Below are positions 1 through 43,823 of a stretch of DNA of 43,823 bases, piece by piece. The stretch is from Paracoccaceae bacterium (GTDB taxonomy: Bacteria > Pseudomonadota > Alphaproteobacteria > Rhizobiales > Stappiaceae): NCBI GenBank assembly GCA_002709505.1, contig PARB01000072.1, forward strand, positions 1 to 43,823, in the 5' to 3' direction. A program made the position numbers and the translations under genes. Numbering within the stretch: position 1 is the first letter of the stretch; the number at the start of each line of letters is the position of its first letter. Below the pieces are notes generated by a model. That model had not been told where the DNA came from. It saw nothing but the letters and a program-made list of their open reading frames with translations, and did no database searches.

Positions 1-791
1 CCGAGGTGATCCCCGTCTTCCGCGAGCCGCTGAAGGCCGCCGGGCGCGACGACCTTCCGGCCTGGGACGAGCAGTCGCCGGGGTTCCTTGAGACCGAGAA
101 CGTCTTCCGCGTCGCCTTCTTCGGCGAGAAGACGGGCTGTCCGGTCAACATCGTCCACATGTCGGCGGTGGAAAGCCTCGATCTGGTGCGCCGTCTGCGC
201 CATCCCGGCCGCCCCCCGATCCACGTCGAGACCTGCATCCACTATCTGTCGTTAACGAAGGACAGCGGCATCGGGTCGATCGGCAAGGTCAATCCGCCGC
301 TGCGCAGCCAGGCCGATGTCGACGGCCTGTGGGAAGGCGTGCGCAACGGCGAGATCACCACCATCGGCTCCGACCATGTCGCCCGCAAGCGCGCCACCAA
401 GGGGCCGGACATCTGGTCGGCCACCGCCGGATTCCCGGGCCTGGCGCAGATCGTGCCGGTGCTGGTGGAGGAAGGCTACCACAAGCGCGGCATCCCGATC
501 GAAACCCTGGCGGCGACGACCTCGCGCAATGTCGCGGAGCTCTATTCCCTGCCGAACAAGGGCCGGATCCAGCCAGGCTATGATGCCGATTTCGCCATCG
601 TCGACCCGGCCGGCTCGACCACGGTCGACCCGGCCGACTATCCCTCCCACTCCGACTATTCCCCCTTCGAGGGCAGGATCTTCCGGGGGGCCGTCACCCA
701 CACGGTCCTGCGCGGCACACTCACCGTCGACGCGGGCAAGGCCGTCTCGCTGGACACGGCCCCCGGCCACTATCTCAAGCGCCCAAGCTGA
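1..791 (+). CDS. Hydantoinase/dihydroorotase-type amidohydrolase, 3' part only
   Basis: This is the C-terminal ~263 residues of a cyclic-amidohydrolase (urease superfamily) protein; the reading frame is open through the left window edge, so the start is missing. Metal-site landmarks are visible: a histidine in NIVHMS (codon 156-158), a histidine in ETCIHY (240-242) and the aspartate of TIGSDH (372-374). KVNPPLRS is typical of dihydropyrimidinases and hydantoinases. The C-terminal IQPGYDADFAIVDP segment is the usual small beta-domain of the family. These enzymes hydrolyse cyclic amides such as hydantoins and dihydropyrimidines. The exact substrate cannot be read from the sequence. The carboxylated lysine region lies outside the window. 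The gene is followed after 14 bp by an isochorismatase-fold amidase, so ring opening followed by a second amide hydrolysis is a reasonable inference. Confidence 0.88.
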   Translation, partial: EVIPVFREPLKAAGRDDLPAWDEQSPGFLETENVFRVAFFGEKTGCPVNIVHMSAVESLDLVRRLRHPGRPPIHVETCIHYLSLTKDSGIGSIGKVNPPLRSQADVDGLWEGVRNGEITTIGSDHVARKRATKGPDIWSATAGFPGLAQIVPVLVEEGYHKRGIPIETLAATTSRNVAELYSLPNKGRIQPGYDADFAIVDPAGSTTVDPADYPSHSDYSPFEGRIFRGAVTHTVLRGTLTVDAGKAVSLDTAPGHYLKRPS

Positions 792-805
792 AAGGATTTC
801 AAGAC

Positions 806-1531
806 ATGAGCGAACGCATCTGGGACAAGTTCCTGACTGAGAAGGACAAGGAAATCTTCCAGCTCGCCGGCTATGGCAAGCGCGGGGGCTTCGGCACACG
901 GCCGGCCCTGTTCATCATCGACGTGCAGTATAATTTCTGCGGCGACGAGCCGGGAGAGGACCATCGCGAAGGGCTGAAGAAATACCGCACCCATTGCGGC
1001 GAGGCCGGCTGGAAGACCGTCCCGCACATCGAACGGCTCCTGAAGATCGCCCGCGAGAAGAACCTCCCGGTGTTCTACACCCAGTCGGAGCGTCGCGCCG
1101 ACATGATCGACAGCGGCGTGCAGGTCGGGAAGAGCCATCGCGGCGCGGAAAAGACCAGCCAGGAAGGCAGCCACGCGACGCAGACCGTGGCTCCGCTGGC
1201 GCCGCAGCCGCAGGACATCCTGATCGGCAAGCGCAAGCCGTCGGCCTTCTTCGGCACGATGTTCATGAGCCACCTCAACTTCCTGGATGTCGACACGCTG
1301 ATCCTGTGCGGATGCACCTCTTCGGGCTGCCTGCGCGCCACCGCCGTCGACGGCTATTCGTTCAACTTCAAGGTCGTCATTCCCGAAGAAACAGCCTTCG
1401 ACCGGTTCGAGGCGAGCCACGCCATGAGCCTGTTCGACCTGAACTGCAAATATGCCGACGTGATCCCGACCGACGAGGTGGCCGACTACATGTCCGCTCT
1501 TCCCGTGCGCAAGGGACCGGGCGAGGCCTGA
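806..1531 (+). CDS. Isochorismatase-family cysteine hydrolase (N-carbamoylsarcosine amidase-like)
   Basis: The 241-residue protein has the isochorismatase-fold catalytic triad: Asp39 in FIIDVQ, a lysine in the IGKRKPSAF segment (Lys142 or Lys144) and Cys175 in GCTSSGCLRATAVD. The last motif is the form seen in N-carbamoylsarcosine amidase-like and ureidoacrylate amidase-like enzymes rather than true isochorismatases. The start is ATG, preceded by AAAGGA. It follows the amidohydrolase gene by 14 bp and is most likely cotranscribed with it. Inference: the first enzyme opens a cyclic ureide or imide and this enzyme removes the carbamoyl or amide group. Family assignment is firm, substrate unknown. 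Confidence 0.88.
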   Translation: MSERIWDKFLTEKDKEIFQLAGYGKRGGFGTRPALFIIDVQYNFCGDEPGEDHREGLKKYRTHCGEAGWKTVPHIERLLKIAREKNLPVFYTQSERRADMIDSGVQVGKSHRGAEKTSQEGSHATQTVAPLAPQPQDILIGKRKPSAFFGTMFMSHLNFLDVDTLILCGCTSSGCLRATAVDGYSFNFKVVIPEETAFDRFEASHAMSLFDLNCKYADVIPTDEVADYMSALPVRKGPGEA

Positions 1532-1568
1532 GCCCCGCGCCTGGGCGAAAACCCGGAAGTTGGTTGGA

Positions 1569-1593
1569 ACGGGCGCCCAGCGGCGCCCGTTTT
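1569..1593. terminator. Bidirectional hairpin terminator between convergent genes
   Basis: A perfect 9-bp stem, ACGGGCGCC / GGCGCCCGT (1569-1577 and 1582-1590), closes a 4-nt loop and is followed by a short T run on the plus strand. On the minus strand the T run is shorter. It sits between the convergent ends of the isochorismatase-like gene and the abrB-like gene. Confidence 0.7.
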
Positions 1594-2633
1594 CACATGC
1601 GGTTGCGGAGCAGCTTGAAGACCAGGGGCGCAGCCGCCATCACCGCCGCGATGCGGATCACGTGGTGCAGCGCGACAAAGGCCGCATCGGCATGTAGGGC
1701 GATGGCGACCAGGCTCATTTCCGCGACGCCACCTGGAGCATAGGCCAGAACACCTTGAACGACGGCGATGCCCATCACCGCCTGAAGCAGGATGGCAAAG
1801 CCGAAGGCGAGGCCAAGGAGCATCACGATCGAGCCACCGGTCAGCGCCACGACGCCGATCACATGTCGCCAGTCCACGCCGATGAAGCGGCAGCCGATCA
1901 CCGTCCCGATGACGACCTGCGCGCCCCAGACCAGCAGCGTCGGCGGCGCAAAGCCGTGCAAGACCCCGGTGAGGTTCAAGACGGCGCCGAGCAGCATCGG
2001 CCCCATGAGGTTGCGCGCCGGCAGATGCAGCAACCGCCCGACAATCGCCCCGCCGGCGGCGAGCAGGACGACCAGCAGGACGCTCTCCCCGGTCACCGGG
2101 ATCATCGGGCGCGCCGACGACGCGCCGGCCGCGCCTTCCATCCAGGTGACCAGCGGCGGCAGCATCATCACCGTGAGGAAAATCCGCGTGGAATGCACCA
2201 GCGCGACCTTGCGGGAATCCGCACCATTGGCATCGGCGGCCAGAACCATCTCGATCAGCCCGCCGGGCATGCCGGCGAAATAAGCCGTCTTCCAGTCCAT
2301 CCGTCCGACGAAATGGAAGTAGCTCACGCCGATTCCGCCGGCGAGCGCGATAAAGACGAAAAGCGCGCTGATGCTGAACAGCCATTCGCCGACATGGGCG
2401 AAAAGCTCAGGCTGAAAATAGGTTCCAAGCACGACGCCGATGATCGCGCTCATCGCCGGTCGCGCCGACTTCGGCGATGCCAGGGGCAGTCCGGAGACGC
2501 TGCAGATCAGCGTCAGAAGCATTGCCCCCAGCATCCAGGGCAAGGGCAGGCCGAGCAGGTAGAAAACGGCGCCTCCCGTCAGTCCGAAAGACAGGCTCAG
2601 GAGATAGCGAGAGGCGACGGAGACACTAGACAA
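1593..2633 (-). CDS. AbrB-family (duplicated-repeat) inner membrane protein
   Basis: This 346-residue, very hydrophobic protein matches the membrane AbrB family (PF05145, often named 'ammonia monooxygenase' or 'AbrB family transporter'), which consists of two similar repeats. The halves begin with the related segments LPLPWMLGAM (about residues 29-38) and LPARNLMGPMLLGAV. About ten membrane segments are apparent. The start is TTG, overlapping the tctB stop by 8 bp (TTGTCTAG), with a G-rich stretch 12 bp upstream; the next ATG would remove the first membrane segment. The gene is the last of a tctA-tctB-abrB operon. AbrB-type proteins are often found beside tripartite tricarboxylate transporters, but their role is not established. 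Confidence 0.82.
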   Translation of the reverse strand: MSSVSVASRYLLSLSFGLTGGAVFYLLGLPLPWMLGAMLLTLICSVSGLPLASPKSARPAMSAIIGVVLGTYFQPELFAHVGEWLFSISALFVFIALAGGIGVSYFHFVGRMDWKTAYFAGMPGGLIEMVLAADANGADSRKVALVHSTRIFLTVMMLPPLVTWMEGAAGASSARPMIPVTGESVLLVVLLAAGGAIVGRLLHLPARNLMGPMLLGAVLNLTGVLHGFAPPTLLVWGAQVVIGTVIGCRFIGVDWRHVIGVVALTGGSIVMLLGLAFGFAILLQAVMGIAVVQGVLAYAPGGVAEMSLVAIALHADAAFVALHHVIRIAAVMAAAPLVFKLLRNRM

Positions 2634-3081
2634 GGCTTGAGAGCACCCCCCGGGGCCATGAAATGTTCAGCAGAATGCCGAAGAGATAGGTGCCGCCCAG
2701 GGTCGCCCCGGTGACACAGACCGTCATCACCAGCCCGACCCTTGTGTAAAGGCGCAGAAAGACGAGCAATGCCAAGGCTGTCGCGGGAAAGAAGCCGGTG
2801 GCATAGACGACGGCAATGTAAAGGCCAAAGGCGCAGAAGAACAACACCGCATAGGAAAATTCCGCAGGCTGCGTGCTCGCGTCCAGCGCCGCACCCGATT
2901 CCGCCCCCCACAGGAGATGCAGTCCGAGAGCGGCACAGCACACCAGGCCGATCGCCGTCGCGGTGACCGGAAAGAACCGGCCGCCCGGGAAGAAGTCCAG
3001 CGCGGTCACAAGGCCGTAGCCGAGAACGGCGGCAATCAACGCGAGAAAAGCAAAATGGTAGAGACGTTCGCGCTTGGTCAT
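2626..3081 (-). CDS. tctB: Tripartite tricarboxylate transporter small membrane subunit (TctB family)
   Basis: The 151-residue protein has four predicted membrane segments and the length and position expected for TctB, the small, poorly conserved membrane subunit of the TTT transporter. The segments lie around residues 8-27, 38-57, 77-98 and 101-140. It overlaps tctA by 4 bp (ATGA), which suggests translational coupling, and overlaps the following abrB-like gene by 8 bp. Identification relies on topology and on the tctA/tctC context more than on motifs. Confidence 0.85.
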   Translation of the reverse strand: MTKRERLYHFAFLALIAAVLGYGLVTALDFFPGGRFFPVTATAIGLVCCAALGLHLLWGAESGAALDASTQPAEFSYAVLFFCAFGLYIAVVYATGFFPATALALLVFLRLYTRVGLVMTVCVTGATLGGTYLFGILLNISWPRGVLSSLV

Positions 3082-4553
3082 GCCGATTTCTCCCGGCGCA
3101 GCGCCGCGCGCAGGCCATATCCGAGGAACAGGAGGGTAAGGACGCCGATCGCCAGCACGCCCGGCCGCGACAGCCAGTCCCAGCCGTAGCGGTTGAGCGT
3201 GATCCAGAGGTTGCGCTCCACCAGCGCGCTGAGAATGAAGCCGATCAGCAGGGGCGCACGGGGAAAGCCGAAGCGCTTCATCAGCCAGCCGAGAATGCCG
3301 CAGGCGACCAATGCCAGCAGATCGCCGAAATGACGCGTCGACTGGTAGGCGCCGACGATGATCAGCGTGAACACCACCGGGAACAGGAGACTGAACGGCA
3401 CAAGCGCAAGACGGCTGATCGGACGCGACAGCGCGAAGCAGACGGCCGTGCCGACCACATTGCCGATCGCGAGACTCCAGACCAGCGCGAAGATCAGTTC
3501 CAGATTGTCGGTGAGCATGCGCGGTCCGGGCTGAATGCCCTGGACCACCATGGCGCTCAGCAGGAGCGCCATGCCGGCACTGCCGGGCACGCCGAAAAGA
3601 AGCGTCGGGATCAGCGCGCCGCCTTCCTTCGCGTTGTTGGCGCTTTCAGGGGCGATCACGCCCCGCACATCGCCGGAGCCGAATTTCGACTTGTCGCGCG
3701 CCGTGCGCACCAGAAGGCCGTAGTTGAGCCAGTCGACGATCGAGGCGCCGAGCCCGGGCACGATCCCGACCCCGACCCCGACCAGGGAGTGGCGCACGAC
3801 CAGCGGCCAGTGGCGACGGACGTCGCGGGCGCCCTCGCCCCAGCCCGATCCGACGGAAAGCCCCTTGCGGGCAATCGATCCGCCGCGCGACAGAACGTCC
3901 AGGAACTCCGGGATCGCATAGAGGCCGAGCGACAGGACCACGAGGGGAATGCCGTCGAACAGATAGTCCATCTCGAAGGAGTAGCGGTATTCCGCCGTGA
4001 TGTTTGAGGCACCCCAGGTGCCGAGGAACAGGCCGAGCGAGGCGGCGAGGATGCCCTTGAGCGGCGCATTGCCCGACAACACGCCGATCATGCAAAGGCC
4101 CATCACGCTCATCATCAAGAGTTCGGGCGAGGCAAAGGACAGGACCATCCCGCGCGCGACCGGCAGCGACAGACACAGGGCCAACGCACCGATGATGCCG
4201 CCGAACATGGAGGCAAGGAAGGCGGCGGAGAGAGCGCGGGCGCCCTCGCCCTTTTGCGCCATCGCATAGCCGTCGACGACGGTTGCCTGCGACCCGGCAG
4301 AACCGGGTACCCCGATCAAAACCGAGACAAACGTGTCCGACGTGGTGATCACGGCCGCGACACCGATCAGCATCGCCAGTCCCGCGGTCGCGTCCATCGT
4401 GAACGTGAGCGGGAGAAGCAGCGCCATGCCGACAATTCCTCCCAGGCCTGGCAAAACGCCAACCGCAAGGCCCACCCCGACGCCGACCAGCAGATATGCC
4501 AGATGCCCTGGCTGCAACACGATGAACAATGCCTGTACGGCGGCGTCGAGCAT
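3078..4553 (-). CDS. tctA: Tripartite tricarboxylate transporter large permease (TctA family)
   Basis: The 491-residue polytopic protein has the two glycine/proline-rich signatures of the TctA family: LPGLGGIVGMALLLPLTF near residue 35 and VPGLGASIVDWLNYG near residue 265. About eleven or twelve membrane segments are apparent. It is the channel subunit of a secondary, ion-gradient-driven uptake system that works with a periplasmic binding protein; family members carry citrate, other carboxylates and aromatic acids. A strong GGGGGGAA ribosome site lies just before the ATG. It leads the tctA-tctB-abrB operon and is divergent from tctC across a 122-bp regulatory region. The neighbouring hydrolases suggest uptake of a compound they degrade. 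Confidence 0.95.
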   Translation of the reverse strand: MLDAAVQALFIVLQPGHLAYLLVGVGVGLAVGVLPGLGGIVGMALLLPLTFTMDATAGLAMLIGVAAVITTSDTFVSVLIGVPGSAGSQATVVDGYAMAQKGEGARALSAAFLASMFGGIIGALALCLSLPVARGMVLSFASPELLMMSVMGLCMIGVLSGNAPLKGILAASLGLFLGTWGASNITAEYRYSFEMDYLFDGIPLVVLSLGLYAIPEFLDVLSRGGSIARKGLSVGSGWGEGARDVRRHWPLVVRHSLVGVGVGIVPGLGASIVDWLNYGLLVRTARDKSKFGSGDVRGVIAPESANNAKEGGALIPTLLFGVPGSAGMALLLSAMVVQGIQPGPRMLTDNLELIFALVWSLAIGNVVGTAVCFALSRPISRLALVPFSLLFPVVFTLIIVGAYQSTRHFGDLLALVACGILGWLMKRFGFPRAPLLIGFILSALVERNLWITLNRYGWDWLSRPGVLAIGVLTLLFLGYGLRAALRREKSA

Positions 4554-4675
4554 GAATTCCCCCCAAAAGTATCGACACTTTCCCCAATCAACCCTTGAAT
4601 TTCAATCAATATACGCATTAACTGTCAACAGTTATCGTTCGGAGGGAGCCGGACGATCAGAAAGGGAGGTCTTTC
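4554..4675. promoter_or_regulatory. Divergent tctA/tctC control region with inverted repeat
   Basis: This AT-rich 122-bp stretch separates the divergent tctA and tctC starts. It contains the inverted repeat TAACTG-TCAA-CAGTTA at 4619-4634, the size and place expected for a dimeric repressor or activator site serving both directions. The tctC ribosome site AGGGAGG lies at 4663-4669. No regulator gene is adjacent, so the protein that would bind is unknown. Confidence 0.5.
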
Positions 4676-5752
4676 ATGAAGAAATCACTCGTAGCTGCCG
4701 TTGCGTTGTGCGCTGCGGCGATGGCGCCGATGGCCGCGCAGGCGGAGGCTTATTTCAAAGGCAAGACGGTGACATTGCTTGTCGGCTTTTCGCCCGGCGG
4801 CGGCACAGACCAGTTCGCGCGTGTGGTGGCCGAACATCTGGACGACCACATTCCGGGCAACCCCGCGATCATCGTGGAGAACATGCCCGGATCGGGCTCG
4901 ATCCTGGCGTCCAACCACTATGTCACCCGGGTCGAGCCCAACGGCGAGACCCTGATGGTCGGCACCGGACAGCTCTTGATGCGGATCATGCTCGGGCTGC
5001 AAGGATCGCGGGCGGAACTCGGCCAGTACGATCCGCTGATGGCGGGCCCGGTCGGACGCGTGACCTTCGCCGCTGCCGATCTGGGCATCGAAAAGCCCGC
5101 CGACATTCCCGCGGCCGCCGACCGCCTGATCCATGCCAGCGCCGGCATCATGGCCTCGATCGACACGCTCCTCGGGCTCAAGGTCCTGGGCACGGAAATC
5201 AGGGCCATCACCGGCTATGAAGGCAAGTCGGAAACCCTGCTTGCCTTCGAACGTGGCGAGGCAAACATCGACGGCCAGACAATGCCCAACTACACGGGCA
5301 AGGTTCAGCCGATGATCGACGAGGGCAAGGCCGTGCCGCTGTTCTCGCAAGGCTTCATCGACGGCAAGGGCAAGCTCGTCGCCGACCCGTCAGTCCCGGA
5401 TCTGCCGACGGTCGCGGACGTCTACCGCAGCCTGAACAACGGCGCGGATCCGGAAGGGCCGGCATGGAGCGCCTATATGGCGATGACCGGCGCGACCGTG
5501 AGCCTTGGACGGGTGCTGATGGTTCACGAGGAAGCGCCGGACGCGGCGGTCGAGGCGCTGGAACAGGGCATTGCCTCGATGCTTGCCGACCCGGTGTTCC
5601 TCAAGGAGATCGATGCCTCCCTCAACGGCTACGCGCCCTATGCCGGAGAAGAGCTGGAGGCCGCGATCAACGCCACCAAGGCGATGTCGGAGGACGACAA
5701 GACCTGGCTGCAGGACTTTCTCGCACGCGCCTATGGTGCGCGGTTCGAGTAA
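4676..5752 (+). CDS. tctC: Tripartite tricarboxylate transporter periplasmic binding protein (TctC/Bug family)
   Basis: The 358-residue protein starts with a signal peptide (KK, then a hydrophobic stretch) likely cleaved after AQA at residue 23. The mature part has the Bug-family opening, VTLLVGFSPGGGTDQFAR, where the loop contacts the ligand carboxylate, then IIVENMPGSGSILASN. It is the solute receptor for the TctAB permease. At 358 residues it is somewhat longer than the usual ~325, and its central region is divergent from typical Bug proteins. It is transcribed away from tctA and ends at a strong terminator, so it forms its own unit, giving high binding-protein output. The ligand cannot be deduced. 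Confidence 0.9.
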   Translation: MKKSLVAAVALCAAAMAPMAAQAEAYFKGKTVTLLVGFSPGGGTDQFARVVAEHLDDHIPGNPAIIVENMPGSGSILASNHYVTRVEPNGETLMVGTGQLLMRIMLGLQGSRAELGQYDPLMAGPVGRVTFAAADLGIEKPADIPAAADRLIHASAGIMASIDTLLGLKVLGTEIRAITGYEGKSETLLAFERGEANIDGQTMPNYTGKVQPMIDEGKAVPLFSQGFIDGKGKLVADPSVPDLPTVADVYRSLNNGADPEGPAWSAYMAMTGATVSLGRVLMVHEEAPDAAVEALEQGIASMLADPVFLKEIDASLNGYAPYAGEELEAAINATKAMSEDDKTWLQDFLARAYGARFE

Positions 5753-5770
5753 CCCCGGACCACACATCCC

Positions 5771-5804
5771 GGAGGTCCGCTGACGCGGACCTCCGTCTTT
5801 CTTT
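5771..5804 (+). terminator. Rho-independent terminator after tctC
   Basis: A perfect 10-bp stem, GGAGGTCCGC / GCGGACCTCC (5771-5780 and 5785-5794), has a TGAC loop and is followed by GTCTTTCTTT. It begins 18 bp after the tctC stop and ends 10 bp before the dienelactone hydrolase start, so that gene needs its own promoter or read-through. Confidence 0.88.
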
Positions 5805-5814
5805 GGAGATCCAC

Positions 5815-6522
5815 ATGAAACTGACACGCGGCAAAGACACCCGGATCGCCACGGGCACCGCCGAACTCCCCTGCTACGAAGTGTTTCCGCCGCATCCTGC
5901 GAGCGAGCGGCCGACCGGACGGATTGTGCTGCTGCAGGAAATCTTCGGAACCAACCAGCACATTCGCGAACTGGCCGACCAATGGGCCGACGAGGGATTT
6001 CACGTGATCGTGCCGGATCTGTTCTGGCGCATCGAGCCCGGCGTCCAGCTCGGCTATGACGGGGAGGACCTGGAAACCGCGCGCGCCCTTTACAGCAAGC
6101 TCGACTGGGACCTGGCCGCCGACGATGTGATGGCCTGCGTCGACCATGCGCGGGCGGCGGGCGGCGCCCCCGTGTTCCTGCTCGGCTTCTGCTTCGGCGG
6201 CAAGCTGGCCACGATCTGTGCCACGCGACCGGGCATCGACGCCGCGGTCGGCTACTACGGCGTCGGCATCGAGAAGCTCGGCATCGCCGGCGACGTCGCC
6301 TGCCCGATCATGCTGCATTTCGGCGCCGACGACAAAGGAACGCCGCCCGAGGCCATCGCCGAATTGCGCCGCCAGCTCCCCGAAGGCGCAAAGGTGTTCA
6401 GCTATGAAGGCGCCGGACACGGCTTCAACAACTGGCGCAAGAGCGCCTATGACGCGCCGTCCGCGCAGCGCGCCTTTGCCCGCAGCCTGACCTTCCTGCG
6501 CGACGCAGCGCGGACCGCCTGA
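5815..6522 (+). CDS. Dienelactone hydrolase family protein
   Basis: The 235-residue alpha/beta hydrolase has the dienelactone hydrolase arrangement: nucleophile Cys126 in GFCFGG, Asp172 in FGADDKGTPPE and His202 in GAGHGF. Glu42 in LQEIFG is the residue that in the family positions the cysteine. Typical members open lactone rings in chloroaromatic degradation, but many have other ester substrates. The ATG is preceded by TTGGAGATCC, and the longer upstream open frame is not coding. It lies directly after the tctC terminator and may belong to the same catabolic function; that link is inferred. Confidence 0.92.
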   Translation: MKLTRGKDTRIATGTAELPCYEVFPPHPASERPTGRIVLLQEIFGTNQHIRELADQWADEGFHVIVPDLFWRIEPGVQLGYDGEDLETARALYSKLDWDLAADDVMACVDHARAAGGAPVFLLGFCFGGKLATICATRPGIDAAVGYYGVGIEKLGIAGDVACPIMLHFGADDKGTPPEAIAELRRQLPEGAKVFSYEGAGHGFNNWRKSAYDAPSAQRAFARSLTFLRDAARTA

Positions 6523-6557
6523 GGGCGGCGGCGCAAGCAAACCTGGTCGCCCCGCCC

Positions 6558-7079
6558 TCAGGCGGTTGCGTCAAGCGGGGCGGCAGCGGCAATCACCCAG
6601 TCGCGCACCGCCCCGGCGCGGGGCGGGAGCGCCACCGCAGCCCCGGCGGTGAAGTCGAGAAACGCCGTCTCATTCAGGCCGTTCACCCCGACGACCACGG
6701 GAACGTCGAGCGAGAGCGCCTCGGCGATCAGGGCCCGAAAGCCACCGCCTTCCGCCTCGCGCTTGCCGAACTTGTTGACGATCAACACGTCCACCTTGTC
6801 ATCGAGGCGTCGTTCGCATTCCCCGACCGCCGTCTCCAGTGCGCCGACATCCAGCCGGCAGCCGCGCGCCTCGGGACCGAGCGATTGCGAAATGCGAATG
6901 CGCGGACCATCAGGAAGCACCTGCACGTCCATGTCGCACGTCCGGTTGTCGCAATCGGGCGAATTGATCTGGACAATCCCGCAGCACCGAAGCCCGCGCG
7001 CCGCCAGATCCTCTGCAACGCCTGCGAGGAGACGGTCCATGTCACCGCGTTCCTCTGCCTTGGTGTAGGCAATTCTCAT
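6558..7079 (-). CDS. DUF2478 family protein
   Basis: The 173-residue protein begins MRIAYTKAEE and matches the DUF2478 family (PF10649), proteins of unknown biochemical role that often lie near molybdate transport or molybdoenzyme genes. Visible features are a P-loop-like core layout of alternating strands and helices, a cysteine cluster (CC at residues 34-35, then CDNRTCDMDV) and the segment VDVLIVNKFGKREAEGGG, which resembles a Walker-B/NKxD-like strand in NTPases. The start was chosen for its GGAGACGACCT ribosome site; the frame extends further upstream without homology. It is convergent with the dienelactone hydrolase. No molybdate genes are adjacent here. Confidence 0.78.
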   Translation of the reverse strand: MRIAYTKAEERGDMDRLLAGVAEDLAARGLRCCGIVQINSPDCDNRTCDMDVQVLPDGPRIRISQSLGPEARGCRLDVGALETAVGECERRLDDKVDVLIVNKFGKREAEGGGFRALIAEALSLDVPVVVGVNGLNETAFLDFTAGAAVALPPRAGAVRDWVIAAAAPLDATA

Positions 7080-7340
7080 AGGTCGTCTCCATTCGTCCGC
7101 ATCGGCTCGGCGCGCAACCGTCATACCCCCGGACGACCCGCACCGCCAAGAGCGAAGAGCGCCACCGGGACCACCAGACTGGCAGAGCTCCGGGGGATCG
7201 GCAACGCGACCCATTCGCGCGCTCGGCCAAGCCCCAGCTACCGGCTGACCGCCTCGCTCTTGCAATCAGCGGTTTCCCTTGTAGGATCTGCAAAACCTTG
7301 CATTTCACACCCTGACGCCGACCTGCAACGGATCCCGGAC
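7080..7340. other. Intergenic region between divergent DUF2478 and VOC genes
   Basis: No gene is supported in this stretch. A short inverted repeat, TGCAA-AACC-TTGCA, lies at 7289-7302, about 40 bp before the VOC start, and could be a binding site, but it is too short to call with confidence. No clear -35/-10 pair was found. Confidence 0.4.
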
Positions 7341-7709
7341 ATGAACCGAGCCTTCACCAACGTGCTGAGCGATACTCCAGACCGAACCGCCACGTTCTAC
7401 GAAGAATTGCTCGGCATGACGCGTCACTTCGATTCAGACTGGTTCGTCATCCTGACCCATCCCGGCGTTTCGGGCCTCGAGTTCGGCATCCTCCAGCGCG
7501 ACCATGACGTCGTCCCGCAGGCCATCCGCAGCGCGCCCGCAGGCGTGATCCTGACCTTTGTCGTGGATGATCTCGCGCCCGTTGTCGAAACGGCGCAGAG
7601 ACTCGACGCGGAAATCGTCGATGGGCCGACCCGCATGCCCTACGGACAGATGCGGCTGCTGCTTCGCGACCCGGACGGCACGGTGATCGACGTAAGCTGC
7701 CCGAACTGA
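7341..7709 (+). CDS. VOC (glyoxalase/bleomycin-resistance) family protein
   Basis: The 122-residue protein shows the paired beta-alpha-beta-beta-beta layout of vicinal-oxygen-chelate proteins: an N-terminal TATFYEELLGMTRHF module, a central VVDDLAPVVE segment, and the ending MRLLLRDPDGTVIDV. The metal-binding histidines and glutamates of true glyoxalase I are not clearly conserved, so the role (lyase, dioxygenase or binding protein) is undetermined. The frame extends further upstream, but homology begins at this ATG, which is preceded by a weak GGATC. Confidence 0.82.
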   Translation: MNRAFTNVLSDTPDRTATFYEELLGMTRHFDSDWFVILTHPGVSGLEFGILQRDHDVVPQAIRSAPAGVILTFVVDDLAPVVETAQRLDAEIVDGPTRMPYGQMRLLLRDPDGTVIDVSCPN

Positions 7710-7716
7710 ACGGCGA

Positions 7717-8268
7717 TCAACCTCCCTTGCGCAACGCCGTGTCGAAACGACCCTCGACGGTGAGACAATCGGTCAGGTCGGGTTCCGACGTGAAACCGTC
7801 CTGCCGGCACATCCGGGCGGAAAACCGTCCCCTGGCACGAGCCGCCCCCTCTTCCAGCGAAAGCGCCTCAAGTACGATTTCCGGCTCCTGACCACTGTTC
7901 TCACTCATGTAAAATGGTTCGCTCATGCCCTTGGGCCACCAGGAAACCGACGACCCGTCCATCAGGCTGGCGGAGGCATCAGTCCCCATGAGCGAGATCT
8001 CGACCGACAGGACATTGTGCATGATGCTGTCCGACTGCGGATCATGCGCCTGAATGGAAATGGACAGTACCGGCCCGAAGGATTGGTACTCCGCCGTCGA
8101 CGTGCCTTCGGACGGCACGTCGAGCGTCGCCCCGACATAGGGGGCGTCGCCGATTGTCGCTTCGATCTCGCCGACAGGGGTTGTCTCGGTCCTGGCAAGC
8201 GAAGGCGAAGCCAGAAGAAGCGAGGACGCGAGAGCGCCCCATGCAAGCAGTCGTCGGGATGCCATCAT
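7717..8268 (-). CDS. Secreted protein of unknown function, end of VWA operon
   Basis: This 183-residue protein has a signal peptide (MMASRR, a hydrophobic run, likely cleavage after LAR near residue 26). The mature part is acidic, beta-rich and has only two cysteines (in MCRQDG and LTDCLTVEG), which could form one disulfide. I do not recognise a family. It is 24 bp downstream of the SH3-like gene on the same strand and is the last gene of the four-gene operon that starts at 12399. Its function is presumably tied to the envelope role of the VWA protein. The start may be either of two adjacent ATGs. Confidence 0.72.
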   Translation of the reverse strand: MMASRRLLAWGALASSLLLASPSLARTETTPVGEIEATIGDAPYVGATLDVPSEGTSTAEYQSFGPVLSISIQAHDPQSDSIMHNVLSVEISLMGTDASASLMDGSSVSWWPKGMSEPFYMSENSGQEPEIVLEALSLEEGAARARGRFSARMCRQDGFTSEPDLTDCLTVEGRFDTALRKGG

Positions 8269-8292
8269 CGGAAAGACCTGTGTTCGGATATG

Positions 8293-9096
8293 TCAGGGGA
8301 AGGACCAGCCGTCATGCTCGATCCGGAAGATCCGGATCGGCGCACCCGGCTGGCCGGGGTCGGCCCGCAGACGGAACACCGCCGTGTGCGGCCGCCCGAA
8401 ATTGACGATCTCGACGTTGATCGTGATCATGCCGCGAAACATCGGCTGGTCGGGATCGGGTTCCGGCTCGCTGACGCTGCCTTGAAAATCCTGCGCGCCA
8501 TAGACCGGATCCACCTGAAGCGGCTGCGAGCGTAGTGTGGCGACGACCTCGGAGGAAAAATAGGCGCCGGCGTTGGCGGGATCGAGCGGATTCCGCCCTC
8601 CCACGCGGACAAGGTCGGCGGCCTCGTAGAGCGCGCGCACGACATCCTGCGCCTCGGAAACGGGGTCGCCGCCTGCCACCGGCTGCGACGACGACGCGGA
8701 CGTATCGGCCGGCTCGTATCCCTCGCCGATCAGATAGCGCTGCGCGACCCACCCCGCCTTGGTCATGTCGGCGGAGCGCATCAAACACCAGCGCGGCGGC
8801 AAGGCATCAATCTCGGCTTCGGTCATCCGCGAAAAATGCGCCATCGTGTAGAAGGGAACGCAGGTGATGAGCTGCAGGTCCCTCTCATCATGTGCGAAGG
8901 TCCCGATCACCGGATATATCGTTCCTGGTCCCATGCGGGCATTGAGAGCGTCGCCGCGCGACACTCCGGTCACGCGCCAGGCGTCGGGCCCATGGCCGTC
9001 GATCTCGGCCCGGGCGGGCGGAGCGGCAGCCAGCACCGCACAGACGGCGATGGCTGCCGACAGCAGGAGCGGGCGATATCCTGCATGCATGATCAT
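8293..9096 (-). CDS. Secreted SH3-like domain protein in VWA operon
   Basis: The 267-residue protein begins MIMHAGYRP, has a signal peptide likely cleaved after ARA (about residue 30), and then carries a bacterial SH3-like segment: RVTGVSRGDALNARMGPG followed by YPVIGTF. SH3b domains often bind cell wall or protein partners. A linker of Ser/Asp/Pro follows, then a C-terminal beta-rich domain of about 120 residues that I do not recognise. The ATG overlaps the stop of the VWA gene by 4 bp (ATGA), giving translational coupling. The much longer upstream open frame lies inside the VWA gene and is not used. Confidence 0.82.
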   Translation of the reverse strand: MIMHAGYRPLLLSAAIAVCAVLAAAPPARAEIDGHGPDAWRVTGVSRGDALNARMGPGTIYPVIGTFAHDERDLQLITCVPFYTMAHFSRMTEAEIDALPPRWCLMRSADMTKAGWVAQRYLIGEGYEPADTSASSSQPVAGGDPVSEAQDVVRALYEAADLVRVGGRNPLDPANAGAYFSSEVVATLRSQPLQVDPVYGAQDFQGSVSEPEPDPDQPMFRGMITINVEIVNFGRPHTAVFRLRADPGQPGAPIRIFRIEHDGWSFP

Positions 9097-11387
9097 TCGA
9101 CCTCGACGATGGCGCGACCGAGAACGGACCGCCCGCTGACATCGAGATAGCGCACCTCGTACCGCCCGGCCTCGTCCGGCATGGTCAGCTGGAGAGATGT
9201 CTGATCGCCGACAGAATGCGCCGCGATCCAGCTGAAGTCCGCCTGATCGGCCCGCGCCAGCGAGATGCGCTGATCCGGGCTGCCAGCGCCTCCGGTCCAT
9301 GAGACCGTGATGGTTTCGCCGGGACTGGCCCGCGCCGGAGCACGAAGGCCCGCGCCATCGTCCAGCGGCGCATTTGCATCGACGACCTCCAGATCCACGC
9401 TGGCAAGCGTGCGGGCGCCTTCCTTCAGGACGTATCTGATCTCGTAGAGCCCCGGCGCGGCCGGCGCCTCCAGATCGCCCTCACGATTCCCACTGACGCT
9501 AATATATTTTTCGTAGGCTCCCTCTTCCGCACCGGCGGGAACGATGGTCACGTAGTCCTGCGGGTGGACAGAGACGGACCAGGTGACCCGCACGGGCGTT
9601 CCGGCCCGCACCACGTCCGGCCCCGAAAGCTCGACCTCCGCTTCCATGACCTCCACGGGCGCCGACGCCATCGTGCGCCTGCCCTCGTTCAGCACGTAGC
9701 GCACTTCGTAGAGGCCCGGCTCCGCCGGCGCGACGAGGGTCTCTTCCGACATCTCGCGCACCCGCTTGTACATCGTATAGGCGCCCTCCTCCGCACCGGC
9801 AGGCACGATGGTCACGTAGTCCTGCGGGTGGATGGAGGACGACCAGGAGACGTCGAAGGGCGCGCCTGTCGTGACGCGTGCGGGCGCGGCGATGCCGATC
9901 TCGGCCATTGTGACCTCCACGGGCGCCGACGCCATCGTGCGCTTGCCCTCGTTCAGCACGTAGCGCACCTCGTAGAGACCCGGCTCCGCAGGCGCGACCA
10001 GGGTCTCCTCGGAGCGCTCGCGCACCCGCTTGTACATCGTGTAGGCGCCCTCCTCCGCACCGGCAGGCACGATGGTCACGTAGTCCTGCGGGTGAATGGA
10101 AGACGACCAGGTGACGTCAAAGGGCGCGCCTGTCGTGACCCGCGCCGGCGCGGCGATGCCGATCTCGGCCGTTGTGACCTCCACCGGCGCCGACGCCATC
10201 GTGCGCTTGCCCTCGTTCAGCACATAGCGCACCTCGTAGAGACCCGGCTCCGCCGGCGCGACCAGCGTTTCCTCGGAGCGCTCGCGCACCCGCTTGTACA
10301 TCGTATAGGCGCCCTCCTCCGCACCGGCAGGCACGATGGTCACATAGTCCTGCGGGTGAATGGAAGACGACCAGGTGACGTCAAAGGGGGCGCCTGTCGC
10401 GACCTGCGCGGGCGCGGAAATCTCGACCTTCGCCTCCGTCACCTCGACGGGGACGGACGCCATCGTGCGCTTGGTCTTGTCGCGCACATAGCGAACCTCG
10501 TAGAGCCCGGTCTCCGCCGGCGCGACCAGGGTCTCCTCGGACTGCTCGCGCACCCGCTTGTACATCGTGTAGGCGCCCTCCTCCGCACCGGCAGGCACGA
10601 TGGTCACATAGTCCTGCGGATGAATGGAGGTCGACCAGGTGACGGTCAGGGCCGCCCCCGTCGCGACCTGCGCGGGGGCTGCAAGTCCGATGTCGACCTG
10701 CGGCTCGGGCTCGGGTTCCGCCTGCTCTTCGGCGGGTTCCAGCGGCTTGAGCTTCATGACGCTCTGGACATGCGACAGGGCATCCTTGAGCTCTGCGGCA
10801 TCGCGCGCCGGAACGAACACGCCGCCAGTGTTCTCAGCGATGCAGGCAAGGCCGGCGTGTTCCTCCTCGGTGAGGTCGAACCCGACGACATGGGCGGTGA
10901 ACTTCACCCCCTGGCGCGCCAGTTCGGCCGAGAGCGCGCAAGGGTCCGCCTGGCAGGTTTCCAATCCGTCCGAAATCAGCACGACGGTGGCCGGGGCGTC
11001 GCGGTAGGAGAGCAGCTCGGCCGCCTGCCGGATGGAGTCAGTCAGCGGCGTGCGCCCGCGCGGCATGATCCCGTTGACCGCCGAAACGAAGGCGGACCGG
11101 TCCAGCGGTCCCGGAGCGATCACGGTCTCGATGTCCGAACAGTCGCCCTCGCGGCGGTGCCCGTAGGCCATGAGGCCGACATTGGTATCCTCCGGCCATG
11201 TCCGCACGAGATCGCCCATGACGTCGCGCGCGATCTCGATCTTTGAAACGCCGTCGATCTGGCCCCACATCGAGCCGGAGGCGTCATAGACGACCATGAC
11301 GTTTTCCTCCGCGACCGCCGGTGCGCAAAGCGCCGTCGTTGCGCCGATGGTGGCGACCGCCAGCATGGCGGCGTTGAAGATTTTCAT
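9093..11387 (-). CDS. Secreted VWA-domain protein with six Ig-like repeats
   Basis: The 764-residue protein has a signal peptide (1-26), then a von Willebrand factor A domain (about 29-210) with an intact metal-ion adhesion site: Asp35-x-Ser37-x-Ser39, Thr113 in GRTPLTD and Asp140 in VLISDG. An acidic linker (EPAEEQAEPEPEPQ) leads into six beta-sandwich repeats: 231-320, 321-408, 409-496, 497-584, 585-680 and 681-764. Each carries a HPQDYVTIVPAGAEEGAY or related core; the last is the most diverged. VWA domains mediate metal-dependent protein contacts. The layout suggests an exported adhesion or scaffold protein. The start ATG has a GGGAGGGAC site; the frame continues upstream without signal peptide logic. 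Partners are likely the membrane protein encoded upstream and the SH3-like protein downstream. Confidence 0.9.
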   Translation of the reverse strand: MKIFNAAMLAVATIGATTALCAPAVAEENVMVVYDASGSMWGQIDGVSKIEIARDVMGDLVRTWPEDTNVGLMAYGHRREGDCSDIETVIAPGPLDRSAFVSAVNGIMPRGRTPLTDSIRQAAELLSYRDAPATVVLISDGLETCQADPCALSAELARQGVKFTAHVVGFDLTEEEHAGLACIAENTGGVFVPARDAAELKDALSHVQSVMKLKPLEPAEEQAEPEPEPQVDIGLAAPAQVATGAALTVTWSTSIHPQDYVTIVPAGAEEGAYTMYKRVREQSEETLVAPAETGLYEVRYVRDKTKRTMASVPVEVTEAKVEISAPAQVATGAPFDVTWSSSIHPQDYVTIVPAGAEEGAYTMYKRVRERSEETLVAPAEPGLYEVRYVLNEGKRTMASAPVEVTTAEIGIAAPARVTTGAPFDVTWSSSIHPQDYVTIVPAGAEEGAYTMYKRVRERSEETLVAPAEPGLYEVRYVLNEGKRTMASAPVEVTMAEIGIAAPARVTTGAPFDVSWSSSIHPQDYVTIVPAGAEEGAYTMYKRVREMSEETLVAPAEPGLYEVRYVLNEGRRTMASAPVEVMEAEVELSGPDVVRAGTPVRVTWSVSVHPQDYVTIVPAGAEEGAYEKYISVSGNREGDLEAPAAPGLYEIRYVLKEGARTLASVDLEVVDANAPLDDGAGLRAPARASPGETITVSWTGGAGSPDQRISLARADQADFSWIAAHSVGDQTSLQLTMPDEAGRYEVRYLDVSGRSVLGRAIVEVE
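9636..10697 (-). repeat. Tandem 264-270 bp repeats inside the VWA gene
   Basis: Four in-frame units lie head to tail: 10428-10697 (270 bp), 10164-10427, 9900-10163 and 9636-9899 (264 bp each). The two middle units differ by only scattered bases over long stretches, for example around the GTAGTCCTGCGGGTG core. Two further, much more diverged copies follow to 9096. The near-identity at DNA level implies recent duplication or ongoing gene conversion, and the units can be gained or lost without a frameshift. Confidence 0.92.
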
Positions 11388-11415
11388 GGATTGTCCCTCC
11401 CGAACGTTTTGCCCG

Positions 11416-12399
11416 TCAGGCCGGACGCGGATCGCCCGCGCCGTCTGCCTGACCACGGGCCCCGTCCAATGCACGTGCCTTGAGTTCGCGAAACTTGGCC
11501 GACATCTGCTCAAGGCGCGCATCCCATTCCGGATCCGGCTGCTGCCCCTCGATGGTCCTGAAGTAGACCTGCATCAGGCAGGCGATGGCGAAGGGCTCCA
11601 GAAGAGCCGCCTTCACGGCCCAGGCGAAGAGCAGCGCGAAGACGATGCCGCCGGCGGACCAGGCGCCCGGCATGAGGTAGACGACGAGCGCCGCGGGCGC
11701 CAACATCACCAGAAACACAACGAAGCCGAGGCCGTAGACGAAAATGGCCAGCCAGGCCGCGTTCTTCAGCATCACCTTGTAGTTCTGCCCGTAGAGGACG
11801 AGAGCCTCCTTTGCCGAGCCCCAGGGATTGGTCGAGCCGGTCCGGATGGCGTGGGCGAGAATAACCTCGTCGATAAAGCCGATCGCCACCCGCAGGAAGG
11901 CGTGGAGAATACTCGCCAGCTGCTGCGCGCCGGGGATCGGCAGGATGGTCAGGACACCCCGGACAAGCCCGGTGATCGCACCGATCACGCCCTTGATCAG
12001 CTGGTCGAGGCCGAACAGGACGCTGGTCTGGGCAAAGCGCTGCTTCACCACGTCGCTCGCATGGGAAATCTGCCGTTTCCCGCCGGGCATGGGTTTACCG
12101 TCGATGAGTTCGACCAGCACCGCGATATGCCCCGCCTTGACCACGTAAAGGATGTATTCGCGGATCCAGTACATGATCGCGCCGAAGATGCCGAAGCCGA
12201 TGGCCCCGCCCCAGAAGGTGCTCGTCGCCTGGAAGTCGGCCTCGCCGAAGCCGCCGATGCCGTAGCCGATGCCCGCCCCGGTTCCGGTCACGAGAATGTA
12301 ACCGACGGCGATGCCGAAATAGACCGCCATCCGGAAGATGATGAATGGCAGGGTCCGCATCATCATGCCCAGCGCACTGCCAATGCTGAAGTCCCACAT
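11416..12399 (-). CDS. Polytopic inner membrane protein, first gene of VWA operon
   Basis: The 327-residue protein has about seven hydrophobic segments: a glycine-rich pair near residues 25-80, a long amphipathic middle (KRQISHASDVVKQRFAQTS and a GVIGAITGLVRGVL segment), and two strong membrane helices near 215-270. The charged tail is probably cytoplasmic. I do not assign a family with certainty; the middle segment, with KQRFAQTSVLFGLDQLIKG and INPWGSA-like patterns, is reminiscent of uncharacterised DUF4013-type or transporter-like membrane proteins. The ATG has a GGAG site 9 bp upstream. It is 28 bp upstream of the VWA gene and divergent from the signalling operon at 12583. Confidence 0.75.
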   Translation of the reverse strand: MWDFSIGSALGMMMRTLPFIIFRMAVYFGIAVGYILVTGTGAGIGYGIGGFGEADFQATSTFWGGAIGFGIFGAIMYWIREYILYVVKAGHIAVLVELIDGKPMPGGKRQISHASDVVKQRFAQTSVLFGLDQLIKGVIGAITGLVRGVLTILPIPGAQQLASILHAFLRVAIGFIDEVILAHAIRTGSTNPWGSAKEALVLYGQNYKVMLKNAAWLAIFVYGLGFVVFLVMLAPAALVVYLMPGAWSAGGIVFALLFAWAVKAALLEPFAIACLMQVYFRTIEGQQPDPEWDARLEQMSAKFRELKARALDGARGQADGAGDPRPA

Positions 12400-12454
12400 A
12401 TCCGCGTCTCCGTCGTTCAGGACGCGCAGCTTATTGGCAGGCGAACCGCGGCGC

Positions 12455-12472
12455 CCCGTTCATTTGAACGGG
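12455..12472. promoter_or_regulatory. 18-bp palindrome between divergent operons
   Basis: A perfect palindrome, CCCGTTCA-TT-TGAACGGG, lies in the region between the VWA operon (minus) and the signalling operon (plus). A TATACT element follows at 12493-12498. The size and position fit a dimeric regulator site, perhaps for the LuxR-type response regulator encoded at 14894; that pairing is inference. It is not followed by a T run, so it is not a terminator. Confidence 0.45.
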
Positions 12473-12582
12473 TCTTCGCAGAAAATTCGCGTTATACTGT
12501 CGTTGATTAGCGGCGCCCGGCATCCGGCACGGCACCGGCGATGACAGGCCGCATAGGAAATCTTGCCAGGGGGACGGCGGAC

Positions 12583-13092
12583 GTGGATCGGATCATCTCG
12601 GGGATGCTGACAGCGCTTCTGGCCATGGTGTTCGCCACTGCGGCTGCCGCCGGCGCGCTGCCCCGGCCGCAGGGCCCGACCGTCCTGGAGGTGCAAGGTG
12701 CCATCGGGAAAACCAATGCGGAAGGTGCCGCCCTGTTCGACATGGAGATGTTGCAGGCGCTGCCCGTCGCGCGGCTGGAGACCTCCACGGCGGTCACCGA
12801 CGGCGTGCGCAGCTTCGAGGGCTTCTTGATGCGCGACCTGCTCGCGCATGTCGAAGCCTCCGGCAATACCGTCACCGCGACCGCGCTCAACAACTATGTG
12901 ATCGACTTCGACGCTCAGGAGTTCGAACGTTACGACGTCGTGGTCGCCTACCGCATGGACGGAGAAACGCTTCAGCCCAGCGACAAGGGACCGCTCTGGA
13001 TCGTCTACCCGCGCGACCAGCACACCGAACTTCAGGACATCCGCTACGACTATCGCTGGGTCTGGCAGCTGATGCGGCTCGAGATCAGATGA
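12583..13092 (+). CDS. Exported molybdopterin-oxidoreductase-fold protein lacking cysteine
   Basis: This ~169-residue protein has a signal peptide (hydrophobic run, cleavage near AAAAG) and then a compact domain resembling the oxidoreductase molybdopterin-binding fold (PF00174): LEVQGAIG at the start and GPLWIVYPRD and DIRYDYRWVWQLMRLEI near the end. It has no cysteine at all, so it cannot hold molybdenum through the cysteine that sulfite-oxidase-type enzymes use. The GTG start is preferred because AGGGGGA lies 9 bp before it; an in-frame ATG at 12541 has no comparable site. Its stop overlaps the kinase start by 4 bp. It probably serves as a ligand-sensing or accessory partner for the kinase (inference). 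Confidence 0.82.
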   Translation: MDRIISGMLTALLAMVFATAAAAGALPRPQGPTVLEVQGAIGKTNAEGAALFDMEMLQALPVARLETSTAVTDGVRSFEGFLMRDLLAHVEASGNTVTATALNNYVIDFDAQEFERYDVVVAYRMDGETLQPSDKGPLWIVYPRDQHTELQDIRYDYRWVWQLMRLEIR

Positions 13093-14897
13093 AGGCGTCC
13101 TGGCGCCCCCGCCTCGGCGTGGCCCTGCTCACGCTGACCATCGGCGCTTTCGCCGTCCTGACCGGGTCGTCCCTGTTGCGCATTTCGGCCATCGAACGCG
13201 ACATGCGGATCGAAGCGACGCAAAACATGCTGTGGGTGATCTCGCGGGCGCAGGTGGCGGCTCTCGAACTCAGCACCGCCAGCATTGTCCGCGAACAGGG
13301 CAAGATCGACCAATCCGCCCTGAAACGGCATCACAACGTCTTCCTGAGCCGGCTGGCCGTGCTTGGCGACGGACCGCAACGCCGGCGGATGGAGGACCTG
13401 GGATTTGCCAGCGTACTCGACGAACTGCATGGAAATCTCGCCGAAATCGACAGGCTGATCGCCAACTTCGATCCGGAAAACGCGCAAGGGCTGCGCGACC
13501 TTCTGCAGCCCTATTCGTCCTCGCTGGACCGGGCGTCCAACAAGGCCATGATCGCCGAATGGGACGCGCTAGGCAGCAAGCTGGACAGTTCGCGCGACCA
13601 ACTTTGGCATCTTGTCGTCTCGATGGTCGGAATCGCCCTGGCCGGGGCCGCCCTTTGCGTGCACCTTCTGCTGGCGACGCGGGAGGCGAACCGCCGCATG
13701 CGGCTCCTGGGCAAGGAAAAGGCGTTTTCGGAACTGCTCATCGCCTCCAGCGGCGAAGCCATCATTGCGGTGGACCGCGACCGGCGCTGCACGGTCTGGA
13801 ACGAGGCGGCCGAACGGCTGTTCGATGTGCCCGCCCGAAAAACAATCGGCCTCCCGCTGAGCGAGATTTCCGGCTTTTTTCAGATCGACCGGATCGGGCA
13901 GGCCATCGGAACGTCCTTCGGCGGGCAGCCCGCAACCTTGCTGGACCAGCCATTCTTCCGTCAGGGCGACGACGACCCGAGCTATGTGGACCTTCGGTTC
14001 TTCTCCTTGCGCGAGGGTGCGCGGATCATCGGATCAATCCTGCTGATCTCCGACGTAACCGAGCAACGCGCGGCGCAGCGCCAGATCGCGGATCACCGCA
14101 ATCACCTGGAACAGCTCGTCCGGGCACGAACGGAAGAGCTCGATGCAGCCCTCAACCGCGAACGCGCGACGGCGGAGCTCTACCGCAACTTCGGAGCCAT
14201 GATCTCGCACCAGTTCCGCACCCCGCTTGCAATCGTCGATTCAGCGCTGCAGCGCCTGATGCGGCGCAGCCGCCGCCTGACACCCGCCGAGGTGGTCGAG
14301 CGAAGCGAACGGGCGCGCCAGGCGATCGCGCGCATGACCGGTCTCATCGAAAGCACGCTCGATGCCGCAAGGCTGGATGCCGGGCAGATGGAAATCCGCA
14401 CCACGACATGCGATTTCGCTCAGATCGCCGCCGACGTCTGCGCCCGACAGCGCGAACAGACGCCGGAGAGACCGCTTCGGCTCGACCTGCCCGAGGAGGG
14501 CCCCGCCCTTGCCTTTTGCGATCCCGTTCACGCAGAGAACATTCTGGTCAACCTGCTGTCCAACGCGGTCAAATACTCGCCGCCCGACACGGCGGTCGAT
14601 CTGACTGTGACAGCAGAGGACAACCAAGTGCGCTGCGCCGTCGGCAACGCCGGCCGCATCGACTGTGCGACGGAGCGCGAAGCCATTTTCGAGCGCTATT
14701 TTCGCGGCAGCAACGCAGAGGGCCGGCCAGGGATCGGCATCGGCCTCTATATGTCTCGCACCCTGGCACGCATGCAGGGCGGCGATGTCCTCCTCGACGC
14801 CGGCGACAACAGCCGGATCACCTTCACCCTCGTTCTTCCGCGAGCGCAAGACGAGGAAGAGGCCCACCCATCCTCGCGCCTGCAGGAGACCGCATGA
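13089..14897 (+). CDS. Membrane PAS-sensor histidine kinase
   Basis: The 602-residue kinase has an N-terminal membrane helix (about 10-31), a periplasmic helical region to about 172, a second helix (about 174-196), a PAS domain (about 210-325, with AIIAVDRDRRCTVWNEAA), a short coiled coil, a dimerisation/phosphoacceptor domain with His374 in MISHQFRTPL, and an ATPase domain with N box LVNLLSNAVKYS and G box GIGIGLYMSRTLA. It overlaps the upstream molybdopterin-fold gene and the downstream response regulator gene by 4 bp each, so the three are translationally coupled. The periplasmic region is probably the site where the upstream exported protein reports to the kinase (inference). Signal unknown. 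Confidence 0.93.
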   Translation: MKASWRPRLGVALLTLTIGAFAVLTGSSLLRISAIERDMRIEATQNMLWVISRAQVAALELSTASIVREQGKIDQSALKRHHNVFLSRLAVLGDGPQRRRMEDLGFASVLDELHGNLAEIDRLIANFDPENAQGLRDLLQPYSSSLDRASNKAMIAEWDALGSKLDSSRDQLWHLVVSMVGIALAGAALCVHLLLATREANRRMRLLGKEKAFSELLIASSGEAIIAVDRDRRCTVWNEAAERLFDVPARKTIGLPLSEISGFFQIDRIGQAIGTSFGGQPATLLDQPFFRQGDDDPSYVDLRFFSLREGARIIGSILLISDVTEQRAAQRQIADHRNHLEQLVRARTEELDAALNRERATAELYRNFGAMISHQFRTPLAIVDSALQRLMRRSRRLTPAEVVERSERARQAIARMTGLIESTLDAARLDAGQMEIRTTTCDFAQIAADVCARQREQTPERPLRLDLPEEGPALAFCDPVHAENILVNLLSNAVKYSPPDTAVDLTVTAEDNQVRCAVGNAGRIDCATEREAIFERYFRGSNAEGRPGIGIGLYMSRTLARMQGGDVLLDAGDNSRITFTLVLPRAQDEEEAHPSSRLQETA

Positions 14898-15565
14898 CCG
14901 GCCGTGGCAAGGATCCGCAAGTCCGTTGGAGCATTCTTTGTGTCGAGGATGAACCGGACCTGCGTCGCGATATCGCCGAGGAGCTTTCGGAAGCCGGATA
15001 CGCCGTCCTGGAGGCAAGCGACGGACGGCAGGCACTCGATCTGCTGGGAACCTCCAGCCCGGACCTGATCCTGTGCGACATTTCCATGCCGGGTCTCAGT
15101 GGCTACGACGTCCTGAGCGCCGTCCGTGCCAAGGGGCCGGACCATGCGGAAACGCCATTCGTCTTCCTCTCGGCATTGGGGGATCCGCGCGAGATCGTCG
15201 AGGGAAAGCGCCTTGGCGCCGACGACTACCTCGTCAAGCCGATCGACTACGACCTCCTGCTTGCGACCGTCGACGCGCGGTTGCGTCAGGTCGCGCGCAT
15301 CCGCTCGGTGCATGAGGCACATCGGTCCGCGCCCAGGCCCGACCCTCTCGACGTCTCGAAGCGCCACGGCCTGACGAAGGCGGAAGCGCGGGTTGCCGTG
15401 GCGCTCACCGAAGGAAAAACGCTGGCGGAGGTCGCGCGCTCCTCCGGCGTGTCGCGCACCACGATTGCCTACCACCTTCGCAACATCTTCCAGAAGACCG
15501 GCGTCAACAGGCAAACCGAACTGATTTCCCTGCTGCTTGGCGGCCCCGGCACCGAACGGACCTGA
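14894..15565 (+). CDS. LuxR/NarL-type response regulator
   Basis: The 223-residue protein has a receiver domain (about 12-130) with acidic residues in CVEDEPD, phosphoacceptor Asp62 in LILCDISMPG and the conserved Lys115 in YLVKPID. A C-terminal LuxR-type helix-turn-helix (about 158-216) contains LAEVARSSGVSRTTIAYHLR. It is the cognate regulator of the kinase encoded just upstream, with an ATGA overlap. Targets are not known; the palindrome at 12455 is one candidate. A 16-bp palindrome, ATCGCCGC/GCGGCGAT, straddles the convergent junction just after the gene (15589-15604). Confidence 0.93.
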   Translation: MTGRGKDPQVRWSILCVEDEPDLRRDIAEELSEAGYAVLEASDGRQALDLLGTSSPDLILCDISMPGLSGYDVLSAVRAKGPDHAETPFVFLSALGDPREIVEGKRLGADDYLVKPIDYDLLLATVDARLRQVARIRSVHEAHRSAPRPDPLDVSKRHGLTKAEARVAVALTEGKTLAEVARSSGVSRTTIAYHLRNIFQKTGVNRQTELISLLLGGPGTERT

Positions 15566-15603
15566 GGTTGCTTAGTGCCGCAAGGCGAATCGCCGCGCGG
15601 CGA

Positions 15604-15999
15604 TCATCCCTGCCGCGACGCGGAATAGACGGAAGAATACCAGGCGATCAGCGCGGCCGGGATCGAGATCAGGCCGTACTGCCAGGAGATATCGTCAAGG
15701 CCGCCCTCGAAGAGAGATATCTCAAGCGCGATCGCAACCATCTGGATAGCGGCGACAAACAGCACCAGCGACGGAAGCGGCTTCAACTTGAGTATCGCGA
15801 CCACCGCAAGCAGGACCGCTCCGCCCGGAAGCGCGACAAACAGCGCAACCAGGAAGCTGAGAGCCGCGATATAGACGAGTTCCAATCCGATCGAGCGGGC
15901 GGCAATCGCGACAAGCCCTGCATGGGCCAGGGCCGCAAAAACCGACACCGCGACAGCGGCCGGGAACAGACGACGAAAAAGCGGGGCCGCGTCACGCAT
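15604..15999 (-). CDS. Small four-helix membrane protein, unknown
   Basis: The 131-residue protein has four hydrophobic segments (about 12-34, 40-62, 66-90 and 105-124) with few charged residues and no recognised motif. It is convergent with the response regulator gene and has no obvious operon partner. The codon pattern and the hydrophobic profile support it as a real gene. I do not assign a family. Confidence 0.62.
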   Translation of the reverse strand: MRDAAPLFRRLFPAAVAVSVFAALAHAGLVAIAARSIGLELVYIAALSFLVALFVALPGGAVLLAVVAILKLKPLPSLVLFVAAIQMVAIALEISLFEGGLDDISWQYGLISIPAALIAWYSSVYSASRQG

Positions 16000-16311
16000 G
16001 GTGTCTCACGTGTCCTTCCAGATTGCCCGCTCCTCGGCATCGCCCGCGCGGACAGGCCGGATGCTCCGACCTCCAAAGGACACTTATAAGGGGCAATCCG
16101 GTCGGGTGCTCGCGTTCATGAGGCAAACGCGGTTTTTTTCCGTGTAGTCGATCACTCAAGACCTCGAACCCTCACAAGACCCGGAATTCGGGACGCAAAG
16201 GATACGACAAGGAGACTTCACCGGAGACCCGGAACCGGCACACTTCACTCAGCGCACCGCGATGCCGGAGCGTCCGCGCCGGCGACAACGAAATTTGATC
16301 GCTTGGGAAAA
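16000..16311. other. Gene-free stretch before tRNA-Ser
   Basis: I see no gene, hairpin terminator or repeat that I can support in these 312 bp. The short open frames lack coding character and ribosome sites. A T-rich element (GCGGTTTTTTTCC, about 16129-16141) is the only notable feature. Confidence 0.5.
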
Positions 16312-16401
16312 TGGCGGAGAGAGAGGGATTCGAACCCTCGGAACGCTTGCGCGCTCAACGGTTTTCGAGACCGCCCCGTTCGACCACTCCGGCACCTCTC
16401 C
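16312..16401 (-). tRNA. tRNA-Ser (CGA)
   Basis: The reverse complement starts GGAGAGGTGCCGGAGTGG and ends TCTCTCCGCCA with the CCA encoded. The anticodon arm GCGGT-CTCGAAA-ACCGT gives anticodon CGA, reading UCG. The long variable arm (GAGCGCGCAAGCGTTC) and 90-nt length fit a class II serine tRNA. It stands alone, oriented opposite to the rplU operon. Confidence 0.96.
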
Positions 16402-16558
16402 GCAAACGTCTGGCGATGTGGTCGCGACGTGACCGCGTACATAACGAAGAGCGCGAAGTCGCACAAGGGGGCGTCTGACGTTTTTCCCGCTTCGCGCACG
16501 CCCGGGGTGCCAGACCGTGAAACCGCCCGCGCATGCGCGTTTCCCGGTGCTGGAAGCG

Positions 16559-16586
16559 TTGACTTTCCACCGCCGATCCGTATAGT
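16559..16586 (+). promoter_or_regulatory. Probable sigma-70 promoter of rplU-rpmA
   Basis: TTGACT (16559-16564) and TATAGT (16581-16586) are separated by 16 bp, a near-consensus housekeeping promoter. It would give an untranslated leader of about 280 nt before the rplU ATG. The rest of the 16402-16870 gap has no gene; the long leader could carry L21 autoregulation, but I see no defined structure. Confidence 0.65.
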
Positions 16587-16870
16587 CGCGCTGCTTCGCG
16601 TAGGGAGTTCTGTCTCCCTTTATCGTTGCCCGAGGCTTCCGCCGCTTCCATCCACCTCGAAACCCTGGCCTTTCGGCCCGCGTTTTTTCGTGGCGAGTTG
16701 CGGCAGAGCCGGTTTCCGACGACGTTTGCGGCCGGTCGGTCGCGTGTCGCAGGGTCCGGCTTCTTCAAAGTCCCCGCCTGTCGGGGCGCCACAGGGTACG
16801 TCGCAAGCCGCTCGCCGCCAAAACGGCAAGGTGAGCGCATTCGAAGAACGAAAAGAAGGACGTGCGAGAC

Positions 16871-17488
16871 ATGTTCGCAGTGATCAAGACCGGCGGCAAG
16901 CAGTACACTGTCGCCCAGGACGACCTTATCAAGATCGAGAAGCTCGACGGCGAGCCGGGCGAGACCGTGACCTTTGACGAAGTGCTGATGGTTGGTGGCG
17001 GCACCGACACCATGATCGGCGCGCCGCGCGTCGACGGCGCCAGCGTCGTCGGCGAGGTCGTCGACCAGGCCCGCACCCGCAAGATCATCATCTTCAAGAA
17101 GCGCCGCCGCCAGAATTCGCGCCGCCGCAATGGCCACCGCCAGAGCTTCACGCTCGTCAAGATCACCGACATCCTGACGGACGGCAAGAAGCCGGCAGCC
17201 AAGAAGAAGGCCGCTCCGAAGGCCGAGAAGGCCGCCGAAGCCACGGCCGAGGCAGAGCTTCCGGTGCTGTTCACCGCTCCCGAGGGACCGGCGGACGACC
17301 TGAAGAAGATTTCCGGCGTTGGTCCGGTGCTCGAGAAGAAGCTCAATGCGCTCGGCATCACCACCTATGCGCAGGTCGCGGCATTCACCGCGGAAGACAT
17401 CGCCCGCGTCGACGACGCGCTGTCCTTCAAGGGCCGCATCGACCGCGACAACTGGATCGAACAGGCTTCGGAGCTGGCGTCGAAGTAA
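16871..17488 (+). CDS. rplU: 50S ribosomal protein L21 with C-terminal helix-hairpin-helix extension
   Basis: Residues 1-103 are standard bL21, with [12 protein letters not shown] at the start and the RNA-binding [20 protein letters not shown]-type basic loop near 72-91. A Lys/Ala-rich linker (108-128) then leads to an extra domain (about 141-203) containing [20 protein letters not shown], a helix-hairpin-helix motif. Ordinary L21 ends near residue 105; this 205-residue form is seen in Rhizobiales. The ATG at 16871 is preferred over the GTG at 16862 because AAGGA lies 11 bp upstream. It is followed by rpmA after 48 bp. Confidence 0.97.
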
Positions 17489-17536
17489 TCGACGCCCCGT
17501 CGCCTCAGGCACAGATTTCGGACGAGGAGTTTCGTC

Positions 17537-17806
17537 ATGGCACATAAAAAAGCAGGTGGTTCGTCACGTAACGGCCGCGATTCCGCGGGCCGCCGTCTCG
17601 GCATCAAGAAGTTCGGCGGCGAAACCGTCGTTCCGGGCAATATCATCGCGCGCCAGCGCGGCACGAAGTGGCATCCGGGCACGGGCGTCGGCATGGGCAA
17701 GGATCACACGATCTTCGCCACCATCGAGGGCAAGGTGACCTTCGAGAACAAGGCCAACAAGCGCACGTTTATTACCGTAACGCCACTCGTAGAAGCTGCA
17801 GAGTAA
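17537..17806 (+). CDS. rpmA: 50S ribosomal protein L27
   Basis: The 89-residue protein opens [16 protein letters not shown], the conserved N-terminus that reaches into the peptidyl-transferase centre, and continues with GIKKFGGE and [13 protein letters not shown], both diagnostic of bL27. The GAGGAG ribosome site precedes the ATG. It is cotranscribed with rplU and ends before two hairpins. Confidence 0.98.
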
Positions 17807-17824
17807 AGCCGACGTGTTGTTTCC

Positions 17825-17920
17825 AAACCGCCGGCGTCCCATCGACCCGGCGGTTTGAGAAAACCGGCAAGATCGCGACAGATCAGGGGAGATGGGCCGC
17901 CATCTCCCCTTTTCGTTTTT
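17825..17920 (+). terminator. Double hairpin terminator after rpmA
   Basis: The first hairpin (17825-17856) has a 10-bp stem AAACCGCCGG / CCGGCGGTTT but no T run. The second has an 11-bp perfect stem AGGGGAGATGG / CCATCTCCCCT (17885-17895 and 17900-17910), a GCCG loop and TTTCGTTTTT. The second is a textbook rho-independent terminator and closes the rplU-rpmA unit. Confidence 0.9.
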
Positions 17921-17944
17921 GTTGTCGCACTGCCGGAGGACACC

Positions 17945-18546
17945 ATGGTTGCCGATCTTGAAGAGACCCTCGACGAGGAGAGTTTGTGCGCGGCCCTGAC
18001 GCCGCAGGACACCGAGCGGCTGCGTCTCGACGCACCGCGCAGCGACGATCTCGCCGACATCGTCGCCCTCGCCAACAACCGCAAGGTCGCGACCATGGTC
18101 GCAACCATGCCCCATCCCTTCACGCTCGAGGACGCCCGCAATCTGGTGGCGCGCGCCGCCCAGCGCACTGCCCATCGCGCCAAATTCGCGATCCGGATGA
18201 AATCGACGGGTCGCTTTATCGGCGCGGCCGGCTACAGCGCGCTTGAGGACGGCGGGGCCGTGCATCTCGGCTACTGGATCGGCGAGCCGTTCTGGGGCCA
18301 GGGCTATGCGACGGAAGCGGCGCAGGCGATGATCGACTTCGTGTTCTCCGCGACGCCGATCACCCGTCTGACCGGAGCGGCCCGCGTCACCAATCCGGCC
18401 TCGCGGCGGGTGCTGGTGAAATGCGGGTTCCAGTTCCTCGATCAGGGCATGATCATGTCGCGCGGCGCCGGCGGCGCCGTCTCGGTCGACCGTTTCGCCC
18501 TCGACAAGAGCACCTGGACCGCGCTGAAGCGCTGGGGGCGATCGAA

Positions 18547-18565
<19 letters not shown>
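17945..18565 (+). CDS. GNAT-family N-acetyltransferase (RimJ/RimL-like), first of a pair
   Basis: The 206-residue protein has the GNAT core, with the acetyl-CoA loop GYWIGEPFWGQGYATEAA (about residues 112-129) and a later TNPASRRVLVKCGF segment typical of RimJ/RimL-type enzymes. The ATG follows a GGAGG site closely. It lies downstream of the rpmA terminator, overlaps the second acetyltransferase gene by 19 bp, and is in the same direction as obg. The substrate is unknown; acetylation of a ribosomal protein or small amine is only a family-based guess. Confidence 0.9.
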
Positions 18566-20180
<1,615 letters not shown>

Positions 20181-20217
20181 CGCAGCGCGCAAGACGCAAC
20201 ACCGGACCCGGAAGATC

Positions 20218-21417
20218 ATGAGCGAACTTCTCCAGCCCGCAGCCGGCGAAACGGGGCGCCTCTCCCGCTCCCGGCGGATCGTCGTCAAGATCGGTTCCTC
20301 GCTGCTCGTGGCCGATGGCCAGTTGAAGAGAGACTGGCTCGCGGCGCTGTGCGACGATCTCCAGATGCTGGCCAAGGCCGGCGCGGAACTGATCGTCGTC
20401 TCCTCCGGCGCCATCGCGCTGGGGCGCGGCGTGCTCGGCCTTGCCCCCGGCCCGCTGCGGCTTGAACAGGCGCAGGCCGCAGCCTCCGTCGGACAGGTCG
20501 CGCTCGCGCAGGCCTATGCGGAGGCGCTCGGCGCGCGGGGGCTCACGGCAGGGCAAATCCTGCTGACGCTCGGCGACACCGAGGAACGCCGCCGCTACCT
20601 GAACGCCCGCGAGACCATCGCCACACTGCTGAAGCTCGGCGCCGTTCCGATCGTCAACGAGAATGACACCGTCGCGACATCTGAAATCCGCTACGGCGAC
20701 AACGACCGTCTTGCCGCCCGCGTCGCAACCATGTGCAGCGCCGACTGCCTCGTGCTTCTCTCCGATGTCGACGGGCTGTACACGGCCCCGCCGGCGCAGG
20801 ACCCGGATGCGGTCTTCCTGCCGGAAGTGCCGGCGATCACGCCCGAGATCGAGGCCATGGCAGGTGCGGCGGGGTCGGAACTGTCGCGCGGCGGCATGCG
20901 CACCAAGATCGATGCCGCCCGCATCGCCACATCGGCAGGCACGACTATGGCGATTGCCAGCGGCACCCGGATGAACCCGCTTTCGGCAATCGAAAACGGT
21001 GGTCGGGCGACGTGGTTCTCGGCCCGCGCCACGCCGGCGAGCGCGCGCAAGGCCTGGATCGGCGGCCATCTGGAACCGCGCGGCACCCTGGAGCTCGACG
21101 CCGGCGCGATCCGCGCGGTGGTGGCCGGACGCAGCCTGCTGCCCGCCGGCGTGCGCAACATCGACGGCGCCTTCAGCCGCGGCGATGCGGTGCGGATCGT
21201 CGGGCCGGACGGACGGGACATCGGACGCGGCATCGTCGCCTACGACCATCCCGAAGCGCAAATGATCATGGGGCGCAACAGCCGCGAGATCGAGGCGATC
21301 CTGGGCTATGCCGGGCGCGCCGAAATGGTGCATCGCGACGACCTCGTGCTCAGCGACCAGACGATCGACCCCGCCCTTGGCGACAGGGCAGCGGAAGAGG
21401 AAAGCGGACATGCTTGA
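20218..21417 (+). CDS. proB: Glutamate 5-kinase
   Basis: The 399-residue protein has an amino-acid kinase domain ([12 protein letters not shown] near residue 20, [11 protein letters not shown] near 60, [17 protein letters not shown] near 145 and GTGM-like [15 protein letters not shown] near 220) and a C-terminal PUA domain (about 280-370). It phosphorylates glutamate in the first step of proline synthesis and is normally inhibited by proline. It overlaps proA by 8 bp. Confidence 0.97.
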
Positions 21418-22696
21418 ACGCACACAGGACAAGGCCGCGGATATCGCCGGCCTGATGCAGGACATCGGAACGCGGGCACGGGCTGCGGCACGCACCCTGG
21501 CGACGGTGCCGAGCCGGCAGAAGGACGACGCCTTGCGCGCGATGGCAGCCCGCGTGCGCAGCGCCCGCGAGGCGATTCTCGCCGCGAATGCGATGGATCT
21601 GGAGACCATGCGCGCGGGCGGCCAGACGGCTGCCTATCTCGACCGCGGCACGCTGACGGACGAGCGCATCGAGGCAATCGCCGCGGGTCTGGAGGCCGTG
21701 GCGGAGCTTGCGGATCCCGTCGGCTCCGTCATCGCGGCCTGGGAGCGGCCGAACGGCCTGAAGATCGAGCGGGTGCGCACGCCGCTCGGCGTGATCGGCG
21801 TCATCTATGAAAGCCGGCCCAATGTAACGGCGGACGCCGGCGCGCTGTGCCTGAAGGCCGGCAATGCCGTGATCCTGCGCGGTGGGTCGGACACGATCCG
21901 CTCCAATCTCGCCATCCACGCGGCGCTGGTGCAGGGATTGGCCGATGCGGGCCTGCCCGAGGCCGCGATCCAGATGGTGCCGGTGACCGACCGGGCCGCC
22001 GTCGGCGAGATGCTTGCAGGCCTCGGCGGCACGCTCGACGTCATCGTGCCGCGCGGCGGCAAGAGCCTCGTCGCCCGGGTCCAGGCGGAAGCGCGGGTCC
22101 CCGTCTTCGCCCATCTGGAAGGCCTGTGCCATCTGGTGATCGACAAGGCGGCCGACCTCGACATGGCCCGCGACATCGCGGTCAATGCCAAGATGCGGCG
22201 AACCGGCATCTGCGGCGCGCTGGAAACCCTGCTGATCGACCGCGCCGTCGCCGCGACCCACCTCAAGCCGATCTGCGCGGCTCTGATCGCGGCCGGATGC
22301 GAGATCCGGGGCGATGCGGCCGTCTGCGCCGCCGTGCCGGAAGCCTCTCCCGCCACCGAAGACGACTGGCGCACCGAATATCTGGACGCGATCCTTTCGG
22401 TCAGGGTCGTCGACGACCTGTCGGCTGCAATCGAGCATATCGAGACCTATGGGTCGCATCACACCGACGGGATCGTCACCGACGACCCGGCAGCGGCCGA
22501 ACGGTTCTTCGCGGAAGTCGACAGCGCCATTCTCACGCTCAACGCCTCGACGCAATTCGCCGACGGCGGCGAATTCGGCATGGGCGGCGAGATCGGGATC
22601 GCGACGGGGCGGATGCATGCGCGCGGTCCCGTCGGGGTGGAGCAGCTCACCAGCTTCAAGTACCGGGTGCGCGGCACCGGACAGGTGCGGCCCTGA
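21410..22696 (+). CDS. proA: Glutamate-5-semialdehyde dehydrogenase (gamma-glutamyl phosphate reductase)
   Basis: The 428-residue aldehyde dehydrogenase-superfamily enzyme has [16 protein letters not shown] near residue 125, LRGGSD near 157 and the catalytic Cys268 in [10 protein letters not shown]. It reduces gamma-glutamyl phosphate to the semialdehyde, the second proline step, and works with ProB on a labile intermediate, which fits the 8-bp overlap (ATGCTTGA). The start follows GGAAGAGGAAAGCGG. Earlier in-frame ATGs lie inside proB and are not used. Confidence 0.97.
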
Positions 22697-22731
22697 ATGG
22701 TCCGACAGGCGACGCAACGGCGCAGCAGGCG

Positions 22732-23361
22732 ATGAGCGGCACCGGAACGGCAGCCGAGCGCTACCTGCGCATTCCGCATATCGAACCGGGATGCAGCGTC
22801 GGCCTGTTCGGGGGATCCTTCAATCCGCCGCATTCCGGACACCGGCATGTGGCAGATACCGCGCTGAAGCGGCTGGCGCTCGATCAGGTCTGGTGGCTGG
22901 TCACGCCGGGCAATCCGCTGAAGAGCCATGACGAGCTCGAACCGCTGGCCGGACGGATCTCCCGCGTCGAGGACATGGCCGATCATCCGCGCATGCGCGT
23001 CACGGCGCTTGAGGCGCGGCTCGGAACCAGCTATAGCGCCCGCTCCATCGCGCGTTTGCTCAAGCTGCGCCCGGGTGTCCGTTTCGTCTGGGTGATGGGG
23101 GCCGACAATCTTGCGGGCTTCCACCGGTGGCAGGCCTGGCGCTCGATCTTCGAACGCGTTCCGGTCGCGGTGGTCGACCGTCCGGGGGCGACGCTGTCGG
23201 CCCTGTGGTCTCCGGCGGCCCAGACATTCGCAAAGGCGCGGCTCCCGGAAGAGCGGGCACAGCGGCTCGCGAGCCTGGAGCCACCGGTCTGGACCTTTCT
23301 GCATGCGCCGCGCGACCCGATGTCGTCGACGCATTTGCGCTCCGCCGCGCGGCCTTGGTGA
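22732..23361 (+). CDS. nadD: Nicotinate-nucleotide adenylyltransferase
   Basis: The 209-residue protein carries the nucleotidyl-transferase motif GGSFNPPHSGH (27-37) and near its end PMSSTHLRSA, the alpha-phosphate-binding signature SxTxxR. It adenylates nicotinate mononucleotide in NAD synthesis. The only in-frame ATG before the core is at 22732, with a weak AGG site close by. It follows proA by 35 bp and precedes rsfS, a conserved order in alphaproteobacteria. Confidence 0.95.
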   Translation: MSGTGTAAERYLRIPHIEPGCSVGLFGGSFNPPHSGHRHVADTALKRLALDQVWWLVTPGNPLKSHDELEPLAGRISRVEDMADHPRMRVTALEARLGTSYSARSIARLLKLRPGVRFVWVMGADNLAGFHRWQAWRSIFERVPVAVVDRPGATLSALWSPAAQTFAKARLPEERAQRLASLEPPVWTFLHAPRDPMSSTHLRSAARPW

Positions 23362-23513
23362 AACTGCGATGTCTTGAAAAGGCCAACAAGCGAAGCTTAT
23401 CTTTGTTCATGGGGAAGAGTCGTCTCGCACGGCGCGCCTCATGAGGTCGGGCAGCGAACATCCCGTTCGTGCGCCCAAGGATGCAAACTGGACGAAAGGC
23501 AATCCGTCTGAGC

Positions 23514-23924
23514 ATGACCTTCGAAACCGAGGGGACGGCACCGACCGCTCCTCATCACGCCGCAGCCGGCACGCTTGCGCGTGCGAACCTGCACGAAACC
23601 GTCTTGGCCTCCCTGTCCGATTCAAAGGCCGAAGACATCGTCTCAATCGACATCACCGGCAAGTCGCCGATGACCGATCAGGTCGTCGTCGCGTCGGGTC
23701 GTTCGCACCGGCACGTCGGCGCCATCGCCGACCACCTGTTGCGCGACCTCAAGGAAGCCGGACACGGCAGTGCCCGTGTCGAAGGCCTCCCCCAGTGCGA
23801 CTGGGTCCTGATCGATGCCGGTGACGTCATCATCCATGTCTTCCGACCGGAGGTTCGCGCCTTCTACAACATCGAAAAGATGTGGTCGGTGGACGACAAC
23901 ACGCCGGTTCACTACGCCGGCTAG
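23514..23924 (+). CDS. rsfS: Ribosome silencing factor RsfS
   Basis: The ~136-residue protein contains the RsfS core: SLSDSKAEDIVSIDITGKS, then DQVVVASGRSHRHVGAIAD, the ARVEGLPQCDWVLIDAGD strand and the ending VRAFYNIEKMWS. It binds L14 on the 50S subunit and blocks joining with 30S in starvation. In-frame starts at 23469 (GTG) and 23481 (ATG) exist; the ATG at 23514 gives the usual length. The upstream ribosome site is poor. It is in the nadD-rsfS-rlmH order typical for the group. Confidence 0.93.
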   Translation: MTFETEGTAPTAPHHAAAGTLARANLHETVLASLSDSKAEDIVSIDITGKSPMTDQVVVASGRSHRHVGAIADHLLRDLKEAGHGSARVEGLPQCDWVLIDAGDVIIHVFRPEVRAFYNIEKMWSVDDNTPVHYAG

Positions 23925-24200
23925 GCAGTGCGAGCTCCCGGTGACGTTTTCGGGAGCCATGCATGCGAACACCGCGACAGTGCGGTGGCGGGACGGTTGT
24001 GTCCGCCACGCTCCTGACCGCATGTGCCCGGTCGCGCGGCCGCCCGGCCGCGCCCGACTCCGGCCCAAACGCCGATTGCGGGTGCCGGTTCTGAAGGCCG
24101 GTTCTGCAGTCCGGTTCCGGGGGCTGGCTGCGCGGGCCTGTTCCCGGAGCGGCAAACCCCGTGTGTCGCGCCCCTTCCCGGCTGACCGAGCGGAATCCCA
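23925..24200. other. GC-rich gap between rsfS and rlmH
   Basis: No gene is supported in this 276-bp stretch. A 7-bp stem, GCTCCCG / CGGGAGC (23934-23940 and 23951-23957), follows the rsfS stop but has no following T run. Several short direct repeats of CCGGTTC (24080-24120) and Gly/Pro/Arg-coding-like runs occur; no conserved product is apparent. Confidence 0.4.
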
Positions 24201-24683
24201 ATGCGCATCCATATCGCCTGCGTCGGCCGGCTGAAGACCGGCCCGGAACGAACGCTTTTCGATCGGTACGAGGACCGCATCGGCAAGGCGGGGCGGAGCG
24301 TGTCGATCGGTCCGCTGTCCGTCATCGAGCTTGCCGAATCGCGCGCCCAGCGCGGAGACGACCGCAAGGCCGAGGAAGCCCGCGCCCTGCTCGCCGCCCT
24401 GCCCGCCGGAGCGGTGATCATCGCCCTCGACGAAACCGGCAAGACCCGCACAAGCGTGGCGTTCTCCCAGGAACTGCAGGAGCTGCGGGATGCCGGCACG
24501 GCAGATGTGGCCTTTGCCATCGGCGGCCCCGATGGACACGGCCCGGCTTTGCTGGATGCAGCCCGTCTGACGCTTGCGCTCGGGCCGATGACCTGGCCCC
24601 ACCAGATTGCCAGGGTGCTTCTTGCCGAACAGATCTACCGGGCGATCACGATCGCGAGCGGGCATCCCTACCATCGCGTCTGA
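24201..24683 (+). CDS. rlmH: 23S rRNA pseudouridine-1915 N3-methyltransferase
   Basis: The 160-residue SPOUT-fold enzyme begins MRIHIACVGRLKTGPE, with IALDETGKTRTS in the middle and the knot segments FAIGGPDGHG and LALGPMTWPHQIARVLLAEQIYRA near the end, which bind S-adenosylmethionine and form the dimer. It methylates pseudouridine 1915 in helix 69 of 23S rRNA. The frame and length match the family exactly. Confidence 0.97.
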   Translation: MRIHIACVGRLKTGPERTLFDRYEDRIGKAGRSVSIGPLSVIELAESRAQRGDDRKAEEARALLAALPAGAVIIALDETGKTRTSVAFSQELQELRDAGTADVAFAIGGPDGHGPALLDAARLTLALGPMTWPHQIARVLLAEQIYRAITIASGHPYHRV

Positions 24684-24750
24684 ACCTGCCCGCCCGTCTT
24701 TGCCCGTGCGTCCCTGCCCGTATTCCGCCCCAATTGTCCTTTAGCCCTTT

Positions 24751-24788
24751 TAACGAATAGGCAGGGTTTTACGGTTTACCATTCGTTA
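24751..24788. promoter_or_regulatory. Inverted repeat TAACGAAT...ATTCGTTA upstream of envC-like gene
   Basis: Two 8-bp arms, TAACGAAT (24751-24758) and ATTCGTTA (24781-24788), are separated by 22 bp in the 238-bp region before the M23-family gene. TTTACCATTCGTTAG within it loosely resembles the alphaproteobacterial CtrA pattern TTAA-N7-TTAA. A TTGACG element lies at 24792-24797 without a clear -10 partner. Candidate site only. Confidence 0.35.
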
Positions 24789-24921
24789 GGGTTGACGTTT
24801 CGTTAAGAAGACTGAGGCATCCTCGGCCCGTGTGAAAGGCCCGCCTCAGTCCCCGATACGAAATGCCCGTTGTCGGCGGTCTCCGCGCTTGACCGTCGCG
24901 TGATTGCGGGCGGAGTGGTGA

Positions 24922-26298
24922 ATGCGCAAGAAACTGCCCAATGCGTTGCGGACCGGACCGCTGATCGTCGCTTTCTGGCTTGCGGTCGCCTCCAGTTGCT
25001 TGACCGGCTTTGCCGGGCAGGCCTGGGCGCAGGACGAAGCCGGGCAGACATCGGATCCTGAGGCCGCGTCCACAGCGCAGGACTCCCTTGCGACACGCAA
25101 GGCCCGGCGGGAAGAAGAACTCTCCGCGCTGACACGGGACCTGACGTTGTCGGAAGACCGGCAGGCTGCGATCGCCCGCGAGATCCGCATGATCGAGCGC
25201 GACCGCAAGGCCCTCAACGCGGAACTGCTGCGCACGGCGCAACGGGTCACGCAACTCGAAGAGCAACTGGCGGCGACCGAAGACCGGTTGCGTCGCCTCG
25301 GAACAAACGAGGACGCGGTGCGCGCATCATTGGCGGAACGTCAAGATGTCCTGTCCGAGGTACTGGCGGCGCTGCAGCGCATCGGCCAGCACCCGCCGCC
25401 CGCGCTTGCGGTCCGCCCGAAGGACGCGCTGGGTGCTGTCAGAAGCGCGCTTTTGCTCAATGCGGTCATGCCCGAAATTCATCTGGAAGCCCAGGCGCTC
25501 GCCGGGGATCTCTCCACCTTGCGCCAGGTCCGTCTTTCCAGTGCGGCCGAGCGGGACCGGCTCGTCGCCGATGCTAGGCGCCTGACCGAGGAACAGGCCC
25601 GGGTGGAGCTCCTCGTTGCCTCCAAGAAGCAGGAGCGCGAGAGCACCGAGGCGCAGCTTGCAAAGGAACAGGCGCGCTCGGAGAAACTGGCGAGCGAGGC
25701 GGAAAGCCTCAAGGACCTGATCGCGACCATGGAGCGCGACATCGCCAGCGCACGGGCCGCGGCCGAGGCGGCGCGCGACGCCACGAAGGCGCGTGACGGC
25801 AAGGCGGTTCCCGCGGATCCTTTCAGCGATGCCGGGCGGCTTGCTCCGGCGATTTCCTTCGCGCAGGCCAAGGGGAGGCTGAACCTTCCCGTGGCCGGGA
25901 CCACCTTGCGCGACTTCGGCATGGACGACGGCTTCGGCGGACAGACCCGCGGACGCTCCATCGCCACCCGAACAGGGGCGCAGGTCGTGGCCCCCGCGGA
26001 CGGCTGGGTGGTCTATGCCGGACCGTTCCGCTCCTACGGTCAGGTCTTGATCCTGAACGCCGGCGATGGATATCATGTTCTCCTGGCCGGAATGGATCGA
26101 ACCACTGTGGAGCAGGGTCAATTCGTGCTTGCGGGCGAGCCGGTGGCGGCCATGGGCGAAACCCGGGTGGCCAGCGCTGCGACACTCGACCTGTCAGCAC
26201 CGCAGCCGGTGCTCTATGTAGAGTTTAGGAAAGACGGCATTTCGATCGATCCCACCCCGTGGTGGGTTCGGCCCGAAGACGAAAAGGTTCGCGGATGA
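24922..26298 (+). CDS. EnvC-like murein hydrolase activator (degenerate M23 domain)
   Basis: The 458-residue protein has a signal peptide (about 1-36, AWA|QDE), a long coiled coil (about 58-290) and a LytM/M23 domain (about 320-446). The zinc ligands of active M23 peptidases are gone: the HxGxD element reads TRGRSIAT (342-349), the HxH element reads HVLLAGM (385-391) and the last histidine position reads LYVEFR (Tyr432). That pattern fits an EnvC-type activator of amidases rather than a peptidase. It overlaps ctpA by 4 bp (ATGA). In alphaproteobacteria envC-like and ctpA genes commonly sit together. Confidence 0.9.
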   Translation: MRKKLPNALRTGPLIVAFWLAVASSCLTGFAGQAWAQDEAGQTSDPEAASTAQDSLATRKARREEELSALTRDLTLSEDRQAAIAREIRMIERDRKALNAELLRTAQRVTQLEEQLAATEDRLRRLGTNEDAVRASLAERQDVLSEVLAALQRIGQHPPPALAVRPKDALGAVRSALLLNAVMPEIHLEAQALAGDLSTLRQVRLSSAAERDRLVADARRLTEEQARVELLVASKKQERESTEAQLAKEQARSEKLASEAESLKDLIATMERDIASARAAAEAARDATKARDGKAVPADPFSDAGRLAPAISFAQAKGRLNLPVAGTTLRDFGMDDGFGGQTRGRSIATRTGAQVVAPADGWVVYAGPFRSYGQVLILNAGDGYHVLLAGMDRTTVEQGQFVLAGEPVAAMGETRVASAATLDLSAPQPVLYVEFRKDGISIDPTPWWVRPEDEKVRG

Positions 26299-27632
26299 TT
26301 CGGAAAGCTTCCCTCTTGCTGGTCGGTGCGCTCATTGGTGGCGCGACCGTGACGGCCCTGTCACAGATGCCCGTTCGGGTGAGCGGAGTGGCGAATGCAG
26401 CCGCTTCGGATACCTACCGGCAGCTCAACCTGTTCGGCGACGTGTTCGAGCGGGTTCGCTCCGACTATGTCGAAACACCGGACGACGCGGCTTTGATCGA
26501 ATCCGCGATCAACGGCATGCTCAGTTCGCTGGACCCGCATTCGAGCTACCTCTCGCCCAAGCACTTCCGCGACATGCAGGTGCAGACCCGCGGCGAATTC
26601 GGCGGCCTCGGCATCGAGGTCACGATGGAAGACGGCCTGGTCAAGGTGGTCACGCCGATCGACGACACCCCGGCCTTCCAGGCGGGCGTGCTTGCAGGCG
26701 ACCTGATCACCCATCTTGACGGCGAACAGGTCCAGGGCCTGACGCTGTCGGAAGCGGTCGAGAAAATGCGCGGACCGGTCAACACCGGCATCGAGCTGAC
26801 CGTGCGCCGCGAAGGCGTGAGCGAGCCGCTGAAGCTCACCATCACGCGTGATATCATCCGCATCCGCTCCGTGCGCCACCGCGCGGAAGGCGATGTCGGC
26901 TATGTCCGGGTAACCCAGTTCAGCGAGCAGACCTACGATGGTGTGCAGTCGAGCATCGAAGAGCTGAAGAAGACCATCGGCGAGGACAAGCTCAAGGGCT
27001 TCGTGATCGACCTGCGCAACAATCCCGGCGGTCTCCTCGATCAGGCGATTGCCGTCTCCGACGGTTTCCTCAAGCGCGGCGAGATCGTCTCGACACGCGG
27101 GCGCGATTCCGACGAGACGCAGCGTTACAACGCCCGCGCCGGAGATCTTGCGGACGGCTACCCGGTGATCGTCCTGATCAACGGCGGATCGGCTTCGGCC
27201 TCCGAGATCGTGGCCGGCGCGCTTCAGGATCACCGCAGGGCGACCGTGGTGGGCACCCGCTCCTTCGGCAAGGGGTCGGTGCAAACCATCGTACCGCTCG
27301 GCGCCAATGGCGCGATCCGCCTGACCACGGCGCGCTACTACACGCCGTCGGGCGTCTCCATCCAGGCCAAGGGCATCACCCCGGACATCGAGTTCCTTCA
27401 GGAGCTTCCCGAGGAGCTGCGCGGCAAGGTCGAGACGGAAGGCGAAGCCGGGCTGCGCGGGCATCTGAAGGGCGAAGGCGAGGACGAGGAAGGCTCTGGC
27501 AGCCAGGCTTATGTTCCGCCGGACCCGAAGGACGATGCCCAGCTGAACTTCGCTCTGGACCTGCTCAACGGCGTCCAGGTGAACAGCGCCTTCCCGCCGG
27601 TTGGCGATCAGAAAGCCGGCATTCCCAACTGA
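26295..27632 (+). CDS. ctpA: C-terminal processing protease (S41 family)
   Basis: The 445-residue enzyme has an N-terminal membrane or signal helix (about 5-24), a PDZ domain (about 95-185, with GEFGGLGIEV) and the S41 protease domain. The catalytic serine is Ser301 in GGSASASE and the lysine is Lys326 in RSFGKGS; their 25-residue spacing matches E. coli Prc. An acidic tail follows. CtpA cleaves C-termini of periplasmic proteins. Coupling by ATGA to the EnvC-like gene suggests a shared role in cell-wall turnover. Confidence 0.96.
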   Translation: MIRKASLLLVGALIGGATVTALSQMPVRVSGVANAAASDTYRQLNLFGDVFERVRSDYVETPDDAALIESAINGMLSSLDPHSSYLSPKHFRDMQVQTRGEFGGLGIEVTMEDGLVKVVTPIDDTPAFQAGVLAGDLITHLDGEQVQGLTLSEAVEKMRGPVNTGIELTVRREGVSEPLKLTITRDIIRIRSVRHRAEGDVGYVRVTQFSEQTYDGVQSSIEELKKTIGEDKLKGFVIDLRNNPGGLLDQAIAVSDGFLKRGEIVSTRGRDSDETQRYNARAGDLADGYPVIVLINGGSASASEIVAGALQDHRRATVVGTRSFGKGSVQTIVPLGANGAIRLTTARYYTPSGVSIQAKGITPDIEFLQELPEELRGKVETEGEAGLRGHLKGEGEDEEGSGSQAYVPPDPKDDAQLNFALDLLNGVQVNSAFPPVGDQKAGIPN

Positions 27633-27708
27633 TAAATCGATGACCGTCCGCGGCGGCCGTAGGGAGCGGCAGCCGCGGACGCCCGTCAAACGCGGCAAAT
27701 GAGGTATC

Positions 27709-28890
27709 ATGGCGGGGAAGGATCTGTCGGCTCCGCTGGGGCTTGGCAAGCGCAAGTACTTCAATCTCCCTCTCGGATTGATCGGTGCCAGCCTGCTGAC
27801 GGTGCTTGTGACAACCGGGCTCGTGTGGATCGGCGTCGTCGACGATCCGCTGGGCGGCGAACCGACAGCGACGGTGCCGCTGGAGCGGTCCCTGGACGGG
27901 CTGTCCTCGCGCGACTTCGGCGTGGTCGAGATCCGTCCGTCGCTTCCAGAAGGCGCGCGCGATCCCTCCGCTGCCAATCCAGCCAAACAACAGGCGCTCG
28001 GGCCGAGGTTCGAACCAAAGCCGCTTTCCAGCACCGATGCGCCGGGTCCCCACCCGGACGCAAATGCCAACGCCGTCGCCAACGGGCTGTCCGTGCGGGC
28101 GGACGCAAGGGTCACGGAACCCGGACCTCATGGCCCGCTGCCCAAGGTCTCCGACAGCGGGTTGCGCCCGATCGACGTCTATGCGCGTCCCGCCAACCAG
28201 TCCTTCGCGTCGATCCCGAAGATCGCGATCATCGTCGGCGGGCTCGGGCTGTCGCAGACCGGAACCCAAACCGCAATCGAGCAATTGCCGGCCGAAGTGA
28301 CGCTCGCCTTCGCGCCCTATGGCGCCAGCCTCGACAGGTGGATGCAGCGGGCACGGCTCGATGGCCACGAACTGCTCCTGCAGCTTCCGATGGAGCCGTT
28401 CGACTATCCCGACAACGATCCCGGCCCGCACACGCTTCTCGTCAGCCACAACGCGCGCGAGATGGACGAGCGCCTGTCCTGGCTGCTCAGCCGGATGACC
28501 AACTACGTCGGCGTCATGAACTACATGGGCGCCCGCTTCACAGCCTCCCAGGAGCCGCTGGAGAAGCTGCTGGCGGCAATCACCGACCGCGGCCTGATGT
28601 TCGTCGACGACGGTTCGTCCTCGCGCAGTCTCGCGACGCCGACGGCGAGCGGCCTGCGCACGCCGTTTTCGCATGCGGATCTGATCATCGACGACGTTCC
28701 CCGCCCGAAGGACATCACCGCGCGGCTGTTGCAACTCGAAGGCACCGCCCGGGCGCAGGGCGTCGCGGTCGGCATCGCGACCGCGCTGCCGGTCACGGTC
28801 GAGTTGCTCGCGAAATGGTCGCAAGACCTGGACGAGCGCGGGCTGCAGCTGGTTCCGGTGAGCGCGTCGATCGACCGCACGATGCGCTGA
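27709..28890 (+). CDS. Divergent polysaccharide deacetylase family protein (DUF610)
   Basis: The 393-residue protein has an N-terminal membrane helix (about 22-43), a low-complexity linker and a C-terminal domain (about 167-393) with KIAIIVGGLGLS, ELLLQLPMEPFDYP, MNYMGARFTA and GLMFVDDGSSS. These mark the divergent polysaccharide-deacetylase family (DUF610), a NodB-related fold lacking classic metal-ligand motifs. It is regularly found after ctpA. Between the genes lies a 9-bp stem GTCCGCGGC / GCCGCGGAC (27646-27680) without a T run. Role probably in envelope carbohydrate processing, unproven. Confidence 0.88.
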   Translation: MAGKDLSAPLGLGKRKYFNLPLGLIGASLLTVLVTTGLVWIGVVDDPLGGEPTATVPLERSLDGLSSRDFGVVEIRPSLPEGARDPSAANPAKQQALGPRFEPKPLSSTDAPGPHPDANANAVANGLSVRADARVTEPGPHGPLPKVSDSGLRPIDVYARPANQSFASIPKIAIIVGGLGLSQTGTQTAIEQLPAEVTLAFAPYGASLDRWMQRARLDGHELLLQLPMEPFDYPDNDPGPHTLLVSHNAREMDERLSWLLSRMTNYVGVMNYMGARFTASQEPLEKLLAAITDRGLMFVDDGSSSRSLATPTASGLRTPFSHADLIIDDVPRPKDITARLLQLEGTARAQGVAVGIATALPVTVELLAKWSQDLDERGLQLVPVSASIDRTMR

Positions 28891-28991
28891 CGCGCGAGAC
28901 CCGCGCGCGTGTCTCGCGCCCGAAAGATTCCACCCGGGCGAAAAATGCTCTACGACACCACGCGCAAGTGTCGCCCAGACGGAGCATCGCC

Positions 28992-29489
28992 ATGTCCCCT
29001 GCCTCTTCCCGCCCCTATCGCCCCTGCGTCGGCGTCATGCTCATCAACCGGACCGGACTGGTCTGGGTCGGAAAACGGCACCCCGACACCGGATCGGACG
29101 AGACCTATTGCTGGCAGATGCCGCAGGGCGGCATCGATGAGGGCGAAACGCCCCTGGACGCGGCGCGTCGCGAACTCTTCGAGGAAACCTCCATCCGCAC
29201 GACGAGCCTGATCGCTGAGGCGCCGAACTGGATTTCCTACGACTACCCGCCCGAGGTCGCGCGCAGCGGGCGCACGACCCGGTTTCGCGGCCAGACGCAG
29301 AAATGGTTCGCCTTCCGATTTGAAGGCGACGAGACCGAGATCGACATTCTGAATCCGCCTGACGGTCACAAGCCGGAATTCTGCGACTGGCGATGGGCGC
29401 GCGCCTGCGAGCTCCCCGGCCTGATCATACCGTTCAAGCGCGCGACCTATGAGGCCGTGGTCGATGCCTTTGCACCGCTGACCGCCTGA
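28992..29489 (+). CDS. rppH: RNA pyrophosphohydrolase (Nudix)
   Basis: The 165-residue protein carries the Nudix box (residues 46-68, GGIDEGETPLDAARRELFEE) and the RppH-type segments YRPCVGVMLINRTG and WFAFRFEGDE. RppH removes pyrophosphate from the 5' triphosphate of mRNAs, starting decay; in Rhizobiales and Bartonella the orthologue is called IalA. GGAG lies 7 bp before the ATG. The frame runs far upstream through the preceding gene in the wrong register and is not coding there. Confidence 0.95.
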   Translation: MSPASSRPYRPCVGVMLINRTGLVWVGKRHPDTGSDETYCWQMPQGGIDEGETPLDAARRELFEETSIRTTSLIAEAPNWISYDYPPEVARSGRTTRFRGQTQKWFAFRFEGDETEIDILNPPDGHKPEFCDWRWARACELPGLIIPFKRATYEAVVDAFAPLTA

Positions 29490-29607
29490 CCCCTGCGCGA
29501 CCACACGCCCTGTTCTATCTCCCTGCAATCGGGGCTAGTCTTGCCCCAACAAGACGACTGCGGACCGGCCGGCAGGTCGCAGTCCGCCGAACAAGGGGAA
29601 ACGCGAT

Positions 29608-30372
29608 ATGGATCTGGGAGACAGGCTGAAGGGACAGCGGCTGCTGATCACCGGCGCCTCGAGCGGACTGGGGGCGCATTTCGCCAGGCTGGCGGCACGC
29701 AATGGCGCGTCTGTAGCGGTCGCCGCGCGGCGAACCGACCGGCTCGAGACCCTGGTCAAGGAGCTTGAGCAGCTCGGGGCTCCCCGCGCCGAGGCAATCG
29801 CGCTCGACGTCAGCGACGGCGCCTCCATCCATGCCTGCGTTGCCCGGGCCGTCGACGCGCTCGGGGGCCTCGATGTCCTCATCAACAATGCCGGCACCGT
29901 GCGCCAGGGGCTCGCCATCGACCAGACCGCCGAGGACTTCGACGACGTGATGTCGGTCAACCTGCGCGGCGTCTGGCTGATGGCCATCGCCGTGGCACGC
30001 CACTGGCGGGACACCAAAACGCCCGGCAACATCGTCAACATCGCCTCCATCCTCGGCGAACGCGTGAGCGCCGGCACCGCATCCTATTGCGTCTCGAAGG
30101 CCGGCGTCGTGCAGATGACCAAGGCGCTGGCGCTCGAATTCGCCCGTCACAATATCCGGGTCAATGCGCTGGAGCCGGGCTATTTCGAGACGGAAATCAA
30201 CTCGGGCTTCTTCGACACCGATGCCGGTAAGACAATGATCCGGTCGATCCCCATGCGCCGGATCGGGCGCCTGGAAGACCTCGACGGGCCGCTGCTGCTT
30301 CTGGCGAGCGATGCCTCGCGTTTCATGACCGGTGCGGCGATCCCCGTCGACGGTGGCCATCTTCTCGTGTGA
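29608..30372 (+). CDS. Short-chain dehydrogenase/reductase
   Basis: The 254-residue SDR has the cofactor motif TGASSGLG (15-22), NNAG at 93-96, Asn118 and the catalytic Ser147, Tyr160 and Lys164 in ASIL and SYCVSKAG. The ending AIPVDGGHL is typical of classic SDRs. GGGGAAA precedes the ATG. It is followed directly by an acyl-CoA dehydrogenase gene, so beta-oxidation-like or short-chain-acid metabolism is likely, but the substrate is not readable. Confidence 0.94.
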   Translation: MDLGDRLKGQRLLITGASSGLGAHFARLAARNGASVAVAARRTDRLETLVKELEQLGAPRAEAIALDVSDGASIHACVARAVDALGGLDVLINNAGTVRQGLAIDQTAEDFDDVMSVNLRGVWLMAIAVARHWRDTKTPGNIVNIASILGERVSAGTASYCVSKAGVVQMTKALALEFARHNIRVNALEPGYFETEINSGFFDTDAGKTMIRSIPMRRIGRLEDLDGPLLLLASDASRFMTGAAIPVDGGHLLV

Positions 30373-30383
30373 GGTCCGACCCC

Positions 30384-31583
30384 ATGGATTTTTCGATCGA
30401 TCCGCGCCACGCCGAACTGCGCGACAAGGTTCGCGCCTTCGTGGCCGAACACATCCAGCCGCTGGAAAGCGACCCGGCGAGCTACAACGAATTTGAAAAC
30501 ATCCGCATGGAGTTGCGCGACGAGATCCGCGCGAAGGCCCGTGCCGCCGGCCTGTGGAACCCGCAGTTGCCGGAAGCCCACGGCGGGCTTGGCCTGTCGA
30601 TGGTCGGCCAGAGCATCTTCTACACGGAAGCCAACCGCTCGATCTTCGGCCCGTCCTGCTTCAATTGCGCCGCCCCCGACGACGGCAACATGCGCGTGCT
30701 GGAAGCGGTCGGAACCCAGGCGCAAAAGGACTGGTGGCTGAAGCCCGTTGCCGCTGGCCAGGTGAATTCCTCCTTCGCGATGACGGAGCCCCACCCCGGC
30801 GGCGGATCGGATCCCGGCATGATCCAGACCCGGGCCGAGCGCCATGGCGACACCTGGCGGATAACCGGGCGCAAGTGGTACATCTCCGGCGCGGCGGTCG
30901 CCAAACACTTCATCCTGATGGCCCGCACGGACCTGAATCCTGAGGAAAAGCGACGGCACCTGACAGGCTTCCTGTTTCATGCCGACCAGCCCGGCTGGCG
31001 GATCGTGCGCCGCATCGGCAACATGGGCCCGGACGAACACGGCGGCGTCTGCGAGCTGGAATTCGACGGCCTGGAGATCAAGGACGAAAACCGGCTGATG
31101 GAGGTCGGCGACGGTCTGCGCCTCACCCAGATCCGGCTCGGCCCCGCCCGCCTGACCCACTGCATGCGCTGGCTGGGTCTCGCCCAGCGCTGCATGGAGA
31201 TCGCCCAGGCCTACGTCAACGAGCGCGAAGGCTTCGGCGCCAAGCTCGGCGACCGGGAATCGGTCCAGCTCGCGCTCGGCGATCTGGCGCACAACATCCA
31301 GATCGGCCGTCTGCTGGTGTTCCATGCCGCCTGGATGTTGGACCGGGGCGACAAAGCGCGCGCGGAGGTGTCCTCGGCCAAGATCCATGTAGCGGACACG
31401 CTGCATCAGGCCGCCGACACCGCGATCCAGCTCAACGGCGCGCGCGGCTATTCCACCGACACGATCCTGGAATGGATCTACCGCTATGCGCGTGCGGCGC
31501 GCCTCGTCGACGGCGCTTCGGAAGTGCACAAGATGGTGCTGGCGCGGCTCTACAAGAAGGACGGCACCGACTACTGGCGCTGA
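30384..31583 (+). CDS. Acyl-CoA dehydrogenase family protein (ACAD10/11-like)
   Basis: The 399-residue flavoenzyme has the ACAD signatures [14 protein letters not shown] (about 131-144) and GRKWYISGA (162-170), the latter two lining the FAD. At the position of the catalytic glutamate of medium-chain enzymes it reads [10 protein letters not shown], with Asp376, as I recall for the ACAD10/11-related group. It starts at the ATG at 30384, with GAGG 9 bp upstream; the GTG at 30369 overlaps the SDR stop. The 3' end overlaps the convergent queG stop by 13 bp. Confidence 0.93.
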
Positions 31584-32863
31584 GCCGCGGCCCATTCCGC
31601 AAGGACATCCGCATCCGGTTCCCCCGGTTCACGGCGCGCGGCCAGACGGGCGAACTCCGTCTTCTCCACCAGACGGCGGAGCGCCCAGACGGCGGCCCCG
31701 CGAACCAGGGCGCTCTCATCGTCCAGCAGCGGTTCGACGCGGCTCGCGAGACCCCGTTCGCCGGAATTCCCCGCCGCGATCAGAACGTTGCGCAGGAACC
31801 GGTCGCGCCCGATCCGCTTGATCGGGGAGCCGGAAAACAGCGCACGGAAGCGCGTATCATCGAGCGTGAGAAGTTCCGCCAGAGGCGGCGCCTCCAGGTC
31901 CGCGCGCGCCTGCAGCTTCGCCTCGCGTGCGGCTTGCGCGAACTTGTTCCAGGGGCAGGCGGCAAGACAGTCGTCGCAGCCATAGATCCGGTTTCCCATC
32001 GCCGCGCGAAACTCGTCCGGGATCGGGCCCTTGTGCTCGATGGTCAGATAGGAGATACAGCGCCGCGCATCGAGGCGATAGGCCGCCGGAAAGGCGTTGG
32101 TGGGACACACATCCAGACAGGCGCGGCATGAGCCGCAATGATCCGTCTCGGCCGCATCCACCGGCAGCGGCAGGTCGGTGAAGATCTCCGCCAGAAAGAA
32201 CCAGGAGCCGAGATCGCGCGATACCAGATTGGTGTGCTTGCCCTGCCAGCCGAGGCCGGCCGCCTGCGCCAGCGGCTTTTCCATCACCGGAGCGGTATCG
32301 ACGAAGACCTTGACCGCGCCCTCCACACCCTGGCGCCGCGCCTGCGCGAGAAGATGCTGGGCCAGCTCCTTCAGCCGTCCCTTGATGATGTCGTGGTAGT
32401 CGCGGTTGCGGGCATAGACGGAGATCGCCGCTGCCCGGGGATCCTGCAGCGGCGCGAGCGGATCGCCCTCGCCGGCATAGGTCATTGCAAGCGTGACGAT
32501 GCGGCGCGTGTCGGCCCACAGCTCGCGCGGAGCGCCCCTGCGCGTCTCCGTCTCCGCCATCCACTCCATCGTCGCATGATGGCCGTCAGCAAGGAATTGC
32601 CGCAGACGCCCGGGCGCCTGGGGAATGGCATCGGCATCGGCAATGGCGCAGGCGTCGAAGCCGAGCTCCTCGGCCTTTTTGCAGAGGCTGGCCTTCAGGC
32701 GCGCGGCCGCCTTTTGCGACAGCTCCAGCGTGTCTAGAAGTCGAGATCCGCGTAGGTCGGGGCCGGCGGCATGCCGAGCATCTTTTCCGCCAGCAGCGGA
32801 CGGAAGCTTGGACGCGACTTGATTCGCGCGTACCAGGCCTTCACGTTTTCCTCCTCCGCCCAT
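31571..32863 (-). CDS. queG: Epoxyqueuosine reductase QueG; start uncertain
   Basis: The protein contains the cobalamin/Fe-S reductase of queuosine synthesis: two 4Fe-4S motifs, [12 protein letters not shown] and [13 protein letters not shown], plus [17 protein letters not shown] and [18 protein letters not shown]-like tail ([13 protein letters not shown]) ends it. It makes queuosine from epoxyqueuosine in tRNA. Homology starts only near 32728, but the only ATG/GTG/TTG in frame is the ATG at 32863, 130 bp inside the GST gene (GAGGTG just before it). A CTG at 32728 is the alternative. Confidence 0.94.
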
Positions 32864-33426
32864 GGCACCTCACCCAGATAATCGGCACAGGACAATTCCG
32901 CGGCAACCGCGAAATCCGCGAAGCTCAGCCGCTCGCCGGAAAGCCAGTTTCGCGACGCCGCCAGATACCCGAAGTAGCGCAGATGATGCCCGATATTGGC
33001 ACGCGCCGCCCTCAGGATCGCGGAATCGGGAGATCCGCCGCCCATGGAGGACGGCATTTCCTGCTTGTAGATGCGCTCGCGCACGAAGGGCCCGACCACA
33101 TCCGCGTCGAGCTTGTTCACCGCCCAGTCGACCAGCCGGCGCGTTTCCGCGCGTGCGTCCGGGTGATCCGGCATCAGCCGGCGGTCGCCCACTGCATAGC
33201 CGCGCGTCTCATCGAGATATTCCATGATGGCGAAGGCCCCGCACACCGGCGGTCCGTCGTTCTCGCGCAGGACCGGCACGGCCCCCGCCGGATTGAGCAT
33301 CAGGAAATCGCGACGACGCTCCCACGGGCGCTCCGTCACGAGCTCCACCTTCGCGCCATATTCGCTCAGCACAAGCTGCACGAAACGCGATGCGGGAGAA
33401 AAGGGGTGGCGATACAGAACCAGCAT
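32734..33426 (-). CDS. Glutathione S-transferase family protein
   Basis: The 230-residue protein has the thioredoxin-like N-terminal domain ([15 protein letters not shown], with a serine in the region of the usual catalytic Ser/Cys; NPAGAVPVL cis-proline turn) and a helical C-terminal domain ([17 protein letters not shown]). Family members conjugate or reduce with glutathione; the substrate is not deducible. It lies immediately upstream of queG, whose probable ATG lies inside it. The preceding 145 bp contain no gene. Confidence 0.92.
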
Positions 33427-33571
33427 AACAGGATTGTAACTGCTTAGGGTTAATCAAACGATGCAAGATCGCGTCGGGCGCCCCCCGGCGCGGCCCCCGT
33501 ATACGCCCGCAGCAAGCGCTATACAACGCGGCATTTTTCGTCCCTTGGGACATGATCGGAGACCCTTGTCC

Positions 33572-34378
33572 ATGCAATCGGAAACCCTCATCGGCGCGCT
33601 GATCCTCGGCCTCGTCGAAGGACTGACGGAATTCATCCCCGTCTCCTCGACCGGACACATCCTGCTGCTTGGACATTTCATCGGATTCCAGAGCACCGGC
33701 AAGACCTTTGAGGTTCTGATCCAGCTCGGCGCGATCCTGGCGATCCTCACCGTCTACGCGCATCGGCTCATCGCCATCGCCCTGGCACTGCCGCATCAGG
33801 CATCGGCACGGCGCTTCGTCTTCGGCGTGCTGCTCGCCTTTCTTCCCGCCGCCGTCATCGGGGTCATGCTGCACGGCTTCATCAAGACGGTGCTGTTCGA
33901 ATCGCCCGCGCTGATCTGCACCACGCTCGTCATCGGCGGCGTCATCCTGCTGGTGATCGACAAGATGCCGCTGAAGCCGCGCTACCACGACGCGATGGAC
34001 TATCCGCTGTGGCTGTGCCTTGCCATCGGCTTTTGCCAGACGCTGGCGATGGTGCCCGGCGTTTCGCGCTCCGGCGCGACCATCGCGGGCGCCCTTTTGA
34101 TGGGAACGGACAAGCGCTCGGCGGCGGAGTTCTCGTTCTTTCTGGCGATGCCGACCATGGCCGGCGCCTTCGCCTACGACCTGTTCAAAAACCGCGACAT
34201 CCTGTCGATGGACGATGCCGCCATCATTGGCGTGGGTTTCGTTGCCGCCTTCATCACCGCCGTCTTCGTCGTGCGCGGCCTGCTCGACTTCGTCGGCAAG
34301 CACGGCTTCGCGCCCTTCGCCTGGTGGCGCATTGCCGTCGGGCTCGCGGGTTTCGCCGGGCTATATTTCACCGGCTGA
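33572..34378 (+). CDS. uppP: Undecaprenyl-diphosphatase (bacitracin-resistance)
   Basis: The 268-residue membrane enzyme has the two catalytic motifs [14 protein letters not shown] (16-29) and [13 protein letters not shown] (about residue 160), with about eight membrane segments. It recycles undecaprenyl pyrophosphate for peptidoglycan synthesis. ATG is preceded by GGAG 11 bp upstream. Its end overlaps the convergent WYL-regulator gene by 18 bp. Confidence 0.96.
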
Positions 34379-35374
34379 TCCGGCATCGCGCGCCATTTGC
34401 TCCAGCTCTTGCGCCAGCCGGGCCCGCAGGTCCGGCGGCGAGACGAGATCGGCACCCGGCCCGAGCCAGCGCACCAGCGGCAGGATCACCTCAGGGTCGG
34501 TGTTGGGAATGCGCAACCGCAAGCGTCCGTCCCCCTCCGGCTCGAAGACGGCATGCCGGTAGTACCAGTCGCGGCAAAGCCTGTCGGCCTGTTCGCGGGA
34601 CACGCTGATCTCGCTCGCCACACCCTCGCGTTCCCATCGCCGCATCGCCCGCGACAGCCAGGCACGTCCGATCTGGCTCTGGACGCTGAGGTCGAGGCGC
34701 GGGCGGAATGCCATGCCGCTGACCTCGGCATGACGGACCCGGTCGGCGCGCAGGAACCGCTCCGCCTGCAGGTCGACCTCCCAACCGTAGAGGTACCAGC
34801 GGTCCCGGTCGAACAACAGGCCACAGGGCTCCAGATCATAGTCGCTGACCCGGCCGCGATACGGGTTTTCATGCCGGATGCGCACGCGCCGGGACGCGAG
34901 CAGCCCCTGCATGAAGGCATCGACCGCCGCCTGCATGTCGGCGACCGCCACCGGTTCCGGCTCGGGGTGGAAAACGTCGACCGGCGGCCGTTCAATGGCA
35001 ACGATCCGGTCGCCCTGCTCGATCACCTCGCGGGCGCTCCTGGGCAGCGAGGCGAGCAGCTTGGCCTGCGCCGTGCCCAGGTCCTCTAGCAGGGGTGTCG
35101 CCCGCAGCCCGCGCACCAGCGCCAGCGCGACGAGCAGCGCCGCCGTTTCTCCCCGCGTCAGCGCGACCGGCGGCTGGAGATATCCCCGCGCCAGACGGTA
35201 GCCGCCCTCCGCGCCGCGCTCGGCCTCCACCGGAATGCCGAGCGCGATCAGGCGGTCGACGTCGCGGTAGATCGTGCGAACCGAGACGCCGAAACGCTCG
35301 GCCAGCTCGGTTGCCCGGCGCTGACCGCCGCTCAGCAGCAGAAGGATCCCCAGTGCCCGTTCTATCGTGTTCAT
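34361..35374 (-). CDS. WYL-domain transcriptional regulator (YafY/DeoR-type)
   Basis: The 337-residue protein has an N-terminal helix-turn-helix (about 1-60, [24 protein letters not shown]), followed by a WYL domain (about 140-320, with [11 protein letters not shown]) that in the family binds nucleic acid or other ligands. It is divergent from the DUF1127 gene across a 153-bp gap that holds a perfect 13-bp inverted repeat, the likely site for this protein (inference). Confidence 0.93.
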
Positions 35375-35446
35375 CGCCCGCCCCGGCTCAACCCCACCCC
35401 GTCCGCGAAAGAGATCTCCCGCGGCGCGAAAAACCGATTATGGGCC

Positions 35447-35480
35447 GATCATACCTGACGCCCTGCTGTCAGGTATGATC
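35447..35480. promoter_or_regulatory. Perfect 13-bp inverted repeat, probable operator/promoter
   Basis: GATCATACCTGAC (35447-35459) and its exact complement GTCAGGTATGATC (35468-35480) flank an 8-nt loop. Each arm contains TATGAT, a -10-like hexamer facing outward on each strand, between the WYL regulator and the DUF1127 gene. This looks like a shared operator over divergent promoters, plausibly for the WYL protein. No -35 partner is clear. Confidence 0.6.
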
Positions 35481-35527
35481 CTCGACACTCCCTTATCGAC
35501 AGATTTTCAAACGGTAGGGGACCAGTC

Positions 35528-35788
35528 ATGACCACTTCGAATCACACCGCCGCTCTCACGATCAGGATGGATGCCGGCCGCACGCTGTGGCGCAGTCTCT
35601 CGGGCCGCTGGCAGGCGTGGCGGCGCATCCGCCGCAGCCGGCGGGAGCTCGACCGGCTGAGCGAGGAGCAACTGGCCGACATCGGGCTGAAACGCACGCC
35701 GACCGGCTATGACGTGCAGACGGAGCTGCGCACGCGCGACATAAGGCTCTTGCGCGAAATGTCGAAGACCTGGGGGTACTGGTTGTGA
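35528..35788 (+). CDS. DUF1127 (YjiS-like) small protein
   Basis: The 86-residue protein carries the DUF1127 core RRELDRLSEEQLADIGLKR in its middle, with a basic, Arg-rich region before it (WRRIRRSRR). DUF1127 proteins occur in many alphaproteobacteria, are often stress- or sRNA-associated, and bind RNA in some cases. A GGGGA site lies just before the ATG. It is controlled from the divergent region with the palindrome at 35447. Confidence 0.88.
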   Translation: MTTSNHTAALTIRMDAGRTLWRSLSGRWQAWRRIRRSRRELDRLSEEQLADIGLKRTPTGYDVQTELRTRDIRLLREMSKTWGYWL

Positions 35789-35799
35789 AGCGACCCGGT

Positions 35800-35823
35800 G
35801 GCGGCGCCTATGCTTGCGCCGCC
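35800..35823. terminator. Hairpin between convergent DUF1127 and NDUFA9-like genes
   Basis: A perfect 8-bp stem, GGCGGCGC / GCGCCGCC (35800-35807 and 35816-35823), closes an 8-nt loop at the convergent junction. There is no T run on either side, so it is only a possible transcript end or stabilising hairpin. Confidence 0.4.
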
Positions 35824-35839
35824 GCCCGAAACCGTCGCC

Positions 35840-36832
35840 TCAGGATGCGGCGCGATTGGCGTCGTACTGGCCGTGCTCGCGGAACCGCTCGAGATAGGTC
35901 GGCAGGATCGCCATCAGCGTGCGTGCCTCGATGCCGAGCCCGTCCAGAGTGCGCCCGTCCGCAATCGCCGCCTCGCTGACCACATTGTCGGACTTCAGCA
36001 GCTCGACCTGATCGACGGTGAGCATCGGATTGGGGAGCAGCTGCAGCACGCTTGCCTGGACGCGGGCCACGGAAAACGGCAGCGTCACCAGCAGGCGCTT
36101 GCGGCGGATGACCTCAAGCATCAGTTCCAGGCATTCCCGGAAAGTCTTGATCTCCGGTCCGCCCAGTTCATAGATCGTGCCGCGCGTGGTCTGCCCGTCG
36201 ACCGCCATGGCAACCGCCTCCGCGACATCGCCGACGAAAACGGGCTGGAAGCGTGTTGCGCCGCCACCGACCAGCGGCAGCACCGGCGACATCCGCGCCA
36301 TGGAGGCGAAGCGGTTGAAGAAGCCGTCCTCCGGGCCGAAGACGATGGAGGGGCGGAAGACGACGGCCTCGGGCACGGTCTCGAAGACCCCGGCCTCACC
36401 CATCGCCTTGGAGCGGCCATAGACCGACGGCGATTCGGGATCGGCGCCGATGGCGGAGACATGAACGACGGTGTCGATGCCTTCCGCGCGGGCGGCCTCG
36501 GCGACGGCGCGCGGCCCGAAGGTCTGCACCGCGTCGAAGGACTGGGCGCCGGCCTCATAGAGAATGCCGACAAGATTAACCACGGCATCCGCGCCCTGCA
36601 CCGCGCGGTCGACCGACCAGCGATGCCGCAGGTTTGCCTGGACCGGCATGATCTGGCCGACGGCGCCGAGCGGCTGCACGTGTTCGGCGAGATCCGGCCG
36701 GCGCACGGCAACGCGCACCCGGTAGCCGCGGCGCGCCAGCGCGCGCACAACATGGCGCCCGAGAAACCCCGAGCCGCCGAAAACCGTGACGAGTTTGCCA
36801 TTCAGGGCGGATGAACCGGAGGCGGTCGTCAT
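35840..36832 (-). CDS. NDUFA9-like complex I-associated NAD(P)-binding protein
   Basis: The 330-residue extended-SDR-like protein has the nucleotide motif FGGSGFLGRHV (18-28), then VNLVGIL and GRSKAMGEAG in place of the usual Tyr/Lys site, and the ending typical of bacterial homologues of the NDUFA9 subunit of complex I. The ATG at 36832 is chosen because AAGGGAG lies 8 bp upstream; the frame extends further without homology. Function in bacteria is not settled. Confidence 0.9.
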   Translation of the reverse strand: MTTASGSSALNGKLVTVFGGSGFLGRHVVRALARRGYRVRVAVRRPDLAEHVQPLGAVGQIMPVQANLRHRWSVDRAVQGADAVVNLVGILYEAGAQSFDAVQTFGPRAVAEAARAEGIDTVVHVSAIGADPESPSVYGRSKAMGEAGVFETVPEAVVFRPSIVFGPEDGFFNRFASMARMSPVLPLVGGGATRFQPVFVGDVAEAVAMAVDGQTTRGTIYELGGPEIKTFRECLELMLEVIRRKRLLVTLPFSVARVQASVLQLLPNPMLTVDQVELLKSDNVVSEAAIADGRTLDGLGIEARTLMAILPTYLERFREHGQYDANRAAS

Positions 36833-36963
36833 GCCAGTCGCTCCCTTGCCGGACGTAATGCTTTCCCGCGCGGCGCGCGGGCTTTCAGCAGGTCTCTTAG
36901 CCCTTGCGCCGGCGTCTGTGAAGGGCAGTTGTGCATGAACCGCATATGAGCGCAAAAGGCCCG

Positions 36964-36991
36964 TTGACAAGCCCGTCCACGGCTCTTACAA
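36964..36991 (+). promoter_or_regulatory. Candidate promoter of tRNA-Leu
   Basis: A perfect TTGACA (36964-36969) lies 36 bp before the tRNA-Leu gene. A weak TTACAA hexamer follows after 16 bp. The -10 is poor, so only the -35 is convincing. Confidence 0.5.
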
Positions 36992-37004
36992 GCGCTCCTC
37001 ACGA

Positions 37005-37091
37005 GCCCAGGTGGCGGAATTGGTAGACGCGCTAGCTTCAGGTGCTAGTGCTCGAAAGGGCGTGGAGGTTCGAGTCCTCTCCTGGGCACCA
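37005..37091 (+). tRNA. tRNA-Leu (CAG)
   Basis: GCCCAGG...CCTGGGC pairs in the acceptor stem, the anticodon arm CTAGC-TTCAGGT-GCTAG gives CAG (reading CUG), there is a long variable arm, and the CCA end is encoded (37089-37091). It stands alone and is followed by a terminator. Confidence 0.96.
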
Positions 37092-37131
37092 AATTCCGGT
37101 TCCGGATCTTGCCAATTGATCCAGAACGTCG

Positions 37132-37167
37132 AAAAAGGTCCGGTTTTCCGGGCCTTTTTTCGTTTTT
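37132..37167 (+). terminator. Rho-independent terminator after tRNA-Leu
   Basis: A stem GGTCCGG / CCGGGCC (37137-37143 and 37148-37154, one G-U pair) has a TTTT loop, is preceded by five A residues and is followed by TTTTTTCGTTTTT. It ends the tRNA transcript before the restriction gene patch. Confidence 0.9.
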
Positions 37168-37293
37168 GGCGCGGAATTTTCCGAGCCTCGCCCGCCCGGC
37201 ATTGGCGCTGCTCCCCCTCCCCGGTTGATTTTGCCCGAAAGACCAGCGCTAGATGGCGCATTGCGTGTCCTTCTCAGAAATCCCAAACCGTTC

Positions 37294-38076
37294 ATGTCCA
37301 ACGATTTCACCTCCGTCGACGCCTTCATTGAGCGCTGGAAACCCTCCCGCGGCAGCGAGATGGCCAATTTTCAGAGCTTTGCCGCCGAACTCACGGATCT
37401 GCTTGGCGTCGAACGGCCCAAGCCGGCCGACAGCGACGGCACGGCCAACGACTATCGTTTCGAACGACCGGTGACCTTCACCCACACCGGGCGCGGCAAC
37501 AGAGGGCGCATCGACCTCTACCGCAGGGGCTGTATCGTGATGGAGGCGAAGCAGGGCGGCGACCGCCAGACGCCCAGGAACGCGGATCGGCTGACGCTGA
37601 CGCAGATGTGCAATTTGCTGGAAAAGCTGCGCACGGGCGAGACCATCGAGGGCAAGGACCAGGAGATCTATGAGCAGGGTCTTGTCGGCATTTTGAGAGA
37701 CATTCACGACCGCATCGACGCGGCGGTCGCCGAGGCCTATGGCTGGCCGGTCGATCTCAGCGACGAGGAAATCCTGTTCCGCCTCGTCGATCTCAACAAG
37801 GAGCGCGCGGCGGAAGAACCGGCCGGACACATCCGCTGGCTGCGGCCCGACTATCAAAACCCGCAAGGCCGCAAGAGCGAAGCGAAGGGCAAGCAGGTCG
37901 AACTGGCAGTCGGCACCGCCGAGACGGTCACGAAAGCCCCCTGGCCGAAAACCCTGCCCGAGCAGATCGCCCGCCGCTTCCAGCCCGCGCGCACCGCAAG
38001 CGTCGCGCCGCTTCTCGACAGCCTTGCCGCCATCGGCCAGGCACAAGTTACCGACGACGGGAGGTACGCGGCATGA
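37294..38076 (+). CDS. Internally deleted MmeI-like restriction-modification protein
   Basis: This 260-residue open frame joins two distant pieces of a class I methyltransferase/MmeI-like protein. Residues 1-~88 are the N-terminal nuclease region (FIERWKPSRGSEMANFQ; NDYRFERPVTF), with a PD-(D/E)xK-like site: Asp74 in RIDLYRRG, Glu84 and Lys86 in MEAKQG. Residues ~99-190 are the extreme C-terminal part of such proteins (LLEKLRTGETIEGKDQEIY; AYGWPVDLSDEE; IRWLRPDYQNP). The central methyltransferase and target-recognition parts are missing; the joint lies at about 37555-37590 and keeps the frame. Full-length relatives run about 900 residues or more. The stop overlaps the Mrr gene by 4 bp. Confidence 0.82.
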   Translation: MSNDFTSVDAFIERWKPSRGSEMANFQSFAAELTDLLGVERPKPADSDGTANDYRFERPVTFTHTGRGNRGRIDLYRRGCIVMEAKQGGDRQTPRNADRLTLTQMCNLLEKLRTGETIEGKDQEIYEQGLVGILRDIHDRIDAAVAEAYGWPVDLSDEEILFRLVDLNKERAAEEPAGHIRWLRPDYQNPQGRKSEAKGKQVELAVGTAETVTKAPWPKTLPEQIARRFQPARTASVAPLLDSLAAIGQAQVTDDGRYAA

Positions 38077-39083
38077 CCACGCTTTGGGGCTTGCATATGC
38101 CTGAAGACATCGGTGGTGACGCGCTTGAACAGGGCTATGTCGCGATTGGATGGTCTGAGCTCGGCGAGCTTTCTCCGCTGCCCAACGAGCGCGAAGCCGT
38201 CAAGGCTGCTTTGACGAGTGTCTACCCGGATAAAAAGGCGGGAGGGATTCCGGTAGAGGCCGGGGTCATTATCAGATTCCTTCATGTGATGAAGGAAGGC
38301 GACTACATCGTCTATCCTTCCAAGCACGACCGACAGGTCAATATCGGCAAGGTCGCTGGGCCGGTAACCTATCATCCCGGCGTCGAAGACGAGCCAAACG
38401 ACTACCCTAACCGACGCAAGGTGGATTGGGTTCGCAGTTTCCCCAGAAGCGACTTCTCTCAATCAGCCCTTTACGAAATTGGGTCGTTCCTGACCTTGTT
38501 CCTTGTGAAAAATCACAAGATGGAGTTTTTGGCGAAGATTGATCCGTCATTTACGCCTGTTCCATCGGAAGACGAAGCGCCTACGCCTGATGATGATAGC
38601 GTGACAAGCAATGTCTCTCGCCAAGCGGTTGAGACGACGCAGGATTATGTGATCCGCAAGATCTACAACGGGCTGAATGGATATGAATTCGAGCATTTCG
38701 TAGCGCATCTTCTCCATTGCATGGGCTACACTGCGCGCGTCTCTGAAAAATCTGGAGACGGCGGCGTGGATGTAATTGCTCATACGGACGAGCTTGGTTT
38801 TGAACCGCCAATCATCAAGGTTCAATGCAAGCGCAAGACCGAGCAGACCGGGGACCCAGAAGTCAGTCAGTTGCTCGGGACATTGGGAGAGGGCGAATGC
38901 GCGTTGTTCGTCAACCTGGGCTCCTACAGCAAGCCTGCCCGTGCTCTAGAACGTAACCGATCCAAACTCAGGCTTATCGACGGCGAACAGCTCGTCGGGC
39001 TGGTCTTGGAGCACTACGACAAATTCTCGGCCCGTTATCGTAGCTTGATCCCGCTGCAGCGGATTTTTATTCCCGATGTATGA
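38073..39083 (+). CDS. Mrr-type restriction endonuclease
   Basis: The 336-residue protein has an N-terminal domain (about 1-155; HMPEDIGGDALEQGYVAIGW; FPRSDFSQSALYEIGS) found in Mrr-type endonucleases, then a flexible acidic linker and the Mrr catalytic domain (about 198-310). The nuclease site reads Glu205 in GYEFEHFVA, Asp233 in DGGVDVIA and Gln251-x-Lys253 in VQCKRK. Mrr-like enzymes cut modified or foreign DNA. Its base composition is more AT-rich than its neighbours, indicating acquisition. It is translationally coupled to the MmeI-like remnant by ATGA. No methyltransferase is near, which fits a type IV system. Confidence 0.92.
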   Translation: MTTLWGLHMPEDIGGDALEQGYVAIGWSELGELSPLPNEREAVKAALTSVYPDKKAGGIPVEAGVIIRFLHVMKEGDYIVYPSKHDRQVNIGKVAGPVTYHPGVEDEPNDYPNRRKVDWVRSFPRSDFSQSALYEIGSFLTLFLVKNHKMEFLAKIDPSFTPVPSEDEAPTPDDDSVTSNVSRQAVETTQDYVIRKIYNGLNGYEFEHFVAHLLHCMGYTARVSEKSGDGGVDVIAHTDELGFEPPIIKVQCKRKTEQTGDPEVSQLLGTLGEGECALFVNLGSYSKPARALERNRSKLRLIDGEQLVGLVLEHYDKFSARYRSLIPLQRIFIPDV

Positions 39084-39111
39084 GCCAAACACCTCGCGCA
39101 GCAGCTAGTAG

Positions 39112-39330
39112 ACTCACAGGCAGTCAGGCCGCGCCGACAAGGGCCTCTTCATCACCACAGGCGCCTTCACCAGCCAGGCCTCGGAAGAAGCCACCCGCGA
39201 CGGCGCCATCGCCATCGACCTCATCGACGGTGAGCGGCTGTGCGACCTACTGAAGCAATATGATCTGGGCGTCACGACCCGGATGATCGAGGAGGTGACG
39301 ATCAACGGCACCTAGTTCGACAGCCTGTAG
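39112..39330 (+). pseudogene. C-terminal remnant of a second Mrr-type endonuclease
   Basis: After the complete Mrr gene, plus-strand translation gives GRADKGLFITTGAFTSQ, ATRDGAIAIDLIDGERL and EEVTINGT, the usual C-terminal part of Mrr endonucleases, followed by a stop (39313-39315). Reading on after the TAG gives FDSL and another stop (39328-39330), matching the normal C-terminal end, so the first TAG replaces a codon (often Trp in relatives). No N-terminal part or start is present: a stop lies at 39109-39111. It is a decayed fragment, not the same gene as the intact Mrr. Confidence 0.82.
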
Positions 39331-39495
39331 TGCCGATGGCAACAGACACGACAGGGGCGATGCCCGACAAGCCCGGCGCGCTCGGTGTCGAGGCGGGCTT
39401 GCAGCGATTTCTGAATTTTAATGATGTTCGTCCGGCCTGGCACTCTGTAGCCGGATACTGAACGTCCGGTCGGCGGTGCGGCTGGAGGGGAAGAC

Positions 39496-39571
<76 letters not shown>

Positions 39572-39792
39572 GTCTTCCAGGTCTTGAGCTTCGGGCCGGG
39601 GCCGATGGTCTCGGCTGGGCCTGAAGTCTCCCGGCGTGTCGGCGATTGGGGTCGCCTTGGCCGGTGCGGGCGGAAAATACGTCTTCCGCCCTTCAAGTCA
39701 AGCGGAATAATCGGCGCTTCAAACAATCGCCGATTTCCGCGCCCCCGGGCCTGTGGACAACCGCGACACGCGATTGCCCGCACGCGCGGTTG

Positions 39793-40173
39793 CTAGCGGT
39801 CGGTGTCCTCGTCGTCGCGTTCGACAACGATGCCCGGCACATCCGCGTCTTCCTCGTCTTCATCATCGATGAAAACGTCGTCGGCGGCCGTGTCGTCGAC
39901 ATCCTCGTCGTCATCGTCAAGCGAGACGCTGGCATCGCCTTCCGTTTCGGCGTCCGCCTCTTCCAGGCTGACGATCTCGGCGCCCTCGTCTTCCGTCTCG
40001 TCTTCGTCGTCATCCACCACGGCTGCCTTTGCGGCCTTCTTCAGACGCACGGACTGGGCCGGAATGTAGACCGTGCCGCATTTCGGGCAGGTAATCGGAT
40101 CGCGGTTCAGGTCGTAGAATTTCGCCCCGCATCCGCTGCACAGCCGTTTTGTGCCAAGTTCGGGTTTTGCCAC
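39793..40173 (-). CDS. FYDLN-acid zinc protein (TIGR02300)
   Basis: The ~126-residue protein starts at GTG (40173) with AAGGG 9 bp upstream: MAKPELGTKRLCSGCGAKFYDLNRDP. The four cysteines Cys12, Cys15, Cys30 and Cys33 make a zinc ribbon, and the C-terminal ~70 residues are mostly Asp and Glu. This is the alphaproteobacterial family TIGR02300, of unknown function. It lies divergent from aroA, the usual context. Confidence 0.93.
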   Translation of the reverse strand: MAKPELGTKRLCSGCGAKFYDLNRDPITCPKCGTVYIPAQSVRLKKAAKAAVVDDDEDETEDEGAEIVSLEEADAETEGDASVSLDDDDEDVDDTAADDVFIDDEDEEDADVPGIVVERDDEDTDR

Positions 40174-40214
40174 GGTTTCAACCCTTGTTCTTTGATAATC
40201 GGGCGTTCGCTTAA

Positions 40215-42370
<2,156 letters not shown>

Positions 42371-42655
42371 GCGGACACGCCGTTGGCGTTTTCCGCGTCG
42401 GCAGCATCGCTTCGGATCGCGCGCCGCGCGGTTCTTTGAGGCGGTCGCGACCGCAACACCCGCCTTGCACATTTGCAGACAGAAGCCCAGGTCCTGCGGC
42501 CCCCGCTTCGCCGGCTCGCATTCGCCACCTGAGACAAAGGGGATGGCGCTGCGATTGCACCACTGCCGAAACGGCACGGTGCCGGGTGGCACACAGGATC
42601 GACCGACACCACAAACCCGCCGGCGACGAGCCAGATTTGGCTGCCAGGAGTTTCG
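42371..42655. other. rpsA leader region
   Basis: The 285-bp gap holds no supported gene. A hairpin with internal loop, GCGGA ... ACGCC-GTT-GGCGT ... TCCGC (42371-42396), lies directly after cmk and may end the upstream transcript or begin an S1 leader structure. AGGAG at 42646-42650 is the rpsA ribosome site, 5 bp from the ATG. Confidence 0.45.
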
Positions 42656-43823
42656 ATGAACAGTTTGAACCCCACTCGCGATGAATTTGCCGCTCTTCTG
42701 GAGCAGAGCTTCGAAGAGACGGAGCTGCAGGAAGGCTCCGTCGTCACCGGCAAGGTTGTCGCGATCGAGAAAGACCTTGCGGTCATCGACGTCGGCCTCA
42801 AGGTCGAGGGTCGTATCCAGCTGAAGGAATTCGGCATCAAGGGTCGCGATGGCGACGATGCCGGTGTGTCCGTCGGCGACACCGTCGAAGTTTACCTTGA
42901 GCGCGTCGAGAACGCGCTCGGCGAAGCCGTGCTGTCGCGCGACAAGGCCCGCCGCGAGGAAAGCTGGATCCGTCTCGAAGCCGCCTTCGAGGCGAACGAG
43001 AAGGTCAGCGGCCAGATCTTCAATCAGGTCAAGGGCGGCTTTACCGTCGATCTCGACGGCGCCGTGGCCTTCCTGCCGCGCAGCCAGGTCGACATCCGCC
43101 CCGTGCGCGATGTCCAGCCGCTGATGCACACCCCGCAGCCGTTCCAGATCCTCAAGATGGACAAGCGCCGCGGCAACATCGTCGTGTCGCGCCGCGTCGT
43201 TCTGGAAGAAACCCGCGCCGAACAGCGTTCGGAGCTGGTCCAGAGCCTCGAGGAAGGCCAGGTCATGGAAGGCGTGGTCAAGAACATCACCGACTACGGT
43301 GCGTTCGTCGACCTCGGCGGCATCGACGGCCTGCTGCATGTCACCGACATTGCATGGCGCCGCATCAACCATCCGAGCGAGGTTCTCGCGATCGGTCAGA
43401 CCGTCAAGGTCCAGATCATCCGCGTGAACCAGGAAACGCACCGGATCTCGCTGGGCATGAAGCAGCTTGAAGCCGATCCGTGGGACGGCATCGAGGCCAA
43501 GTACCCGGTCGACGCCAAGTTCACCGGCCGCGTGACCAACATCACCGACTACGGCGCGTTCGTGGAACTGGAGCCGGGCATCGAAGGCCTGATCCACGTT
43601 TCCGAGATGTCCTGGACCAAGAAGAACGTCCATCCGGGCAAGATCGTTTCCACCTCGCAGGAAGTGGAAGTGATGATCCTCGAGGTCGATCCGGTGAAGC
43701 GCCGTATCTCGCTCGGCCTGAAGCAGACGCTCCAGAACCCGTGGGAGGCCTTCGCCGAGAAGTTCCCGTCGGGCACCGAGGTCGAGGGCGAGGTCAAGAA
43801 CAAGACCGAGTTCGGTCTGTTCA
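42656..43823 (+). CDS. rpsA: 30S ribosomal protein S1, 5' part
   Basis: The first 389 codons of bS1 are present; the window ends inside the gene (whole proteins run about 560 residues). It starts MNSLNPTRDEFAALLEQSF and carries successive S1 RNA-binding domains: VVAIEKDLAVIDVGLKVEG, GQIFNQVKGGFTVDLDG, KNITDYGAFVDLGGIDGLLH, NITDYGAFVELEPGIEGLIH and the beginning of another. S1 recruits mRNA to the small subunit. Its leader follows cmk. Confidence 0.97.
   Translation, partial: MNSLNPTRDEFAALLEQSFEETELQEGSVVTGKVVAIEKDLAVIDVGLKVEGRIQLKEFGIKGRDGDDAGVSVGDTVEVYLERVENALGEAVLSRDKARREESWIRLEAAFEANEKVSGQIFNQVKGGFTVDLDGAVAFLPRSQVDIRPVRDVQPLMHTPQPFQILKMDKRRGNIVVSRRVVLEETRAEQRSELVQSLEEGQVMEGVVKNITDYGAFVDLGGIDGLLHVTDIAWRRINHPSEVLAIGQTVKVQIIRVNQETHRISLGMKQLEADPWDGIEAKYPVDAKFTGRVTNITDYGAFVELEPGIEGLIHVSEMSWTKKNVHPGKIVSTSQEVEVMILEVDPVKRRISLGLKQTLQNPWEAFAEKFPSGTEVEGEVKNKTEFGLF

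Follow-up and report, generated by a model that had tools for sequence, protein, structure and literature searches.

Gene 1 of the pair described here is read as a gutted and decayed type IIL (MmeI-like) gene that stands before a PDC-S02 nuclease gene (gene 2) whose product would work alone (probability about 0.85). Both genes lie in a stretch of 43 823 nucleotides, which is termed the window. Rather than forming a new two-nuclease system, the two genes most likely represent a relic and, beside it, a candidate defence gene of known type. An earlier note had left two readings open, a decay step that happened to stay in frame and a working two-nuclease unit; the evidence below supports the decay step but not the working unit. 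A possible new defence system is settled in this way as most likely a decay product, with the intact allele shown at the same site.

Gene content of the site between tRNA-Leu and tRNA-Ala

The features of the site are collected in Table 1. The tRNA-Leu side was matched in all 14 genus genomes (that of the window included), and tRNA-Ala lay inside the fetched stretch in three of the 13 others (G079, G085 and G083). The site in G079 holds a full-length MmeI-like gene and Mrr, and in G083 the first MmeI codons are followed by a type ISP enzyme and then by Mrr. The remaining ten genomes gave no match to tRNA-Ala, MmeI, Mrr or PDC-S02 within 6–9 kb, except for G082, in which the opposite strand carries an Mrr-type match at a distance of about 7 kb. 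The interval 37092–39495 is variable across the genus, being occupied by a full MmeI gene plus Mrr, a type ISP gene plus Mrr, a stub plus Mrr or a stub plus PDC-S02.

Table 1. Parts of the variable site and its borders, in window positions (L047 is the full-length allele of Stappia stellulata SN27-3).
Feature	Position	Strand	Basis or comparison
tRNA-Leu(cag), left border of variable site	37005..37091	+	ARAGORN; tRNA-Leu end in 13/13 other genus stretches
Terminator-like stem-loop 3' of tRNA-Leu	37131..37160	+	Consensus match only; 3 such sites against 2.7 expected by chance
Gene 1, 260 aa, internal-deletion derivative of an MmeI-like (type IIL/IIG) restriction-modification gene	37294..38076	+	
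Gene 1 N part, codons 1-99, start of nuclease domain with D74, E84, K86	37294..37590	+	
Gene 1 first joint, CTGACGCTGA	37591..37600	+	Alignment to L047
Gene 1 C part, MmeI-like C-terminal region minus a further 18 codons	37601..38073	+	
Joint of second deletion (54 bp), GAGCAGATCGCC	37960..37971	+	Alignment to L047
ATGA, overlap of gene 1 stop and gene 2 start	38073..38076	+	G032 (L195) has the same overlap
Gene 2, 336-aa PDC-S02 protein, C-terminal Mrr_cat (D233, Q251-x-K253)	38073..39083	+	
Canonical Mrr remnant, last 68 codons, one in-frame TAG	39124..39330	+	Canonical Mrr occupies the site in L047
tRNA-Ala(ggc), right border of variable site	39496..39571	-	ARAGORN

The coordinates and the 260-residue length of gene 1 as first described, its 4 bp ATGA overlap with gene 2 and the presence of D74, E84 and K86 were all correct, and the in-frame fusion of an N-terminal nuclease region to an MmeI-like C-terminus was confirmed by Pfam and PADLOC. 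Pfam MmeI_N matched residues 9–93 of gene 1, which correspond to profile positions 4–76 of 181 only, whereas positions 4–181 are covered in L047. The PADLOC profile REase_MTase_IIG (PDLC03627) matched with an E value of 2.7e-80, the best stretch being residues 96–260 (profile positions 949–1136 of 1136); the C-terminal region is retained, though 18 residues short. The helical spacer, the adenine methyltransferase and the TRD gave no Pfam match in gene 1 and are all present in L047, in which MmeI_N spans residues 9–235, MmeI_hel 241–312, MmeI_Mtase 404–704 and MmeI_TRD 791–955. The D-x9-E-x-K spacing of gene 1 is the same as that of MmeI, for which the excerpted text of PMC4833311 gives an endonuclease domain of residues 1–155 with catalytic D70, E80 and K82. 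The loss from the nuclease domain comprises about its last third in MmeI numbering and more than half of it by the Pfam MmeI_N profile. With this domain cut and no spacer, methyltransferase or recognition domain left, gene 1 is unlikely to encode an active nuclease; the stub is probably translated yet inactive, and its product would most likely neither modify nor cut DNA. Joint expression of the two genes, which the earlier note took from their overlap, is plausible.

The full-length allele and the two deletions

The allele used for comparison (L047) is that of Stappia stellulata SN27-3, and contig C34 of G079 is apparently the same contig. The flanks are 96.7% identical to it over window positions 34241–37600 and 96.5% identical over 39127–43823, and between these flanks L047 contains a 1163-residue MmeI-like gene (from the ATG equivalent to 37294) and a canonical Mrr gene. 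The earlier note had named two things that together would count against its proposal, a close relative whose corresponding site holds a full-length MmeI-like gene and the lack of a conserved short form; L047 carries such a gene, and a conserved short form of gene 1 was not found in the genomes searched. Relative to L047, the first deletion in gene 1 comprises 2655 bp (885 codons) and is in frame; its end points in L047 are CTGGCGCTGA at 3349 and CTGACGCTGA at 6004, which form a 10 bp near-repeat. A further 54 bp (18 codons) are missing, again in frame, between the 12 bp exact repeats GAGCAGATCGCC at L047 positions 6373 and 6427. In a random control on L047, at least nine of ten bases were common to 9e-5 of 200 000 random point pairs. 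The 18 residues lost from the C part are kept in 24 of 24 C-part rows. To the clean in-frame deletion that the earlier note described, the comparison adds a second in-frame loss and a cut within the nuclease domain itself.

The alignment shows an ancestral allele like that of SN27-3 to have lost codons 100–984 at the 10 bp near-identical repeats and another 18 codons at the 12 bp identical ones, probably by slipped or microhomology recombination. As far as about 37560, gene 1 and L047 are near-identical; at about 37560–37700 they differ more than elsewhere, which means that a local exchange or a phase of fast change also took place around the first joint.

The joint is read from the assembly, and the genome of the window (G000), divided into 107 contigs, is 85.4% complete; with both joints at repeats, an assembly artefact had to be weighed. 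The repeats are merely 10 and 12 bp long, however, two separate joints would be required, and several bases near the first one are not those of L047. The lost MmeI body, moreover, had no match elsewhere in the window's own assembly. It was matched in the five others of the six genomes searched, the matches in G079 and G032 being the relatives at issue and those in G083, G085 and G027 being other MmeI-like genes elsewhere. An artefact is accordingly given very little credence.

Against L047, gene 1 gave dN/dS values (Nei–Gojobori) of 0.23 for codons 1–88, 0.18 for codons 89–99, 0.28 for codons 99–225 and 0.08 for 24 codons near the end. Four flanking genes gave 0.02–0.06, which shows that the constraint on gene 1 is weaker than that on core genes. 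The earlier note had looked to purifying selection as support for a system, and the values are indeed well below 1; as pairwise values they cover the time before as well as after the deletion and so cannot decide between decay and function. Gene 1 departs from columns that are at least 90% conserved at two of 30 positions in the N part and three of 59 in the C part (G19R, F81I, Y106C, V108L and L247I), compared with 0 of 24 and three of 61 for L047, a modest excess. Counting against decay are the frame that stayed open through two deletions, the low dN/dS and the retention of D74, E84 and K86.

Searches for the short form and loci with a broken MmeI-like gene

Overlapping samples of 87 (family), 397 (order) and 385 (class) genomes were searched, with up to six candidates scored per genome at the order and class levels. 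Gene 1 was matched in 18 of the 87, 49 of the 397 and 22 of the 385 genomes, respectively, and across these samples a single match covering both of its parts (residues 1–260) was found in the window only. NCBIfam gave no match to the 260-residue protein at an E value of 1. A species-level search with six 8-residue patterns (one genome per species, 84 980 species) gave 99 stretches that encode a relative, the best 80 of which were kept, corresponding to 79 loci; among the loci kept there was no second copy of the joint, and wherever both N and C parts were present they lay about 0.8 kb or more apart. Gene 1 was matched by 34 of 72 556 plasmid records, with no second copy of the joint, and the viral contigs yielded one relative, matching the C part only, and no copy of the joint. 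Some N-part matches reach residues 120–156, mostly in frames of at least 868 residues, and some C-part matches begin at residues 75–95. L053 and the plasmid hit H4 (36% identity, annotated as a DNA methyltransferase) align with residues 49–260 in a single alignment. L053 was rejected as a short form, since a full-length gene is present there. Residues 49–98 of these two matches are read as a chance extension, and the N-part matches that reach residues 120–156 are likewise taken as extensions. Recurrence of the short form beside Mrr in unrelated genomes, which had been proposed as the mark of a system, was thus not found in the family, class, order, species, plasmid or viral searches.

The N part is present in 15 family genomes; judged by open frame, nine look full-length, one has one stop (the MmeI-like gene of G083, elsewhere in its genome) and five are broken (the window, G032, G027, G075 and G085), with an Mrr-type gene directly behind in four of the five (not in G075). 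In G085 a 37-codon stub runs from the ATG equivalent to that of gene 1 and ends in an ATGA overlap with canonical Mrr. The gene in G032 is split over two contigs, the ends of which look like transposase genes and suggest an interruption. In G027 the N part extends to about residue 101; the final codons of the gene come next, out of frame and interrupted by stops, and PDC-S02 follows them. The class search added G627, in which the N part, to about residue 60–70, is joined in frame to an apparent C-terminal end (weak, E = 0.004); this open joint is without D, E and K and has Mrr 18 nt downstream. Loss of these residues in homologues, which the earlier note had held against its own proposal, does not generally affect the full-length relatives and was seen in the shortened gene of G627. 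The best explanation for these loci would be that the MmeI half was repeatedly lost, and the nuclease kept, in an older arrangement of an MmeI-like gene plus a second nuclease. In this handful of loci the restriction–modification half is lost and the Mrr-type half remains, as would suit a nuclease that does not depend on a cognate methyltransferase.

The MmeI-like genes of L105, L120 and L123 are also internally deleted, so decay of such genes is not rare. They were considered as products of the same deletion event, but their end points are not those of gene 1 and their matched pieces begin in different frames, so that they look like ordinary pseudogenes.

The idea of a functional defence unit of two nucleases that has no modification enzyme could draw on the kept D74, E84 and K86, on the open frame and on the overlap with gene 2, but gene 1 has a cut nuclease domain and no recognition domain, whereas efficient cleavage by MmeI requires two recognition sites (PMC4833311, excerpt). 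Within their limits the searches turned up the short form in the window only, and the similar N–C joints are flawed, that of G627 being without catalytic residues and that of G027 frameshifted. Such a unit is therefore regarded as highly improbable.

The stub might also have been retained because it serves as a leader cistron: translation of the nuclease downstream would be sustained by the stub's start and by its ATGA end, and in-frame deletions would be favoured; this can be true together with the reading as a decayed type IIL gene. It would agree with the fact that both deletions in gene 1 are in frame, with the stub of G085, with the open joint of G627 and with ATGA overlaps in G032 and L053. 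At G027, however, the PDC-S02 frame is intact behind a frameshifted sequence with stops, and GGGAGG at 38059–38064 could be gene 2's own putative ribosome site. An in-frame outcome has a one-in-three chance each time, the sample is small, and a scan of the plus strand of 37000–39560 for the sigma-70 consensus only gave no promoter-like match. A leader role for the stub is thus put forward tentatively, as the less likely outcome. More doubtful still is the wider idea that gutted restriction–modification genes are retained because, as short leader cistrons in an open frame, they control how strongly a companion nuclease is expressed. If this wider idea were true, the methyltransferase half would be shed by in-frame deletion at short repeats, and a type IIL gene plus second nuclease (a two-layer defence) would become a single nuclease with a built-in leader.

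Fifty downstream frames of MmeI-like genes were listed and 23 of them scanned (20 plus L047, L083 and L053); this survey is to be read as a description rather than as an enrichment. Genes overlapping the MmeI-like gene or starting at most about 30 nt from it include canonical Mrr (L047) and PDC-S02-type genes (L083 and L053), and likewise genes for proteins with a sub-threshold EVE match (L049 and L099), AbiU2 (L063), GmrSD (L065), an AAA protein (L086), EcoRV (L110) and a PADLOC NDT_II-A match (L050). A dehydrogenase gene (L082), a gene for a HicA toxin (L115) and some genes without a family are found in this position too. An EcoRV-family gene directly follows a full-length MmeI-like gene in Chromatium weissei (L110:6571-7470). 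A 312-residue protein stands behind full-length MmeI-like genes at three loci (L049:6559-7494, L099:3521-4456 and L055:6537-7472), with a sub-threshold EVE match in two of the three (L049 and L099); its C-terminal half we take to resemble a putative GIY-YIG nuclease, and the protein is possibly a modification-dependent nuclease.

Gene 2 and comparison with known systems

The second gene had been described as an intact Mrr-type gene, and this was borne out by a full-length match to PADLOC PDLC04819 (PDC-S02; E = 2e-134, residues 1–335, profile positions 1–330 of 334) and by a Pfam match to Mrr_cat (E = 8e-25), a domain also found in 14 of 14 members of alignment A2. Over the 14 PDC-S02 rows there is no variation at D233 or K253 and hardly any at Q251. 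Neither Mrr_N nor any recognised Pfam family was found in the N-terminal part of gene 2; besides Mrr_cat, NA-iREase1 and RRG7, the PDC-S02 set gave five Pfam hits, each in a single member (E = 0.056–0.28). An EVE/PUA-type reader in the N-terminal part was considered and is unsupported by Pfam or by hhalign (probability 0.6 and E = 0.097 for PDC-S02 against an EVE-like partner); it is a guess.

Because a canonical Mrr remnant lies behind gene 2, gene 2 was probably swapped in; the site's canonical Mrr appears to have given way, for the most part, to a PDC-S02 module that would have arrived by recombination. Positions 38060–38089, which span the boundary between the two genes, match G032 best (28 of 30 bases, against 20 of 30 for L047). 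The upstream DNA was inspected for 12 PDC-S02 relatives in other genomes, and an MmeI-type gene or remnant stands directly upstream of three of them (G032, G027 and G023), the upstream genes of the other nine being listed without family assignment. The upstream gene in G023 is an MmeI-type methyltransferase without an MmeI_N match. A full-length MmeI-like gene precedes PDC-S02 at L083 and at the distantly related L053. PDC-S02 genes are not bound to MmeI and are also found without an MmeI-type neighbour. The viral contigs held three longer relatives of PDC-S02 and one short one; L212–L214, at 43–55% identity, lie on three IMG/VR viral contigs.

The type IV reading of gene 2 is our inference from the lack of a methyltransferase and from the catalytic domain, which is of the Mrr kind: the protein would probably act alone, most likely as a modification-dependent nuclease, and PDC-S02 is a sensible candidate for a single-gene test.

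Non-exhaustive literature searches found no account of a truncated type IIG restriction–modification pseudogene arising by in-frame deletion, and 'MmeI-like' was absent among the matches listed for Mrr or type IV restriction in the same operon. In the excerpted text of an EVE census (PMC7641849), Mrr and MmeI do not occur.

Gene 1 is like the MmeI family (type IIL/IIG) in its D-x9-E-x-K spacing, in its C-terminal region and in having a full-length relative at the same site; it differs from that family in having a cut nuclease domain and no spacer, methyltransferase or recognition domain. Gene 2 shares with Mrr/MspJI-type modification-dependent (type IV) nucleases an Mrr_cat domain with D..QxK, and its sequence weakly matches PDB entry 4f0p (E = 0.012), which we take to be MspJI; unlike them, it has neither Mrr_N nor a recognised reader domain in its N-terminal part. 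E. coli Mrr, which is described as having this type of catalytic domain behind a winged-helix N-terminus, is said to recognise both methylcytosine and methyladenine. Like the canonical Mrr genes of the same site (L047, G085 and G083), gene 2 stands behind a restriction–modification gene; Mrr_cat is shown in the Mrr of L047, to which those of G085 and G083 are 77% and 89% identical. Unlike gene 2, the canonical Mrr of L047 has Mrr_N, and the window keeps only the last 68 codons of such a gene. The phage-defence candidate PDC-S02 is described as a predicted and unvalidated system in the excerpted text of PMC10855318; gene 2 matches its profile over residues 1–335, no difference from it was found in the sequence, and what differs is the setting, behind a gutted type IIL gene.
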